Assembly (NCBI GenBank): GCA_021736445.1
Contig: JAIPGA010000004.1
Span: 1 to 56,355 of the forward strand
Length of the DNA stretch: 56,355 nucleotides
Source: Synergistales bacterium
GTDB lineage: Bacteria > Synergistota > Synergistia > Synergistales > Aminiphilaceae
Direction of reading: 5' to 3'
Shown piece after piece: positions 1 through 56,355 of the stretch. The notes under the pieces are model-generated. The model worked only from the letters and a program-made list of their open reading frames with translations, was not told the origin of the DNA and did no database searches. The translations under genes and the position numbers were made by a program. Every line of letters starts with the position of its first letter. Position 1 is the stretch's first letter.

Positions 1-230
1 CACCAGCGACCTGGCGGCCGCCGCCGGAGCGGAGGCCCTGGAGCGGGCCGGTCTGGCCCCGGAGGAGCTCGACATGGTGCTGGTGGCCACCAACACCCCG
101 GACACCATCTTTCCTTCGGTAGCCTGCAGGGTCCAGGACAGAATCGGCGCCGTCAAAGCGGGCGCCAGCGATATCCAGACCGGCCCGCTCCAGGGCCTCC
201 GCTCCGGCGGCGGCCGCCAGGTCGCTGGTG
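1..230. repeat. Inverted repeat / fabH fold-back at the window edge
   Basis: Bases 1-56 are the exact reverse complement of 175-230, with a 118-base spacer. Both arms encode the same FabH segment, once on each strand, and the left arm is cut by the window edge. The turn-around lies at or next to GATATC (170-175), itself a palindrome. The minus strand reads FabH codons 1-74 and then flips into codons of about 113 back to 57. This is the signature of a template-switch chimera or foldback read at a contig end, although a real inversion cannot be excluded. Confidence 0.9.
2..175 (+). pseudogene. fabH: fabH internal fragment, plus orientation
   Basis: The plus strand encodes about 58 codons of beta-ketoacyl-ACP synthase III, including the family segment around TPDTIFPS and the region leading to the catalytic cysteine (ACRVQDRIGAVKAG). 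It has no start codon and stops resembling FabH at about 170, where the sequence flips strand. It continues the minus-strand N-terminal fragment at 176-397: joined together they would give an uninterrupted FabH of at least 113 residues. It is therefore probably the displaced remainder of the same gene, not a second copy. Confidence 0.7.
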
Positions 231-397
231 TTCTCGTCCGGTGCGGCGATACGCCGCTCAATGATGCCAGTGCGTTCCCGGATCCACTTGTCGTTGGTGT
301 CCACCAGGGTTTCCAGTTCGTGGTTGTCCATCACCCGTTCGGGCACCGCCATCCCGGTGGACCAGAGACTAACGGTTCTTCCGGTAAAGATCGTCAT
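176..397 (-). CDS. fabH: Beta-ketoacyl-ACP synthase III (FabH), N-terminal 74 codons only
   Basis: FabH condenses acetyl-CoA with malonyl-ACP to start fatty-acid synthesis. The fragment has the usual N-terminus with GMAVPE, the substrate-contact segment NDKWIRERTGI (about residues 35-45) and SDLAAAAG. Its ATG overlaps the plsX stop codon (TAATG), so the two are translationally coupled. After residue 74 the frame enters the inverted copy of its own downstream sequence, and the active-site Cys, His and Asn are not present in this reading. I treat it as a real gene broken by the fold-back at the window edge. Confidence 0.85.
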
Positions 398-1401
398 TAT
401 ATGTTGCCCCCTCGTTCCAGTTCTTCGCGGACCCGTTCCACAGCCTTCCTGGCCACCACATCCCGGCCGACACCGAGGGCGCTGGAGATGGCGGTCGCCT
501 TCGAACGGCCGTGGGCCTTGATCACCGGTCCGTTCACCCCCAGCAGGAGGGTTCCTCCGTAGCGTTCGTAGTTGAACCGGTGCCAGAGCTCCTTCAGCAT
601 GGGAACCATAAAGACCATTCCCACCCGCGGCAGTACGCGGCGGCCCATCTCTTCCTTGAGGAGCTCGTAGACGGCGTGGCCCGCACCCTCCATGAACTTC
701 AGAAGGATGTTGCCGGTAAACCCGTCGCAGACCACCACGTCCGCCGGCCCCATGGGAAGGTCCTTGCCTTCCACATACCCGATGAAGTTGTCGAGCTTCG
801 CCTGGATCAGCTCCCGGGCCTCGCCGACCACCTCGTCACCCTTGAACTCCTCTTCACCGTTGGAGAGCAGGGCGATCTCGGGCTGCTCCACCCCCATGGT
901 GCTCCGCATGAACACCTCGCCGACCAGGGCGAAATGGTAGAGGTTCACCGGCTTGCAGCGCACGGTGGCGCCCACATCCAGAAGCAGCGTGACCTTGCTC
1001 AGGAAAGGGACCGGGACACCCAGCGCCGGCCGCTCGATGCCGGGGATCCGTCCCACCAGCAGCACCCCGCCGGCTACAATCGCACCGGTGTTGCCGGCGG
1101 AGATGCACCCCGTGGCTTCGCCGGCGCGGACCATCTCCATGGCGACCCGCAGGCTTGATTTCCGCTTCTTGCGTATCGCCACCGCCGGGGTCTCGTCCAT
1201 CCCGATGACCTCGGGGGCATCGACGATATGAAGCCGTCCCCGGTCGGCATCCTCCAGCTGCGACAGCTGTGCTTCTATGGCTTCAGCTCTTCCAACCAGC
1301 GCCACCTCGAGGTCACTGTGTTCCCTGCAGGCCTCCGCGGCCCCCTTGCAGGTCTCCTCGGGCGCATAGTCGCCTCCCATTGCATCAAGAGCCAAGAGCA
1401 T
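397..1401 (-). CDS. plsX: Phosphate acyltransferase PlsX
   Basis: A 334-aa protein, full length for the family. PlsX converts acyl-ACP to acyl-phosphate, the donor used by PlsY in phosphatidic acid synthesis, and is a peripheral membrane enzyme. Recognisable features are the N-terminal LALDAMGGDYAP, GMDE at 67-70, and the glycine-rich SAGNTGAI at 101-108. It lies between fapR upstream (16-base gap) and fabH downstream (overlapping), the classic lipid-synthesis order. It should be controlled through the fapR promoter region. Confidence 0.95.
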   Translation of the reverse strand: MLLALDAMGGDYAPEETCKGAAEACREHSDLEVALVGRAEAIEAQLSQLEDADRGRLHIVDAPEVIGMDETPAVAIRKKRKSSLRVAMEMVRAGEATGCISAGNTGAIVAGGVLLVGRIPGIERPALGVPVPFLSKVTLLLDVGATVRCKPVNLYHFALVGEVFMRSTMGVEQPEIALLSNGEEEFKGDEVVGEARELIQAKLDNFIGYVEGKDLPMGPADVVVCDGFTGNILLKFMEGAGHAVYELLKEEMGRRVLPRVGMVFMVPMLKELWHRFNYERYGGTLLLGVNGPVIKAHGRSKATAISSALGVGRDVVARKAVERVREELERGGNI

Positions 1402-1417
1402 TCACTCCACCTCTCCC

Positions 1418-2032
1418 TCAAACCGTATCCGCGTCAAGCGACAATCCACTCCGTTCGTCCATCGTCACGACAACAAACCGACCGACAAAGATCTCTTTCC
1501 CCTCGACCCGGGTCCGGACACTGACAACCGTTTTGTTACCCTTTCTCGAACCCACCTTGGCCTTGGCGATCAGACGATCCCCCACCAGCGCGGGCTTCCG
1601 GTAGTTGACCCGGGCGGCTCCGGTCACCACCAGACGGGCTTCGATCACCGCCATGGCGAGGGAGCTCGCCTGGGAATAGATGTGATGGTCCCAGATGATA
1701 TCGGTATCCCGGAAGGCCATATCCCGGGAGGCCTGGATCACCGAAAGCGCCCAGCTGTCCGGTTCAAGCTCCAGCAGCTCGCCCACCACATCCTCGTGCC
1801 GCATGGAGGTCAACCGGCTTGTCGCCGTCTGCGCCATGCGCCGCATCCGTTCCCGCAATTCCGGGAGCCCGAGAAGGGTGCGGTCGAGCCTGATGGTGCT
1901 CACGCTCACACCAAGCACGGCAGCCAGCTCGTCGTCGGTGTACAGCGGGTTGTTCTCCAGCAGGTTCTGCAACCGCTGGTGTCGTTCTCTCCGAGGCCGT
2001 GACCGTACCAGAGAGGATCCCTCCATTAGCAC
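1418..2032 (-). CDS. fapR: FapR-like fatty-acid/phospholipid transcription regulator
   Basis: A 204-aa protein, slightly longer than Bacillus FapR (about 188). The N-terminal third carries a DeoR-like helix-turn-helix (DDELAAVLGVSVSTIRLDR, about residues 33-51). The rest is a hot-dog domain resembling acyl-CoA thioesterases, which in the family binds malonyl-CoA as the inducer. The first possible start is GTG at 2032, with an in-frame ATG at 2026; neither has a good Shine-Dalgarno, and both sit inside the putative FapR operator. It is followed directly by plsX and fabH, its expected targets. Confidence 0.88.
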   Translation of the reverse strand: MLMEGSSLVRSRPRRERHQRLQNLLENNPLYTDDELAAVLGVSVSTIRLDRTLLGLPELRERMRRMAQTATSRLTSMRHEDVVGELLELEPDSWALSVIQASRDMAFRDTDIIWDHHIYSQASSLAMAVIEARLVVTGAARVNYRKPALVGDRLIAKAKVGSRKGNKTVVSVRTRVEGKEIFVGRFVVVTMDERSGLSLDADTV

Positions 2033-2042
2033 TAGGTATTAA
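2026..2042. promoter_or_regulatory. Candidate FapR operator
   Basis: This 17-bp imperfect palindrome reads TTAATACCTAGTGCTAA on the minus strand. It closely resembles the FapR box known from Bacillus (TTAGTACCTNGTNTTAA type). It begins about 14 bases downstream of the predicted start of transcription and covers the fapR start codon, a position suited to autorepression relieved by malonyl-CoA. The match is by eye. Confidence 0.65.
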
Positions 2043-2062
2043 GAACGCCAGGTCATAGGAGC

Positions 2063-2090
2063 AGTATATAAAGCCGGCGGTGTTTGTCAA
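2063..2090 (-). promoter_or_regulatory. Sigma-70-type promoter of fapR-plsX-fabH
   Basis: On the minus strand there is a perfect -35 TTGACA (2090-2085), a 16-base spacer, and -10 TATACT (2068-2063). The predicted transcript start is near 2056, just upstream of the FapR box. Confidence 0.75.
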
Positions 2091-2121
2091 GCCCGGGTTT
2101 GTCCCCGGGCGTGGGCACACC

Positions 2122-2148
2122 AAAAGCGGGGGCCGGTCACGCCCCCGC
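2122..2148 (-). terminator. Rho-independent terminator after rpmF
   Basis: On the minus strand a perfect 8-bp GC stem (GCGGGGGC / GCCCCCGC, 7-base loop) is followed by TTTT. It separates the ackA-DUF177-rpmF transcript from the fapR promoter. A second GC-only hairpin (2091-2110) lies just beyond it. Confidence 0.7.
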
Positions 2149-2169
2149 TCTGCTCTCTGTGCCTCCGTG

Positions 2170-2370
2170 CTACTCCTCGTCCTCGTCGGCGGCCCCTTTG
2201 GTGACCTTCCTGCCCCTGTAATAGCCGCATTCGTTACAGGCCCGGTAGGTCTCTACCGGCTCCCCGCAGTGGGGGCAGGTTGTCAGCGAAGGTCCACGCA
2301 ACGCGCCCAGCCACTGGGCCTTCCGTTTCCTGGCCCGCTGGCGCGATGTCTTCCTCTTCGGCACTGCCAT
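2170..2370 (-). CDS. rpmF: 50S ribosomal protein L32
   Basis: A 66-aa basic protein, a standard length for bL32. It starts with the family signature MAVPKRKTSRQRAR and carries a zinc-ribbon pair (CPHC and CNEC, about residues 32-48), so this is the zinc-binding (C+) form. The acidic C-terminal tail (ADEDEE) is slightly unusual. It follows the YceD/DUF177 gene by only 2 bases, a near-universal bacterial pairing, and leads into the lipid genes. Confidence 0.95.
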   Translation of the reverse strand: MAVPKRKTSRQRARKRKAQWLGALRGPSLTTCPHCGEPVETYRACNECGYYRGRKVTKGAADEDEE

Positions 2371-2372
2371 GG

Positions 2373-2960
2373 TTACTCCCCTCCTTTATCCGCTTCGGGA
2401 AACTGCTGTTTGAGCTTTTCGAGCTGTTCCAGTCGTGGGTCGATCTCCTGCCCGGAACAGGTGCACTCCTCTGTGTTGAGATCCGCGCCGCAGGTCGGAC
2501 AGATCCCCTTGCAGTCCTTTGTACAGAGCACTGCAGGGGGAAGGACCTCAACCAGGCACTCCCAGACGAGAGGTGCGATGTTCAGGGTTTCCGGCCACGA
2601 GTCAACCAGGATGAAGTGCTCTTCATCGTCAAAACCTTGGTCCTCGTCGTTCTCTGCACGGGACTTCAGCACATAAAAATACAGGAAATCACTCTGCAGT
2701 GCAAGCTCTACAGGCCGGAGACAGCGGGAACAGGGAACCACCGCCGCGCCCTCCACGTGGAGCTGCACCTGGAAGACCCCCTGCTCCCACCGTGTCGTCG
2801 CCCCTGCCGTAATGCCCTGGGGAAAGCTGTACTCCTGGCCCCAGTAGGCGATGGCAAAGTGTTCTGTCGATGACCACTCATACCGCTCTTCCTGCGGTGC
2901 GTCCACAAGGCCGGGTCGCACCGGGAAATCCCAATATGGGGGAGCCGATGTATACGCCAT
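2373..2960 (-). CDS. YceD/DUF177 family protein
   Basis: A 195-aa protein of the YceD family, whose members almost always precede rpmF and are linked to 23S rRNA or ribosome assembly. A central CSRC pair (about residues 78-81) and a C-terminal zinc-like cluster (CKGIC, CGADL, CTC) are visible, as in the family. The start ATG has a strong AAAGGGGGG upstream. It is co-transcribed with rpmF downstream and probably with ackA upstream (57-base gap). The molecular function is not established from the sequence. Confidence 0.88.
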   Translation of the reverse strand: MAYTSAPPYWDFPVRPGLVDAPQEERYEWSSTEHFAIAYWGQEYSFPQGITAGATTRWEQGVFQVQLHVEGAAVVPCSRCLRPVELALQSDFLYFYVLKSRAENDEDQGFDDEEHFILVDSWPETLNIAPLVWECLVEVLPPAVLCTKDCKGICPTCGADLNTEECTCSGQEIDPRLEQLEKLKQQFPEADKGGE

Positions 2961-3017
2961 AGTTCGCCCCCCTTTCTTTGATGTTATCAGTGCCGGGCCG
3001 GGCCTGCCACGCCCCTG

Positions 3018-4214
3018 CTAGCCCTTGACGAGCGCCCAGGTGTCGCTGGCGATCACATACTCCTCGTTGGTGGGGATCACCATCAGGGCCACCGAGGAAT
3101 CCTCCGTGCTGATCACGGCCTCCTCGCCGCGGATATTGTTCTTTGCGGGGTCAAAATGGGCACCCAGGAACCCGAGCTGTTCGCCCACCTTCCTGCGCAG
3201 CACATCGCTGTTTTCGCCGATACCGGCGGTGAAGACGACGGCATCCAGACCGCCCATGGCGGCCGCGTAGGCGCCGATGTACTTCCGCACGCTGTAGCAG
3301 AGCATCTCCTGGGCGAGGGAGGCCCGTTCGTCACCCTTTTCCGCGGCCTCCTCGATGTCCCGGAGGTCGCTGCCGATCCCGGAGACCCCCTTCAGGCCGC
3401 TCTCCTTGTGCAGGATGTGGCTGACCTCCTTGATGCTCAGCTCCTCCTCTTCCATAAGGTGCAGGACGGCCACCGGGTCGATGTCGCCGCACCGGGTCCC
3501 CATGAGAATCCCGGGGACCGTCCCGAAGCCGAGGCTCGTGTCGTAGCTCCTGCCGCCCTTGACGGCCGTGATGGAGCTTCCGTTGCCCAGGTGGCAGGTA
3601 ACGATGCGGAGGTCCTTCTCGTCTTTGCCGAGCATCTCGGCAGCCCGCCTGGCCACGAAGGAGTGGCTCGTGCCGTGGAATCCGTAGCGTCTGATGGCGT
3701 ACTTCTTGTAGTACTCGTAGGGAAGTCCGTACATATAGGAATGTTTGGGCATGGTCTGGTGGAAGGCTGTATCGAAGACCGCCACCTGGGGTGTCTCGGG
3801 GAGCACCTCATGCATCGCCCTGATTCCCGTCAGGTTGGCGGGATTGTGCAGCGGCGCCAGGGGGATGCACTCCTCGATGGCGGCGAAGACCTTGTCGTCC
3901 ACAATGACGGACTGCGAGAAATGTTCGCCGCCGTGGACCACCCTGTGGCCGACAGCCTTCAGCTCGTCGAGACTCTGCAGCACGCCGTCTTCCGGGGACT
4001 GCAGCAGGGCGAGCACCTCGCTGACACCCTTTTTGTGGTTCGGGATGTCCACATCGACAAACTTCTTCTCCGAGCCGTTCTTCTCGTGCTTGATCCTCGA
4101 TCCGTCGATGCCGATGCGCTCCACGAGACCCTTGCAGAGGACATCCTCTGTGGTCATGTCGAAGAGCTGATACTTGAGCGAAGAGCTGCCGCAATTCAGA
4201 ACCAGAACCTTCAT
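3018..4214 (-). CDS. ackA: Acetate kinase
   Basis: A 398-aa protein, the normal length. It interconverts acetate plus ATP with acetyl phosphate plus ADP; in a fermenter it yields ATP. ASKHA-fold motifs are clear: NCGSSSLK at 7-14, VHGGE at 93-97, FDTAFH at 147-152 with the catalytic Asp, and GFHGTSH at 178-184. A GGGAGG ribosome site precedes the ATG. It is the first gene of the leftward rpmF/lipid transcript and faces tmcAL across a 70-base region holding an 11-bp inverted repeat. No pta gene is in the window. Confidence 0.97.
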   Translation of the reverse strand: MKVLVLNCGSSSLKYQLFDMTTEDVLCKGLVERIGIDGSRIKHEKNGSEKKFVDVDIPNHKKGVSEVLALLQSPEDGVLQSLDELKAVGHRVVHGGEHFSQSVIVDDKVFAAIEECIPLAPLHNPANLTGIRAMHEVLPETPQVAVFDTAFHQTMPKHSYMYGLPYEYYKKYAIRRYGFHGTSHSFVARRAAEMLGKDEKDLRIVTCHLGNGSSITAVKGGRSYDTSLGFGTVPGILMGTRCGDIDPVAVLHLMEEEELSIKEVSHILHKESGLKGVSGIGSDLRDIEEAAEKGDERASLAQEMLCYSVRKYIGAYAAAMGGLDAVVFTAGIGENSDVLRRKVGEQLGFLGAHFDPAKNNIRGEEAVISTEDSSVALMVIPTNEEYVIASDTWALVKG

Positions 4215-4228
4215 GTGTAGAACCTCCC

Positions 4229-4257
4229 TTGACCTCTACGATCCCTCCCGCTACATT
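4229..4257 (+). promoter_or_regulatory. Possible promoter of tmcAL
   Basis: TTGACC (4229-4234), a 17-base spacer, and TACATT (4252-4257). The left arm of the 4240-4280 inverted repeat lies in its spacer, so a protein bound to the repeat would block it. Confidence 0.45.
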
Positions 4258-4280
4258 GTCGATAGATTTCGGGAGGGATC
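4240..4280. repeat. 11-bp perfect inverted repeat between ackA and tmcAL
   Basis: GATCCCTCCCG (4240-4250) is repeated in inverse as CGGGAGGGATC (4270-4280) with a 19-base spacer. The right arm contains the tmcAL ribosome-binding site (GGGAGGG, 8 bases before its ATG). It may be an operator between the divergent genes, or an RNA hairpin that hides the ribosome site if transcription starts upstream of 4240. Confidence 0.8.
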
Positions 4281-4284
4281 TCCG

Positions 4285-5493
4285 ATGACGCAACCTGTGG
4301 TCTGTATTGTTGCGGAATACAACCCGTTGCACAACGGGCACGCCTGGCATATCGCACAGTCCAGGGCAACCAGCGGCGCCCGGGCCGTCATGGTGGTGCT
4401 CTCCTCACACTTCGTCCAGCGGGGTGAACCCGCCTTCCTGGACAAGTGGACCCGTACCCGTCTGGCCCTGGAAGCGGGAGCCGATCTCGTCCTGGAGCTT
4501 CCCACCTACTTCTCCTGCTCCAACGCGGGGGTCTTCGGCAACGCCGCGGTGGACATCGCCGCCGCGACCGGGGTCGTGACCGACATGGCCTTCGGGATGG
4601 AGACACCGGAATGCGATCTGGAGCGGACCGTAGACATTCTAGTGCACGAACCGCCTCAATTCAAGGAAGCGCTCCGCACCAATCTCGAAGCGGGCTACTC
4701 CTACGTGGAAGCCCGCTCCCGCGCCCTGGGCTCCCTCTGCCCGGAAGGAGAGGAGCTGCTCCGCAGGCCCAACAACTCCCTGGCCGTGGCCTACTGCATG
4801 CGCATCACCGCAAGACACCTGGGCATCCGACCCCGGGCGATCCAGCGCCGGGGCGGCGGCTACCACAGCGAGGCCCCCCATCCCATGGCCGGCGCTTCGG
4901 CGGTGCGGCGGATGGTGCGGCAGGGGGAAGAGACCGACGCGGAGAAGGCCCTCCCCGCCTTCACCTGGCGGGCCGTCCGCGAGGCCCTGGAGGCCGGGCG
5001 GATTCCCCTGGACTCCGATCTCCTCTGGCGCTGCGTCCGCACGGTGCTGCTCCGGAACACCCCCCGGGAGACGGCAGCCTCCTCGGAGATGGCCGAAGGT
5101 CTGGAACACCGTCTCCACCGGGCGGCCCTGGCCTGCACCTCCTGGGAGGAAGCCGTGGATTTCTGCACCTCCCGGCGCTATCCCCGGGGCCGGATCCAGC
5201 GTCATTTCATCCATCTGCTGCTCGGGATCACCCACAGCTTCGGCCGTCGTCTCCAGCGGACAGGCCCGCCCTATATCCGGATCCTCGGCGCAACCGGCAG
5301 GGGCAGAACAGTGCTGAAGGAGATCAAGAGCCGCGCAGCCCTGCCCATCCTCTCCAAAGCGGCAGCGCCCCGGGGCACCCCTGCCTATGAGGTGGTCGCG
5401 CTGGAACACCGGGCCGCCGCACTCTGGGAGAACCTGGTGCCCGCCCCCCAGGCACGCACCGAAGCGCGCCGCAGCACGGTCGTCACCGATTGA
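4285..5493 (+). CDS. tmcAL: tRNA(Met) cytidine acetate ligase TmcAL (YlbM/DUF795 nucleotidyltransferase)
   Basis: A 402-aa protein. In Bacillus this family acetylates C34 of elongator tRNA-Met using acetate and ATP. The N-terminus has the nucleotidyltransferase signature AEYNPLHNGH (about residues 10-19) followed by SSHFVQRGEP. The frame is open further upstream, but the ATG at 4285 has the ribosome site and the family N-terminus. It lies divergent from acetate kinase, an interesting match because both use acetate. It overlaps the end of coaD by 11 bases on the opposite strand. Confidence 0.88.
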   Translation: MTQPVVCIVAEYNPLHNGHAWHIAQSRATSGARAVMVVLSSHFVQRGEPAFLDKWTRTRLALEAGADLVLELPTYFSCSNAGVFGNAAVDIAAATGVVTDMAFGMETPECDLERTVDILVHEPPQFKEALRTNLEAGYSYVEARSRALGSLCPEGEELLRRPNNSLAVAYCMRITARHLGIRPRAIQRRGGGYHSEAPHPMAGASAVRRMVRQGEETDAEKALPAFTWRAVREALEAGRIPLDSDLLWRCVRTVLLRNTPRETAASSEMAEGLEHRLHRAALACTSWEEAVDFCTSRRYPRGRIQRHFIHLLLGITHSFGRRLQRTGPPYIRILGATGRGRTVLKEIKSRAALPILSKAAAPRGTPAYEVVALEHRAAALWENLVPAPQARTEARRSTVVTD

Positions 5494-5977
5494 ACCGCAC
5501 CGGCGGGAAACGCTCCCGCATCCTCCGGAAGACCCCCGGCGGCACCATGCTGTGCACGGAACCCCCGAAGTTGTAGACCTCCTTGACCATGCTGCTGGAC
5601 AGATAGGAGTACTCCGGTTCGGTGACGATGAAAAAGGTCTCGATCTCCGGGGCCAGCTGTCTGTTCATCTGGGCCAGCTGGAATTCGTACTCGAAGTCGG
5701 AGAGCGCCCGCAATCCCCGGATCACCACCCTGCTCTGCACCTGGCGCATGAAATCCACCAGCAGTCCCTCGAAGCAGGTGACGGTGACATTGGGCATGTG
5801 GCTCAAGGCCTCGCGGGACATGGCCTCCCGCTCCTCCACGCTGAAGGTGGCCTGTTTCTGGGGATTCAGCAGGACGGCCACCACCAGTTCGTCGAAATGG
5901 GTGGCCGCCCGCTCCGCGATATACAGATGGCCGTTGGTAATGGGATCAAAGGATCCCGGATAGACAGCTCGTATCAT
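5483..5977 (-). CDS. coaD: Phosphopantetheine adenylyltransferase
   Basis: A 164-aa protein of typical length. It catalyses the penultimate step of coenzyme A synthesis, transferring AMP from ATP to 4'-phosphopantetheine. It shows PGSFDPITNGH (7-17, containing the HxGH-like motif), RGLR at 87-90, and the C-terminal SYLSSS at 124-129. The ATG at 5977 is the family start even though the frame is open upstream. It follows rsmD with a 1-base gap, the common rsmD-coaD pair. Confidence 0.96.
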   Translation of the reverse strand: MIRAVYPGSFDPITNGHLYIAERAATHFDELVVAVLLNPQKQATFSVEEREAMSREALSHMPNVTVTCFEGLLVDFMRQVQSRVVIRGLRALSDFEYEFQLAQMNRQLAPEIETFFIVTEPEYSYLSSSMVKEVYNFGGSVHSMVPPGVFRRMRERFPPVRFNR

Positions 5978-5978
5978 C

Positions 5979-6497
5979 CTACGCCTCCAGGTCAGTCCGC
6001 TCCAGAAAGGTGAGCACCGTTTCGCCGTACGTCCTGTCCCTCCGCTCGAATCCCGCCGGTGTCTCCGGCAGCACAACCCGCGAGGAGTGCTCCAGAACAA
6101 AAACACCCCGGGGTCGGAGCAGCGCCGCAATGCCCGGAAAGAGCGCACCCAGCAGCGGCTGCTCCCAGCCGTCCCCATAGGGGGGGTCGGCAAAGACGAC
6201 ATGGAAGGGAGCGAAGCGGCGTTCCAGAAGGGGGAGGCTCTTGCGGACATCCACGGCGAGCACCTCCACACTCCCCTGCGGCGCGGTGCGCCGCAGCTCC
6301 GCCGCCCGCCGTCTGTCCCGCTCCACCATCACCACCAGACCGGCGCCGCGACGGAGCGCCTCGCCACCGACCCTTCCCGTTCCGGCGAAGAGATCGAGAA
6401 CACGCTCTTCCGTTACGGGGCCGAGTATGTTGAACAGCGCCTGGAGCACCTTCCGGGAGGTCGGTCGAACCGGCTTCACAAAACCATCCTTCCACAC
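5979..6497 (-). CDS. rsmD: 16S rRNA (guanine966-N2)-methyltransferase RsmD
   Basis: A 172-aa class I SAM-dependent methyltransferase. The SAM-binding motif DLFAGTGRVG is at 35-44 and the catalytic DPPY at 104-107. The RPTSRKVLQALFNIL segment is the RsmD hallmark. The protein lacks the usual 20-30-residue N-terminal strand (the RIIAG-x-KG-x-L segment). The only start available is GTG at 6497, because the frame closes shortly upstream without another start codon. It is coupled to coaD. Activity is likely but the trimmed N-terminus is odd. Confidence 0.85.
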   Translation of the reverse strand: MWKDGFVKPVRPTSRKVLQALFNILGPVTEERVLDLFAGTGRVGGEALRRGAGLVVMVERDRRRAAELRRTAPQGSVEVLAVDVRKSLPLLERRFAPFHVVFADPPYGDGWEQPLLGALFPGIAALLRPRGVFVLEHSSRVVLPETPAGFERRDRTYGETVLTFLERTDLEA

Positions 6498-6556
6498 TAT
6501 ACTGTAGCACGTTTGCTCGATTCTTCACGATTCACAGCAAAAAAAGGAGTGAGCCC

Positions 6557-7732
6557 ATGGCAGGACTCTCGAAAGGCAAACAGGCACTCAAACCGGAACT
6601 TCTGCTCCTGGCGTGCACCCATCTGGTCAACGATATCCACGCGGCCTTCCTCCCTACGCTGCTCCCGCGGCTCGTGGACAGCCTGGGGATCACCCTCGCC
6701 CAGGGGGGGCTCCTGAAATCAATGAACGGACTGGTCCATATCATCGGGCAGCCTGTCTTCGGCCACTACGCCGACGCCTCGCGCAAACCCTTTTTTATCG
6801 TACTTGGGCCGATCTGTACAGCACTGGGCCTCGCCCTGCTGCCCTTTGCGCCGAACTACGGCGCCGCCCTGCTCTGCATCGCCATCTACAGCATCGGCAG
6901 TGCCGCCTTCCACCCCCAGGGCACCGGGACGGTAGGCCTGGTGGTGCCGCCGGAGCAGCTGGCCTTTTCACTGGCGATCTTCAGCACCGGCGGCATGCTG
7001 GGCGCCACACTCAGCCCGCTCTACGCCATCGCCATCACCGAGACCCTCGGGCTGTCTGGGCTTCCGGTCATCCTCCTCCCACCGCTGATCCTCCTGGGCC
7101 TCTTCTTCCGCTTCCGCCTCGACCGGGGGATCTCCTCGGAGAAACCCCAGAGCACAGGGGTACGCCTGCTTCCCAATGTGGTCTCCGTATTCCGACAGGT
7201 CTACCGCATCTGGAGCATCTCCCTGGCCCGGAACGCGGCCAACCAGGGGATCCGGTTCTTCCTGCCCACCCTGGTCGCCTCCCGGGGCGGTTCGCTCTTC
7301 GAGGGCGGGGCCACACTCTTCGCCGTCACCATCACCGGCACGGCGGCATCCATTCTGGGCGGCAAGGTCGCCGACAGACTGGGGAAGCGTGCGTTCCTGG
7401 GGCTCTCGCTGACCGCCGCACCGCTTTTCATCCTGCCGGCGACCCTGGCCGAGGGCGCCGGGTCGACGCTCCTCTTCATGGGGGCCATCGCCTGTCTGAA
7501 CGCCACCATTCCCGTCACCACGGCGCTGGCCCAGGAACGGGTGCCCCACGCCCGCTCCCTGAGCAGCTCCATGGTCATGGGCGTGGCCTTCGGGCTGGCG
7601 GGGTTCGTCACCTATCCCATGGGGCTCATCGCCGACCGGTGGTCGGTCACCCTGGCCATCCAGGCCATCACCTTTCTCCCCTGGCTTTCGCTGATCCCGC
7701 TGGCCTTCAGCGCCAGGGACCACTCGTTCTAG
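6557..7732 (+). CDS. Major facilitator superfamily exporter (fosmidomycin-resistance-like)
   Basis: A 391-aa polytopic membrane protein with about 12 hydrophobic helices and the MFS loop motif GHYADASRKP after the second helix. The opening HLVNDIHAAFLPTLLPRL resembles Fsr-type drug exporters. AAAGGAGTGAG lies 7 bases before the ATG. It diverges from rsmD and overlaps the end of trmO by 4 bases. The substrate is unknown; the Fsr resemblance is by eye. Confidence 0.8.
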   Translation: MAGLSKGKQALKPELLLLACTHLVNDIHAAFLPTLLPRLVDSLGITLAQGGLLKSMNGLVHIIGQPVFGHYADASRKPFFIVLGPICTALGLALLPFAPNYGAALLCIAIYSIGSAAFHPQGTGTVGLVVPPEQLAFSLAIFSTGGMLGATLSPLYAIAITETLGLSGLPVILLPPLILLGLFFRFRLDRGISSEKPQSTGVRLLPNVVSVFRQVYRIWSISLARNAANQGIRFFLPTLVASRGGSLFEGGATLFAVTITGTAASILGGKVADRLGKRAFLGLSLTAAPLFILPATLAEGAGSTLLFMGAIACLNATIPVTTALAQERVPHARSLSSSMVMGVAFGLAGFVTYPMGLIADRWSVTLAIQAITFLPWLSLIPLAFSARDHSF

Positions 7733-8151
7733 GCGGGGGTCTCCCGCTCTTTGGCGCCCCCACCGAGATGCCGGGCCGGTTTGATATCCAGCACCGGTGT
7801 CCCGTCGATGGCGTCCAGCCCGCGCACCCGCAGCAGCCCTTCTTCGACAGCGGTGATCCGGCACCTGGTGACCCCGATGTTGTTGGGACGCATGGGAGCA
7901 CAGGTGGAGAAGACCCCCCGCATCGGCCGATCCCGGTCCCCCCGGGGATGGACCTTGACGGAAAAACCGGAGGAACGGTGGAACCAGAAGAGGATCAGCA
8001 CCTCCTCCTCCGGCGCCAGGCCCTCCAGAGCCTGGGCCAGCTCCGGCGCCACCTCGATGGCGGCTTCCACATCCTGGAATGCATCGGGGTGGGCAGGGAC
8101 GGTCATGGGAGAGGCCACCCTGCCGACGGGGTAGAGAGGGAATCCGTTCAT
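7729..8151 (-). CDS. trmO: TsaA/UPF0066 (TrmO-like) tRNA methyltransferase
   Basis: A 140-aa protein consisting of one TsaA-like beta-barrel domain. The family signature is intact in the middle: GVFSTCAPMRPNNIGVT (about residues 80-96), followed by GLDAIDGTPVLDIKP. Escherichia TrmO adds the N6-methyl group to t6A37 of tRNA-Thr; short single-domain homologues like this are common and less studied. Its ATG overlaps the trmB stop (ATGA), so it is co-translated with another tRNA methyltransferase. Confidence 0.82.
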   Translation of the reverse strand: MNGFPLYPVGRVASPMTVPAHPDAFQDVEAAIEVAPELAQALEGLAPEEEVLILFWFHRSSGFSVKVHPRGDRDRPMRGVFSTCAPMRPNNIGVTRCRITAVEEGLLRVRGLDAIDGTPVLDIKPARHLGGGAKERETPA

Positions 8152-9092
8152 GACGACACCCCTTCCTGCAGCAATCCCGCAATATCGTGGAGCGCCGCCT
8201 TGACGGCGGGGGTGCGGAAGGGCATCGAGGCCGAATCGATCTTCACCAGCACCTCGCCCACCCTGGGCACCACCCGGACATAGAAACGCTGCTCGAACCC
8301 CTCGTCCACGGTCAGCACCTGCACCAGGCGGATCCCTCCGGAACCGGCAAAGGATTCGAGAAGCACCCGCAGACAGCCGGCTTCCCCTCGTTCGATCTGA
8401 TTGATGCCCTCCAGGGCGGCCACATCACCCTGGAAGGGGAACTGGATCTGCAAGGGCATTCCTCCTTTCGCAAGACGGCGCACCGACCAGGGATGCGTCC
8501 GCTCCACCAGCACCCGGAAGAGCGACTTCCCCTGATCACGCCACTTCCGCTCGTACTTTGTCGTGATCCCACGCTGCGGATCCTTCTCGTAGAGGGCACA
8601 GCGCAGGGCGTCGTGCCTGTCGAGCAGGTCCGCCGTCTCATCGGCGTACCACGCCTCGTCGGTGACCAGTTCGAAGACCCCCTTCTGCTGCAGCACCGCC
8701 GCGAGGGTGTCGGGGAATCCCCCGCCGGTCACGCGCCGCGGGGCATGCCGGCTTTTGGGCCAGGGGCAGGGGAAGTGCATGAACAGCCGCCGGACGGACC
8801 CGTCGCCGAAACACTCCCGCAACAGGAAACGCGCATCCCCGTGGAGCAGCGACACATTCCGCACCTCCGCCCTGGCCAGGCGTTTCGCCGCCTTGGCGAC
8901 ACAGGTGAGGGACACCTCTATGCCCACCAGCCTCTCCTCCGGACAGGAGGCTCCGTAGTGCGCCAGAAACTCCCCGTTTCCAAAGCCGATTTCCACCGTG
9001 CAGGGCGGTTGCCCCGCCTCCGCCGCAAAGAGCGGTAACCTCTCCGCCTCCCGGGGGACACGGAGATACTCCTTGAAGGCCAACCGCTGCAT
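8148..9092 (-). CDS. trmB: tRNA (guanine46-N7)-methyltransferase TrmB with C-terminal extension
   Basis: A 314-aa protein; classical TrmB is about 210-240, so residues after about 210 are an extra domain (Aquifex-type TrmB also has one). The SAM motif EIGFGNG is at 34-40, and the signature HFP-x-PWPKSRH is at 106-116. Position 109 is Cys where nearly all TrmB proteins have Asp. A strong GGAGGAGGTGG precedes the ATG. It forms an operon with trmO and is divergent from tRNA-Pro. Confidence 0.88.
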   Translation of the reverse strand: MQRLAFKEYLRVPREAERLPLFAAEAGQPPCTVEIGFGNGEFLAHYGASCPEERLVGIEVSLTCVAKAAKRLARAEVRNVSLLHGDARFLLRECFGDGSVRRLFMHFPCPWPKSRHAPRRVTGGGFPDTLAAVLQQKGVFELVTDEAWYADETADLLDRHDALRCALYEKDPQRGITTKYERKWRDQGKSLFRVLVERTHPWSVRRLAKGGMPLQIQFPFQGDVAALEGINQIERGEAGCLRVLLESFAGSGGIRLVQVLTVDEGFEQRFYVRVVPRVGEVLVKIDSASMPFRTPAVKAALHDIAGLLQEGVSS

Positions 9093-9149
9093 CCGACCAC
9101 CTCCTCCGCAACCCGGCCATTATACAGAAGACTTTCCTCGACATACACC

Positions 9150-9178
9150 TTGACCTGTCGGCGGGAGATGCGTATAAT
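9150..9178 (+). promoter_or_regulatory. Promoter of tRNA-Pro
   Basis: TTGACC, a 17-base spacer, and a perfect TATAAT (9173-9178); the predicted start is near 9185, 14 bases before the mature tRNA. A minus-strand TATAAT (9124-9119) with a poor -35 may drive trmB. Confidence 0.8.
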
Positions 9179-9198
9179 ACATCTTGCACAGGGAAGTC

Positions 9199-9275
9199 GG
9201 GACGTAGCGCAGTCTGGCTAGCGCACTTGTATGGGGTACAAGGGGTCGGAGGTTCGAATCCTCTCGTCCCGACCA
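9199..9275 (+). tRNA. tRNA-Pro (anticodon GGG)
   Basis: 77 nt with encoded CCA. The acceptor stem is CGGGACG/CGTCCCG; C1 as first base is typical of bacterial tRNA-Pro. The anticodon stem is CTTGT/ACAAG with loop ATGGGGT, and the T-loop is TTCGAAT. All arms pair. Confidence 0.97.
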
Positions 9276-9284
9276 GAATGTACC

Positions 9285-9313
9285 GGGGGAACCCACAGGG
9301 GTTCCCCCGTTTT
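9285..9313 (+). terminator. Terminator after tRNA-Pro
   Basis: GGGGGAACC pairs perfectly with GGTTCCCCC around a short loop and is followed by GTTTT. It lies 10 bases after the tRNA and before rsmA. Confidence 0.85.
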
Positions 9314-9342
9314 GCATATCTTCCAGGGAACGGGAGAAGACA

Positions 9343-10185
9343 ATGACCACTCATCGGCGATCCACGGGTTTCGTGCCGGCCAAACGGTACGGGCAGCACT
9401 TTCTGACCGACAGGAATCTGTTGCATCTGCTCATCCGGGAGGCGGACATCGGCACAGCGGACAGCATCCTGGAGATCGGGCCGGGCAAGGGGACGCTCAC
9501 GAGCGCCCTTCTGCAGAGCCCCTGCATGCGGGTGGAAGCGGTGGAGATCGACGAACGGTTCAGGGAGTTCCTCGAACCACTCCGGGAAGAAGATTCCAGA
9601 CTCCATCTCCACTGGGGCGACGCGGTGCGCTTTCACTACGACACCCTCTCCCCGCCGCCCACCCGCGTGGTCGCCAACCTCCCCTACAATGTCACCACGC
9701 CGCTGCTCTGGGCGATGCTGGAGCAGCTGGACACGGCCCTGCTCAGGCATATCGTCGTGACCGTGCAGAAGGAGGTCGGCGACCGCCTCCTGGGCGCGCC
9801 GGGCACAAAGCAGCGTTCGCCCCTGGGGATCACCCTGGAGGCCATGGGGCGTGTGCGGCTGGTCCGGACCCTCCCCCCGGAGGCCTTCACGCCGCCGCCG
9901 AAGGTGGCCTCCTGCATCCTGGCCATCTCCCTCACCGGAAGGCACGGACTCCCGCGGAACCGGCTGTGGCGCTCCCTCCTCCGCTGCGGTTTCGCACAGC
10001 GGAGGAAGACGCTGGGCAAGAACCTCCGCCTGCTCTCCGGGGAGCTCCCCCTTCCGCCGCGTGGAGCGATCGACCGTGCGGGGCTGGGAGAACGTCTTCG
10101 CGCCGAGGAGCTGACCACCGACCAGTGGCTCCGCCTGGCGGCGGAACTGGGCATGAAAGACAGCGAAGGGGAGCGGGGCCTGTAA
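9343..10185 (+). CDS. rsmA: 16S rRNA (adenine1518/1519-N6)-dimethyltransferase
   Basis: A 280-aa protein (KsgA), the normal size. It dimethylates the two adenines of helix 45 in late 30S assembly. Motifs: RYGQHFL near residue 16, SAM motif EIGPGKG near 45-51, and the catalytic NLPYN near 107. The start is preceded by GGGAGAAG. It is a single gene between tRNA-Pro and HU, followed immediately by a GC-rich hairpin that overlaps its stop codon. Confidence 0.96.
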   Translation: MTTHRRSTGFVPAKRYGQHFLTDRNLLHLLIREADIGTADSILEIGPGKGTLTSALLQSPCMRVEAVEIDERFREFLEPLREEDSRLHLHWGDAVRFHYDTLSPPPTRVVANLPYNVTTPLLWAMLEQLDTALLRHIVVTVQKEVGDRLLGAPGTKQRSPLGITLEAMGRVRLVRTLPPEAFTPPPKVASCILAISLTGRHGLPRNRLWRSLLRCGFAQRRKTLGKNLRLLSGELPLPPRGAIDRAGLGERLRAEELTTDQWLRLAAELGMKDSEGERGL

Positions 10186-10195
10186 GGCCCTCTCC
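10168..10195 (+). terminator. GC hairpin overlapping the rsmA stop
   Basis: GGGGAG-C-GGGGCC pairs with GGCCC-TCTCCCC around the stop codon. There is no clear U tract, so it is a weaker terminator candidate that may act in both directions between rsmA and HU. Confidence 0.45.
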
Positions 10196-10256
10196 CCCTC
10201 GCGGGTATCCTGCAATCCGCCCGGCAACCACCGGGCACCAGACAGGGATGATGCAG

Positions 10257-10535
10257 CTACTGGTCTACCGCGTCCTTGAGCGCCTTCCCTGCTCTGAAGG
10301 CAGGGACCTTCTTGGCGGGAATCTTGATCTCCTTGTCCGGATTCTGGGGATTCCTTCCTGTCCGCGGCGCACGCTCTCGCACCTCGAAGGTACCGAACCC
10401 TACAAGCTGGACCTTGTCGCCCTGCGCCAACGCGTCCTGCATAGCCTGAAAGACCGCATCCACGGCCTCCGATGCATTCTTCTTGTTCAGATTGGCCGTT
10501 TTGGCTACCTCGCTCACCAGGTCATTCTTCGTCAC
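10257..10535 (-). CDS. hup: Nucleoid-associated protein HU
   Basis: A 92-aa protein of the HU/IHF family, full length. It shows the DNA-binding arm signature [19 protein letters not shown], and [10 protein letters not shown] at the N-terminus. The GTG start at 10535 is preceded by GGGAGGTG at good spacing; upstream codons in frame do not resemble the family. It bends and compacts DNA as a homodimer. It is single, from its own promoter. Confidence 0.95.
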
Positions 10536-10597
10536 TTCGCTACACCTCCCTCTTCCCAAACAGAGTCGTATCCCTTCGCGCCACTGCTTTGCGCCCA

Positions 10598-10626
10598 TTA
10601 TTAGCAGCATTTCCCGCTGTGGTCAA
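10598..10626 (-). promoter_or_regulatory. Promoter of hup
   Basis: Minus-strand TTGACC (10626-10621), a 17-base spacer, and TAATAA (10603-10598); the predicted start is near 10591, 55 bases before the GTG. Confidence 0.65.
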
Positions 10627-10660
10627 GGGAATAGCGCCCCCTCCAGGCAGGCGGTCGGGC

Positions 10661-11974
10661 CTACCCGCCGCTTTTCCGCCAGAAGAGCCGGAGGGGCGCC
10701 CCGTCAAACCGGGCCAGCCTCCTGAGCTGGCGTTCCACATGGCGGTGGAAGGCACGGGTCACGATCTCGGGATCGTTCACGAAAAAGACGAACGTGGGCG
10801 GAGCGCCCCGCACCTGCGAGGCGTAGTAGATCCGCAGGAACCGCCCCGCACCGTTGCTGGGCAGACGCTCAAAGGCCATCAGGTCCTGGAGGAGCCTGTT
10901 GAGCGGCCCCGTGGCGATACGGCGTCGCCAGTTTTCCCAGACCTCTGTAATCATCGCCGGGATCGTCTCCATTCCGCGGCCCGTCTTCGCCGACAGAAAG
11001 ACCAGAGGCGCGTGGCTCACAAAGGGGAAGGCCTGCCGGATATACCGGGTCATCCGGTCGCCGACGCCCGGCTCCCGCGGCGCCAGGTCCCACTTGTTCA
11101 CCGCCAGGATGAGCCCTCTCCCCTTCTCCAGAACATGGCCGGCGAGACGCTTCTCCTGCTCCGTACCCGACTCGGCACCGTCCATCAGCAGGATCGCCAC
11201 CCCGCTCCGATCAATGGCCTCGTAGCTCCGCAGGGTGGAGTAGTATTCGATGCGGGACCGTACCCTGCTCCGTTTCCGCAGCCCGGCGGTATCCATGAAG
11301 CGGTAGGAGACCCCGTCCCGTTCCATCATGATGTCCACCGTATCCCTGGTGGTCCCGGGCACCTCGTCCACCAGCACCCTGTCGGAACCGGCAAAGCGGT
11401 TCAGCATGCTCGATTTCCCGACATTGGGCCTTCCCACGATCGCCACAGGGATCACCGTTTCCGCCAGTTCCGGCGCCGGTTCCGGCGGCAGCAGCCTGGT
11501 GACCTTCTCGTAGAGCTCGTCGAGGTTGCGCCCGTGTTCGGCGCTGACCGGCACCACCTCGCGGAACCCGAGCTCGTAGGCCGCCATCGCCAGGTCCTCG
11601 TGGACCACATCGTCGATCTTGTTGGGCACCACCAGCACAGGGTGCATGCTCTCCCGCAGGATCTGTGCGATCTCGTGGTCCAGCGGGGTCGGTCCCTCGC
11701 GACCGTCGATCATGAACAGGATGACGTCGCTCTCTTCGACAGCGGCCCGCACCTGAAGCGTGATATGCTCCTCCAGCCCCTCCTTGCTCCCCGGCAGGAT
11801 TCCGCCGGTGTCGACAATATACCAGCTGTGTCCCTCAATCTCGACCTCCGCATAGATCCGGTCCCGGGTCACACCGGGGAGATCATCGACGATAGAGATC
11901 CGGCGTCCGGCGATCCTGTTGAACAGCGACGACTTCCCCACATTGGGACGGCCGACGATACTGACTACAGCCAT
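10661..11974 (-). CDS. der: Ribosome biogenesis GTPase Der (EngA)
   Basis: A 437-aa protein with two GTPase domains in tandem, each with GRPNVGKSS (first at about 8-16), then DxPGxT, DTGG/DTAG and NKxD motifs, and a C-terminal KH-like domain. It is needed for 50S assembly. The ATG at 11974 is the family start (MAVVSIVGRPNVGKSS), with GGGAG upstream; the frame is open beyond but not conserved. It follows the priA-like gene in the long minus-strand array. Confidence 0.97.
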   Translation of the reverse strand: MAVVSIVGRPNVGKSSLFNRIAGRRISIVDDLPGVTRDRIYAEVEIEGHSWYIVDTGGILPGSKEGLEEHITLQVRAAVEESDVILFMIDGREGPTPLDHEIAQILRESMHPVLVVPNKIDDVVHEDLAMAAYELGFREVVPVSAEHGRNLDELYEKVTRLLPPEPAPELAETVIPVAIVGRPNVGKSSMLNRFAGSDRVLVDEVPGTTRDTVDIMMERDGVSYRFMDTAGLRKRSRVRSRIEYYSTLRSYEAIDRSGVAILLMDGAESGTEQEKRLAGHVLEKGRGLILAVNKWDLAPREPGVGDRMTRYIRQAFPFVSHAPLVFLSAKTGRGMETIPAMITEVWENWRRRIATGPLNRLLQDLMAFERLPSNGAGRFLRIYYASQVRGAPPTFVFFVNDPEIVTRAFHRHVERQLRRLARFDGAPLRLFWRKSGG

Positions 11975-12015
11975 AGGCAACGCTCCCTCCTTATCATAGC
12001 AATGGTACGCGGCGG

Positions 12016-13872
12016 CTACTCCCGCCACAGCCGGACACGGGGAAACCTGGCGGATTCGCGCCGCATCGAGAAAAAGGGCTCCAGAGCCTCCCGCAGACGA
12101 GCCAGACGCGAGGTGTGACACCACAGTTCGTGGTGCGCCGATTCGGGCTCCAGGGGCACCAGGCCCCTCTCCATGAACCGCTCCATACACCCCCTCTTCT
12201 GCTCTGCTGAAACGCAGAACAGCTGCACCAGCGTGCTGTAGGGAGGATGCTCCAGTTCGCGTCGCTCCTCCAGCTCGCGATTCCAGAAGCGTTCCCAGCC
12301 TCCCCCCAGCATCCCCTGCCATTCCCTGCCCGGGCGCCAGGTCTGGAGCACCACCTCCCGGTTCTCAGGACAGATACCGCGCCACAAAGACTCCCAGATC
12401 ATGCTGAAGGCCTTGAACCGGGCATCGTACCAGGGTCGCCGGGCCTCGCCGTCGGCATCGATCCAGCAGACGGCGCCGACGGCGAGCTCGTCGCAGAGCG
12501 CCAGGGCGCGCCGGGTACCGAGGACCAGGCCTCCGTCGGCGAGATCCCCCACGAGACGCCTCCACTCCCGTACCCCGTAGGTCTTCTCGGCATACCAGGT
12601 ATGGAGGGGGAGCCGGTCTCCCAGCAGGGCTTCGGCAAGAGGGGCGAAGGCCTCCAGCCCGGGGCGTTTCCCCTCCAGCACCACGCCTCCGCAGCGGGGA
12701 CAGCGTTCGGGGAACGCCTCCTCCCGCCCGCAGAGAGGACAGCGGAGCCTTCCTCCTGTCCCTCCGGCCACCATGGGGATCCCGCAGCGGCTGCAGTGCA
12801 GCACATAGCTGCAGTCGGCACAGGACACCTCCCCGCTGAAGCCCTTCCGGTCCAGGATCCAGAGCACCGTTTCATTCCGGGAGAGTCGTTCCTGTGTGGT
12901 TCCCAGCACAGGTTCGGTCACCGCCAGGCCGTCCCGGATCCCCGGAGCCAGGAGGTTGTAGGCTTCGCGGAGGTCCACATGACGCAGGCGTTTCCCCGGG
13001 AGCCGTGGATTCGCAGGTTTCCAGCTCTGATAGATCCGTGACGAAGGCATCCGTCCGGCCACCGTCAGCGCGGCGCCTTCGAGACGGGCCCGCAGCGCCG
13101 CCACCGTCCTGGTGTGGAAGTGAGGGTGCTCCTGCCGCACATGCCCTCCGCTGGCCTCCTCATCCACCAGGACCGCGCCGATCCCGGGGAGGGGCGCAAA
13201 GACCGCACTCTGGCCGCCCACCACCGTGCGCACCTCGCCGTTGCGGACACGCCGCCAGGCAGCACGGAGGGCCTTGCCGCCCTTTGTCGAGGGCCACAGG
13301 ATCGCATCCCGCTTCAGCCGCTCCGGAAGGGAGGCGAAGAAGCATTCGGCACTCCTCTGTTCCGGAAAGAGCGCCAGGGCGCTCCCGTCGACCGCCGCAA
13401 GGCGCTCCCGAAGCCGCTGGTGCCGCAGCTGATCCAGCGGTTCGTACAGCAGAAAGGGCTCCTCCGGCGGGGGGTCGCTCTGTGCCGCCCCATTCCGGAG
13501 AGGGGTCCAGTCATCGTCGGCATCGGCCCGGAAGAGAAAGGCAGGGAGCATGGCCCCGAGCGCCATGGGGGCCCCGCAGAGATAGAGCGCCCCCAGCTGT
13601 TCCGCCAGCCGCAGGGCGGAGCGCCCTACAGCGGGCACCCGCTCCAGGGTCCGCTTCACCGGCAGTACGGTGTAGGAGGCGCTCTCATCCTCCGGCGTCG
13701 AGGAGGCCACCACGCCCACCCGCCGGCGGCCTGCCAGGGAGACCGCCACCCGCGTCCCCGGGGCCACCGGACGGGACGATCCATAGGTCAACCCATGCCA
13801 CCATGGCCCCGGAACATAGACGGTAAGATGCAGCAGGCTAGTCACCTCGGGAACGGAGACCGGCGACGGCAT
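12016..13872 (-). CDS. priA: PriA-like replication-restart protein with degenerate helicase motifs
   Basis: A 618-aa protein with the PriA N-terminal DNA-binding domain (VYVPGPWWHGLTY, PGTRVAV), the hallmark QSAVFAPLP (221-229), and all eight zinc-binding cysteines (351, 354, 360, 363, 378, 381, 391, 394). The ATPase motifs are gone. The Walker A site (GxTGSGKT) is replaced by YEPLDQLRH, DEEH is DEEA (237-240), the QM-x2-KG-x2-F motif reads RRALALCDE, and GRAGR reads SLWRG. The ATG at 13872 follows AGGGG and overlaps coaBC by 35 bases. It is probably a structural primosome scaffold, not a helicase. Confidence 0.85.
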   Translation of the reverse strand: MPSPVSVPEVTSLLHLTVYVPGPWWHGLTYGSSRPVAPGTRVAVSLAGRRRVGVVASSTPEDESASYTVLPVKRTLERVPAVGRSALRLAEQLGALYLCGAPMALGAMLPAFLFRADADDDWTPLRNGAAQSDPPPEEPFLLYEPLDQLRHQRLRERLAAVDGSALALFPEQRSAECFFASLPERLKRDAILWPSTKGGKALRAAWRRVRNGEVRTVVGGQSAVFAPLPGIGAVLVDEEASGGHVRQEHPHFHTRTVAALRARLEGAALTVAGRMPSSRIYQSWKPANPRLPGKRLRHVDLREAYNLLAPGIRDGLAVTEPVLGTTQERLSRNETVLWILDRKGFSGEVSCADCSYVLHCSRCGIPMVAGGTGGRLRCPLCGREEAFPERCPRCGGVVLEGKRPGLEAFAPLAEALLGDRLPLHTWYAEKTYGVREWRRLVGDLADGGLVLGTRRALALCDELAVGAVCWIDADGEARRPWYDARFKAFSMIWESLWRGICPENREVVLQTWRPGREWQGMLGGGWERFWNRELEERRELEHPPYSTLVQLFCVSAEQKRGCMERFMERGLVPLEPESAHHELWCHTSRLARLREALEPFFSMRRESARFPRVRLWRE

Positions 13873-15055
13873 CCCATATCCCCTGGGCCACCTCTTCCTT
13901 CGTTCCCTCGAGGATCCCCTGCACACCCCCCGCTCCGATCAGGGTCACCTGGTTCCGCCCGGCCCCGAAGGCGCTGTCGGGACCGGTGATGCGGTTGGCG
14001 GCGATGAGATCGAGATGCTTCGCCGCCAGTTTGGCCGCCGCGTTGCGCTCCAGATCCTCCGATTCGGCGGCAAACCCCACAAGGGTCTGGTGCGCGCCCT
14101 TGTTCCGCCCGATCTCCTCGACGATATCGGGGTTCCGTTCCAGTTCCACCGTCAGGGTGGGCTCTCCGCCCCGCTTGATCTTCGATTCCTTCCGGGAAAC
14201 AGGACGGTAATCGCCGACCGCTGCGGCCTTGACGATGACATCGGCGCCCTGTGCCCGCTCCACAACCCGGTCCCGCATCTCCAGAGCGCTGGTCACCGGA
14301 ACGGACTCGACCATCGCGGGGAGCTCCACGGAAAGGGGTCCGTGCACCACCTCGACATGGGCGCCGCGGTACCAGGCCGTCAGGGCCAGGGCGAGCCCCA
14401 TACGGCCGCTGCTGGGGTTGCCGATGTAGCGCACCGGATCGAGGAACTCCCGGGTCGGGCCCGCCGTGACCAGCACCCTGACCCCCTGCAGATCCTTCCG
14501 GGGCGACAGGGCGCGCCAGATATGGTGCGCCACGGTTTCCACGGCGGGGAACCGCCCCGGCGCGCTGTCCCCGCACGCCAGGGCACCGCTTTCGGGACGG
14601 ACCACGGTATAGCCCAGCTCGGCACAGCGTGCGGCGTTGGCCTGGGTCGCCGGGTGCTCCCACATATGGACGTTCATCGCCGGGAAGAGCACCACCGGGG
14701 CTCTGGTGGCCAGGGCTACGGAGCCCGTCAGCGTCGCCGCTTCGCCGGCAGCCAGCCTGGAGAGCGTCGCCGCGGTACAGGGGGCCACCGCAAGCACCTC
14801 GGCCTCCTCGGCGAGGGTGATATGCGGGATGGTGCGGCCGCTCCCGGGCTCGAGGTAGTCCCGCTGCCTCCAGACATGCTCTCTGGAGAGGGTCCCGAGA
14901 ACCAGGGGGCTCACAAAGGCTTCCGCGGCTTCGGTCATGAGCGGGACGAGACGATTCTGGTCCGGGGCGAGTGCCCGGACCAGCGCTGGTGTCTTGTAGG
15001 CCGCAATGCCGCCGGTGACGGCGAGAAGAATCGTCCGGTTACGATTCCATTCCAT
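13838..15055 (-). CDS. coaBC: Bifunctional phosphopantothenoylcysteine decarboxylase / synthase
   Basis: A 405-aa protein, the normal length. The N-terminal half is the flavin-dependent CoaC decarboxylase (TGGIAAYK near 14-21, and the PAMNVHMW segment). The C-terminal half is the CTP-dependent CoaB synthase (TAGPTREFLDPVRYIGN...SSGRMG, and the KAAAVGDYRP segment). It makes 4'-phosphopantetheine for the CoaD enzyme encoded elsewhere in the window. The ATG lies inside the 3' end of rpoZ (17-base overlap), indicating coupled translation. Confidence 0.96.
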   Translation of the reverse strand: MEWNRNRTILLAVTGGIAAYKTPALVRALAPDQNRLVPLMTEAAEAFVSPLVLGTLSREHVWRQRDYLEPGSGRTIPHITLAEEAEVLAVAPCTAATLSRLAAGEAATLTGSVALATRAPVVLFPAMNVHMWEHPATQANAARCAELGYTVVRPESGALACGDSAPGRFPAVETVAHHIWRALSPRKDLQGVRVLVTAGPTREFLDPVRYIGNPSSGRMGLALALTAWYRGAHVEVVHGPLSVELPAMVESVPVTSALEMRDRVVERAQGADVIVKAAAVGDYRPVSRKESKIKRGGEPTLTVELERNPDIVEEIGRNKGAHQTLVGFAAESEDLERNAAAKLAAKHLDLIAANRITGPDSAFGAGRNQVTLIGAGGVQGILEGTKEEVAQGIWDAVAGLRSRGD

Positions 15056-15476
15056 CGGACTCGTCTCCGTTCCGCTTCTCTTCCGGTTCCCCCTCGAAGA
15101 TCTCTTCGGCCGCCGGAACGTCTCCGGATTCCTCCGTCGGGGCCGCCTCTTCGGTCTGGAATTCCCCGGTCTCCGGCGCCGCCTCCGCGGCCTGAGGTTC
15201 CGCCGTCTCCGGCGTGGGTTCCTCCTCCGCAGGGCTCTCCTCCGGACAGGGTTCCTCCCGTTCGGGGGGGTCCACCGGGCCCATGGACACGTGGAGCTTT
15301 CCCTCTTCCAGATCGTGGAGGGCGTCGGTGATATAGGTCTCCTTCGAACCCTCCAGGATGTGGCTTCCCTTCTGCTCGCTGAGCTGCCTGGATCGCTTCG
15401 CCACAATGATCGTCAATACGTACTTGTTCTCGATATTATGGTCGCCGTAGAGCTGCTCGTAATCGTAGAAAATCAT
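15039..15476 (-). CDS. rpoZ: RNA polymerase omega subunit with long acidic tail
   Basis: A 145-aa protein. Residues 1 to about 70 form the omega fold, with NKYVLTIIVAKRSRQLSE as the conserved core. The remaining 75 residues are very rich in Glu, Pro and Ala, low in complexity and strongly acidic, whereas typical omega is 60-90 aa. It lies between gmk and coaBC, the usual gmk-rpoZ-coaBC order. Omega chaperones beta' and can help bind ppGpp; a role for the tail is unknown. Confidence 0.88.
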   Translation of the reverse strand: MIFYDYEQLYGDHNIENKYVLTIIVAKRSRQLSEQKGSHILEGSKETYITDALHDLEEGKLHVSMGPVDPPEREEPCPEESPAEEEPTPETAEPQAAEAAPETGEFQTEEAAPTEESGDVPAAEEIFEGEPEEKRNGDESDGMES

Positions 15477-16078
15477 TCAGCGTTCCCCCCGGTGTCGGTG
15501 GTTCTCCGTTTTCGATATTCCCGGACAAGATTCTGCAGGCGCTGCGCCGCCCCTTCGACATCGTCGTTGACGATGGTATGGTCGAAGAATCCGGCCTGGC
15601 GGATCTCCGTCTCGGCGTTGGTCAGCCGCACCTTCAGATCGCTTTCGCTCTCCGTTCCCCTCTGCTGCAAGCGCTCCCGGAGATCCTGCTGGGAGGGCGG
15701 AAAGACGAATATCAGGACCGCCTCGGGATAGCGGGATTTGACCGCACAGGCGCCCTGGACGTCGATCTCCAGCACCACGTCGCGTCCCCGCCGGCGCTCC
15801 TCCTCGACATCGCTGGCCAGCGTCCCGTACCGGTTGCCGTGGACCTCCGCCCACTCGAGAAAGGCACCCTCCCGGATCAGCCGGTCGAACTCCCGGTTGT
15901 CCAGAAAGCGGTAGTCCTCGCCGTGCCGTTCGTCCCGTCTGGGCGGTCTGGTGGTACAGGAGATGGAGAAGGCAAGACCGGGGACGGTCTGGAACAGCCG
16001 CCGCCGCAGTGTGCCCTTCCCGGTTCCGCTGGGCCCGGAGATCACGAAGAGGTACCCTCTAGTCAACGGGCTCGGCAT
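15473..16078 (-). CDS. gmk: Guanylate kinase
   Basis: A 201-aa P-loop kinase with GPSGTGKGT near residue 15 and the GMP-binding segment [15 protein letters not shown]-x-FL. It phosphorylates GMP to GDP. The ATG at 16078 overlaps the end of remA by 20 bases and gives the usual length; a longer start at 16102 is less likely. It overlaps rpoZ by 4 bases. Confidence 0.96.
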
Positions 16079-16331
16079 CCTCTCGTTCTTCCCGGCCCTC
16101 AAAGCGATGCGCCAGTGTCTCCGGCTGCAGGGCCGAAAGGATAATATGATTGCTGTCGGTCACAATCACTGCCCTGGTTTTCCGTCCGTGGGTGGCATCG
16201 ATCAGGAGCTTGGCGTCTCTGGCCTCCTCCTTGAGCCGCTTCACCGGCGCCGATGAAGGGGTGATGATGCCGACGATGCGCTCGCTTACCACCATATTGC
16301 CGAATCCGATGTGTACCAACCTGTTCGTCAT
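16059..16331 (-). CDS. remA: RemA/DUF370 family DNA-binding protein
   Basis: A 90-aa protein. It has HIGFGNMV near the N-terminus, [11 protein letters not shown], and the [23 protein letters not shown] block that marks the family. In Bacillus RemA forms rings that bind DNA and activates biofilm matrix genes; in other phyla the gene sits in this same yicC-remA-gmk order and its role is unclear. The start at 16331 is preceded by GAGG. Confidence 0.9.
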
Positions 16332-16336
16332 TATCC

Positions 16337-17224
16337 TCACTCCACGTTTTGGACCTGTTCCCGGATACGTTCCAGTGCAGCCTTCGCCTCCACTGCCAGC
16401 CAGCGGATCCGGCTTTCCGCGACCTTTGACGAAATGGTGTTGATCTCCCTGTTCATCTCCTGGGTCAGAAAATCCATCTTCCGGCCCACCGGTTCCGTTT
16501 CATTGAACAGCTGGTGAAACTGCTGCAGATGACTCCGGGAACGCGACAGCTCTTCGGCGATATCCCACTTGTCCGACAGCACCGCCGCCTCCTGGGCGAG
16601 TCGGGACTGGTCGATCCCCGTCCCGCTCTCCTCGACAAACTGCTGCAGCCGTTCCACCATGCGGCTGTAGGCGTCCCGTTTGGCTTTCGGCCACTCGCCG
16701 TCAATGCTGTCGAGCAACGCGGAGAAGGTCCCGGCATGGGATGCGATATCCTCCTGAAGGTGCTCCCCCTCCTGCCGACGCATGGCATTCCATCCACGCA
16801 GGGCCTCGTCGGCGGTCTCCGCCAGCGCTGTCTCCACGGCATCGGTGACGGTCCGGTCCCTTCCGGCGGCCTCTTCCATCACGCCGGGCATGTTGAGCAG
16901 CAGATCAAGCCGAACATCCTCGATAATATGCAGCTTGCTCTTCAATCGCTCTATATGTGCGTAGTACCGCTTCAGCACCTCCTCGTTGATCTCCACCGTC
17001 TGCTGGAGCGGCGACCACTGCATCTCCACCCGCACCGTCATCTTGCCCCGCCGGAAGGCCGCTTTCGCCTGTCGCTGGAGCGCCTGCTCAAGGGAAGAGA
17101 GCTCCCTGGGGAGACGGACCGTCACCTCCTGATACCGATGGTTCACGCTGGAGATCTCGATGTGGAGCGTTCCCCACGTTTCGTCCCGGGTCGCAGACCC
17201 GAACCCTGTCATACTGGTGATCAT
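16337..17224 (-). CDS. yicC: YicC/YloC family endoribonuclease
   Basis: A 295-aa protein. It opens with SMTGFGSA and SVNHRYQEV, both YicC signatures, followed by a long helical middle and a C-terminal DUF1732-like domain ([18 protein letters not shown]). The family has RNase activity on small RNAs in Escherichia. It is preceded by AAGGAGG, follows hflX closely and precedes remA. Confidence 0.92.
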
Positions 17225-17236
17225 GCGCCAGCCTCC

Positions 17237-18346
17237 TTACCGGATCATCGCTCGTCGTCTGTCTACGAGACGGAGCAGATGGTCCGTCCCCGCCCCCGAC
17301 CTGGCGCAGACAGACGCCACCGTCTCCCCCTGGGCCCGAAGCCGCTCCTCCTGTCGCTGCAGATACGCCTCGGAGACCCGGTCGATCTTGTTGAGGACCA
17401 CAATCCGCGGGATCGAGCCGGCGCCGATCTCATGCAGTGTGGACTGGACCACGTCCAGCGTCCCGGGCAGCTCCTCGCGCCGGCTGTCCACCAGCAGAAG
17501 GATCTGGTCGGCATTCTCCACCTCCTCCAGTGTCGCCTTGAAGGCTGCCACCAGATCGGGCGGGAGCTTCCGGATGAAGCCCACGGTGTCGGCGAAGAGG
17601 GCCGGCTCCCCCGAAGGGAGTTCCACCCTGCGGACACAGGTGTCCACTGTGGCGAAGAGCTTGTCCGCCGCGGCGATCTTCCTGTCCCCGGAGAGGCTCC
17701 GAAGCAGCGTGGACTTCCCGCTGTTCGTGTAGCCGGTGAGGGCCACCGTGGGGAGCCCCGCTTTCTCACGGCGCTTCCGCTGCCCCTGGCGGCGTTTCCG
17801 CATCTCCGCAAGCTTTTTGGTGATATCCCGGGAACGGCGCTCCAGCTTCCGCCGGTGCCGCTCGAACTCCGTCTCGCCCGGGCCCCGGGTGCCGATGCCG
17901 CCGCCGGCGCGGGACATCTGCAGCCCCAGCCCCTTCAGGTGGGGGATCTCGTAGCGGCAGCGGGCCAGCTCCACCTGCAGCTTGGCCTCGGCGGTATGGG
18001 CGCGGCTCTCGAAGATGCGCATGATCACCTCCGCCCGGTCCATGACCTGCAGCCCGGTGCTCTGCTGCAGCGCATAGACCTGACCCGGGGTGAGCCGGTC
18101 GTCGCTGACCAGGTAGGTCACCCCCAGCTCGCGGCCCATCTCGCGGATCTCCTCGGCCTTGCCGCTCCCGCAGTAGTAGGCCGGATCGGGGTGGTCGCGC
18201 TTCTGGACCACCCGATCGGCGGTCTCGATTCCCAGGTTCCCCAACAGGAGAACCAGCTCGTCGAGCAGCAGCTCGCGCTCCGCGTCATCCTGTCTGGGGG
18301 TTTCCACCGCCACCAGCAGCGCTGTCCCGTCGGACCGCTCCGTCAT
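17237..18346 (-). CDS. hflX: GTPase HflX
   Basis: A 369-aa ribosome-associated GTPase with an N-terminal HflX domain ending in the glycine-rich GGGIGTRGPGETEFE linker. A G domain follows, with GYTNSGKST (P-loop), DTVGFI and NKID motifs. It rescues or splits stalled ribosomes under stress. The C-terminus is short. Its ATG overlaps the plsC stop by 4 bases. Confidence 0.95.
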   Translation of the reverse strand: MTERSDGTALLVAVETPRQDDAERELLLDELVLLLGNLGIETADRVVQKRDHPDPAYYCGSGKAEEIREMGRELGVTYLVSDDRLTPGQVYALQQSTGLQVMDRAEVIMRIFESRAHTAEAKLQVELARCRYEIPHLKGLGLQMSRAGGGIGTRGPGETEFERHRRKLERRSRDITKKLAEMRKRRQGQRKRREKAGLPTVALTGYTNSGKSTLLRSLSGDRKIAAADKLFATVDTCVRRVELPSGEPALFADTVGFIRKLPPDLVAAFKATLEEVENADQILLLVDSRREELPGTLDVVQSTLHEIGAGSIPRIVVLNKIDRVSEAYLQRQEERLRAQGETVASVCARSGAGTDHLLRLVDRRRAMIR

Positions 18347-18978
18347 GCTCCGGCCTCTCCAAGCAGCTCCCGCATCCTCTGTTCCAGAGCGTCGAGAAAG
18401 GCCTGCCGTGCCTCCCGTCCCGTGCCGTGATCGGAGAAGTAGAGCGGTTCGCCGAACTGGACGGAGATCGAGGCCGGGCGGATCCCGGAACCCCCCATGG
18501 GCATCGCCCGATGGGTGCCCTGCACCACCACGGGCACCACGGGAAGACCGGAACGCTTCGCCAGCAGCGCCACGCCGCCCTCGAGGGAACCGAGTCGGCC
18601 GTCCCTGGAACGGCGCCCCTCCGGGAACAGGAGGACATGCTCCCCCTGCTCCAGAAACCCCAGCAGGTGGCGGAGTGCCGTTCCGGATCCTCCGCCGTCG
18701 TCGCGCCGCACAGGACTGGCCCCCAGCACGCGGATCAGCGGGCCGAGCAGGGGAACCCCGAAGAGCTCCTCCTTGGCGAGATAGCGGAGGCGTACGGGGC
18801 AGGAGACGCCGACCACCACGGGGTCCAGGTTGCTGCAGTGGTTGGAGACCACGATATAGGGATGCTCCCGGGGAAGCGATCCCTTCCCCGAAATGCGCAA
18901 TCTGTTGTAAATCTTCAGAACAAGGAAGCAGAAGACCTTGGCTGCAGCGTAGACCACAGCCGAAAGCAGCCGGCCCAT
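18343..18978 (-). CDS. plsC: 1-acyl-sn-glycerol-3-phosphate acyltransferase
   Basis: A 211-aa membrane-associated acyltransferase with one N-terminal hydrophobic helix. The catalytic H-x4-D motif (NHCSNLD) lies near residue 46, and the glycerophosphate-binding FPEGRRSRDG near 118. It makes phosphatidic acid, continuing the PlsX/PlsY route. It lies between cmk and hflX and overlaps hflX. Confidence 0.93.
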   Translation of the reverse strand: MGRLLSAVVYAAAKVFCFLVLKIYNRLRISGKGSLPREHPYIVVSNHCSNLDPVVVGVSCPVRLRYLAKEELFGVPLLGPLIRVLGASPVRRDDGGGSGTALRHLLGFLEQGEHVLLFPEGRRSRDGRLGSLEGGVALLAKRSGLPVVPVVVQGTHRAMPMGGSGIRPASISVQFGEPLYFSDHGTGREARQAFLDALEQRMRELLGEAGA

Positions 18979-18979
18979 C

Positions 18980-19663
18980 CTATCCTCCGCCTCTCCCGGG
19001 TTCGCGGGCGATCGCCAGGATCACGTCCACCACCTCATCGATGGAGCGACCGTCGGTGGGGACCTCCCGGGCGTCCCCGGCGGCCCGCAGCGGCGCGTGT
19101 TCCCGGCCGGTGTCGTAGTCGTCCCGCCGCCGCACATCCTCCAGGACACGGTAGTAGTCCGTGTCATCGCCGCGGTCGGTCTGCTCCTTCCAGCGTCTCC
19201 GGGCACGCTCCTCCGCCGAGGCGGTGAGAAAGATCTTCACGTCGGCATCGGGGAAGACCACGGTCCCCATGTCCCGTCCCTCGGCCACCAGAGCGCCTTC
19301 CAGGGCCTGACGGCGCTGGAGTTCCAGCAGGCGCTCGCGGAGGGAGGGGAGCGCCGCGTAGGGGGAGACGATGGTGTCCACATAGGGCGTGCGGATATGG
19401 CCGGAGATGTCCTCCCCGTTCACGGAGACCCTTCCGTCCCGAAGCGCCACATCCAGCTGTTTGAGTTCCTTCCGCAATGTTTCCGTCTCCTCTGCCGGGA
19501 CGCCGCTCCGGTCCAGCACGAAGGCGAGGGCACGGTACAGCGCCCCGGTATCGAGGTAGAAGGCCCCCAGCCGCCGGGCGACACGTCTGGCGACGGTGCT
19601 CTTGCCGGCGCCTGCGGGACCGTCGAGGGTTACAATCTGTGCCACCGGATTTTCACTCTCCAA
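18980..19663 (-). CDS. cmk: Cytidylate kinase
   Basis: A 227-aa P-loop kinase with DGPAGAGKSTVARRVA near residues 14-29, the DTGALYRA segment, and GRDMGTVVFPDA for CMP binding. It phosphorylates CMP and dCMP. The start overlaps the 3' end of the HDOD gene by 11 bases. The cmk-plsC pair is common in bacteria. Confidence 0.96.
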   Translation of the reverse strand: MESENPVAQIVTLDGPAGAGKSTVARRVARRLGAFYLDTGALYRALAFVLDRSGVPAEETETLRKELKQLDVALRDGRVSVNGEDISGHIRTPYVDTIVSPYAALPSLRERLLELQRRQALEGALVAEGRDMGTVVFPDADVKIFLTASAEERARRRWKEQTDRGDDTDYYRVLEDVRRRDDYDTGREHAPLRAAGDAREVPTDGRSIDEVVDVILAIAREPGRGGG

Positions 19664-20534
19664 GGTTGAATTCTTCGGACATGCTGTCGATGAGATCGAC
19701 GATCTCCGACATGAGGCCCTCGATATCGGTCAGCCCCAGCCGCTCGATCACATCTTCGGAGGGCCGGTACTGGAGTCCGTCGGCGCCGATACCGATGCCG
19801 AGCATCAGACAGAGGATATTGGCCACATGCACCACGTCGAGGATCTCCCGGATGTTGCCGCTCTTCTCTTCGTAGTCGTCCGGATCATGATGGAACCGGG
19901 CGGTGACGATATAGGATTCGGGCATGTTCCACTGTTCCAGAATCATCCCGCCCACCTGCGCGTGGTCGAACCCCAGCGCCTGGTGTTCCGCCTCCATAAA
20001 GGGAACCCCGTCTTCCTCGACAAGACGCATGATGATGCTGTACCCGAACCGGACAAAGTCGTTCAGGACAATCTTGCCGAGGTCGTGGAGCATGCCCGCC
20101 ACATAGGCCTCCTCCACGTCAACCCCCACCTGCTTGGCGATATGCCGGGAGACAAGGCCCACACTGAGAGAGTGGCGCCACAGGGCTCCGCGGTCCAGCG
20201 CATAGCCGGTAAAGGAACCCTCCATGAATTTGTACACCGAAGCGGCCAGCACAATGCTTTTCACCGTACGAAAACCGAGGAGTGCGATCGCCTCGGTCAC
20301 ACTCACGATGTTACGCGGCAACCCGTAGTACGCCGAGTTGGCGAGCCGTAGGATACGGATCACCAGCCCTTCGTCCCTCCCGAGCCGGTCGGCGACATCG
20401 GAGGCGCTGCTTTTGGGATCGTCGAGCTTCTTCAGCGTCTCCGTGACAAACTGCGGCAGCGAGGGGATATCCCTCACCCGCTTCAGCACCCGCCGCCGGA
20501 TCAGTTCCTGCGTGCGTTCATCGAGTCCTTCCAC
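19653..20534 (-). CDS. HDOD-domain signalling protein
   Basis: A 293-aa protein with an HDOD domain covering about residues 20-220. An intact HD-type motif GMLHDLGK sits near residue 147, and LGFRTVKSIVLAA in the first half is typical. HDOD proteins act as non-enzymatic output modules in signalling and motility, though this one keeps His-Asp residues that many members lose. No partner receiver or GGDEF domain is fused. The GTG start is at 20534. The specific role is unknown. Confidence 0.82.
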   Translation of the reverse strand: MEGLDERTQELIRRRVLKRVRDIPSLPQFVTETLKKLDDPKSSASDVADRLGRDEGLVIRILRLANSAYYGLPRNIVSVTEAIALLGFRTVKSIVLAASVYKFMEGSFTGYALDRGALWRHSLSVGLVSRHIAKQVGVDVEEAYVAGMLHDLGKIVLNDFVRFGYSIIMRLVEEDGVPFMEAEHQALGFDHAQVGGMILEQWNMPESYIVTARFHHDPDDYEEKSGNIREILDVVHVANILCLMLGIGIGADGLQYRPSEDVIERLGLTDIEGLMSEIVDLIDSMSEEFNLGE

Positions 20535-20568
20535 AACCCTTCACCCCCGCTTCTTCTGCGCGGCTCAT

Positions 20569-21309
20569 CTATACGATACCACCTGAAAGAAGCTTCTTCC
20601 ACAGCTCTTTCTCCGACATTCCACACCACTGGCCGGATCGGAGCGTCCTGAGGCGCATTCCCCCGATGCCCGTCCGGATCAGCCGCTCTACCTCCAGTCC
20701 CGCCTGCGACGCGAGCACCCTGATCTCGCGCTTCCTGCCTTCGGCAAGCTCGATCTCCACCCATCCCGGTTTGTTGCGGGGATTCCGCTTTTCCACCTTC
20801 ACCGGCCGGACAGGGCTTCCCTCCACGGTACACCCCCGCCGGAGCGCCTCCATAGCCCGCCTGTCGGGGGCGGGACGGAGTCTGACCCGGTAGTGCTTGC
20901 GCATCCCCCGGGAAGGGTGGAGGATCCTCTGGGCGCACTGGCCGTCGTTGGTCAGGAGCAGCAGCCCTTCACTCTCCCTGTCCAGCCGCCCCACCGGGAA
21001 GACCCCGGTGTCGCGCAGATGATCGGGAAGCAGCTGAAGCACCGTGGGGTCAAAGCGGTCCCGCACCGCGCACACCACACCCGCAGGCTTGTTCACCGCC
21101 AGATACACCGGCGGCGCCGGGGTCACCACGGCGCTGTCGACGGTAACGGTGTCCTCCGGACCGATCCGCACCGCCGGAGCCGTGGCCGTCACGCCGTTCA
21201 CCGCAACACGGCCGGTGTCGATCAGGGTCTCCACAGAGCGCCTCGAACCCAGCGAACAGGCGGCGAGATAGCGGTTGAGCCGGACCGGTTCTTCAAACAT
21301 CGCCGTCAT
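20569..21309 (-). CDS. rluB: Ribosomal large-subunit pseudouridine synthase (RluB type)
   Basis: A 246-aa protein with an N-terminal S4 RNA-binding domain (RLNRYLAACSLGSRR) and an RsuA/RluB catalytic domain. The catalytic Asp is in GRLDRESEGLLLLTNDG. The ATG at 21309 is preceded by GGAGGG and overlaps scpB by 17 bases; a second ATG lies 9 bases on. The scpA-scpB-rluB order is widespread. Confidence 0.92.
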   Translation of the reverse strand: MTAMFEEPVRLNRYLAACSLGSRRSVETLIDTGRVAVNGVTATAPAVRIGPEDTVTVDSAVVTPAPPVYLAVNKPAGVVCAVRDRFDPTVLQLLPDHLRDTGVFPVGRLDRESEGLLLLTNDGQCAQRILHPSRGMRKHYRVRLRPAPDRRAMEALRRGCTVEGSPVRPVKVEKRNPRNKPGWVEIELAEGRKREIRVLASQAGLEVERLIRTGIGGMRLRTLRSGQWCGMSEKELWKKLLSGGIV

Positions 21310-21859
21310 GGTCGCCCTCCACTCCATCCTGGAGCTCTTCCAGACTGGGCAGGTCGGAGACGGAATCAAGGCCAAAGAGATCCATGAATCGCTCCGTGGT
21401 CCGGTAGAGCAGTGGTGTGCCTGTTCCCTTCATTCGTCCCGCCACCTTGATCAGCCCATGTTTCAGGAGTGTCTCCACCACCCGATCGCAGCGGACACCC
21501 CTGATCTCCTCCACCTCTCCCCGGGTCACGGGCTGACTGTAGGCGATGACAGCCAGGGTCTCCAGTGCCGGACGGCTCAACCGCACACGTCCCATCTGAC
21601 TCTCCTCGCGGAACCGGGCCACCGTATCCCGCAGCTCCGGTGCGGTGGCAAGCTGCCATCCTCCGGAGATCCGGAGCAGTTCCAGGCCGTGTCCGCCGTA
21701 GTGCTGCTTCAGCTGCCGGAGCGCGTCGTCGACGCTCTCCGCCGGCCGCCCAAGGAAATCGGCCAAATCGGAGGTACGGATCGGATCCGTTGCGAGAAAG
21801 AGCAGCGCTTCGAGCTCCTTCTGGAGCGGCGTCAGTCCCTCAGGCTGCGATAACGACAT
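21293..21859 (-). CDS. scpB: Segregation and condensation protein B
   Basis: A 188-aa protein with two winged-helix domains; the ELEALLFLATDPI start and the AYSQPVTRGEVEEIRGV block are diagnostic. With ScpA and Smc it forms the chromosome-condensing complex. It overlaps scpA by 20 bases and rluB by 17, so the three are translationally coupled. Confidence 0.95.
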   Translation of the reverse strand: MSLSQPEGLTPLQKELEALLFLATDPIRTSDLADFLGRPAESVDDALRQLKQHYGGHGLELLRISGGWQLATAPELRDTVARFREESQMGRVRLSRPALETLAVIAYSQPVTRGEVEEIRGVRCDRVVETLLKHGLIKVAGRMKGTGTPLLYRTTERFMDLFGLDSVSDLPSLEELQDGVEGDHDGDV

Positions 21860-22583
21860 GGCCGAACAGCCCCTCCTGCCGGAGTTCGATCTCCCCCATC
21901 CGGCTCAGTTCCAGAAGCGCCAGAAAGGTCACCACCAGGTGCGACCGGGTGGGCGTCTCGCGGACCAGCTCCGCCAGCGAAAGAGCGCGCCCCGCCGCCA
22001 GATGGGCACGGATCTGTTCCATCCGCGTCCCTACCTGGGCCTCCTCGGGCACCTCGTCGGGCAGTCCGTTCCAGAGCACATCCTCCTCCCCGGCATCCAC
22101 AATGTCCCCGTCGTCCTCCCGCACCCTGCCGATCAGCGTCCACCAGACCCGGGCCAGGGAATAGAGGTCGCCCAGATCGAACCAGATCGTCTCCTCGCTG
22201 CCGGGCCGGGTGAAACAGCTCCTCCTCCACTGAAAACGCTCCGCCAGAATCGACGAGGCCCGCCGGTAGGGCCGATAGCGCTGGAGACGGGCGGTGATCT
22301 CCTCTGTCCCGTCCTCCCACTCCCCCTCGTCACAGGCTGGATCCTCCGGTTCCTCCCGGGGCATCAGGGCCCGTGCCTTGTTGAGCAGCAGCCGGGCGGC
22401 CAGGGAGAGGAACTCGGCCAGCTCCGTCAGCGGCACATCCCGTTCCTTCGCCAGATATGTGCAGTAGCGGCCAACGATCTCGTGCACCGGCACATCGCCG
22501 GCATTGACCTCACGGGATTCCAGCAGGGCGCAGAGCACGTCCAGCGGTCCGGAAAACCCCTTGCAGGACACCTCGAAGGCCAC
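21840..22583 (-). CDS. scpA: Segregation and condensation protein A
   Basis: A 247-aa kleisin. The N-terminal FSGPLDVLCALLESREV and the LAARLLLNKARALMP helix are typical; the middle is acidic and variable, and a winged helix closes the protein. It bridges the Smc heads. It follows trpS by 13 bases. Confidence 0.94.
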   Translation of the reverse strand: MAFEVSCKGFSGPLDVLCALLESREVNAGDVPVHEIVGRYCTYLAKERDVPLTELAEFLSLAARLLLNKARALMPREEPEDPACDEGEWEDGTEEITARLQRYRPYRRASSILAERFQWRRSCFTRPGSEETIWFDLGDLYSLARVWWTLIGRVREDDGDIVDAGEEDVLWNGLPDEVPEEAQVGTRMEQIRAHLAAGRALSLAELVRETPTRSHLVVTFLALLELSRMGEIELRQEGLFGHVVIAA

Positions 22584-22596
22584 GGGGTTTCCTGCC

Positions 22597-23604
22597 TTAC
22601 AGCGAGGTGTTCCTGGAGGAGATGAAGCCCAGCGCCCCGGTCACCTCCTGCATGGTCTCCCCGGCCACCTTGCGGGCACTGGCCGCCCCGTGGTGGAGCA
22701 CATCCATGACCTCTTCGCCGTGGGCTTCGTAGTACCGGCGGCGCTCCTGCACGGGACCGAGATAGGTCATCACATGCCGGTGCAGGGACTTCTTGCAGTC
22801 GATGCAGCCGATGCCGGCGGTACGGCATCCCTCGGCGAGCTCCTCCCGCTGGGCCTCGTCGCCGTTGAACACCCTCTGCAGATCCCAGACGGGGCATTTC
22901 TCCGGCTCCCCGGGATCGGTCCGGCGCTCCCGGGCCGGATCGGTCTGCATGGTCCTGAGCTTGTCCCAGATCTCTTTGTCCGTATCGGCGATATTGATGG
23001 CGTTCCCGTAGGACTTGCTCATCTTTCTGCCGTCCGTACCGGGCACCCGCGGGGTTGGTGTCAGGAGGGTCTGCGGTTCCGGCAGGCTGGTCCCGAAGAA
23101 GTGGTTGAACCGCCGGGCGATCTCGCGGGAGAGCTCCAGATGGGCCGACTGGTCTTCGCCCACGGGAACCCGCTCCCCCCTGTAGAGGAGGATGTCCGCA
23201 GCCTGCAGAACAGGATAGCCGAGGAAGGCGTAGTTGCCCAGATCCTTGTTCTGCATGTTCTTGATCTGTTCCTTGTACGTGGGGCAACGTTCAAGCCAGC
23301 CAAGGGGGGTAATCATCGAAAAAGCCAGATGCAGTTCAGCGTGCTGCGGGACATGGGACTGGAGGAAGATGGTGCTCTTCTCGGGATCAAGCCCCGCACC
23401 CAGCCAGTCGAGCAGCACCTCGCGGCAGTTCCCCGCCAGCCCGCTCACATCGGCATACTCCGACATCAGGGCATGCCAGTCCACGATGCAGTAGAAACAG
23501 TTGTATCTGTCCTGCAGCGGGACCCAGTTCGACAACGCCCCGGCAAGGTGCCCCAGATGGAGCTTCCCCGTCGGGCGCATGCCGCTGAACACATTACTTG
23601 CCAC
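22597..23604 (-). CDS. trpS: Tryptophanyl-tRNA synthetase
   Basis: A 335-aa class I synthetase. The ATP-binding GMRPTGKLHLGHLAG (HIGH variant HLGH) is near residue 9 and KMSKSYGNAI is near 200. The GTG at 23604 fits AGGTGAT spacing; another GTG at 23613 is possible. It sits between NIF3 and scpA. Confidence 0.95.
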   Translation of the reverse strand: MASNVFSGMRPTGKLHLGHLAGALSNWVPLQDRYNCFYCIVDWHALMSEYADVSGLAGNCREVLLDWLGAGLDPEKSTIFLQSHVPQHAELHLAFSMITPLGWLERCPTYKEQIKNMQNKDLGNYAFLGYPVLQAADILLYRGERVPVGEDQSAHLELSREIARRFNHFFGTSLPEPQTLLTPTPRVPGTDGRKMSKSYGNAINIADTDKEIWDKLRTMQTDPARERRTDPGEPEKCPVWDLQRVFNGDEAQREELAEGCRTAGIGCIDCKKSLHRHVMTYLGPVQERRRYYEAHGEEVMDVLHHGAASARKVAGETMQEVTGALGFISSRNTSL

Positions 23605-23619
23605 ATCTATCACCTCGTT

Positions 23620-24432
23620 TTATTCTGTTGATCCTTCCACAACGTCTCCGTACAGGGAAACGGGACGGGACGCGTGCACCACAGCCGCCTTCGCCCCGGT
23701 TCTGTCCCGAATCGTCGCACACAGGGCATCCAGGGAGAGGGCTTCCATATCGCCGTGGTCCACCTGACAGACACATATTCCCGAGAATAGCATATCCTGA
23801 CGCTTATGGTAGGCGATATCCGCCGAAATGAACACGGAAGCGCCCTGTTCGGCCGCAGCAGGCCAGAAATCCGCTCCGGAGCCGCCCACCAGGGCCACCT
23901 TCGTCACCTCGCCGGGGGCCCCGGCGGCCGGGAAGCCCAGCAGCCAGGGGAGTTCCCAGGACCTCCGCACCCTGCTGCAGAGTTGGTCGAAGGAGACAGG
24001 GCGCGGCAGGGTCCCGACAATACCGTCGCCGAAGAGCCCCCCGTCGTCGCTCGGCAGGAGCGGCGCGGTCCGTTCCAGCCCGAGACGCCGGGCCAGAACC
24101 ACGTTCGTGCCGTCGAAGGCGCGGTCCCAGTTGGTGTGGAGTGCGATGAGCGTCATGTCCCACTGGACCGCCCGGATCACCACCCGACCCGTTGGGTCCT
24201 CCGGGGTGATCCTCTTCCGGGGCGCGAAAATCGGGGGATGGTGGGAGACCACCACATTACAGCCCCGTCGTCCGGCCTCCGACAGGACCTCCTCCGTCAC
24301 GTCCAGCGCCACCGCAATCCCCTCGACCTCTGTAGCAGGCGAACCGAGGAGCAGACCACAGTTGTCCCAGTCCTCGGCCCCGCGAAGGGGCGCAATGTCG
24401 TCCAATCGCTCCAGCAATGTCTTGACATCCAC
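23620..24432 (-). CDS. NIF3 / DUF34 family metal-binding protein
   Basis: A 270-aa protein. The metal-site motifs SHHPPIF and LHTNWD, and the C-terminal HGDME, mark the NIF3 family, formerly called GTP cyclohydrolase 1 type 2 homologue. Members bind two metal ions; the substrate is unsettled. The GTG at 24432 has GGAGGTG upstream, so the reading frame into the tRNA region upstream is not coding. It is the first gene of the trpS-scpAB array. Confidence 0.9.
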   Translation of the reverse strand: MDVKTLLERLDDIAPLRGAEDWDNCGLLLGSPATEVEGIAVALDVTEEVLSEAGRRGCNVVVSHHPPIFAPRKRITPEDPTGRVVIRAVQWDMTLIALHTNWDRAFDGTNVVLARRLGLERTAPLLPSDDGGLFGDGIVGTLPRPVSFDQLCSRVRRSWELPWLLGFPAAGAPGEVTKVALVGGSGADFWPAAAEQGASVFISADIAYHKRQDMLFSGICVCQVDHGDMEALSLDALCATIRDRTGAKAAVVHASRPVSLYGDVVEGSTE

Positions 24433-24481
24433 CAGCCGCGCACCTCCTTCAAGGCCCCTCCCTGGAGGGGGGAGAGAAAAG

Positions 24482-24504
24482 AAAAAAGCCACCGTGTCGG
24501 TGGC
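24482..24504 (-). terminator. Terminator after tRNA(CAT)
   Basis: A minus-strand hairpin GCCACC-gacac-GGTGGC is followed by TTTTTT, 28 bases beyond the tRNA. It insulates the tRNA from NIF3. Confidence 0.9.
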
Positions 24505-24531
24505 TTCCGGCTCACGCCGCAACTCTCATCG

Positions 24532-24608
24532 TGGTGGGCCCACCTGGACTCGAACCAGGAACCTTCCGGTTATGAGCCGGTGGCTCTAGCCACTTGAGCT
24601 ATGGGCCC
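24532..24608 (-). tRNA. tRNA with CAT anticodon (elongator Met or Ile2)
   Basis: 77 nt with encoded CCA. The acceptor is GGGCCCA/TGGGCCC, the D stem GCTC/GAGC, the anticodon loop CTCATAA, and the T arm CCTGG-TTCGAGT-CCAGG. The anticodon stem lacks the three G-C pairs of initiator tRNA and has an A-A mismatch at its base (27-43). CAT could be read as Met or, after lysidine modification, as Ile (AUA). The gene lies 59 bases after ferredoxin and may share its transcript. Confidence 0.95.
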
Positions 24609-24667
24609 ACGGGACACCGCAATTGGATCTCGTGGCCGGTCCCATGTGTTGTCGTCCTGGTCCCTCG

Positions 24668-24853
24668 CTATTCCTCCTCAATGTCAATGCAACTCACGGG
24701 ACAGCTCTCTGCAGCCTCTTTCGCACATTCCGCCCCTTCGGGGCGAATGACCCTGGCCTTTCCTGCGTCCTCGTCAAGTTCAAACACCTCGGGGCATACC
24801 TGAGCACACACGCCGCATCCGATACATTCATCTTCGCGCACAGTGACAACCAT
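24668..24853 (-). CDS. 4Fe-4S ferredoxin (Thermotoga/Pyrococcus type)
   Basis: A 61-aa acidic ferredoxin. CIGCGVC-x3-CP at 11-22 plus a C-terminal CPVSC supplies the ligands of one [4Fe-4S] cluster; two more cysteines may form a disulfide. The ATG at 24853 is preceded by AAAGGAGGTGG. It is a likely low-potential electron carrier for amino-acid fermentation and has its own promoter. Confidence 0.93.
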   Translation of the reverse strand: MVVTVREDECIGCGVCAQVCPEVFELDEDAGKARVIRPEGAECAKEAAESCPVSCIDIEEE

Positions 24854-24880
24854 GAAACCGCCACCTCCTTTTGCGGAAAG

Positions 24881-24909
24881 ATTGTAACCCAGTGCGATAG
24901 GAACGTCAA
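24881..24909 (-). promoter_or_regulatory. Promoter of ferredoxin (and possibly tRNA)
   Basis: Minus-strand TTGACG (24909-24904), a 17-base spacer, and TACAAT (24886-24881). Confidence 0.7.
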
Positions 24910-24954
24910 ACATTCCGCTCCCTTTTCTTCTCCAATTCGGCATTCCGGTTGTAT

Positions 24955-24984
24955 AAAAAAGCACCCCGGAGGGTTTCCGCCGGG
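24955..24984 (-). terminator. Terminator after purR
   Basis: CCCGG-c-GG / CC-a-CCGGG hairpin starting right after the purR stop on the minus strand, followed by a six-T tract. Confidence 0.75.
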
Positions 24985-25803
24985 CTAGGGAAGCGATGTA
25001 TTGACGACAATCCGCTTCTGGTCATCGCCGGCGCCGGTCATCCTGAGCAGCGTGGTGACATCCTGGACCGCTTTGTTCTCAGGCCGGTCGGCCATGATGA
25101 ACACCCCGATGCCCACCACCAGCGCCTCGAACTCCCAGGCGACGTGCAGCATCCCCGACGCCGTACTGCCGCCGCGCATAAAATCGTCCACAATGAGCAC
25201 GCGCGCCCCCCGGCGGAGCTGGCGCATGCTCATGTACATCGTCCGGACATCCCCCGTCCCGCTTGGATAGTGGACCGCCACCGCCGGCCCGTCGCTCGGT
25301 CTGTTCCGGAACCGGCAGAGCGCCAGCGGGACACCCAGGGCCTGGGCGGTATAGATCCCCAGGGGGATGCCCTTCACCTCGGAGGTCATGACCACCTCCG
25401 GGTTCTGTCCCGCAAAGAGCGTCGCCAGGCTGTTTCCCAGGGGCATCACCGTGGCAGGGTTCATCAGCACATCGCCGTAGTAGATCAAACCGCCTGGAAG
25501 GATCCGCTGCGGGTCGGAGAGCTGTTCGGCCAGACCGTGGAGATGCCGGCGCCGGCTCTCCCTGTCGACCTCCGCAATAAACCGCGCTCCGCCCGACCGT
25601 CCGCGGACCACCTCGATTCTGCCCAGGCCCTCCTTCTCCAGTGCGGCCCCTACCGCAAGCGCATCCTCGCTGGCGATGGTCTTGGAGACACCGAATTCCC
25701 TCGCCCAGTCGGTGAGCGAGAGATTGCGTCTGGGGAACCGGAGAAACCGGGACGCAAGCTGCACAAGCCTCTCTATACGTTGTCCGCGCATGCCATTTCC
25801 CAC
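24985..25803 (-). CDS. purR: PurR-type purine operon repressor
   Basis: A 272-aa protein. It has an N-terminal winged helix (LSLTDWAREFGVSKTIASED) and a C-terminal phosphoribosyltransferase fold with the PRPP-binding VLIVDDFMRGGSTASG. It is a homologue of Bacillus PurR, which binds DNA and is released by PRPP. It lies just after ispE, as in Bacillus (veg-ispE-purR). No pur genes are in the window. Confidence 0.92.
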   Translation of the reverse strand: MGNGMRGQRIERLVQLASRFLRFPRRNLSLTDWAREFGVSKTIASEDALAVGAALEKEGLGRIEVVRGRSGGARFIAEVDRESRRRHLHGLAEQLSDPQRILPGGLIYYGDVLMNPATVMPLGNSLATLFAGQNPEVVMTSEVKGIPLGIYTAQALGVPLALCRFRNRPSDGPAVAVHYPSGTGDVRTMYMSMRQLRRGARVLIVDDFMRGGSTASGMLHVAWEFEALVVGIGVFIMADRPENKAVQDVTTLLRMTGAGDDQKRIVVNTSLP

Positions 25804-25827
25804 ACCCCTCTGTGGCCTCGGCCGGTC

Positions 25828-26685
25828 TCACACCACCCCGCAGCAGCGCACCCAGGGGAACCGCTCTCCGGCTGCGGCGAGATGGAAGGCCTCCCCGGCG
25901 CACCGCGCCAGGGCGAAGGCAGAGCTGCCGCTTCCCGTAATGCCCCAGGCCGGCGCCCCCCGCCTTTCCGCCAGATCGAAAAACCGCCGGTACTCCGGAT
26001 GCAGCCGGAGGAGCCCACCGGCGAAATCGTTGGGAAGCATACCGACCGATGCGCCCCTTTCCAGATCCTCTGCAACCGAACGGGCTACACGCTCTCCCTC
26101 CTCGGCGGTCCCCCACTGCCTGCCTGCACGGGCCGCGTCGATCCCGGCAAAGGCGGCCGCGGTGTCGCTGGACCACCGTGGAACCAGTACCACCACCCAC
26201 AGCGGCCGGGCCAGCGGCATCGGCTGGAGACATTCGCCCACACCCGTGGCGAGCGCGCATCCTTCTCCCGAGTAGAGAAAGGGGACATCCGCTCCCACCG
26301 AGGCAAGCTCTGCAGGCTGCAGCGGAACGCCGTACCTCGCGGCCCCCCAGCGGAGGATCGCCGCGGCGTTCCCGCTGCCGCTCCCGAGTCCGCTGCCCGG
26401 CGGAATGCGCTTGGAGAGCTCCACCTCCACGGGCGGGATCCTCCCGCTCTTCCGTCGGAGGAGTTCAAACGACCGGGTGATGGTGTTGCGGGCAGGCAAA
26501 GGAGCCCCGCGCACCACCAGCATATCATTAACATTATGAACCTTATCGGGTCTTAATGTCAACATTTCTACCGCAGGCAGGCGGAAAAAAAGCGTCGACA
26601 GGTCGTGGAACCCGTCGGAACGCCTCCCAGTGACCGTGAGCGTCAGGTTGATCTTCCCGGGACTCTGCAGCAGCACTCCCGACAC
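25828..26685 (-). CDS. ispE: 4-diphosphocytidyl-2-C-methyl-D-erythritol kinase
   Basis: A 285-aa GHMP kinase of the non-mevalonate isoprenoid pathway. The N-terminal PGKINLTLTVTGRRSDGFHDLST has the catalytic Lys and the substrate-binding block; the ATP loop is PPGSGLGSGSGNAAA; GITGSGSSAFA lies near the end. The GTG at 26685 follows AAAGGAGG with a 7-base spacer. It is followed by purR. Confidence 0.93.
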   Translation of the reverse strand: MSGVLLQSPGKINLTLTVTGRRSDGFHDLSTLFFRLPAVEMLTLRPDKVHNVNDMLVVRGAPLPARNTITRSFELLRRKSGRIPPVEVELSKRIPPGSGLGSGSGNAAAILRWGAARYGVPLQPAELASVGADVPFLYSGEGCALATGVGECLQPMPLARPLWVVVLVPRWSSDTAAAFAGIDAARAGRQWGTAEEGERVARSVAEDLERGASVGMLPNDFAGGLLRLHPEYRRFFDLAERRGAPAWGITGSGSSAFALARCAGEAFHLAAAGERFPWVRCCGVV

Positions 26686-26742
26686 GAAAACGCCTCCTTT
26701 CATGCCACCGGCAGGACCGTGGCACCACGCCGAAGCAAAGAG

Positions 26743-26768
26743 AAAACCCCGGCGCCGAAGCGTCGGGG
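26743..26768 (-). terminator. Terminator after veg
   Basis: The minus-strand stem CCCCGACGC-ttcg-GCGCCGGGG is followed by TTTT. It lies between veg and ispE, so ispE-purR either depends on read-through or has a promoter not recognised here. Confidence 0.8.
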
Positions 26769-26793
26769 CTGGGGGCAATGATGTTGTGTGTCT

Positions 26794-27039
26794 CTAGAGG
26801 GGTCTCTGTTCTCCGGAAATGATCTCCATTTCCACTTCATGAGTCAGCAATTCAGCGTAACTGAAGGACACCGTACTGTTTTGCGAGGCAACGTAGAGTG
26901 TGAAGATCTTCGGATAGGTCTCCAGTATGACTCCCTGACGCTCCTCCACCTTACGCCGACCCTTGGAAGCCCGGTACCGAACTGTTGCGCCTTTTTGAAG
27001 CGCCACTTGTTCCCGAATCGTGGTCAAGCTGCAGGGCAT
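26794..27039 (-). CDS. veg: Veg family protein
   Basis: An 81-aa protein with GRRKVEERQGVILETYPKIF and the SFSYAELLT block, the core of the Veg/DUF1021 family (biofilm stimulator in Bacillus). The ATG at 27039 follows AGGAG; a GTG 9 bases upstream is possible. The neighbourhood veg-ispE-purR matches Bacillus. Confidence 0.88.
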   Translation of the reverse strand: MPCSLTTIREQVALQKGATVRYRASKGRRKVEERQGVILETYPKIFTLYVASQNSTVSFSYAELLTHEVEMEIISGEQRPL

Positions 27040-27072
27040 TGGCGTCACTCCTACAATAGTCGAGTTAACTGA

Positions 27073-27101
27073 ATTTTACCAGATAATTGAATAATTTTCA
27101 A
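27073..27101 (-). promoter_or_regulatory. Promoter of veg
   Basis: Minus-strand TTGAAA (27101-27096), a 17-base AT-rich spacer, and TAAAAT (27078-27073). The surroundings are strikingly AT-rich for this genome. Confidence 0.75.
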
Positions 27102-27138
27102 CCTCCAGTCGCCGGCCTCCGACACACTTGTCCACGAA

Positions 27139-27165
27139 GGGAGGCTCCCCTTTCGGGCGCCCTCC
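27139..27165 (-). terminator. Hairpin downstream of selB
   Basis: GGAGG...CCTCC with an inner CCC/GGG stem, 88 bases after the selB stop. There is no U tract, so termination here is only probable. The rest of 27102-27252 shows no gene; it was checked for a tRNA-Sec without success. Confidence 0.4.
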
Positions 27166-27252
27166 ATCGATCTCCCCGCCACTGGGGCGGTCCGGGGCGA
27201 AACCGGGCCCGCCCGGCAGGTTCGCAGCTCACCACAGGCTATGGTTCCACCG

Positions 27253-29178
27253 TTACCGCTTCCTCAGGACCCGAACGTTCCCCACTCTCCGTGTGTACCC
27301 CTGGGCATCGAGATACTCGAGCAGGGGGAGCACATACTTGCGGGTGCTCCCCGTGGCGTCGCGCACATCCCCCAGGGAGATCTCCTTCCCCATGCCCTGC
27401 AGCAGTTCAAGGGTCTTCTGTTTCATCCCCTCCGTCAGCAGGAGCCCCCCGCCGAGCACCGCAAGCCGCTCCCGCTGCTTCCCCAGCTCCACCAGGAGGC
27501 CCATCTCCGCTTCGTCCAGCCCGAAGTCCTTCCGCACCTCTTCAATACTGGGCAGCTGCCAGGCCTGCCGGAGCGCCAGCTCGTCCAGCCGGTCGAGAAG
27601 GGCGTCGTACCGCGCCGTGTCCCGGGGCACAAACCCCGGCACCCGGACCCGGCCGTCGTCGACAGCCACGACACCCCTGCGGGCGAAATCGGCCAGGATC
27701 TCCCTGCCCGCCCGTGATGCCCTGCCGGAGAAGGCCTTCTGCACGGCCTCGTCGACGGGCATCCCCGCGAGCTGGGGATGGGCCTCGTGGAAGGCCTCGA
27801 GCCTCTGGAGAAGGCTGCGGGAGAGGCGATCGGACTCCCCGGCATCGAGGAAAAGCCGCGTCCCCTGCAAGGGCAGCACCGTCAGCGCGCCCTTGCCTTC
27901 GAGCTCCTCCGCCAGGCCGTCCACGGCCTCCGCGGTTTCCTGCAGCAGTCGCCTGGCCTCATCGACGGAGAGGATCCCCTCGCTCCGGAGGAAGCTGCGG
28001 AACATCTCCCCCTTGTCGGGAGCCTCCTCGAGCTCCCGCAGCGTGCCCGAGAGCTCCTCCCGGCGGCGCCTTCCCCGGGGCTTCCGCCCATAGGGGTAGA
28101 GCACCTCGCCGCCGCCGATGGTGATCAGCGGGCTGTAGAAACGGACGACGAAACGCTGCCGCAGCGAGGCCACCACCCGCTCCTCCAGCACCAGCTGAGC
28201 CGGTCCGCTCTCCCCGGGGGCGATGGTCCGTCCCTCCGGCAGGGAGAGGCGGGCCAGCACATCCGCCGTGCCGATATGGACCCGCACCCGCTGCCAGTGG
28301 TAGACCGTCTCGGGCGCGGATGTCAGGATGTGGAGCCACACATCGATACAGGAGGTGGGCGAGAAGACATCGGGGCTGCACAGCACGTCACCGCGGTGCA
28401 GCCGGTCCAGCGCCACCCCGGCGAGGTTCACGGCGATCCGCTGGCCGGCGTAGCCCTCGGAGACCGAATGGCCGTGGACCTGGACCCCCCGTACCCTGGT
28501 CTTCTGCTCCGAAGGCTGGATCTCCAGCGCTTCGCCTTCGCGGATCGTCCCGCGGTGGGCGGTCCCGGTGATCACCGTTCCGAATCCCGAGATGGGGAAG
28601 GCCCGGTCGATGGGCAGAAAGAGCGCCCCGCTCCGGTCCCGGGGCCGCACCCGTTCCACCAGGGCCGCCACCTCCCCGGTCAGATCGTCCACCCCCAGGC
28701 CGGTCACCCCGGAGACGGGCACCACCGCCCTGCCTTCCAGGAAGGTCCCCTTCACCGTCTCCCGCACATCCTCCAGGGCCATCTCCAGAAGCTCTTCATC
28801 CACCAGGTCGGCCTTGGAGATCGCCACAATGCCGTCGGCCACACCCAGCAGGGAGAGGATGTCCAGATGCTCCCGGGTCTGCGGCATCACCCCTTCGTCG
28901 GCCGCCACCACCAGGAGCACCGCATCGATCCCCGAGGCGCCGGCCACCATCTGCCTGATGAAGCGTTCGTGACCGGGCACATCGACGACGCTCACCACCG
29001 TTCCGTCCGGCAACGTCAGGGGAGCGAAGCCCAGCTCGATGGTGATGCCCCGCCGTTTCTCCTCGCCCAGCCGGTCGCAGTCGATGTCGGTGACCGCCCT
29101 GATGAGCGTGGTCTTCCCGTGGTCGATATGCCCCGCCGTGCCCAGGACCAGCGCGATCTCCCGGGGCCGCACGCTCAT
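27253..29178 (-). CDS. selB: Selenocysteine-specific translation elongation factor
   Basis: A 641-aa protein of normal length. The N-terminal GTPase has GTAGHIDHGKT (13-23), the RGITI switch and DVPGHE. EF-Tu-like beta-barrels follow, and then winged helices at the C-terminus that bind the SECIS RNA. It delivers Sec-tRNA to UGA codons. Its ATG overlaps the selA stop (ATGA). A UGA-containing substrate gene, fdhA, is in this window. Confidence 0.97.
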   Translation of the reverse strand: MSVRPREIALVLGTAGHIDHGKTTLIRAVTDIDCDRLGEEKRRGITIELGFAPLTLPDGTVVSVVDVPGHERFIRQMVAGASGIDAVLLVVAADEGVMPQTREHLDILSLLGVADGIVAISKADLVDEELLEMALEDVRETVKGTFLEGRAVVPVSGVTGLGVDDLTGEVAALVERVRPRDRSGALFLPIDRAFPISGFGTVITGTAHRGTIREGEALEIQPSEQKTRVRGVQVHGHSVSEGYAGQRIAVNLAGVALDRLHRGDVLCSPDVFSPTSCIDVWLHILTSAPETVYHWQRVRVHIGTADVLARLSLPEGRTIAPGESGPAQLVLEERVVASLRQRFVVRFYSPLITIGGGEVLYPYGRKPRGRRRREELSGTLRELEEAPDKGEMFRSFLRSEGILSVDEARRLLQETAEAVDGLAEELEGKGALTVLPLQGTRLFLDAGESDRLSRSLLQRLEAFHEAHPQLAGMPVDEAVQKAFSGRASRAGREILADFARRGVVAVDDGRVRVPGFVPRDTARYDALLDRLDELALRQAWQLPSIEEVRKDFGLDEAEMGLLVELGKQRERLAVLGGGLLLTEGMKQKTLELLQGMGKEISLGDVRDATGSTRKYVLPLLEYLDAQGYTRRVGNVRVLRKR

Positions 29179-30575
29179 GGAGACACCTCCCCGAGAAGGG
29201 CGGCGAGGGCGTCCACCACAGCGCCTTCGTCCCCCTCGAGCAGCGTCCGGACATGGATCAGCAACGTGTCCTCCCGGGCGCCGCAGACAATGGGCGGATC
29301 GTTCCCGCGCAGGGCCTCCTGCAACCTGCCGGTGGGCATCCGCTCCGGTTTGAGCGCCACCGCCACACCGGGCAGGGCCTCCTGGGGGAAGGCGCCGCCC
29401 CCTACGGCGTCATCCACCTCCACCACCTCGGTCCCTGCGTCCGGAAGCGCCTTCTCCAGGCTCTCCGACAGCGCCTCGGCCCGGGCGTGCAGCGTCTCCC
29501 GTCCCAGGGCCAGCATCCCGACGGTGGGGATCTCCCCTTCCCTGCCGGCGAGGTAGCAGCGCAGGGTGCTCTCCATGGCCGCCAGGGTCATCTTGTCCAC
29601 CCGGAGCGCCCGGGCCAGCGGATAGCTGCGGAGCCGGTCAATGAGCTGACGACGCCCCACAATCCCGCCGATCTGCGGCCCGCCGAGCAACTTGTCGCCC
29701 GAGAAGGTCACCAGGTCCACACCGGCCTGGAGGCAGTCGCGGACCGACGGCTCCCGCGAGAGCCCGTAGGGGGAGAAGTCCAGCAGCATGCCGCTGCCCA
29801 GATCCTCCATGCAGATCAGCTCCCGCTCCCGGGCCATGGCCGCCAGCTCCTCCCTGGTCACCTCGCGGGTGAAGCCCTGGACCCGGAAGTTGGAGGGGTG
29901 CACCTTGAGGAGCATGGCCGTCTGGTCGCCGATGGCGCCCAGATAGTCCGCCGGATGGGTACGGTTGGTGGTGCCCACCTCCCGCATGACGGCCCCCGAG
30001 AAGGTCATGATGTCGGGGATACGGAAGGACCCGCCGATCTCCACCAGCTCGCCGCGGGAGACCACCACCTCCCGTTCGGCCGCCAGCGCGGCCAGCGCCA
30101 GCAGGACCGCGCCGGCATTGTTGTTCACCACCATGGCGGCGTCGGCGCCGGTCACCTCACAGAGGAGCCACTCCACATGGTCGTTGCGCTGCCCGCGGGT
30201 CCCCTCTTCGAGGTTGTACTCCAGCGTATTGTAGGAGGAGGCCACCTGCGTCACCGCCTCCACCGCCTCGCCGCAGAGACAGGAACGCCCCAGATTGGTG
30301 TGGACCACCACCCCCGTGGCGTTCACCACCCGGCGCAGGCTCCGCTGGAGACGCCGCCGGCAACGCCTGCGGGCCTCCTCCACAATGGCCCCCGCATCCA
30401 CCGTCCGGTCCTCCCCTTTTCTGATGTCCCGGCGCAGCTCCCCGACGATATCGGCGAAGACGCCCTTCACCGTCCGTTTCCCCAGGCAGGGCTCCACCTC
30501 GGCGATCCACGGGGCCTCCAGGAGCCTGTCCATCGACGGTATCCTCCGCAGCTTCTCGCGCAGCTCTTCGTCCAC
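29175..30575 (-). CDS. selA: L-seryl-tRNA(Sec) selenium transferase
   Basis: A 466-aa PLP enzyme that converts Ser-tRNA(Sec) to Sec-tRNA(Sec) with selenophosphate. The PLP lysine is in SGDKLLGGPQ; NATGVVVHTNLGRS and GTRGQRNDHVEWLLCE are conserved. The GTG at 30575 has GGGGGAAGG upstream; an ATG at 30599 and earlier starts are possible. It forms an operon with selB. Confidence 0.95.
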   Translation of the reverse strand: MDEELREKLRRIPSMDRLLEAPWIAEVEPCLGKRTVKGVFADIVGELRRDIRKGEDRTVDAGAIVEEARRRCRRRLQRSLRRVVNATGVVVHTNLGRSCLCGEAVEAVTQVASSYNTLEYNLEEGTRGQRNDHVEWLLCEVTGADAAMVVNNNAGAVLLALAALAAEREVVVSRGELVEIGGSFRIPDIMTFSGAVMREVGTTNRTHPADYLGAIGDQTAMLLKVHPSNFRVQGFTREVTREELAAMARERELICMEDLGSGMLLDFSPYGLSREPSVRDCLQAGVDLVTFSGDKLLGGPQIGGIVGRRQLIDRLRSYPLARALRVDKMTLAAMESTLRCYLAGREGEIPTVGMLALGRETLHARAEALSESLEKALPDAGTEVVEVDDAVGGGAFPQEALPGVAVALKPERMPTGRLQEALRGNDPPIVCGAREDTLLIHVRTLLEGDEGAVVDALAALLGEVSP

Positions 30576-30633
30576 TGTCCTTCCCCCTGTTGTGTGCATA
30601 TCCTCTGTTGCATCCCCCTGTTGCCTGTTCACC

Positions 30634-30662
30634 TTGAGACATACCCACGATCATGTTATACT
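30634..30662 (+). promoter_or_regulatory. Promoter of pncA-yedF
   Basis: TTGAGA (30634-30639), a 17-base spacer, and TATACT (30657-30662); the predicted start is near 30669. It interleaves with the opposite selA promoter. Confidence 0.75.
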
Positions 30663-30663
30663 T

Positions 30664-30692
30664 ATCATAATACAGCATACACCCCGGCTCAA
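30664..30692 (-). promoter_or_regulatory. Promoter of selA-selB
   Basis: Minus-strand TTGAGC (30692-30687), a 17-base spacer, and TATGAT (30669-30664). Its -10 is one base away from the -10 of pncA, so the two promoters cannot be occupied together. Confidence 0.65.
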
Positions 30693-30712
30693 CGCGCAAG
30701 GAGGTGGATTCC

Positions 30713-31300
30713 ATGTACAGACCGGAAGCGCTGCTGGTGGTTGACGTCCAGAAGGATTTCCTTCCCGGCGGCGCCCTGGGCGTTCCGGGAAGCGAGGCCA
30801 TTGTACCCATAATCAACGGGCTCGTCGAAAGATACGGAAGCGCCGGCTGCCCGCTGGTTTTCTCGCGGGACTGGCACCCGGCGGGACACGCGAGCTTCGA
30901 GGAACAGGGCGGACCCTGGCCGCCGCACTGCATCCAGGGCACCGAAGGCGCCGAATTCGCTCCGGGGATGGCTATCCCCCCGGAGGCCCGCATCCTCGAT
31001 ACGGCGGACCATCTCGATCACGACGCCTACTCGGCCTTCCAGGAAACCGATCTGGGGGAGTATTTCAGAAAACAGGGCGTAGGAACCATCACCATCTGCG
31101 GCCTCGTGACGGAGATCTGCGTCCGGGCCACCGTTCTGGGGGCCCTGGAAGAGGGATTCGACGTACTGATGCTTCCAGACGCCAGCCGGGGGGTCAATCT
31201 GAACGAAGGCGACGAAGAGCGGGCCCTCGGGGAGATGGCCCTGGCGGGAGCGGTGCTCTGCCCGGCAGAGCGTCTTCCCGAGCCCGCCGCACCGCAATAG
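30713..31300 (+). CDS. pncA: Nicotinamidase / isochorismatase-family hydrolase
   Basis: A 195-aa cysteine hydrolase. VVDVQKDFLPGGALGV contains the catalytic Asp; the metal-site D-x-HP segment is SRDWHPAGHASF; the PncA-like GPWPPHCIQGTEGAEF follows; GLVTEICVRATV contains the nucleophilic Cys. It hydrolyses nicotinamide to nicotinate for NAD salvage. AAGGAGGTG precedes the ATG at 30713. It is followed by yedF after 45 bases. Confidence 0.9.
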   Translation: MYRPEALLVVDVQKDFLPGGALGVPGSEAIVPIINGLVERYGSAGCPLVFSRDWHPAGHASFEEQGGPWPPHCIQGTEGAEFAPGMAIPPEARILDTADHLDHDAYSAFQETDLGEYFRKQGVGTITICGLVTEICVRATVLGALEEGFDVLMLPDASRGVNLNEGDEERALGEMALAGAVLCPAERLPEPAAPQ

Positions 31301-31345
31301 GCATTCCGGCACCAATCATCCTTGAATCGGAAGGGGAAGTGGAAG

Positions 31346-31939
31346 GTGAAGACAGTCAACGCCAGAGGCAGGGCCTGCCCGGAGCCGGTCATGATGACCA
31401 AGAAGATGATCGACACCGGAGAACGGGAGATCCAGGTGCTTGTCGACAACAAGGTCGCCGTCTCCAACGTCACGCGGATGTTCGAGAAGATGGGCTACAG
31501 CGTGGCACAGGGGGGCGAGGGAACCGATCTCACCGTCACCGGAACCGGCGGCGACAGTGCGGCGCAGCCGGCGGCAAAGGACAGCGACGAAGGATCCCTG
31601 GAGGATGTGGCCATCCTTGTCTCCGGGAAGGAGCTGGGCAAGGAAGACAGGGAGCTCGGCGAGGTGCTGATCAAGGGCTTTCTGGGGGCTATGGCCGAAC
31701 GGGACAGACCGCCCCGCGTGGTGGCCCTGATGAACGAGGGGGTCTTCCTCGCTCTGGACGACCACACCGCCCTGGAGAGCCTCAGGCAGCTCGAGGCGAA
31801 GGGGACGGAGCTGCTGGTCTGCGGCACCTGCACGACCCACTTCGGTGTCACCGACCGGGTGGGCGCCGGCGTGGTCTCCAACATGTTCGACATCTCCGAA
31901 GCGCTCCTCGGCGTCGCCCGGACGGTCTGTCTCGGTTGA
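31346..31939 (+). CDS. yedF: YedF, sulfurtransferase-like selenium metabolism protein
   Basis: A 197-aa two-domain protein. The N-terminal TusA/SirA-like domain holds GRACPEPVMMTKK (the CP motif Cys), and the C-terminal DsrE-like domain contains ELLVCGTCTTHFGV. This fusion is a known marker of selenium-using bacteria, though its reaction is unproven. The GTG at 31346 follows AAGGGG. It sits beside selA-selB, so a role in selenium delivery is likely. Confidence 0.88.
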   Translation: MKTVNARGRACPEPVMMTKKMIDTGEREIQVLVDNKVAVSNVTRMFEKMGYSVAQGGEGTDLTVTGTGGDSAAQPAAKDSDEGSLEDVAILVSGKELGKEDRELGEVLIKGFLGAMAERDRPPRVVALMNEGVFLALDDHTALESLRQLEAKGTELLVCGTCTTHFGVTDRVGAGVVSNMFDISEALLGVARTVCLG

Positions 31940-31989
31940 CGGGAAAAGAAGCTGCGGAACGCAACACCGGAACCTGCAGTGTTCAGCGC

Positions 31990-32013
31990 CGGGGCTCCCT
32001 CCTGGGGGCCCCC
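31990..32013. terminator. GC hairpin between yedF and mrp
   Basis: GGGGC-t-CCC-tcct-GGG-g-GCCCC lies between convergent genes. It has no U tract on either side and is a weak bidirectional terminator candidate. Confidence 0.4.
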
Positions 32014-32037
32014 TCCGCTCTCTGTGTCCAGGCCTGT

Positions 32038-32850
32038 CTAGGCTACGGGGTGGGCGATGCCCCTGGTGATCCCTTCGCTCAGCGGGTCCAGCACCTGGGG
32101 GTTCGCGTAGACCTCCAGGCGGCCGTCGTCGCCGAGGCCGGAGATCTGCGAGTCGATGGGGATGCGTGCCAGGGCGGGGATCCCCCAGCTCCGGGCGACC
32201 TCGTCGAGACGGCTCCTGCCGAAGAGGTCCCAGGTCTCCCCGCAGTGGGGGCAGGTGGCGTAGGACATGTTCTCCACCACGCCGAGGAGCGGGACGTTCA
32301 TCATCCGCGCCATATTGACGGCCTTCTCCACCACCAGCCCGGCGAGCTCCTGGGGCGAGGTGACCATCACCAGGCCGTCGAGCCTGATGGTCTGCATCAC
32401 CGTCAGCGGCGCATCGGCGGTGCCCGGCGGCAGGTCCACCACCAGGTACTCGCTGTCGTCCCAGTTTACGTCCGTCCAGAACTGGCGGATCAGGTTGCCG
32501 ATCAGCGGCCCGCGCCAGACCACCGGCTTGGTGGGGTCCTCCATGAGGAGGTTGACGGACATCACCTTGATGCCCAGCCCCTTGGTGGCGGGCGGGATGA
32601 TGCCCTGCTCGTCGCCCTCGGGGGTGCCGGTGACGCCCAGCAGCTTGGGGATCGACGGGCCGGTGACATCGGCGTCAAGCACCGCCACCTTCTTGCCGGC
32701 CCGGGCCAGCGCTACGGCGGTGAGCGCCGCCACGGAGCTCTTGCCGACGCCGCCCTTGCCGCTGCCCACGGCGATGGTGTGGCTGAAGCTCCCCTTGGTG
32801 GGGTTGAAGGGGGTGTTGGCGCCCCCACAGCTCTTTTGCGAATCTGCCAT
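32038..32850 (-). CDS. mrp: Mrp/NBP35-type P-loop ATPase (Fe-S cluster carrier)
   Basis: A 270-aa protein with the deviant Walker A GSGKGGVGKSS near residues 29-39, the DLPPGTADAPL block, and a CPHC pair (about residues 202-205) that in the family holds a bridging [4Fe-4S] cluster. It would deliver Fe-S clusters to redox enzymes. It has no N-terminal DUF59 domain. It follows the NifX-like gene by 56 bases. Confidence 0.92.
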   Translation of the reverse strand: MADSQKSCGGANTPFNPTKGSFSHTIAVGSGKGGVGKSSVAALTAVALARAGKKVAVLDADVTGPSIPKLLGVTGTPEGDEQGIIPPATKGLGIKVMSVNLLMEDPTKPVVWRGPLIGNLIRQFWTDVNWDDSEYLVVDLPPGTADAPLTVMQTIRLDGLVMVTSPQELAGLVVEKAVNMARMMNVPLLGVVENMSYATCPHCGETWDLFGRSRLDEVARSWGIPALARIPIDSQISGLGDDGRLEVYANPQVLDPLSEGITRGIAHPVA

Positions 32851-32906
32851 TGCATTGCCTCCTATTGTATACTCCCGCTGGATGCGGGCATTACGGATAC
32901 CCCCGG

Positions 32907-33242
32907 TTAGAGGGGAAGCTCCTTGAGTCGGCCGGCTTTGAAGGCCTCCACGGCATCGTCGCCGGTCCCCTGCCGGACCTCGTAGACCGCGATCTCCGCG
33001 GCACGGAGCGCCGAAGCCGCCTTGGGGCCCACCCTGGGCGCCAGCGCGGCGGTGGCCCCTGCGGAGGCGATGTTCTGCACCATCCGTCCCCCTGCTCCGT
33101 GGGCCATGTCGTTGGCGTCGTTGCGGAAGGTCTCCACGTTGTCTGTGTCGGTATCTACGATGTGCACAAATCCCCCCCGGGCGAAACGCCCGCCAAGCTG
33201 ACTGGAGAGCGCCTCACCGTCGGACACGACTGCTATTTTCAT
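32907..33242 (-). CDS. NifX/NifB C-terminal-like (FeMo-cofactor biosynthesis family) protein
   Basis: A 111-aa single-domain protein of the ribonuclease-H-like NifX family (KIAVVSDG, LGGRFARGGFVHIVDTD). Such stand-alone members occur in many non-diazotrophs next to Mrp ATPases and probably bind Fe-S or a metal cofactor. AAGGAGG precedes the ATG. No nif genes are present. Confidence 0.82.
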   Translation of the reverse strand: MKIAVVSDGEALSSQLGGRFARGGFVHIVDTDTDNVETFRNDANDMAHGAGGRMVQNIASAGATAALAPRVGPKAASALRAAEIAVYEVRQGTGDDAVEAFKAGRLKELPL

Positions 33243-33283
33243 CAATACTCCTCCTTATTGAATGTCTTTCTCAACAACTCTCC

Positions 33284-33312
33284 CTTATACACGCTGCCGG
33301 CCCGGCCGTCAA
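33284..33312 (-). promoter_or_regulatory. Promoter of the NifX-like/mrp operon
   Basis: Minus-strand TTGACG (33312-33307), a 17-base spacer, and TATAAG (33289-33284). Confidence 0.7.
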
Positions 33313-33344
33313 GCGGTATCCCGCAAAGATCATACGGGAACCGC
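33313..33344. repeat. Inverted repeat upstream of the NifX-like promoter
   Basis: GCGGT-at-CCCG (33313-33323) is opposed to CGGG-a-ACCGC (33335-33344) across an 11-base spacer, touching the -35. It is a candidate operator. The remainder of the 33246-33742 gap holds the leader region described separately; 33345-33465 shows nothing recognisable. Confidence 0.55.
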
Positions 33345-33465
33345 GGATGAGGGTGCCGCTCCGGTGAGCAGTATACAGGAAGAACCGCGCAACGGCAGTC
33401 CTCTTCTGCACACAGATGGTTCAGGCCACCCGTGCCCTCCCCCGCCATGAGGCCCAGATTGCCGC

Positions 33466-33493
33466 TTGACAGCCTCGGCAGGCCTGGTATACT
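33466..33493 (+). promoter_or_regulatory. Promoter of the leader/aminotransferase operon
   Basis: A perfect TTGACA (33466-33471), a 16-base spacer, and TATACT (33488-33493). Predicted start near 33501, giving a leader of about 240 bases. Confidence 0.8.
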
Positions 33494-33549
33494 TCCCAAC
33501 CAATACGAAATGCCGTGCGAGCAAATCCGGCGGAAAGGAGCGGCGGCGC

Positions 33550-33651
33550 ATGTCTCTACAGAGATCACAGATCGATTCCAGTCTTCATACCGTTATGCTG
33601 ACCAGCATGATGATGTGCGTCGGCCCTCCTGGGGTGATCGGCGCACGCTAG
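33550..33651 (+). CDS. Putative 33-codon leader peptide rich in methionine
   Basis: This small reading frame has AAAGGAG 9 bases before its ATG and encodes 33 residues. There are five Met in all, including three consecutive ATG codons followed by TGC (MLTSMMMC), and then GPPG. Its stop codon sits in the loop of GCACG-ctagt-CGTGC, itself inside a larger stem (33638-33644 with 33665-33671). A strong terminator follows 29 bases later. It fits a leader peptide whose translation senses Met (or Cys) charging; the peptide has no similarity I recognise. Confidence 0.5.
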   Translation: MSLQRSQIDSSLHTVMLTSMMMCVGPPGVIGAR

Positions 33652-33679
33652 TCGTGCACAGGCAGCGCCGAGCGTTCCG

Positions 33680-33716
33680 GGCCAGGGCTCCCAAAGGGGG
33701 GTCCTGGTCTTTTTTT
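33680..33716 (+). terminator. Attenuator-type intrinsic terminator before the unknown gene
   Basis: A 13-bp stem (33680-33692 with 33697-33709, AAAG loop) is followed by seven T. It lies 27 bases before the 33743 start, so transcription must pass it to express the operon. A short upstream segment (CCTGG, 33628-33632) can pair with CCAGG of the 5' arm as a weak antiterminator. Confidence 0.8.
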
Positions 33717-33742
33717 GTATCTTTGAATAAGGGGGATGCGTA

Positions 33743-35032
33743 ATGACTGCACAGAAGGCACTGCGGCTGCAGGATGTGGAAGGCGTGGCGGAGGTCGTGG
33801 CGAACAGCTGGGTTGTCGGCGAGCTGGAGCGTGTGGTGGCCCGCTACGGCACACCGGAGGAGATCAACCGCAAGGCCCGGGAACAGGGGAGCGTAGCGGC
33901 GCTCAAGGAGCGGCTGCGGCGGGAGCGGTCGCCCTATCTGGCCGATCTGGCCTGGCTGGAAGACAGCGTCGCCGACGGGGCCTTTGTGGAGGCCGACAGG
34001 TTCGCGCGGGAACAGGGCGGTATCCCCGAAGGGGCGAACAGCCATCCCGTGACGCTGGAGCTCAGCGCGCTGCAGTACTTCCCCTGGCTGATCGCACAGG
34101 CGAAGGCCGCCATCCGCAATGGCGAGCTCCTGCCCGGTCGGTTCATCCGCGTCCGGAACATGGCCGAGCAGGAGGCCGACGGCGACCTGGCGGCGGTGGC
34201 GGCGGCCATGGGGATCCTGGGCTGCAGCTGGGTGGAGACGCGGGACACCAGGGGGACCGACGGCTCCAACGTCCACCTGGGCGGGCCCGAGACAATCACC
34301 GGCTACTTCGGCGGCGTGGGCCAGCCCAACGACCACCCGCTGCGGTGGGCCGGGGAGTTCCTCCACTACTACACCGGGTACGGCGTGCGGGAGGTGCTCA
34401 ACGTCAACCCCGGCACGGTGCTGCTGGGCTTTCTGCTCTACCGGATGGGGGTGGATATCCACTTCAAGGTCTCCGTCTTCATGGGCAACGACAACCCCTT
34501 CGCCGTGCTGAGCATGCTCTCCCTGGCCCGGCTCTTCGCCCGCGACGACGGCACGACACCGCTGTCGGGGTTCAACGTCTCCAACTCCATGACAGCGGAG
34601 ACAATCCGCCGGAGCGCCGCCCTCCGGGAGGCGCTGGGGCTCACCGAGCAGGTGCGGATCGAGCACCACATCACGGAGACCTACAGGAGCATCGTCCGCC
34701 AGCCCTACAACCGGCGCGGCGACATCGTAGAGCTGGGACGGACCGTGCCCAACCTCTCGGCCAAGCACGAAGGCGGCGATCCCGAGACCGAGGCGGCGGC
34801 CGAGGTCCCCTCGGATCTGCTGCACTACTTCCTGGCCAGGGAGGATATCGAAGCGGAGAACGCCATGGAAGGACTGGAGACCTCCTACCTCAGGAAGCAC
34901 GAAGCCGTGAACGCCACGGCGGCCGCACTGGTCCGGGCGGGGATCCCCGTGGCGGCCGCCCCGCATGCGCATCACGGAACAGGCCGAAACCGTGTAGAAT
35001 CGGAGAAACAGGCGGCATCGGTGCTGTCGTAA
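33743..35032 (+). CDS. Unrecognised conserved-looking cytosolic protein (429 aa)
   Basis: A soluble protein with no signal peptide or membrane helix. It is helix-rich at the N-terminus; the middle alternates strand-like and helix-like stretches, suggesting an alpha/beta barrel. Notable polar motifs are GGPETITGYFGG, NVNPGTVLLG, SVFMGNDNPF, EHHITETYRSI and a C-terminal PHAHHGTGRN; the His/Asn/Asp content could form a metal or cofactor site. The start has a purine-rich AAGGGGG upstream. It is the first gene of an operon with an aminotransferase 15 bases downstream, and sits behind an attenuator-like leader. I cannot assign a family; an amino-acid-related enzyme is an inference from context. Confidence 0.75.
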   Translation: MTAQKALRLQDVEGVAEVVANSWVVGELERVVARYGTPEEINRKAREQGSVAALKERLRRERSPYLADLAWLEDSVADGAFVEADRFAREQGGIPEGANSHPVTLELSALQYFPWLIAQAKAAIRNGELLPGRFIRVRNMAEQEADGDLAAVAAAMGILGCSWVETRDTRGTDGSNVHLGGPETITGYFGGVGQPNDHPLRWAGEFLHYYTGYGVREVLNVNPGTVLLGFLLYRMGVDIHFKVSVFMGNDNPFAVLSMLSLARLFARDDGTTPLSGFNVSNSMTAETIRRSAALREALGLTEQVRIEHHITETYRSIVRQPYNRRGDIVELGRTVPNLSAKHEGGDPETEAAAEVPSDLLHYFLAREDIEAENAMEGLETSYLRKHEAVNATAAALVRAGIPVAAAPHAHHGTGRNRVESEKQAASVLS

Positions 35033-35056
35033 GCTGGAAAAGGAGGAATGGCTGTG

Positions 35057-36250
35057 ATGCAGATTGCGAAACGATCCGGGCGGCTGCTCGGCGAGGCGGC
35101 CTTCGACGTGCTGGCCAGGGTCAAGGAAGAGGAAGGAAAGGGCAGGGATATCGTGAGCTTCGCCATCGGCGAACCCGACTTCGACACCCCCCAGCGCGTG
35201 AAGGACGCGGCGATCCGGGCGCTGCAGGAGGGGGCCACCCACTACACGCCCTCCCCCGGAACGGCGGCCTTCCGGCAGGCCGTGGCAAAGAAGGTCTCGG
35301 CCCAGGCGGGGGTGGCGATCACGCCGCAGCAGGTGCTGGCCTTCCCGGGGGTGAAGCCGGTGCTCTTCTGCAGCCTCATGTCCATCATCGACGAGGGCGA
35401 CGAGGTGGTCATGCCCACACCGGGCTTCCCCGCCTACGGGTCGCTGATCCGGTACGCCGGCGGAACCCCCGTGCCGCTGCCGCTCCGCGAGGACCGGGGC
35501 TTCGGCTTCGACGCCCGGGAGCTGCGGCGCCTGGTGGGGCCGAAAACGAGCGCCATCATCATCAACAGCCCCCACAACCCCACCGGCGGGGTGCTGACCG
35601 ACGAGCAGCTGCAGACCGTGGCCGATCTGGCCGAAGAGCACGACCTCTGGGTTGTCTCCGACGAGGTCTACCGGGCCTTTGTCTACGACGGGGGCCACAC
35701 GAGCTTTCTCTCCCTCCCGGGGATGCGGGAGCGCACGATCCTGGTGGACGGCTTCTCCAAGACCTACGCCATGACGGGCTGGCGGCTCGGGTACGGGGTG
35801 ATGCCCGATGAGCTGGTGCCCAGGGTGAGCCTGCTGGTGACCAATTCCGTCTCCTGTACGTCGGCGTTCACCCAGGCGGCGGGGGTGGCGGCGCTTGATG
35901 AGTGCGACGACGATGTGGCGGCCATGGTCGAGGAATACCGGGTGCGGCGGGATCTGATCGTGGAGGGGCTGAACGGCCTCCCCGGCGTCCGCTGTCCCGA
36001 ACCGCCCGGGGCCTTCTACGCCTTCGCCAACGTTACGGAGCTCTGCGCCCGCCTCGGTCTGGACGGTGCGGAGGCGCTGCAGGACTACCTGCTGGAACAT
36101 GCCGGCGTGGCCGTACTGGCCCGGAGCTGCTTCGGCGACCGCTTCCCCGGGGAGAGGGACGAGTACCTCCGTTTCTGCTATGCTACGGATAGAGCGCGTA
36201 TCGGCGAGGGGATCGACCGCCTCGCGGCGCTGCTCGGCCACAACGCCTGA
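35057..36250 (+). CDS. Class I/II pyridoxal-phosphate aminotransferase
   Basis: A protein of about 397 aa of the aspartate-aminotransferase fold I. It has IGEPDFDTP near the N-terminus, NSPHNPTGG, the SDEVYRAFVY block, the PLP lysine in SKTYAMTGWRLGY, and a C-terminal RFCYA with the carboxylate-binding Arg. AAGGAGG precedes three possible starts (ATG 35048, GTG 35054, ATG 35057); spacing favours the last two. It would transaminate an amino acid with a 2-oxo acid; specificity is not readable. It lies between the unknown gene and copZ. Confidence 0.9.
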   Translation: MQIAKRSGRLLGEAAFDVLARVKEEEGKGRDIVSFAIGEPDFDTPQRVKDAAIRALQEGATHYTPSPGTAAFRQAVAKKVSAQAGVAITPQQVLAFPGVKPVLFCSLMSIIDEGDEVVMPTPGFPAYGSLIRYAGGTPVPLPLREDRGFGFDARELRRLVGPKTSAIIINSPHNPTGGVLTDEQLQTVADLAEEHDLWVVSDEVYRAFVYDGGHTSFLSLPGMRERTILVDGFSKTYAMTGWRLGYGVMPDELVPRVSLLVTNSVSCTSAFTQAAGVAALDECDDDVAAMVEEYRVRRDLIVEGLNGLPGVRCPEPPGAFYAFANVTELCARLGLDGAEALQDYLLEHAGVAVLARSCFGDRFPGERDEYLRFCYATDRARIGEGIDRLAALLGHNA

Positions 36251-36266
36251 AAGGAGCGTGGACGCC

Positions 36267-36473
36267 ATGCAGACACTGGTGATCGATGTGCCCGACATGT
36301 CCTGCGACCACTGCGTGAACCGGATCGGCAGGGCTCTCGAAGAGGCCGGCTACCCCGGCGCTCAGGTGGACCTTGCCGGCAAGACGGTGACCGTCGCCGC
36401 CGGGGACGAGAACGCGGTGCTGGCGCTGCTCGACGACACGGGCTATCCCTCGACGGTGAAGGAACGGAGGTAG
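36267..36473 (+). CDS. copZ: Copper chaperone CopZ-like heavy-metal-binding protein
   Basis: A 68-aa single HMA domain with the metal-binding MSCDHC near residues 11-16. It would hand Cu(I) to the adjacent ATPase. AAAGGAG lies upstream of the ATG, 16 bases after the aminotransferase stop; copA starts 4 bases after its end. Confidence 0.9.
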
Positions 36474-36477
36474 AGCG

Positions 36478-38640
36478 ATGGCGGGACAGGAGGAACGGAA
36501 CCTCAAGCGGTCGATGCTCGTGACGGGGATGACCTGCGCCACCTGCTCCCGCATCGTGGAGCGGTCGCTCCGCAAGGTGGACGGCGTGGCCTACGCGGGG
36601 GTCAACCTGGCCACGGAGACGGCCTTCGTGGTGCTCGACCGGGACATCCCCCAGGAGCGCCTGGAGGAAGCGGTCCGCAAAGCCGGGTACGGGGTGACCC
36701 ACGCGAGCCGCGAGGAACGCGAGGCGCGGCGCTATCTGGACGCCCGCAACCGGCTGGCGCTGGCCTGGAGCGTCACGGGCCCGCTGATGGTGATGATGGG
36801 CTTCCACATGGCCGGGACCCACGTGGCGGCCTACCTCTGGTTCGAGACGCTGCTGGGGGCGCTGGTGCTGCTCGCCACGGGACTGCCGACGATCCGGAGC
36901 GCCTGGATCGCCCTCACCCACGGCCACGCCAACATGGATGTGCTGGTGAGCCTGGGGACCGTGACGGCCTGGTGTACGGCCCCCGCCACGCTGGCGGGGG
37001 TTGTGGACACCTCCTTCGGGGCGCTGGGGCCGATGATCCTGGCCCTCCACCTGACCGGGCGCTATATCGAGTCCCACCTGCGGGACCGGGCCGCCAAGGA
37101 GATCAAGGCCCTGCTGAAGATCCAGGCCCGGGAGGCCCGCATCCGCACCGACGACGGCCGGGAGCTCAGTGTCCCCATCGAGGGGCTGAAGACCGGCGTG
37201 ACGGTGCTGGTGCGCCCCGGGGAACGGATCCCCGTGGACGGCCGCATCGAACAGGGGCGGACCTCGGTGGACGAATCGATGATCACCGGCGAGTCCCTGC
37301 CGGTGCAGAAAGAAGAGGGCGCCGAGGTAACCGGCGGGTCGCTGAACCTCGGCGGCGCCCTGGAGATCACGGCGACGGGGATCGGCGAGGACAGCTTCCT
37401 GGCCCGGATGATCGGGCTGATCCAGGAGGCCCAGGGCGCCAAGATCCCCATCCAGGCGCTGGCCGACCGGATCACCAACGTCTTCGTACCGGTGGTGGCC
37501 TCGCTGGCCGTGGCGAGCGGTGTCTTCTGGTATCTCGGCGTGGAGCGCTTCGGCGGCTTCCTCGACGCCGCGGGAAGCCTTCTCCCCTGGGTGACCTCCG
37601 TCCGGGAGCCCTTCTCCCTGGCGGTCTTCGCCTTCATCACCACCATCGTCATCGCCTGCCCCTGCGCCCTGGGACTGGCCACGCCCATGGCGCTGATCAC
37701 CGGGACGGGGCTGGCCTCGCGCAAGGGCATGATCATCCGGAACGCCGAGGCCATCCAGACGGCCCGGGAGATCGGTGTGGTGGTCTTCGACAAGACGGGG
37801 ACCATCACCCAGGGTGCGCCCAGGGTGGTCTGGACGAACCTCGACAGGCAGGCGCTGGCTGTGGCAGGGGCCATGGAGCGCAACTCCACCCATCCCCTGG
37901 CGACGGCCATCGCCGACTACGCACCGGACGGGCAGACCGCCGTGACAGAGCTCCGGGAGCAGGCCGGCGAGGGCGTCAGCGCCACGGTGGACGACGACGC
38001 CTGGTTTGTGGGCAAACCGAAGGAAACGGAACGGTACCGGGAGTGCTACGCCGAAGGCGCCACGGTGGTGGAGGTGCGCAAAAACGACAGGGTCGTCGGG
38101 GCCCTCGCCGTGAAGGATCCGGTGCGCGCCGACGCCGCCCGGGGGATCCGGCGCTTCCAGGAGCAGGGCATCGCCACGGTGATGGCCACCGGCGATGTGC
38201 AAGAGACCGCCGAGGCGGTGGCCCGGCAGGTGGGGATCGATGAGGTCATGGCGGGCATCAAGCCGGAGGACAAGCTCTACGTGGTGCGCCGCGCCCAGAG
38301 CAACGGCGCGAAGGTGCTCATGGTGGGCGACGGCATGAACGACGCCGCGGCGCTCAAGGGGGCCGACATCGGTGTTGCCGTGGGAAGCGGCATGGACCTG
38401 GCCATCGACAGCGCCGATGTGGTGGTCGTCAAGGGCGGTCTGCCCTCGGTGGCCGACGTGGTGGGGATCTCCACCAAGACCTTCGCCGTGATCCGGCAGA
38501 ACCTCGCCTGGGCCTTCGGCTACAATGTGGTGGCCATCCCGCTGGCCATGATGGGGCTGCTCCACCCGGTGATCGCCGAGAGCGCCATGGCGCTGAGCTC
38601 CATATCGGTGGTCCTCAACTCGCTGCGGATCAAACAGTAA
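36478..38640 (+). CDS. copA: Cu(+)-exporting P1B-type ATPase
   Basis: A 720-aa protein with one N-terminal HMA domain (MTCATC), eight predicted membrane helices, the phosphatase TGES, the transmembrane metal site ACPCALG, the phosphorylation motif DKTGT, the HP locus (STHPLA), and [14 protein letters not shown] in helix 7 and MALSS in helix 8 complete the Cu(I) signature. It pumps Cu(I) out of the cytoplasm. No CsoR or CueR gene is adjacent; expression appears tied to the amino-acid-related operon upstream. Confidence 0.95.
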
Positions 38641-38785
38641 TGGGTGGGGGCAGGCGGCTGCGAGCCCCGGCCGGCGTTCCCCAGAGGATGCGGAAAGCGG
38701 TGGTTCCCATGGAAGTGTGCGTTGCAGAAGAATGTGGCACAGCTCCGGCGCGGTCCATGCCTGAGCGATCGCGGGGCTCCCGCCG

Positions 38786-40354
38786 GTGAACACCCCGCCG
38801 GAGCAGGCACCCGGGGCCGAACAGATGTCGCAGGACAGGTACAAGAAGACCCTCGCCGCCACGGGAAAGCAGGCGGGGCTCGTCTTTGTCTACCGCAGCA
38901 TGGGCTATCTGCTGGGCTTTGTCGCCCAGGCGGCCATCGCCCGGCTCCTCGGCGCCGACAGCTACGGCCTCTTCTCGCTGGGCATGTCCATCACCCAGGT
39001 GGGCATGCTCATCGCCATCTTCGGCATGCAGCAGGGGCTCTCCCGGTTTCTCGGGCAGTACAACGGCCGGCGGGAGTACGGCCGCAGCCGCGTGGTGGTC
39101 CGAACGGCCTTCACCACGGGGATGGTGCTCGCCGCTGCCCTGGCGGCGGTGCTCCTGGTTTTCGGCCCGGGGATCGCCGGGGGGCTCTTCCACGAGCCGC
39201 GGCTGGTCCCGATCCTCCCCTGGTTCGCCCTGATCCTGGCCTTCAGTATCGCCAATCAGCTGCTGACGGCCGCCTTCCGGGGGTTCAAAAAGCCCTCTGT
39301 GGCCATGTTCTGCAACGAGGTGCTGCGCCGGAGCCTCCGGCTCGCCCTCTTCGGTCTGCTCTACCTGGCGGGGTTCCGACTGCTGGGGATTGTCCTGGCC
39401 ACGGTCCTCGCCTGGGCCGTCGGCGCGGCGGTCCTCGCTCTGCGGTTCCGCACACTCGGCAGAGGGCGCCCGCATCAGGAGATAACCCCGGCACTCCGGA
39501 CCGCCACGGCAAGGAAGTTCCTCCGCTTTTCCACGGGGATGTTCTTCATCACCGCCACCGGGTTCTTCCGGAATCAGGTGAACCGTCTGCTGGTCGGTGT
39601 CTTCCTGCTCTCCAAAGATGTGGGGCTCTTCACCGCGGCGATGAGCGTTTCCAAGCTGGCCACCTTCTTCCTGCAGGCCACGAACACCATCTTCGCCCCC
39701 ACCATCGCCGAGCTCTACCACAGCGGCGACCACGAGATGCTGGAAGCGCTGCACCGGACGGTGGTCCGCTGGGTGGTGTCCGCCACGCTGCCGCTGGCGA
39801 TCTGGTTCTTCCTCTTCGCCGGGGAGATCATGCTGGTCTTCGGCCCCGATTTTGTTCCCGCGGCGGATGTCCTGCGGATCCTGGCGGTGGGCCAGGTGGT
39901 GAGCGCCCTTTCCGGGCCGGTGGGACAGCTGCTTGCCATGACCAGGCACCAGCGCTGCGTGATGGCCAACAGCGCTCTGGTGGCGGCGCTGAATGTGACG
40001 CTCAATATCCTGCTGCTGCCGCGGCTGGGCATCACCGGCTCTGCCATCGCGGGGATGGTCTCGCTCTCTGCGATCAACATCCTGATGATGATCCAGGTGA
40101 AACGTCTGCTGAATCTCCAGCCCTTCTCACGGGCCTACTGGAAGCAGGGGCTCGCGGCGGCGCTCTGTACCGGGCTCTACCTGGGCCTCGGCGCGCTCCC
40201 CCTGGCCACGCCCCTCCTCCGGGCGCTCGCCGCCCTGCCGCTGGGCTACCTGCTGACGGGCGGTCTCTTCCTCCTGCTGGGCTTCGAAAAGGAGGACCGC
40301 TACGTTCTCGGCCTGGTGAAACGGCGTTTCACCAGAGCCACCACACCGAAGTGA
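38786..40354 (+). CDS. Oligosaccharide flippase family membrane protein (Wzx-like)
   Basis: A 522-aa polytopic protein of the MOP superfamily with about 12-14 hydrophobic helices. The N-terminal motif (GYLLGFVAQAAIARLLGADSYGLFSL) is typical of polysaccharide exporters. It would flip lipid-linked sugars. GTG at 38786 has a weak ribosome site and an ATG at 38825 is an alternative. No glycosyltransferase gene is nearby. The 145-base gap after copA has no clear promoter. Confidence 0.85.
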   Translation: MNTPPEQAPGAEQMSQDRYKKTLAATGKQAGLVFVYRSMGYLLGFVAQAAIARLLGADSYGLFSLGMSITQVGMLIAIFGMQQGLSRFLGQYNGRREYGRSRVVVRTAFTTGMVLAAALAAVLLVFGPGIAGGLFHEPRLVPILPWFALILAFSIANQLLTAAFRGFKKPSVAMFCNEVLRRSLRLALFGLLYLAGFRLLGIVLATVLAWAVGAAVLALRFRTLGRGRPHQEITPALRTATARKFLRFSTGMFFITATGFFRNQVNRLLVGVFLLSKDVGLFTAAMSVSKLATFFLQATNTIFAPTIAELYHSGDHEMLEALHRTVVRWVVSATLPLAIWFFLFAGEIMLVFGPDFVPAADVLRILAVGQVVSALSGPVGQLLAMTRHQRCVMANSALVAALNVTLNILLLPRLGITGSAIAGMVSLSAINILMMIQVKRLLNLQPFSRAYWKQGLAAALCTGLYLGLGALPLATPLLRALAALPLGYLLTGGLFLLLGFEKEDRYVLGLVKRRFTRATTPK

Positions 40355-40379
40355 CGCCGGGCGGGCAGGGAGCGGCGCG

Positions 40380-41507
40380 TCAGTCCACCAGCAGTTCCCA
40401 GATCGCGTTGGCCACCCGGAACCCCCTGGGGGTCAGGGCGATCCGGTCTGCGTCCATGGAGAGGAAGGCGCCGGCACAGGGGGCCAGCAGCGCTCCAACG
40501 GCGTCGAGCCGGGCCGCTCCGTAGCGTTCCGCAAAGGCGGCCCGGTCGATGCCTTCCGCTGTCCGCAGCGCCAGGATGGCCGCCTCGCGGGCGGCCGCCC
40601 GCCCCTCCAGACGCTCCGTGTAGGCCTGGGGGAGCTCCCCCCGGGCCAGGGTTTCCCTCCAGTCTTCCGGCGGCCAGTGGTTGCGGTAGCGCAGCCCCCC
40701 CAGGAACCCCCAGGCGGCGGGCCCCAGCCCAAGCACCGGCGTCCGCCGCCAGTAGGCCAGGTTGTGCCGGCAGGCTTCCCCGATGCGCGCGAAACTCGCC
40801 ACCTCGTACTGGGGCATGCCGTGCCGGGGCAGATACCACTGGCAGAACCGGTAGAAGGGATAGCCCTCGGGCAGACCGCCGGGCGGATGGTCCCCCCATG
40901 GCGTTCCCGGATGCAGCGTCAGCTGGTAGGCGGAGATGTGGCCCACACCGGCGGCAGTCACCTCCCGCAGCGTCCGGTGCCAACCCTGGAGGGTCTGTCC
41001 GCCGAGGCCGAAGAGCAGGTCGGCGCTCACCCGAAACCCCGATCCCAGGGCCGCATGGAGGGCGTCCACGGCCTGCCCGGCGCTGTAGGGACGCTGCAGC
41101 CAGGCCAGTTCGCCGTCATCCAGGCTCTGCACCCCGATGCTGACCCTGGTCACCCGCCACGCGCGCCACAGGGCGAGCTGTTCCGCCGTGAGGGTCCCAG
41201 GATTGGCCTCCACAGACACCTCGGCTCCATCCTGAAGAGGCAGACGCTCCTCCAGCAGGGCGATCAGCTCCGACCACTGCGGGGCGTCCAGGACCGTAGG
41301 GGTGCCGCCGCCGACATAGAGTGTCGACACTGGAGGGAGGACGCCCCACCGCCCCTTCCACAGATCGAGTTCCTCTCTCAGTGCCTGCAGGTAGGCGTCG
41401 GCCTCCCGTCTTCGAAGGGGCCGGCTCGGGAAGGGGCAGTAGGGACACTTGGCGAGGCAGAAGGGAACGTGGAGATAGACCCCCAGCTCACGGGGCGGCG
41501 ACCCCAT
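40380..41507 (-). CDS. hemW: Radical SAM heme chaperone HemW
   Basis: A 375-aa radical SAM protein. CLAKCPYC near residues 18-25 has the CxxxCxxC cluster motif; the GGGTPT block and VSIGVQSL follow, and a C-terminal HemW domain closes the protein. HemW binds heme and inserts it into target proteins; it was formerly mistaken for oxygen-independent coproporphyrinogen oxidase. It starts 4 bases after the lepA stop, the usual lepA-hemW pair. Confidence 0.92.
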   Translation of the reverse strand: MGSPPRELGVYLHVPFCLAKCPYCPFPSRPLRRREADAYLQALREELDLWKGRWGVLPPVSTLYVGGGTPTVLDAPQWSELIALLEERLPLQDGAEVSVEANPGTLTAEQLALWRAWRVTRVSIGVQSLDDGELAWLQRPYSAGQAVDALHAALGSGFRVSADLLFGLGGQTLQGWHRTLREVTAAGVGHISAYQLTLHPGTPWGDHPPGGLPEGYPFYRFCQWYLPRHGMPQYEVASFARIGEACRHNLAYWRRTPVLGLGPAAWGFLGGLRYRNHWPPEDWRETLARGELPQAYTERLEGRAAAREAAILALRTAEGIDRAAFAERYGAARLDAVGALLAPCAGAFLSMDADRIALTPRGFRVANAIWELLVD

Positions 41508-41511
41508 GGGG

Positions 41512-43317
<1,806 letters not shown>

Positions 43318-43516
43318 TCTGTTCACCTCTTTATCCGCCGGCGATCCGCCGTCCCTGGACGGTCGGAAGACACCGGCACCGTTGTTTCGCACAGAATCGG
43401 GGCTCCCCCACAGCTGGGGGTTCCCCTATTGTACAGCCTTCCCGCCGGAGCTTCCCCCGAACCGCATGGCAAGGACGGGGTTTCCGTCCTCTCCGGGGAA
43501 ACGCCGCAATACGCAG

Positions 43517-43551
43517 AGGGGCAACACGCCCCTGTGGAAGCGGTTGCCCCT
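43517..43551 (-). terminator. Hairpin after livF
   Basis: A perfect 9-bp stem AGGGGCAAC/GTTGCCCCT lies 36 bases beyond the livF stop. It has no U tract but is well placed to end the liv transcript. The rest of 43318-43516 shows two further GC-rich stems and no gene. Confidence 0.5.
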
Positions 43552-43587
43552 CCTTCAGCATCCCGGTCCGTGGTCCCTGCCGGTGCG

Positions 43588-44292
43588 CTACATACCCATG
43601 TAGGCCTGGCGCACCTCCTCGCTGTTGAGCAGTTCCGAGGCCGATCCGGAGAGGACGATCTGTCCCGACTGGAGGACATAGCCCCGGTCGGCGATCTCCA
43701 GGGCGTCCTGCACCATCTGCTCCACCAGAAAGACGGTGATGCCGGTCTTTTTGATCTCCAGAACGGTCTGCATCACCCGTTCCACCAGGCTCGGCATGAG
43801 CCCCAGGCTCATCTCGTCTATCATGAGCATCCGGGGCATGCTCATCAGCCCCCTGGCGATGGCCACCATCTGCTGTTCGCCGCCGCTCATGGTCTCGGCC
43901 TTCTGGTCCAGCCGCTCCTTGAGCCGCGGGAAGAGGGTGAGCACAAAGTCCAGGCGTTCGTCGATCCTGGCACGATCCCGCTGGAGATAGGCGCCCAGCT
44001 CGAGGTTCTCCCGGATGGAGAGCTTCCCGAAGAGCAGCCTCCCCTCGGGGACATAGGCGAGCCCCTTGCCCACCACCTTGGCCGCCGGCATGCCGCCGAT
44101 CTCCTCGCCGGCGAAGGTAATGCTGCCGCTGCGTGGTTTCAGAAGGCCCGAGATGCAGCGCATGGTGGTGGTCTTCCCGGCGCCGTTGGAACCCACCAGG
44201 GCCACCACCTCTCCGTCGCTCACCTCCAGGGAGATCCCGTGGAGCACGGCGATCTCGTCGTATCCCGCTACCAGGTTGCTGACCTCAAGCAT
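43588..44292 (-). CDS. livF: Branched-chain amino-acid ABC transporter ATP-binding protein LivF
   Basis: A 234-aa ATPase with Walker A GSNGAGKTT, signature MSGGEQQMVAIARGL, Walker B LMIDEMSLGL and a switch His region (FLVEQ). ABC signature and length match LivF. The ATG at 44292 overlaps livG by 8 bases. It is cytoplasmic and pairs with LivG. Confidence 0.95.
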   Translation of the reverse strand: MLEVSNLVAGYDEIAVLHGISLEVSDGEVVALVGSNGAGKTTTMRCISGLLKPRSGSITFAGEEIGGMPAAKVVGKGLAYVPEGRLLFGKLSIRENLELGAYLQRDRARIDERLDFVLTLFPRLKERLDQKAETMSGGEQQMVAIARGLMSMPRMLMIDEMSLGLMPSLVERVMQTVLEIKKTGITVFLVEQMVQDALEIADRGYVLQSGQIVLSGSASELLNSEEVRQAYMGM

Positions 44293-45034
44293 TGCCCCGT
44301 GCCCCCTTCTGTTTCTCCACGAACTTCTGTCCGAGGTACGCGGCGATGACCCGTTCGTCCTGCGCCACATTGGCGGGGACATCCTCGGCGATCTTCTGCC
44401 CGCCGTCAAGCACCACCATGCTGTCGGCGATGGGCATCACCGCCTCCATGATGTGCTCCACCAGCAGGAGGGTGATCCCCTTGTCCCGGAGCTTTTTCAC
44501 CAGCTCCACAGCCTGTTTCACCTCGCTGGAGGTCAGCCCGGCCATGGCCTCGTCGAGCATCAGCAGCTTCGGTTCCGTGGCCAGGGCCCGGGCTATCTCC
44601 AGCCGTTTCTTGCCGGCGATGGTGAGCTGGGCGGCGTAGTGGTCCTTCCGGTCCAGCATCTCGCAGAGATCGAGCATCTCCATGGCCCTCTCCCGGGCCT
44701 TGTTCGCATTCCGGTAGCGCAGGAAGGAGCCCACCATCACGTTGTCCAGCACCGTCATCTCCTGGAGCGGCATCACCACCTGGAAGGTCCGGGCCGCCCC
44801 CAGCCTGGCCACCCTGTGGGGCGGCAGCCCGGTGACATCCCTGCCGTCGAAGGTGATGGTCCCCGAGGTGGGGGGAAAGAACCCGCTGATGCAGTTGAAC
44901 AGCGTCGTCTTCCCGGCACCGTTGGGGCCGATCAGCCCGACGATGGTCCCCTCTTCCACCGAGAAACTCACTTCGTTGTTCGCCACGAGGGCGCCGAACT
45001 TCTTGGTGACATTGCGGATTTCGAGCAGTGCCAT
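44285..45034 (-). CDS. livG: Branched-chain amino-acid ABC transporter ATP-binding protein LivG
   Basis: A 249-aa ATPase with Walker A GPNGAGKTT, the LivG-typical insertion before the signature (AQLTIAGKKRLEIARAL) and Walker B LLMLDEAMAGL. The signature reads TIAGKK where LSYGQQ/LSGGE is usual, which is within the range seen in LivG. It starts 1 base from the livM stop. Confidence 0.94.
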   Translation of the reverse strand: MALLEIRNVTKKFGALVANNEVSFSVEEGTIVGLIGPNGAGKTTLFNCISGFFPPTSGTITFDGRDVTGLPPHRVARLGAARTFQVVMPLQEMTVLDNVMVGSFLRYRNANKARERAMEMLDLCEMLDRKDHYAAQLTIAGKKRLEIARALATEPKLLMLDEAMAGLTSSEVKQAVELVKKLRDKGITLLLVEHIMEAVMPIADSMVVLDGGQKIAEDVPANVAQDERVIAAYLGQKFVEKQKGARGNA

Positions 45035-45035
45035 G

Positions 45036-46034
45036 CTACGCGCCCCCCTTCTCCGACTGCTTCCGCGACTTCCGTCCGCGGGTCAGATCCTCGAGGATAC
45101 CCATGATCCCCCTGGGCTGTTTGACCACCACCAGGATGATCAGCAGACCGAAGATGATCAGATCGAGCCCGCCGCCGAGACCGCCGAACATCGCCCGGGT
45201 GTACTCCTGCAGCGGAATCAGTACCGCCGCGCCCAGCAGCGGACCCCAGAGGGTCCCCGTGCCGCCCAGCAGTGTGATGAGCACGAACTTCATGGAGACA
45301 TCCAGGGACATCACCATCGGCGGATCCACGCGGAAGTTGTACTGGGCGTAGAAGGCGCCGCAGAGCGCCGCCAGGAACGCCGAGACACCCATGGCGGTGA
45401 GCTTGGTCCACGTACTGTTCACGCCCAGGGACTCCGAGGCGTCCTGGCCTTCCCGGACAGCCCGGAGCAGGTAGCCCAGGCGGTTGCGCTCGATCCAGCG
45501 CACCGTGGAGAAGACGATCACCATCAGGCCGAGGGCCCCGTAGTAGTAGGGCACCTTGGACTCGTACCAGACGAAATTGGCGATGCCGGTATCGGTCAGC
45601 CCGTAGTCGAGCCCCAGGGCGCCGCCGACCCAGTCCCAGACCATGAAGAGACGGTTGAAGATCTCCACGATCGCGAAGGTGGCGATGGCGAAGTAGTGCC
45701 CCGTGAGCTTGAACACCGGGTAGCTGATCACCATCGCCACCGCGGCCGCGGCGAAGGCGCCGACGATCACACCCGGCCAGGGCAGCGTCTGGAAGTGCAC
45801 CACCGCCATCCCGGCGCCGTAGGCGCCGATGCCGAAGAAGACGGAGTGCCCGAAGGAGACCTGACCGCAGTACCCGCCCAGGACATTCCAGGACTGAGAC
45901 ATGGAGGCGTAGAGGAAGATCAGCAGAAAGACGTGCTGCGTGAAGGAGCTGGGCAGCACACCGGGGATGAGCGGCAGCAGGGCGAAGATCCCGAAGACCG
46001 CCGCGAGAAGGTAGTCCTTTCGTGCCAGATTCAT
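45036..46034 (-). CDS. livM: Branched-chain amino-acid ABC transporter permease LivM
   Basis: A 332-aa polytopic permease with GGYCGQVSFGHSVFFGIGAY, the LivM core, and a C-terminal GGTGTLWGPLLGA loop that contacts the ATPase. The ATG at 46034 lies 4 bases after livH. Confidence 0.94.
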   Translation of the reverse strand: MNLARKDYLLAAVFGIFALLPLIPGVLPSSFTQHVFLLIFLYASMSQSWNVLGGYCGQVSFGHSVFFGIGAYGAGMAVVHFQTLPWPGVIVGAFAAAAVAMVISYPVFKLTGHYFAIATFAIVEIFNRLFMVWDWVGGALGLDYGLTDTGIANFVWYESKVPYYYGALGLMVIVFSTVRWIERNRLGYLLRAVREGQDASESLGVNSTWTKLTAMGVSAFLAALCGAFYAQYNFRVDPPMVMSLDVSMKFVLITLLGGTGTLWGPLLGAAVLIPLQEYTRAMFGGLGGGLDLIIFGLLIILVVVKQPRGIMGILEDLTRGRKSRKQSEKGGA

Positions 46035-46038
46035 CGTC

Positions 46039-46899
46039 TCACCACCCAAAGAGTCCACGCGGCCGGAACATGACGACCACGATATAGATGCCGAAGACGG
46101 CCACGTACTTGAAGACCGGGGCGATGTAGAACCCGCTGTAGGCCTCCACGAGACCGATCATCAGCGCCGCCAGGAAGGCCCCGGGGATACTCCCGAACCC
46201 GCCGAGGGCCACGATCACGAAGGCGATGAGACTGAACAGACTCCCCACCTCGGGATGGACGGCGAGATAGGACGGCAGCAGCCCGCCGGCGATCCCGCAG
46301 CAGGCGCCGCCGAGCCCGAAGACCAGCGTGTAGATCCACTCCGTGTTGATCCCCATGAGCTCCGCAGCCTGCTTGTTCAGCGCCGTCGCCTGGATCGCCC
46401 AGCCGAGACGGGTCCGCTTGATCAGCCAGAAGAGCGTCCCCACCACCACCACGGCGAAGATGCCGATCACCACCTGGGGGAGAGGGATGACGATATCGCC
46501 GATGAGAAAGCGCTTGCCCCCGAGGATGGTGTCGCTGAGCAAACGGAAATTGGGGGAGAAGTTGTAGAGCGCCGTGTTCTTCAGCACCATCGAGAGACCG
46601 AAGGTGGCCAGAAGCGCCGAGAGCGCCGATTTCCCCACCGTAAATTTAATAATTAACTTATAGGTGAGCGCCGCAAGAATAAAGACAAAGACGGCGGCAC
46701 CGATCCAGGAGAACAGGGGATCGATATTCATCAGAAAACCAAGCCAGTAGCTCACGTACATGGCGACCATCAGGTACTCGCCATGCGCAAAGTTGATGAC
46801 ATCCATGACCCCCCAGATCAGACTGAGGCCAGTGGCGACCAGGGCGTAGAGCAGGCCCGTCAGCAGCCCGTCCAGGGTCACCTGAACAAATAAGGTCAT
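46039..46899 (-). CDS. livH: Branched-chain amino-acid ABC transporter permease LivH
   Basis: A 286-aa permease with GLLYALVATGLSLIWGVMDVINFAHG at its start and ALGGFGSIPGAFLAA near its end, the LivH coupling loop. The ATG at 46899 is preceded by GGAGG. It follows a terminator-like hairpin after livK. Confidence 0.94.
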   Translation of the reverse strand: MTLFVQVTLDGLLTGLLYALVATGLSLIWGVMDVINFAHGEYLMVAMYVSYWLGFLMNIDPLFSWIGAAVFVFILAALTYKLIIKFTVGKSALSALLATFGLSMVLKNTALYNFSPNFRLLSDTILGGKRFLIGDIVIPLPQVVIGIFAVVVVGTLFWLIKRTRLGWAIQATALNKQAAELMGINTEWIYTLVFGLGGACCGIAGGLLPSYLAVHPEVGSLFSLIAFVIVALGGFGSIPGAFLAALMIGLVEAYSGFYIAPVFKYVAVFGIYIVVVMFRPRGLFGW

Positions 46900-46936
46900 G
46901 ACCGCATACCCTCCATTCATGTGCAATGAGGTTCCC

Positions 46937-46976
46937 AAAAAAAGGCAACAGGGGAAGAAGGCTGTCCCCTGCTGCC
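46937..46976 (-). terminator. Partial terminator between livK and livH
   Basis: A 12-bp stem with one mismatch (GGCAGCAGGGGA with TCCCCTGTTGCC) is followed by seven T on the minus strand. It likely lowers livHMGF relative to livK. Confidence 0.85.
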
Positions 46977-47016
46977 ATACGGAAGATTGGTTCGCATTCT
47001 ACGAACAATCAACGAA

Positions 47017-47038
47017 GGGGAGTCCAGGCGGACTCCCC
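47017..47038 (-). terminator. Second hairpin after livK
   Basis: A perfect 9-bp stem GGGGAGTCC/GGACTCCCC with a 4-base loop lies 22 bases after livK. It has no T run and may protect the livK mRNA 3' end. Confidence 0.6.
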
Positions 47039-47059
47039 GGACTCCTCGTTCTGCTCCGC

Positions 47060-48316
47060 TTACCGCTCTTCCCAGGGAACCATGGGATAGACGAGTTCCG
47101 CATTGGCCACTTCAGGCGGATAGATGATCTTGTAATCGCCGCCCTGCAGCTGGGTGAGATAGCTCATGGCGAGCTCGTTCTGGCCGCCCGGTACGAAGGC
47201 CACCTCGCCCGAAAGCGTCAGCGGGGCCTCCCAGGTGTTGCTGTGGAGGGTCTTGGCCACCTTGTCGTGGTCCAGCTCGCCGGCCTTTTCGATGGCCTGG
47301 GCCAGCACGAACATGGCGGCGGCTTCCTTGATGCTGTCGCTGTCGAAGGGCACGCTGGGCTCGGTGATCTCCTTGTAGATCTCCTCCACAGCGGCGACGG
47401 CGGGCATCAGATCGGCGAACTGCGGCGAATAGCCGGTGCCGCCCATGAAGTAGTTGCCGTCATCGCCGAGCTGCTTGGCGATCATGGGATCCTGGTAGCC
47501 CGTGCAGTAGTTCAGCGACATCTTGGGGAGCCAGTTCATCTTCTTCATGGTCCGGACCCAGAGGGTGTAGTCGCCGCCGAGGCAGGCGCCGAAGACCACA
47601 TCGGGATCGGCCGCCTTGAGGCTCTGGACCTCGCTGTCCATGGTGGTGGCGCCGGGGCTGAAGGCCACGTCGGCCACGACCTCGTAGCCGGCTTCATCGG
47701 CAGCCGCCTTGCCCTCCTCGGCCGCGTGCTTCCCGAATTCGGTGTTCTCGTAGATCAGGCCCACGGTCTCGATGTCGGCGTCGTACTTCTCGTTCACCCA
47801 GTCCATGAAGGTCACGAATTCGTGGGACTCCGTCTTGTCCGTGGGGGCGATGCGGAAAAAGTGCTTGAAATTGCGTTCGGTCAGCGCCGCCGAGCTGGAG
47901 CAGCCGCACATGAAGATCTTGCCCTTGCGCTCCGCCACGAAGCTCGCCGGCTTGGTCACGGCGCTGTTGTAGGAACCGAGGATCGCCCAGACGCCCTCCT
48001 GGTTGAAGAGGCGCTCCGCCTCGGATTTCCCCACATTCGGCTTGCCCTGTGTGTCGGCATGGACCAGCTCGAACTTGTAGCCGTCCATGACACCTTCCTG
48101 GGCCGCCAGGGGCACATCAAGATCGGGATGGGCGTTGTTGATCACCTCGACGGCCGTCATGACCGCCGCCTTGCAGCGCTGTCCCGCCGTGGCGCAGGGG
48201 CCCGTCAGTGGATAGAGCGTCCCCAGCTTGATGACCTTATCCTGAGCCGCCGCGACGCCGCCGAGGGCGCCGAGCACCAGTGCCGCCACTACCGCAATTG
48301 CCAGAAACTTTCGCAT
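47060..48316 (-). CDS. livK: Branched-chain amino-acid ABC transporter substrate-binding protein
   Basis: A 418-aa exported binding protein with a Sec signal peptide (MRKFLAIAVVAALVLGALGG, cleavage likely after VAAA) and no lipobox Cys. The fold I periplasmic core starts with KVIKLGTLYPLTGP; Cys pairs (GPC/RC, CGCSSS) may form disulfides. AAGGAGG precedes the ATG. It imports amino acids or a related ligand with LivHMGF. Specificity is inferred only from the neighbours. Confidence 0.92.
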   Translation of the reverse strand: MRKFLAIAVVAALVLGALGGVAAAQDKVIKLGTLYPLTGPCATAGQRCKAAVMTAVEVINNAHPDLDVPLAAQEGVMDGYKFELVHADTQGKPNVGKSEAERLFNQEGVWAILGSYNSAVTKPASFVAERKGKIFMCGCSSSAALTERNFKHFFRIAPTDKTESHEFVTFMDWVNEKYDADIETVGLIYENTEFGKHAAEEGKAAADEAGYEVVADVAFSPGATTMDSEVQSLKAADPDVVFGACLGGDYTLWVRTMKKMNWLPKMSLNYCTGYQDPMIAKQLGDDGNYFMGGTGYSPQFADLMPAVAAVEEIYKEITEPSVPFDSDSIKEAAAMFVLAQAIEKAGELDHDKVAKTLHSNTWEAPLTLSGEVAFVPGGQNELAMSYLTQLQGGDYKIIYPPEVANAELVYPMVPWEER

Positions 48317-48372
48317 TACCTGTGCATCCTCCTTCCGATACCTGAACTGAAAGACAACCAACAGCTCCACCT

Positions 48373-48407
48373 GTTCCTCCGTCACCACCTTAGGTGAAGG
48401 GAGGAAC
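48373..48407 (-). promoter_or_regulatory. Hairpin in the livK 5' untranslated leader
   Basis: GTTCCTCC (48400-48407 on the minus strand) pairs with GGAGGAAC, with an inner CACC/GGTG stem. It starts about 12 bases after the predicted transcript start and ends about 56 bases before the ATG. It may stabilise the mRNA or act as an operator. Confidence 0.55.
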
Positions 48408-48425
48408 GATTCCAACACCAGGGAA

Positions 48426-48455
48426 AGTATACTCCACATACCCTCCTTCTTTCAA
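48426..48455 (-). promoter_or_regulatory. Promoter of livKHMGF
   Basis: Minus-strand TTGAAA (48455-48450), an 18-base spacer, and TATACT (48431-48426). Confidence 0.65.
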
Positions 48456-48482
48456 GGGGAACCAGCCTTCAGACCTCCCCTG

Positions 48483-48875
48483 CTATCCCCCGGCGCCCCC
48501 CTTTTCGCGTTCCGGGGGGAACGGTTCGAGAGAGACGCGGTCGGGGTCGAAGGTGGACAGGAAGACATCGCGGGAGAGCGTCAGCGCCCCTGTCGGACAG
48601 ATATCCTGGCAGAGACCGCAGAAACAGCACTTGCCGAAATCCACCTCCGGGTAGAGCCTGGGATAGCGCTCCCGCTCCCCCTCCGGCGCCTGGACCATCA
48701 CGATGGCCCGGTTGGGACAGACCCTGGCGCAGAGCGAGCAGGAGACACACTTTTCCAGCTCGTACAGATGTCTCCCTCGATACTTGTCGGCGAAGGGGAT
48801 CGCCTCGTCGGGAAAGGGGACGGTCATCGGCTTCGACAGGAGATTCCGCAGGACCACAGTCAGCATTTCCATCAT
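48483..48875 (-). CDS. nuoI: NuoI-like 8Fe ferredoxin subunit
   Basis: A 130-aa protein with two [4Fe-4S] motifs, CVSCSLCARVCP and CCFCGLCQDICP, spaced as in complex I NuoI and hydrogenase relatives. It would carry electrons between the NADH/formate module and NuoB. It is the last gene of nuoBCDI and is followed by the unrelated livK. Confidence 0.88.
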   Translation of the reverse strand: MMEMLTVVLRNLLSKPMTVPFPDEAIPFADKYRGRHLYELEKCVSCSLCARVCPNRAIVMVQAPEGERERYPRLYPEVDFGKCCFCGLCQDICPTGALTLSRDVFLSTFDPDRVSLEPFPPEREKGGAGG

Positions 48876-48881
48876 GGCAGA

Positions 48882-50042
48882 TCACCTATCCATATCGGCG
48901 GGACATATGTTCAGACTCCAGTAGATCGCGGGGATATCGGCGATCTCGGCGCCGGTGAACAGATGCTCCAGAAGGGGGATCATGTGGAGGAAGGAAGGCC
49001 CCTTGATCTTCACCCGCCAGGGCGTGGGCTCCCCGTTGCCCACCATGTACATCGCCCCTTCGCCGCGGGCCACCTCGTTGCGCACATAGACCTCCCCCTC
49101 GGGGAGCTTCATGGTCACATTGGGTTTCCCGAACCTCGGCGCGACGGCCTCCCCGCCGGGGAGCCCGGCCAGCGCCTGCCGGACCAGCGACATGGACTGC
49201 CGGATCTCGTCGGCGGCCAGCCGGTAGCGCGCCCCGGCGTCGCCCCCGGGCCTGGAAGGCACCTCGAACTCCAGCCGGTCGTAGACCTCGTAGGGCTCCT
49301 CGTCGCGCACGTCCCGGGCGATACCGGAGGCGCGGAGCACCGGCCCGGTGGCCCCGCAGCGGCGGGCCGCTTCGGGGGTAAGCACACCCACCCCTTCGGT
49401 CCGTTCCAGCAGGGTGAGGTACTCCGTCTCCAGCAGGCGGACCATCTCCTCCAGACGCTGGAGCACCCCTTCGATCCGTTCCGCCATCCCCGGCGGGAAG
49501 TCCCGCCGCACCCCGCCGGGGCAGATGTATCCGGCGGGATAGACCCTGCCCCCGGTGATCGCCTCGAAGAGGTCGAGGATGTAGTCCCGGTAGCCGAAGG
49601 CCATCTTGAAGCCCGTATCGAAGCCCAGAGCCAGCGAGAAGGCGCCGTACCAGATCAGGTGCGACTGGATCCGGGAGAGCTCGGCCATGACCACCCGGAT
49701 GTACATGGCCCGTTCCGGCACCTCCACGCCCAAAAGCTCCTCCACCGCCTCGGCGTGGAGGAGGTTCCAGTTGAGGGACTCGAAGACGCAGATCCGGTCG
49801 GAGAGCACGGCATTTTGGATGGGCGCCCGGTACTCCATGAGCTTCTCGAACCCCCGGTGGAGATAGCCCGGATCCGCCCTGGCCCGCACCACCCGCTCGC
49901 CGCGGATGCCCAGTTTGACGCCGAAGTTCCCCGACGCCGCATGGGCCGGACCGAAATAGAGGTCGTAGCCCTCCTCCCCGCAGGGGGAGAGCTCCGTCTC
50001 CGTCACCGCAATCCGGGTGCCGTCACTGGTCATAGTAGGCAC
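48882..50042 (-). CDS. nuoD: NuoD-like 49-kDa subunit
   Basis: A 386-aa protein homologous to NuoD and to the large subunit of group 4 NiFe hydrogenases. GPAHAASGNFGVKL, HRGFEKLME (62-70) and ELSRIQSHL are conserved. NiFe cysteines are incomplete: RICVFE at 83-88 keeps one Cys of the hydrogenase RICGxC, and the C-terminus ends NICPADMDR where hydrogenases have DPCxxC and NuoD has DPVMGEVDR. No NiFe site is likely. It overlaps nuoC by 20 bases. Confidence 0.88.
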   Translation of the reverse strand: MPTMTSDGTRIAVTETELSPCGEEGYDLYFGPAHAASGNFGVKLGIRGERVVRARADPGYLHRGFEKLMEYRAPIQNAVLSDRICVFESLNWNLLHAEAVEELLGVEVPERAMYIRVVMAELSRIQSHLIWYGAFSLALGFDTGFKMAFGYRDYILDLFEAITGGRVYPAGYICPGGVRRDFPPGMAERIEGVLQRLEEMVRLLETEYLTLLERTEGVGVLTPEAARRCGATGPVLRASGIARDVRDEEPYEVYDRLEFEVPSRPGGDAGARYRLAADEIRQSMSLVRQALAGLPGGEAVAPRFGKPNVTMKLPEGEVYVRNEVARGEGAMYMVGNGEPTPWRVKIKGPSFLHMIPLLEHLFTGAEIADIPAIYWSLNICPADMDR

Positions 50043-50532
50043 GCTCCCGTTCGTTGTCGCTGCTGTAGTGCTGCTCCCGCACGTAGGCCCGCCAGTCGAA
50101 GTCCTTCCGGAAGGGCGGCGGACCCTCCCACTCCTCCAGGAAGAGCGGGGCGAGATCGGGATTGCCGTCGAAGCGCACCCCGAAGAGCTCGTGGAGCTCC
50201 CGCTCGTGGATCCGGGCGTTCTCCCCGAAGAGGCCGCCCAGCGAGGGCGCCGCGGGATCGGACCTGTCCACCCGAACCTTCACCGTGACCACGGTCCCCA
50301 GGGCGCCGGACCAAAGATGACAGGTCTCCATAAGGATCCCCTCTTCGGGCCAGTCGGTCACCGACAGGGCCGAAAGATGATCGCATCCCTTCTCCTGGAG
50401 CCATCGGCAGAGCGGCACCAGCTGTCCCGCCTCCGCCTGCAGCCAGACCCGGCCCCGCCGCTGCACCCAGCCTTCCACGGCCGGGAACGCCTCGCCCGCC
50501 GCCTCGAGAAGCGCCGTCTCACGCTCTGCCAT
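50023..50532 (-). CDS. nuoC: NuoC-like 30-kDa subunit
   Basis: A 169-aa protein with the C-terminal NuoC signature: ERELHELFGVRFDGNPDLAPLFL, followed by PPFRKDFDW. It is a structural partner of NuoD in the quinone-module core. It is directly adjacent to nuoB and overlaps nuoD. Confidence 0.9.
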   Translation of the reverse strand: MAERETALLEAAGEAFPAVEGWVQRRGRVWLQAEAGQLVPLCRWLQEKGCDHLSALSVTDWPEEGILMETCHLWSGALGTVVTVKVRVDRSDPAAPSLGGLFGENARIHERELHELFGVRFDGNPDLAPLFLEEWEGPPPFRKDFDWRAYVREQHYSSDNERERAYYDQ

Positions 50533-50964
50533 CTATTCCATCTCCCTTACATGACGGAATATCTTCTCGCACCCTTCGAAGACCGCCTCCGGACGGGGCG
50601 GGCAGCCCGGGATATACATGGTCACCGGCAGGAAATCCCCCAGGCGCTTGATGGTGTTGTAGGAATCCCAGTACATCCCCCCCGTCATGGAACAGGCGCC
50701 CAGGGCCATGATCACCCGGGGCTCGGCCATCTTCTCGTAGACACGCTGCGCCCGCCGGATGGACTTCCAGGTCTGGTATCCGGCGATGAAGAGCACATCG
50801 GCGTGCCGCGGAGACGCCACGACAACCATCCCGAACCGCTCCATATCCCAGCGCGAACCAACCACCGGAAGCAGTTCGGCGAACCCGCAGGAGTTGAACC
50901 AGTTGAAGACCCATATGGATCGGATCAGGCGCTGCATTGTCTTCTTGTGTGCCGATACGGCCAT
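50533..50964 (-). CDS. nuoB: NuoB-like 20-kDa subunit with altered cluster N2 motif
   Basis: A 143-aa protein. It aligns well with NuoB: FGMVVVASPRHADVLFIAG, GACSMTGGMY (Cys91) and the PGCPPRPEA box (Cys121). The tandem Cys-Cys that supplies two N2 ligands reads NSCGF here (Cys26-Gly27), so only three of four expected ligands are seen. It is first in nuoBCDI, with its own promoter and a palindrome on the -10. Confidence 0.88.
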   Translation of the reverse strand: MAVSAHKKTMQRLIRSIWVFNWFNSCGFAELLPVVGSRWDMERFGMVVVASPRHADVLFIAGYQTWKSIRRAQRVYEKMAEPRVIMALGACSMTGGMYWDSYNTIKRLGDFLPVTMYIPGCPPRPEAVFEGCEKIFRHVREME

Positions 50965-51017
50965 CCTCTCAATGCCCCCTTCCCGGAGAAACCACCCGCC
51001 GGGCTGCTAAACGCAGG

Positions 51018-51032
51018 ATACATTACATGTAT
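51018..51032. promoter_or_regulatory. Palindromic operator candidate on the nuoB promoter
   Basis: ATACAT-TAC-ATGTAT, a perfect 6-3-6 palindrome, overlaps the -10 (51028-51033) and the transcript start region of nuoBCDI. It does not match a regulator site I can name. Confidence 0.5.
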
Positions 51033-51056
51033 ATGCCAACTATAGCCGTTTGTCAA
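51028..51056 (-). promoter_or_regulatory. Promoter of nuoBCDI
   Basis: Minus-strand TTGACA (51056-51051), a 17-base spacer, and TATACA (51033-51028). The 331-base gap 50965-51295 holds this promoter and a plus-strand promoter; the rest shows no gene. Confidence 0.75.
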
Positions 51057-51111
51057 GAGAATTCGGGATATTCAAACACTTGATCAACCGGCACCATCGC
51101 CGCCTCCATTC

Positions 51112-51139
51112 TTGAAAATGGAGCCCCTGCTTGTATAAT
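51112..51139 (+). promoter_or_regulatory. Promoter of nuoE-nuoF-fdhA
   Basis: TTGAAA (51112-51117), a 16-base spacer, and perfect TATAAT (51134-51139). The leader to the TTG start is about 146 bases. Confidence 0.8.
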
Positions 51140-51295
51140 AAAAAAATTACCTCCCCTATACGGGCCCCTGCATGGACGAAGGCACCGGTCGCAGGACAGT
51201 CATCCCCCCTCCTTCCGGGACCCGCCGGCCCGGCCGCCTCGATAGAGAAGGAGAACCGACTACCGAAGAGACAGAACCGAAAAGGAGGCATATCC

Positions 51296-51763
51296 TTGGA
51301 CGACAGAGAACAGAGGATCGCCGAAACGCGGCGGATCGTCGACCAGTACAAAACCACACAGGGCGCCCTCATCCCCTGCCTGCAGCACCTCCAGAACACC
51401 TTCGGCTACCTGCCCGCAGAGGCACTGGAGACCGCTTCCCGGGAGCTCTCCATCCCTCTCGCCGAGATCTACGGGGTGGCCACCTTCTACGCCCAGTTCC
51501 ACCTCTCGCCCCGGGGCCGGCACATCATCCGGATCTGCCGGGGGACGGCCTGCCATGTCAGGGGGAGCGCCACGCTGCTTGAGACGCTCAAGGAAACGCT
51601 CCACGTCGAGGAAAACGGCACCACCGAGGACAGACGGTTCACCCTCGAACCGGTGGCCTGCCTCGGGGCCTGCGGCCTGGCGCCGGTGATCACCGTGGAT
51701 CGAAAGACCTACGGGCGGCTGGGCGCCGACGATCTCCCGGGCATCCTCGAGCAGTACCCGTAA
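51296..51763 (+). CDS. nuoE: NuoE-like [2Fe-2S] subunit
   Basis: A 155-aa thioredoxin-fold protein. GYLPAEALETASRELSIPLAEIYGVATFYAQF is the NuoE helical part, and the four [2Fe-2S] cysteines are in CRGTACHV and ACLGACGLAP. TTG at 51296 has AAAGGAGG with an 8-base spacer; no ATG fits. It would pass electrons between NuoF and downstream clusters. Confidence 0.92.
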   Translation: MDDREQRIAETRRIVDQYKTTQGALIPCLQHLQNTFGYLPAEALETASRELSIPLAEIYGVATFYAQFHLSPRGRHIIRICRGTACHVRGSATLLETLKETLHVEENGTTEDRRFTLEPVACLGACGLAPVITVDRKTYGRLGADDLPGILEQYP

Positions 51764-51856
51764 CAGCCGACCCGCCGACACCCGTCACGGAGGATCCGAA
51801 GCGGGAAGGATCCCGCAACAGTGTGCAGCAGAGATCCACAGCAGAGGAGGAACAAC

Positions 51857-53617
51857 ATGCCAACCTACCAGAGGCAGGTGCTGATCTGCGGCGGCACAGG
51901 CTGCGTCGCCAGCGGGAGCCTCGAACTGCAGGAAGCGCTGAAAGACCGTCTGGAAGCGTGCGGACTGACCGATCGCGTACTGGTGCTCCAGACAGGATGC
52001 CACGGAATCTGCGAAGCCGGTCCGATCGTCGTCATCCATCCGGAGGGCACCGTGTACACCGAGGTCCGGCCGGAGGACGCCGCGGAGATCGTAGAGGAAC
52101 ATCTGCGCCGCGGGCGACACGTAGAGCGGCTGATGCAGCGGGACATCCACTCCTTCTACGCCGGCCAGATGCGCCTCACGCTGCAGAACTGCGGCCGCAT
52201 CGACCCGGAGCGTATCGAGGAATACATCGCCTACGACGGATACCAGGGCCTGGCCAACGCCCTCTTCTCCATGACACCCGAAGAGGTGGTCGAACAGGTC
52301 GCGCTCTCGGGACTCCGCGGCCGTGGCGGGGGCGGCTTCCCCACAGGCAAAAAGTGGGAGTTCTGCGCCCGCGCCGGGGGCGGGAAGAAATACGTCATCT
52401 GCAACGCCGACGAAGGCGACCCGGGGGCCTTCATGGACCGTTCGCTCCTCGAAGGGGATCCCAATGCGATCCTGGAGGGGATGGCCATCGGCGCCTACGC
52501 CATGGGCGCCGACGAAGGGTACATCTACTGCCGTACGGAATACCCCCTGGCCGTCGAACGCCTCCACACCGCCATCGCGCAGGCGGAGGAATACGGCCTG
52601 CTGGGCGACAACATCATGGGAACGGACTTCTCCTTCCATGTCCACATCAAGGAAGGGGCGGGCGCCTTCGTCTGCGGCGAGGAGACCGCCCTCATGGCCT
52701 CCATAGAGGGGAAACGGGGGACCCCCCGTCCCCGTCCGCCCTTTCCCGCCGACTCCGGGCTCTGGGGGAAGCCCACCAACATCAACAATGTGGAGACCTG
52801 GGGGCAGATACCCCAGATCATCCTGAAGGGAGGAGACTGGTACAACGCCGTCGGCACGGAGCGGTCCAGGGGGACGAAGGTCTTCGCCCTCACCGGCAAG
52901 GTGAACAACACGGGGCTCGTGGAGGTCCCCATGGGGATCACCCTCCGGGAGATCATCTTCGACATCGGCGGTGGGATCCGGAAGGGCAAGGGATTCAAAG
53001 CAGTGCAGATCGGGGGACCCTCGGGGGGATGCCTCACCGAGGAGCACCTCGACCTCCCGGTGAGCTACGAATCGCTCAGCGAGGCGGGTGCCATCATGGG
53101 CTCCGGCGGCCTGGTCGTCATGGACGACGAGACCTGCATCGTCGATGTGGCGCGTTTCTTCCTGGAGTTCACCCAGGCGGAGTCCTGCGGCAAATGCCCA
53201 CCCTGCCGCGAGGGGACCAAAAAGATGCTGGACATCCTGAACCGCATCACCGAAGGAGAGGGCTCGCCGGAGGACATCGACACCCTCGAACGGCTGGCGT
53301 ACCAGATCAGGGAGACCTCCCTCTGCGGCCTCGGGCAGACAGCCCCGAACCCCGTTCTGACCACCCTCCGCTATTTCCGCGACGAGTACATGGCCCATAT
53401 CGAGGAGAAGCGCTGCCCCGCAGGGGTCTGCCAGGCACTGACGGGGTATTCCATCGACCCGGACAGATGCGTAGGGTGCACCAAGTGCGCCCAGGTGTGC
53501 CCCGTACAGGCTATCCAGGGAGAACGGGGCACCCCGCACTCCATCGACAGGGAAACGTGCATTCAGTGCGGCGCCTGTGTCAAGGCCTGTCCGGTACAGG
53601 CGATCAGCCGCTCGTAG
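51857..53617 (+). CDS. nuoF: NuoF-like FMN/NAD(H) subunit with added ferredoxin domains
   Basis: A 586-aa protein of three parts. Residues 1 to about 100 are a thioredoxin-like [2Fe-2S] domain (CGGTGC, CHGIC). The NuoF core has GLRGRGGGGFPTGKKWEF (FMN and NADH loop) and the [4Fe-4S] ligands SCGKCPPCREG and SLCGLG. The C-terminus has two [4Fe-4S] motifs (CVGCTKCAQVCP and CIQCGACVKACP). The same layout occurs in HydB of bifurcating hydrogenases and in NAD-dependent formate dehydrogenases. The ATG follows AGAGGAGG. Confidence 0.93.
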   Translation: MPTYQRQVLICGGTGCVASGSLELQEALKDRLEACGLTDRVLVLQTGCHGICEAGPIVVIHPEGTVYTEVRPEDAAEIVEEHLRRGRHVERLMQRDIHSFYAGQMRLTLQNCGRIDPERIEEYIAYDGYQGLANALFSMTPEEVVEQVALSGLRGRGGGGFPTGKKWEFCARAGGGKKYVICNADEGDPGAFMDRSLLEGDPNAILEGMAIGAYAMGADEGYIYCRTEYPLAVERLHTAIAQAEEYGLLGDNIMGTDFSFHVHIKEGAGAFVCGEETALMASIEGKRGTPRPRPPFPADSGLWGKPTNINNVETWGQIPQIILKGGDWYNAVGTERSRGTKVFALTGKVNNTGLVEVPMGITLREIIFDIGGGIRKGKGFKAVQIGGPSGGCLTEEHLDLPVSYESLSEAGAIMGSGGLVVMDDETCIVDVARFFLEFTQAESCGKCPPCREGTKKMLDILNRITEGEGSPEDIDTLERLAYQIRETSLCGLGQTAPNPVLTTLRYFRDEYMAHIEEKRCPAGVCQALTGYSIDPDRCVGCTKCAQVCPVQAIQGERGTPHSIDRETCIQCGACVKACPVQAISRS

Positions 53618-53636
53618 AATGGGGGTCCACAGAGCA

Positions 53637-56345
53637 ATGGCATCTATAACGATGACGATCAACGGAACAACGGTAACCACAGAACCGGGAACGACGATTC
53701 TCGAAGCCGCGCAGAGCGCAGGCATCCACATCCCCACCCTCTGCCACCATCCGGCACTGCCGCCCGTCGGGGCCTGCAGGGTCTGCCTGGTGGAAGCCGA
53801 GGGCAGCGGCAAACTGCTCACCTCCTGCACCACACCGGCCGCGGAAGGCATGTCGGTACGCACCCATTCGCCGCGGGTGCTCGAGGCCCGCCGGTTTGTC
53901 GTGGAGATGATCCTCCTCCGTCATCCCCTGGACTGCTTTTCCTGCCCGAGCAACGGAAACTGCGAGCTCCAGGACATCGCCTACGAGCTGGGCATCGAGG
54001 AATCCTCCTTCGCCGAGGAGGGGGACACCTGTCGCGACCATCCCCTGGAAGAGGACAACCCCTACTTCGTCCGGGACCTCAACAAATGCATCCTCTGCGG
54101 GCGCTGCATCCGCGCCTGCGACAGCCTCGCCCGGTACCACGCCGTCGACTTCCACAACCGGGGGATCCACACCATGGTCCACCCTCCGGCCGACAGGACG
54201 CTGGAGGAGTCGGACTGCACCTTCTGCGGACAGTGCGTCCAGCTCTGCCCCGTAGGCGCCCTGGCGGAAAAGCCCTCCCGCGGGAGAGGCCGGCCCTGGG
54301 AGCTCCACCCCGTCACCACCGTCTGCCCCTACTGCGGCGTGGGGTGCGAGCTGGAGATCCAGGTGAACAGCAAAACCGGCCGGATCGCCAACGTCACCAG
54401 CGACTACGGCAGCCCCACGTCGCTCAACAGGGGACGGACCTGCGTCAAGGGGCGCTTCGCCTGGCAGTTCGTCCACAGCGGCGAGCGCCTCACCACCCCG
54501 CTGGTCCGCAGGGACGGCGAACTGCGGGAGGCCTCCTGGGAGGAGGCGCTGGAGACGGCGGCCGCCGGCCTGCAGCGCATCAAGAGCGACCACGGCCCCG
54601 ACAGCCTGGGCTTCTTCTCGTCGGCCCGCTGCACCAACGAGGAGAACTACCTGATGCAGCGGCTGGCCCGGGAGGTGGTGGGCACCAACAACATCGACCA
54701 CTGCGCCCACTTGTGACACAGCGCCACAGTGAAGGGTCTCGGCGAGACCCTGGGAAGCGGCGCCATGACCAACGATTTCGACTCCCTCCGGCGGGCCGAC
54801 GTGATCCTCGTCATGGGCTCCAACACCACCGAGACGCACCCCGTCATCGGCTCCTGGATCAAGGAGCGGCACGATCAGGGGGCGACGCTCATCGTCGGCG
54901 ACCCCCGGAAAACGGAGATCGCCGGCCACGCCGACATCCATCTCCAGCTGCAAAGCGGCAGCGACGTGGCGCTGGCCAACGGCCTGATGCACGTCATCCT
55001 CCGCGACGGCCTCCACGACCGGGCCTTCATCGACGAACGGGTGGAGGGCCTCGATACCCTCAGGGAGACGGTGGCCTGGTACACCCCCGAACGCACCGCC
55101 GAGCTGACCGGCCTGCCCCGGGAGCGCATCGAGGAGGCGGCCCGCCTCTACGCCTCGGGCCCCGACTCGGCGATCTGCTACACCATGGGGATCACCCAGC
55201 ACACCACGGGGACCGACAACGTCCGGTCGCTGGCCAACCTGGCCCTCCTCTGCGGCATGCTGGGACGCCCGGGGACAGGCGTCAACCCGCTGCGGGGACA
55301 GAGCAACGTCCAGGGCGCCTGCGACATGGGGGCCCTGCCCAATGTCTACACGGGCTACCAGAAGGTGGTCGACGACAGGATCAGAGAGAAATTCTCCACG
55401 CTCTGGAAGGCCGAAATGCCCGCGCAACCCGGCAGGACGGTGATGAAGATGATGGAGGCCGCCGGCAGCGGCGACATCAGGGGCGTCCTCATCATGGGGG
55501 AGAACCCCATGGTGAGCGACCCCAACACGGAGCACGTCAGGGAGTGCCTGACCAATCTCGATCTGCTGGTGGTCCAGGATATCTTCCTCACCGAAACGGC
55601 CCGTCTGGCCGATGTGGTGCTGCCCGCCGCCTGCCTGCCCGAGAAGGACGGCACCCTGACCAACACCACCCGCACCGTCCAGCGGGTCCGCAAGGCCGTG
55701 GACGCCCCGGGAGCGGCCAGACCGGACTGGGCGATCACCACGGCCCTGGCCGGGGCGATGGGCGCCGACTGGGCCTTCCGCGGCCCCGAAGAGATCTTCC
55801 AGGCCATCGCCGCCTGTACGCCCAGCTACGCCGGCATCAGCTACGAACGCCTCGAAGAGGGCGGGCTCCCCTGGCCCTGCCCCGCACCCGACCATCCGGG
55901 GACACCCAACCTCTACACCGAGGGGTTCAACCGCCCCGGCGGGAAGGCGCGGTTCCTCCCCCGCCACTGGAAGGCGCCCCACGAATGGCCCGACGAAGCC
56001 TACCCCTTCCTGGCCACCACGGGGCGGCTCCTCTACCACTACCACACCGGCAGCATGAGCCGCCGGAGCGCCCCCGGGGAACACGTCCGGGAGCTTTTCA
56101 TCGAGATGAACCCGGCGGATGCCAAGCCCCTGGGAGTCGGCGACGGAGAGATGATCCGCGTCACCTCGCGGCGGGGGCATGTGGAAGGCCGCACCGCCGT
56201 CACCGACAGGGTGCCGCCGGGCACCCTGTTCATCCCCTTCCACTTCGCCGAGGCGGCGGCGAACCTGCTGACGGCAAGCGTCATCGACCCCGATTCGGAG
56301 ACGCCGGCCTACAAGATCACCGCCGTCCGCGTCGACAAGGTCTGA
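53637..56345 (+). CDS. fdhA: Selenocysteine-containing formate dehydrogenase alpha subunit
   Basis: A 902-residue protein when the in-frame TGA at 54714-54716 is read as selenocysteine 360. N-terminus: NuoG-like [2Fe-2S] (Cys36, 47, 50, 64), a HPLDCFSC-x5-C cluster, and two [4Fe-4S] motifs (CILCGRCIRACD, CTFCGQCVQLCP). The molybdopterin domain begins with a [4Fe-4S] (CPYCGVGC...CVKG), and Sec lies in DHCAHL-U-HSATV, matching known FdhA. The frame resumes perfectly after TGA with the typical GLGETLGSGAMTND. It oxidises formate (or reduces CO2) and exchanges electrons with NuoEF. The start has only a weak GGGGG ribosome site; an ATG at 53652 is possible. Confidence 0.95.
54717..54763 (+). promoter_or_regulatory. 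Bacterial SECIS element of fdhA
   Basis: Immediately 3' of the TGA. The apical stem AGGGTCTC-ggc-GAGACCCT (54733-54751) is perfect. GCGCC (54721-54725) can pair with GGCGC (54759-54763) as a lower stem. It contains the GGUCU sequence seen in the Escherichia fdhF element. It is the expected SelB binding site. Confidence 0.75.
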
Positions 56346-56355
56346 CCCCAGGCAG

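Follow-up and report, generated by a model that had tools for sequence, protein, structure and literature searches.

The leader upstream of the operon that begins at position 33743 of the window (the whole 56,355-nt stretch of Synergistales DNA analyzed here) is very probably a ribosome-mediated transcription attenuator that senses charged tRNA-Met, and perhaps tRNA-Cys too. We think it likely that this leader belongs to a phylum-specific "plug-in" family, in which one chassis, present up to 18 times per genome, carries a codon cassette 3–7 codons before the antiterminator segment; the cassettes would sense Met, Met and Thr, Ile/Val/Leu, Ile, or Phe/Tyr/Trp. The family may hold the first Met-sensing leader-peptide attenuators, and includes tandem pairs with SAM-I riboswitches. 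The mechanism is classical ribosome-mediated attenuation, in which we infer translation of the leader ORF, ribosome stalling and charged-tRNA sensing. A first-pass annotation of the window had proposed a single, unusual attenuator of the Met (or Met/Cys) type at this site; the type holds, but the leader is not a one-off, its relatives being spread through the order.

All elements of the leader lie on the plus strand. The promoter (33466–33493) combines a −35 TTGACA (33466–33471) and a −10 TATACT (33488–33493) with a 16-nt spacer and an extended TG; it agrees with the consensus at 11 of 12 positions, and shuffles give an expectation of about 0.2 promoter-like sites. TTGACA recurs at the homologous position in the leaders of relatives. 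A leader ORF of 33 codons, MSLQRSQIDSSLHTVMLTSMMMCVGPPGVIGAR, occupies 33550–33651, with its TAG stop at 33649–33651 and a Shine-Dalgarno sequence, AAAGGAG, read at 33534–33540; leader peptides are conserved in relatives, and AGGAGG-like sites precede the homologous ORFs. The codons ATG ATG ATG TGC (Met-Met-Met-Cys, 33607–33618) form the sensing cassette, as judged from the placement of cognate codons across leaders. They are followed by segment 2, GGCCCT (Gly-Pro codons, 33622–33627), the 5′ strand of the antiterminator, which is hidden in a local protector hairpin (33615–33646; local fold z = −2.2) whose 5′ arm starts in the third Met codon. The 3′ strand of the antiterminator, segment 3 (AGGGCT, 33684–33689), lies inside the 5′ arm of an intrinsic terminator (33679–33716) made of a 14-pair stem, GU pairs allowed, at 33679–33710 and then seven T to 33716. 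The leader region as a whole folds with −100.8 kcal/mol (z = −4.5 against shuffles). A short ORF with a ribosome-binding site is thus present between promoter and terminator, and the strong promoter, the good ribosome site, the 33-codon frame with three ATG and a TGC, the nested hairpins around its stop and the terminator with seven T before the operon are all as the first-pass annotation had described them.

On one side of the leader lies the plus-strand operon and on the other a divergent MRP/NifX-type gene pair (minus strand, to 33245). The first regulated gene (33743–35032, plus) encodes a 429-aa protein with homologs and a predicted TIM-barrel fold; the second (35048–36250, plus) is a class I/II PLP aminotransferase by family match. 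The same gene pair follows the leader in loci L002 and L004, and in L171 the aminotransferase stands behind the leader without a homolog of gene 33743. Genes for a CopZ-like chaperone and a heavy-metal P-type ATPase (36261–38640) start within about 10 bases of the genes before them and may be part of the attenuated transcript. Elsewhere the window carries a tRNA-Met (24532–24608) and a selenium cluster (27253–31936) with a SelB-like factor, SelA (29175–30632, minus) and YedF (31322–31939, plus).

The leader was compared across 183 genomes of the window's order (Synergistota), 48 of which contain a homolog of gene 33743. The promoter-ORF-terminator unit stands ahead of many of these copies in families f1, f3, f4 and f6, with leader peptides such as MNCKLFSSAITMMMCTTMYGDPSEGVGA, VTRISQPLLSAVLNAMMMRSDPPGAGGA, MGFSRFIRASSPVSAFFGMMMCSDPPGA and VNFKFFVFGTTMMCTTKFGDPSRGVGA; homologs in f2, f7, f9, f10 and part of f3 have no such leader. 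Because the unit precedes the homologous gene in three families besides that of the window, a chance origin is unlikely; a fortuitous ORF and terminator were ruled out by this conservation together with the matching of cassettes to genes. The N termini of the peptides are unrelated, and the conserved parts are the Met run and a C-terminal (D/G)P(P/S)xxxGA, also written (D/G)PPGxxGA. Lack of the small frame or its Met run in relatives had been named beforehand as what would refute the proposal, which passed this check: at least two Met codons occur in the cassette of 14 of the 16 leaders before gene-33743 homologs, but the run is not universal. One exception is f6, where the cassette is rich in Ala and holds a single Met or two (MSRRGPFLLAAAAMCGGPPGGAGAP; cassettes AAAAMC, AAAMAMC and AAAAMAT in L002, L004 and L171), and the other is genome G056, with the cassette TTCTTM (VTTYLWGFKVVTTCTTMFGDPSGRVGA). 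Between leader ORF and gene, locus L036 (G130) has a tandem pair of terminator hairpins.

The f6 cassettes AAAAMC and AAAMAMC mean that Met is not the sole possible signal at this operon; the f6 gene copies are the ones most similar to the window's gene 33743 (63% identity), and their Ala-rich leaders either sense another amino acid or have lost Met specificity. One may therefore suppose the same attenuator with another dominant signal, be it a different amino acid or mixture (Cys, Thr, Leu, Ala) or a general slow-down of translation. The Cys or Arg that follows MMM in most gene-33743 leaders would fit this, as would the mixing of Met with Thr in f4 (TTMMCTT) and the fact that, in f3 and f4, genes for homoserine dehydrogenase and aspartokinase cluster around the gene-33743 homologs. 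We nevertheless consider it improbable, since in the window leader MMM fills the very A-site positions predicted for antitermination, and the identical MMMC string is found ahead of dedicated methionine genes.

The reading of the window leader as a Met attenuator is also supported by the leaders of other genes. A covariance model (R1) built from 14 leaders before gene-33743 homologs was searched across the order and also matched upstream of other amino-acid genes; 80 matched sites were fetched, their leaders and target genes were read, and target identities were checked by NCBIfam and Pfam. Checked targets comprised aspartate kinase, homoserine dehydrogenase, MetN, MetQ, MetX, O-acetylhomoserine sulfhydrylase, the acetolactate synthase small subunit, ketol-acid reductoisomerase, threonine dehydratase, a 2-oxoacid oxidoreductase gamma subunit, a sodium/solute symporter and an AMP-binding enzyme. 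The cassette is MMMCMC before metNIQ, MMMC..MMMC before metY and metX, and MTMT or TTTTTMTT before aspartokinase/homoserine dehydrogenase; it is VLVLALII, VVVVII or IIIII before ilvN, and IIIIII before threonine dehydratase or 2-oxoacid oxidoreductase. FYFYFWF, FFFSFFF or FFEYYY precede a symporter, a solute-binding protein and a phenylacetate-CoA-ligase-like gene. At later sites, whose targets were read from sequence, panB-ilvE is preceded by VVVVV, and phenylacetate-CoA-ligase-like genes are preceded by FFF or YYF.

Counted by pathway, leaders of branched-chain genes are Ile/Val/Leu-rich and Met-free in 25 of 25 cases, those of aspartokinase/homoserine dehydrogenase Met/Thr-rich in 14 of 14 and those of aromatic-type genes Phe/Tyr/Trp-rich in 3 of 3. 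In the Met group, 31 of 37 passed an automatic Met/Thr-rich call; the others are mostly leaders of the gene-33743 family or of the aminotransferase in f3 and f6, along with one metY leader that has an intact Met run and an Ile/Val-rich flank. As one chassis carries pathway-matched codons before different amino-acid genes, we conclude that the cassette tracks the regulated pathway. A codon run for the operon's own amino acid is therefore seen across the family, and for the window operon we infer the match. The conserved frame and cassette, with MMMC also before MetN, MetQ, MetX and MetY, uphold a Met (or Met/Cys) leader-peptide attenuator as first proposed.

A second model (R2), made from 64 distinct leaders and applied at E ≤ 0.001, matched in 125 of the 183 genomes, with the highest numbers in G010 (18) and G017 (12). 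Run against 26 genomes from other phyla in which the gene-33743 family is present, R2 gave only one partial terminator match and none that was convincing. Modeling of the leaders before gene-33743 homologs also recovers the window's own copy, along with one that precedes the acetolactate synthase small subunit gene of that genome. The window genome itself contains four family members with different cassettes: the window's Met leader, an Ile/Val/Leu cassette before ilvN (C11:35876–35974, L229), an FFFFF cassette before a phenylacetate-CoA-ligase-like gene (C16:27583–27684, L273) and, as a weak match, an Ile/Thr cassette before a threonine-dehydratase-like gene (C47:15116–15208, L274). A further, lower-scoring match (C11:19107, L228) has no leader ORF, looks like chance and was set aside.

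Ile/Leu/Val cassettes were also seen with other downstream genes (L184, L194, L195, L197, L190, L193, L235, L242, L210, L218, L226 and L239), among them an FAD-dependent oxidoreductase and short ORFs whose products end in WRGPFEGFSA-like sequences. Several attenuator copies lie within 4 kb by the ilv genes on contig 8 of G010 (513404–517235; L222, L279), possibly through recent tandem duplication of the module.

Each leader has a stretch, spanning the conserved Pro codons and those just before them, that is similar to the terminator's 3′ arm and able to pair with the 5′ arm. Across 63 distinct leaders, the duplex with the leader's own terminator is favored over that with swapped partners (−17.0 vs −14.9 kcal/mol; permutation z = −7.2). 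In the fixed register 75% of cells are Watson-Crick pairs, against at most 50% when the register is slid by one to four. Shuffling terminators within classes, which keeps relatedness, lowered the match: the observed value was reached in 48 and in 1 out of 5000 shuffles, figures to be read as counts and not as probabilities. On sequence grounds, the strength of the co-variation case lies in several independent double changes rather than in the shuffle counts: segment 2 and its partner read GACCC:GGGTC, GGCCCT:AGGGCC, GGGTCCC:GGGACCC, GGATCCC:GGGATCC and GGTCCCC:GGGGACC. The leaders thus contain a terminator and an antiterminator that exclude each other. The covariance check in relatives favors the short pairing suspected at the outset, which in the window joins GGCCCT to AGGGCT and co-varies across the 63–64 distinct leaders. 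Evidence for the local protector hairpin consists of 82% paired cells in class A, with weak co-variation by a fixed-column count; RNAalifold, applied to all 64 aligned sequences, did not recover it.

The same data bear on the conserved peptide end, which could also belong to an arrest peptide of the TnaC/SpeFL type: inside the exit tunnel, (D/G)PPGxxGA would bind a small molecule, and the ribosome would stall near the stop and so cause antitermination. In favor of this, no other part of the peptide is as well conserved as this motif, which includes Pro-Pro, and stalling at the stop would place the ribosome over the 3′ arm of that hairpin. C-terminal conservation independent of RNA pairing was not found. 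Instead, the motif shifts with the terminator arm, GAC becoming GGC as GGGTC becomes GGGCC, just as RNA pairing expects, and in L032, L033 and L037 an earlier stop removes the peptide end and the RNA, GGGGCGC, is retained. Because segment 2 co-varies with the terminator arm and these three leaders keep the RNA, we attribute the conserved peptide end to an RNA constraint. The exchange of cassettes in step with the pathway that they precede further speaks against an arrest peptide, which we regard as very unlikely.

To return to the ribosome-mediated attenuator, we modeled how the position of the ribosome would affect folding: its footprint was masked at one codon after another, and the RNA was folded as far as the terminator's 5′ arm, with footprint size and energy model assumed. 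Over 64 leaders, the antiterminator probability is highest when the A site lies 4 codons ahead of segment 2 (0.79), is similar at −5 (0.77), falls to 0.18 at −3 and is close to 0 at all positions between −2 and +6. The codons of the cognate amino acid were counted in the 55 leaders whose target gene was identified: they occupy position −5 in 53 of 55 (96%), −4 in 69%, −3 in 45 of 55 (82%) and −2 in 1 of 55 (2%). The observed cognate codons therefore peak where the model predicts that a stalled ribosome would free the antiterminator, the placement that attenuation requires. For the window leader, the model puts the antiterminator at 0.91 when the A site holds the second Met codon, compared with 0.01 for free RNA. 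In many leaders free RNA does form the antiterminator in the model (mean 0.65), and in L229 and L165 a modeled ribosome at the stop leaves it unblocked. An earlier version of the masked fold, which scored any upstream pairing of the terminator arm, had given only a mild trend (0.58 to 0.72), unlike the clear positional signal of the pair-specific version.

We propose the following sequence of events. When Met-tRNA is plentiful, the ribosome would cross segment 2 and reach the stop codon; segment 2, first masked and then folded into the local hairpin, would leave the terminator free to form, and transcription would end. When Met-tRNA is scarce, the ribosome would stall on the Met codons and cover the 5′ arm of the local hairpin, so that the freed segment 2 could capture the 5′ arm of the terminator and RNA polymerase could read into the operon. 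Exchange of the cassette on the chassis of promoter, ORF, segment 2 and terminator would set which amino acid is sensed.

Methionine genes are usually controlled by SAM riboswitches or T-boxes. SAM-I riboswitches occur in 113 of the 183 genomes of the order, at times directly upstream of a leader of the present kind, and T-boxes over the cut-off in 44 of 183; such an element might thus control the window operon, with the small frame incidental. An Rfam search of the whole window at the gathering cut-off gave no match in the leader, and a search of the leader with E up to 5 gave only an irrelevant match at E 3.6, with no riboswitch, T-box or amino-acid operon leader family, in agreement with the first-pass annotation, which had recognized no SAM riboswitch or T-box. 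No SAM-I match was detected in the window genome. With the frame and cassette conserved and matching gene function as well, control by a riboswitch or T-box is already largely refuted and we give it almost no credence.

Nine fetched loci (L204, L214, L223, L224, L227, L236, L240, L241 and L243) have a SAM-I aptamer immediately ahead of the MMMC leader of metQ, metY or metX, and one such tandem locus lies on contig 2 of G002 near 1112600; in L224 the order is SAM-I aptamer, the aptamer's terminator, leader ORF, second terminator. This arrangement is independent evidence that the module acts on methionine supply. The tandem loci are candidate two-input control regions with two successive terminators, responding to SAM and to Met-tRNA; if so, either SAM or charged tRNA-Met could shut off a met operon.

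The product of gene 33743 has no sequence match in Pfam, NCBIfam or PDB. AlphaFold models it confidently as a TIM barrel (pLDDT 88). Foldseek returned generic matches (class II aldolases), and VIA-align returned DUF849/beta-keto-acid cleavage enzymes and epoxysuccinate hydrolase (Z 12–13, 10% identity); as these structural matches are generic, we claim no function from them. The family (about 420 aa) is widespread among anaerobic bacteria and archaea, with 50–60% identity between phyla. In Synergistota its genes (X) adjoin those for aspartokinase (AK) and homoserine dehydrogenase (HSD), in the orders AK-HSD-X, HSD-X and X-AK, or the aminotransferase gene. Outside Synergistota the linkage is lost, and homologs have no conserved methionine or threonine neighbors; SAM riboswitches beside them, considered as an independent sign of Met control, were rejected as such, with none in 60 loci. 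The leader cassette, together with the gene linkage particular to Synergistota, suggests that the window operon may act in the metabolism of homoserine, threonine or methionine. Cassettes of this kind also predict function for genes without an assigned role, including the TIM-barrel family under the window leader.

Leader-peptide attenuation outside Proteobacteria has likewise been described by comparative genomics, for candidate actinobacterial trp, ilvB, leuS and cys attenuators and Firmicutes his leaders (PMC1262725, PMC9413887, PMC2965389). In the portions of these reports available to us, the 2010 paper (PMC2965389) states that such systems were known from Proteobacteria and Actinobacteria only and adds Firmicutes his leaders, as does PMC9413887; PMC1262725 finds no conserved RNA structure upstream of methionine operons in Actinobacteria; and none of the three describes leaders of this kind in Synergistota. 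PMC6429828, in the portion available, examines intergenic regions of Thermovirga lienii and names no attenuator for that species. We found no report of a Met-type leader-peptide attenuator, or of one from Synergistota, in the open-access literature, subscription journals being outside the scope of the search, so that absence is unproven. What appears to be new, judging from sequence, is a phylum-wide family with one chassis, exchangeable cassettes that include Met, and tandem SAM-I/Met pairs.

Synergistota would thereby have a general amino-acid control system. The family is also a natural cassette-swap series, with dozens of variants on one chassis, for the question of how an RNA switch reads where a ribosome stands, and the tandem SAM-I and Met leaders offer a directly testable two-input gate.

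The task and the output are those of T-boxes and SAM-I riboswitches, namely premature termination before met genes. Those elements bind tRNA or SAM directly, without translation, whereas here the leader ORF and the ribosome are the sensor. Proteobacterial leaders for different amino acids have, to our knowledge, no common sequence chassis, and we know of no Met-type leader among the proteobacterial attenuators. Among known systems, the proteobacterial attenuators thrL, ilvL, leuL, hisL, pheL and trpL come close; no Rfam leader family matches the window leader. In contrast to the proteobacterial leaders, those of the present family all share one segment-2/terminator module, with exchangeable codons and with segment 2 placed inside the ORF.
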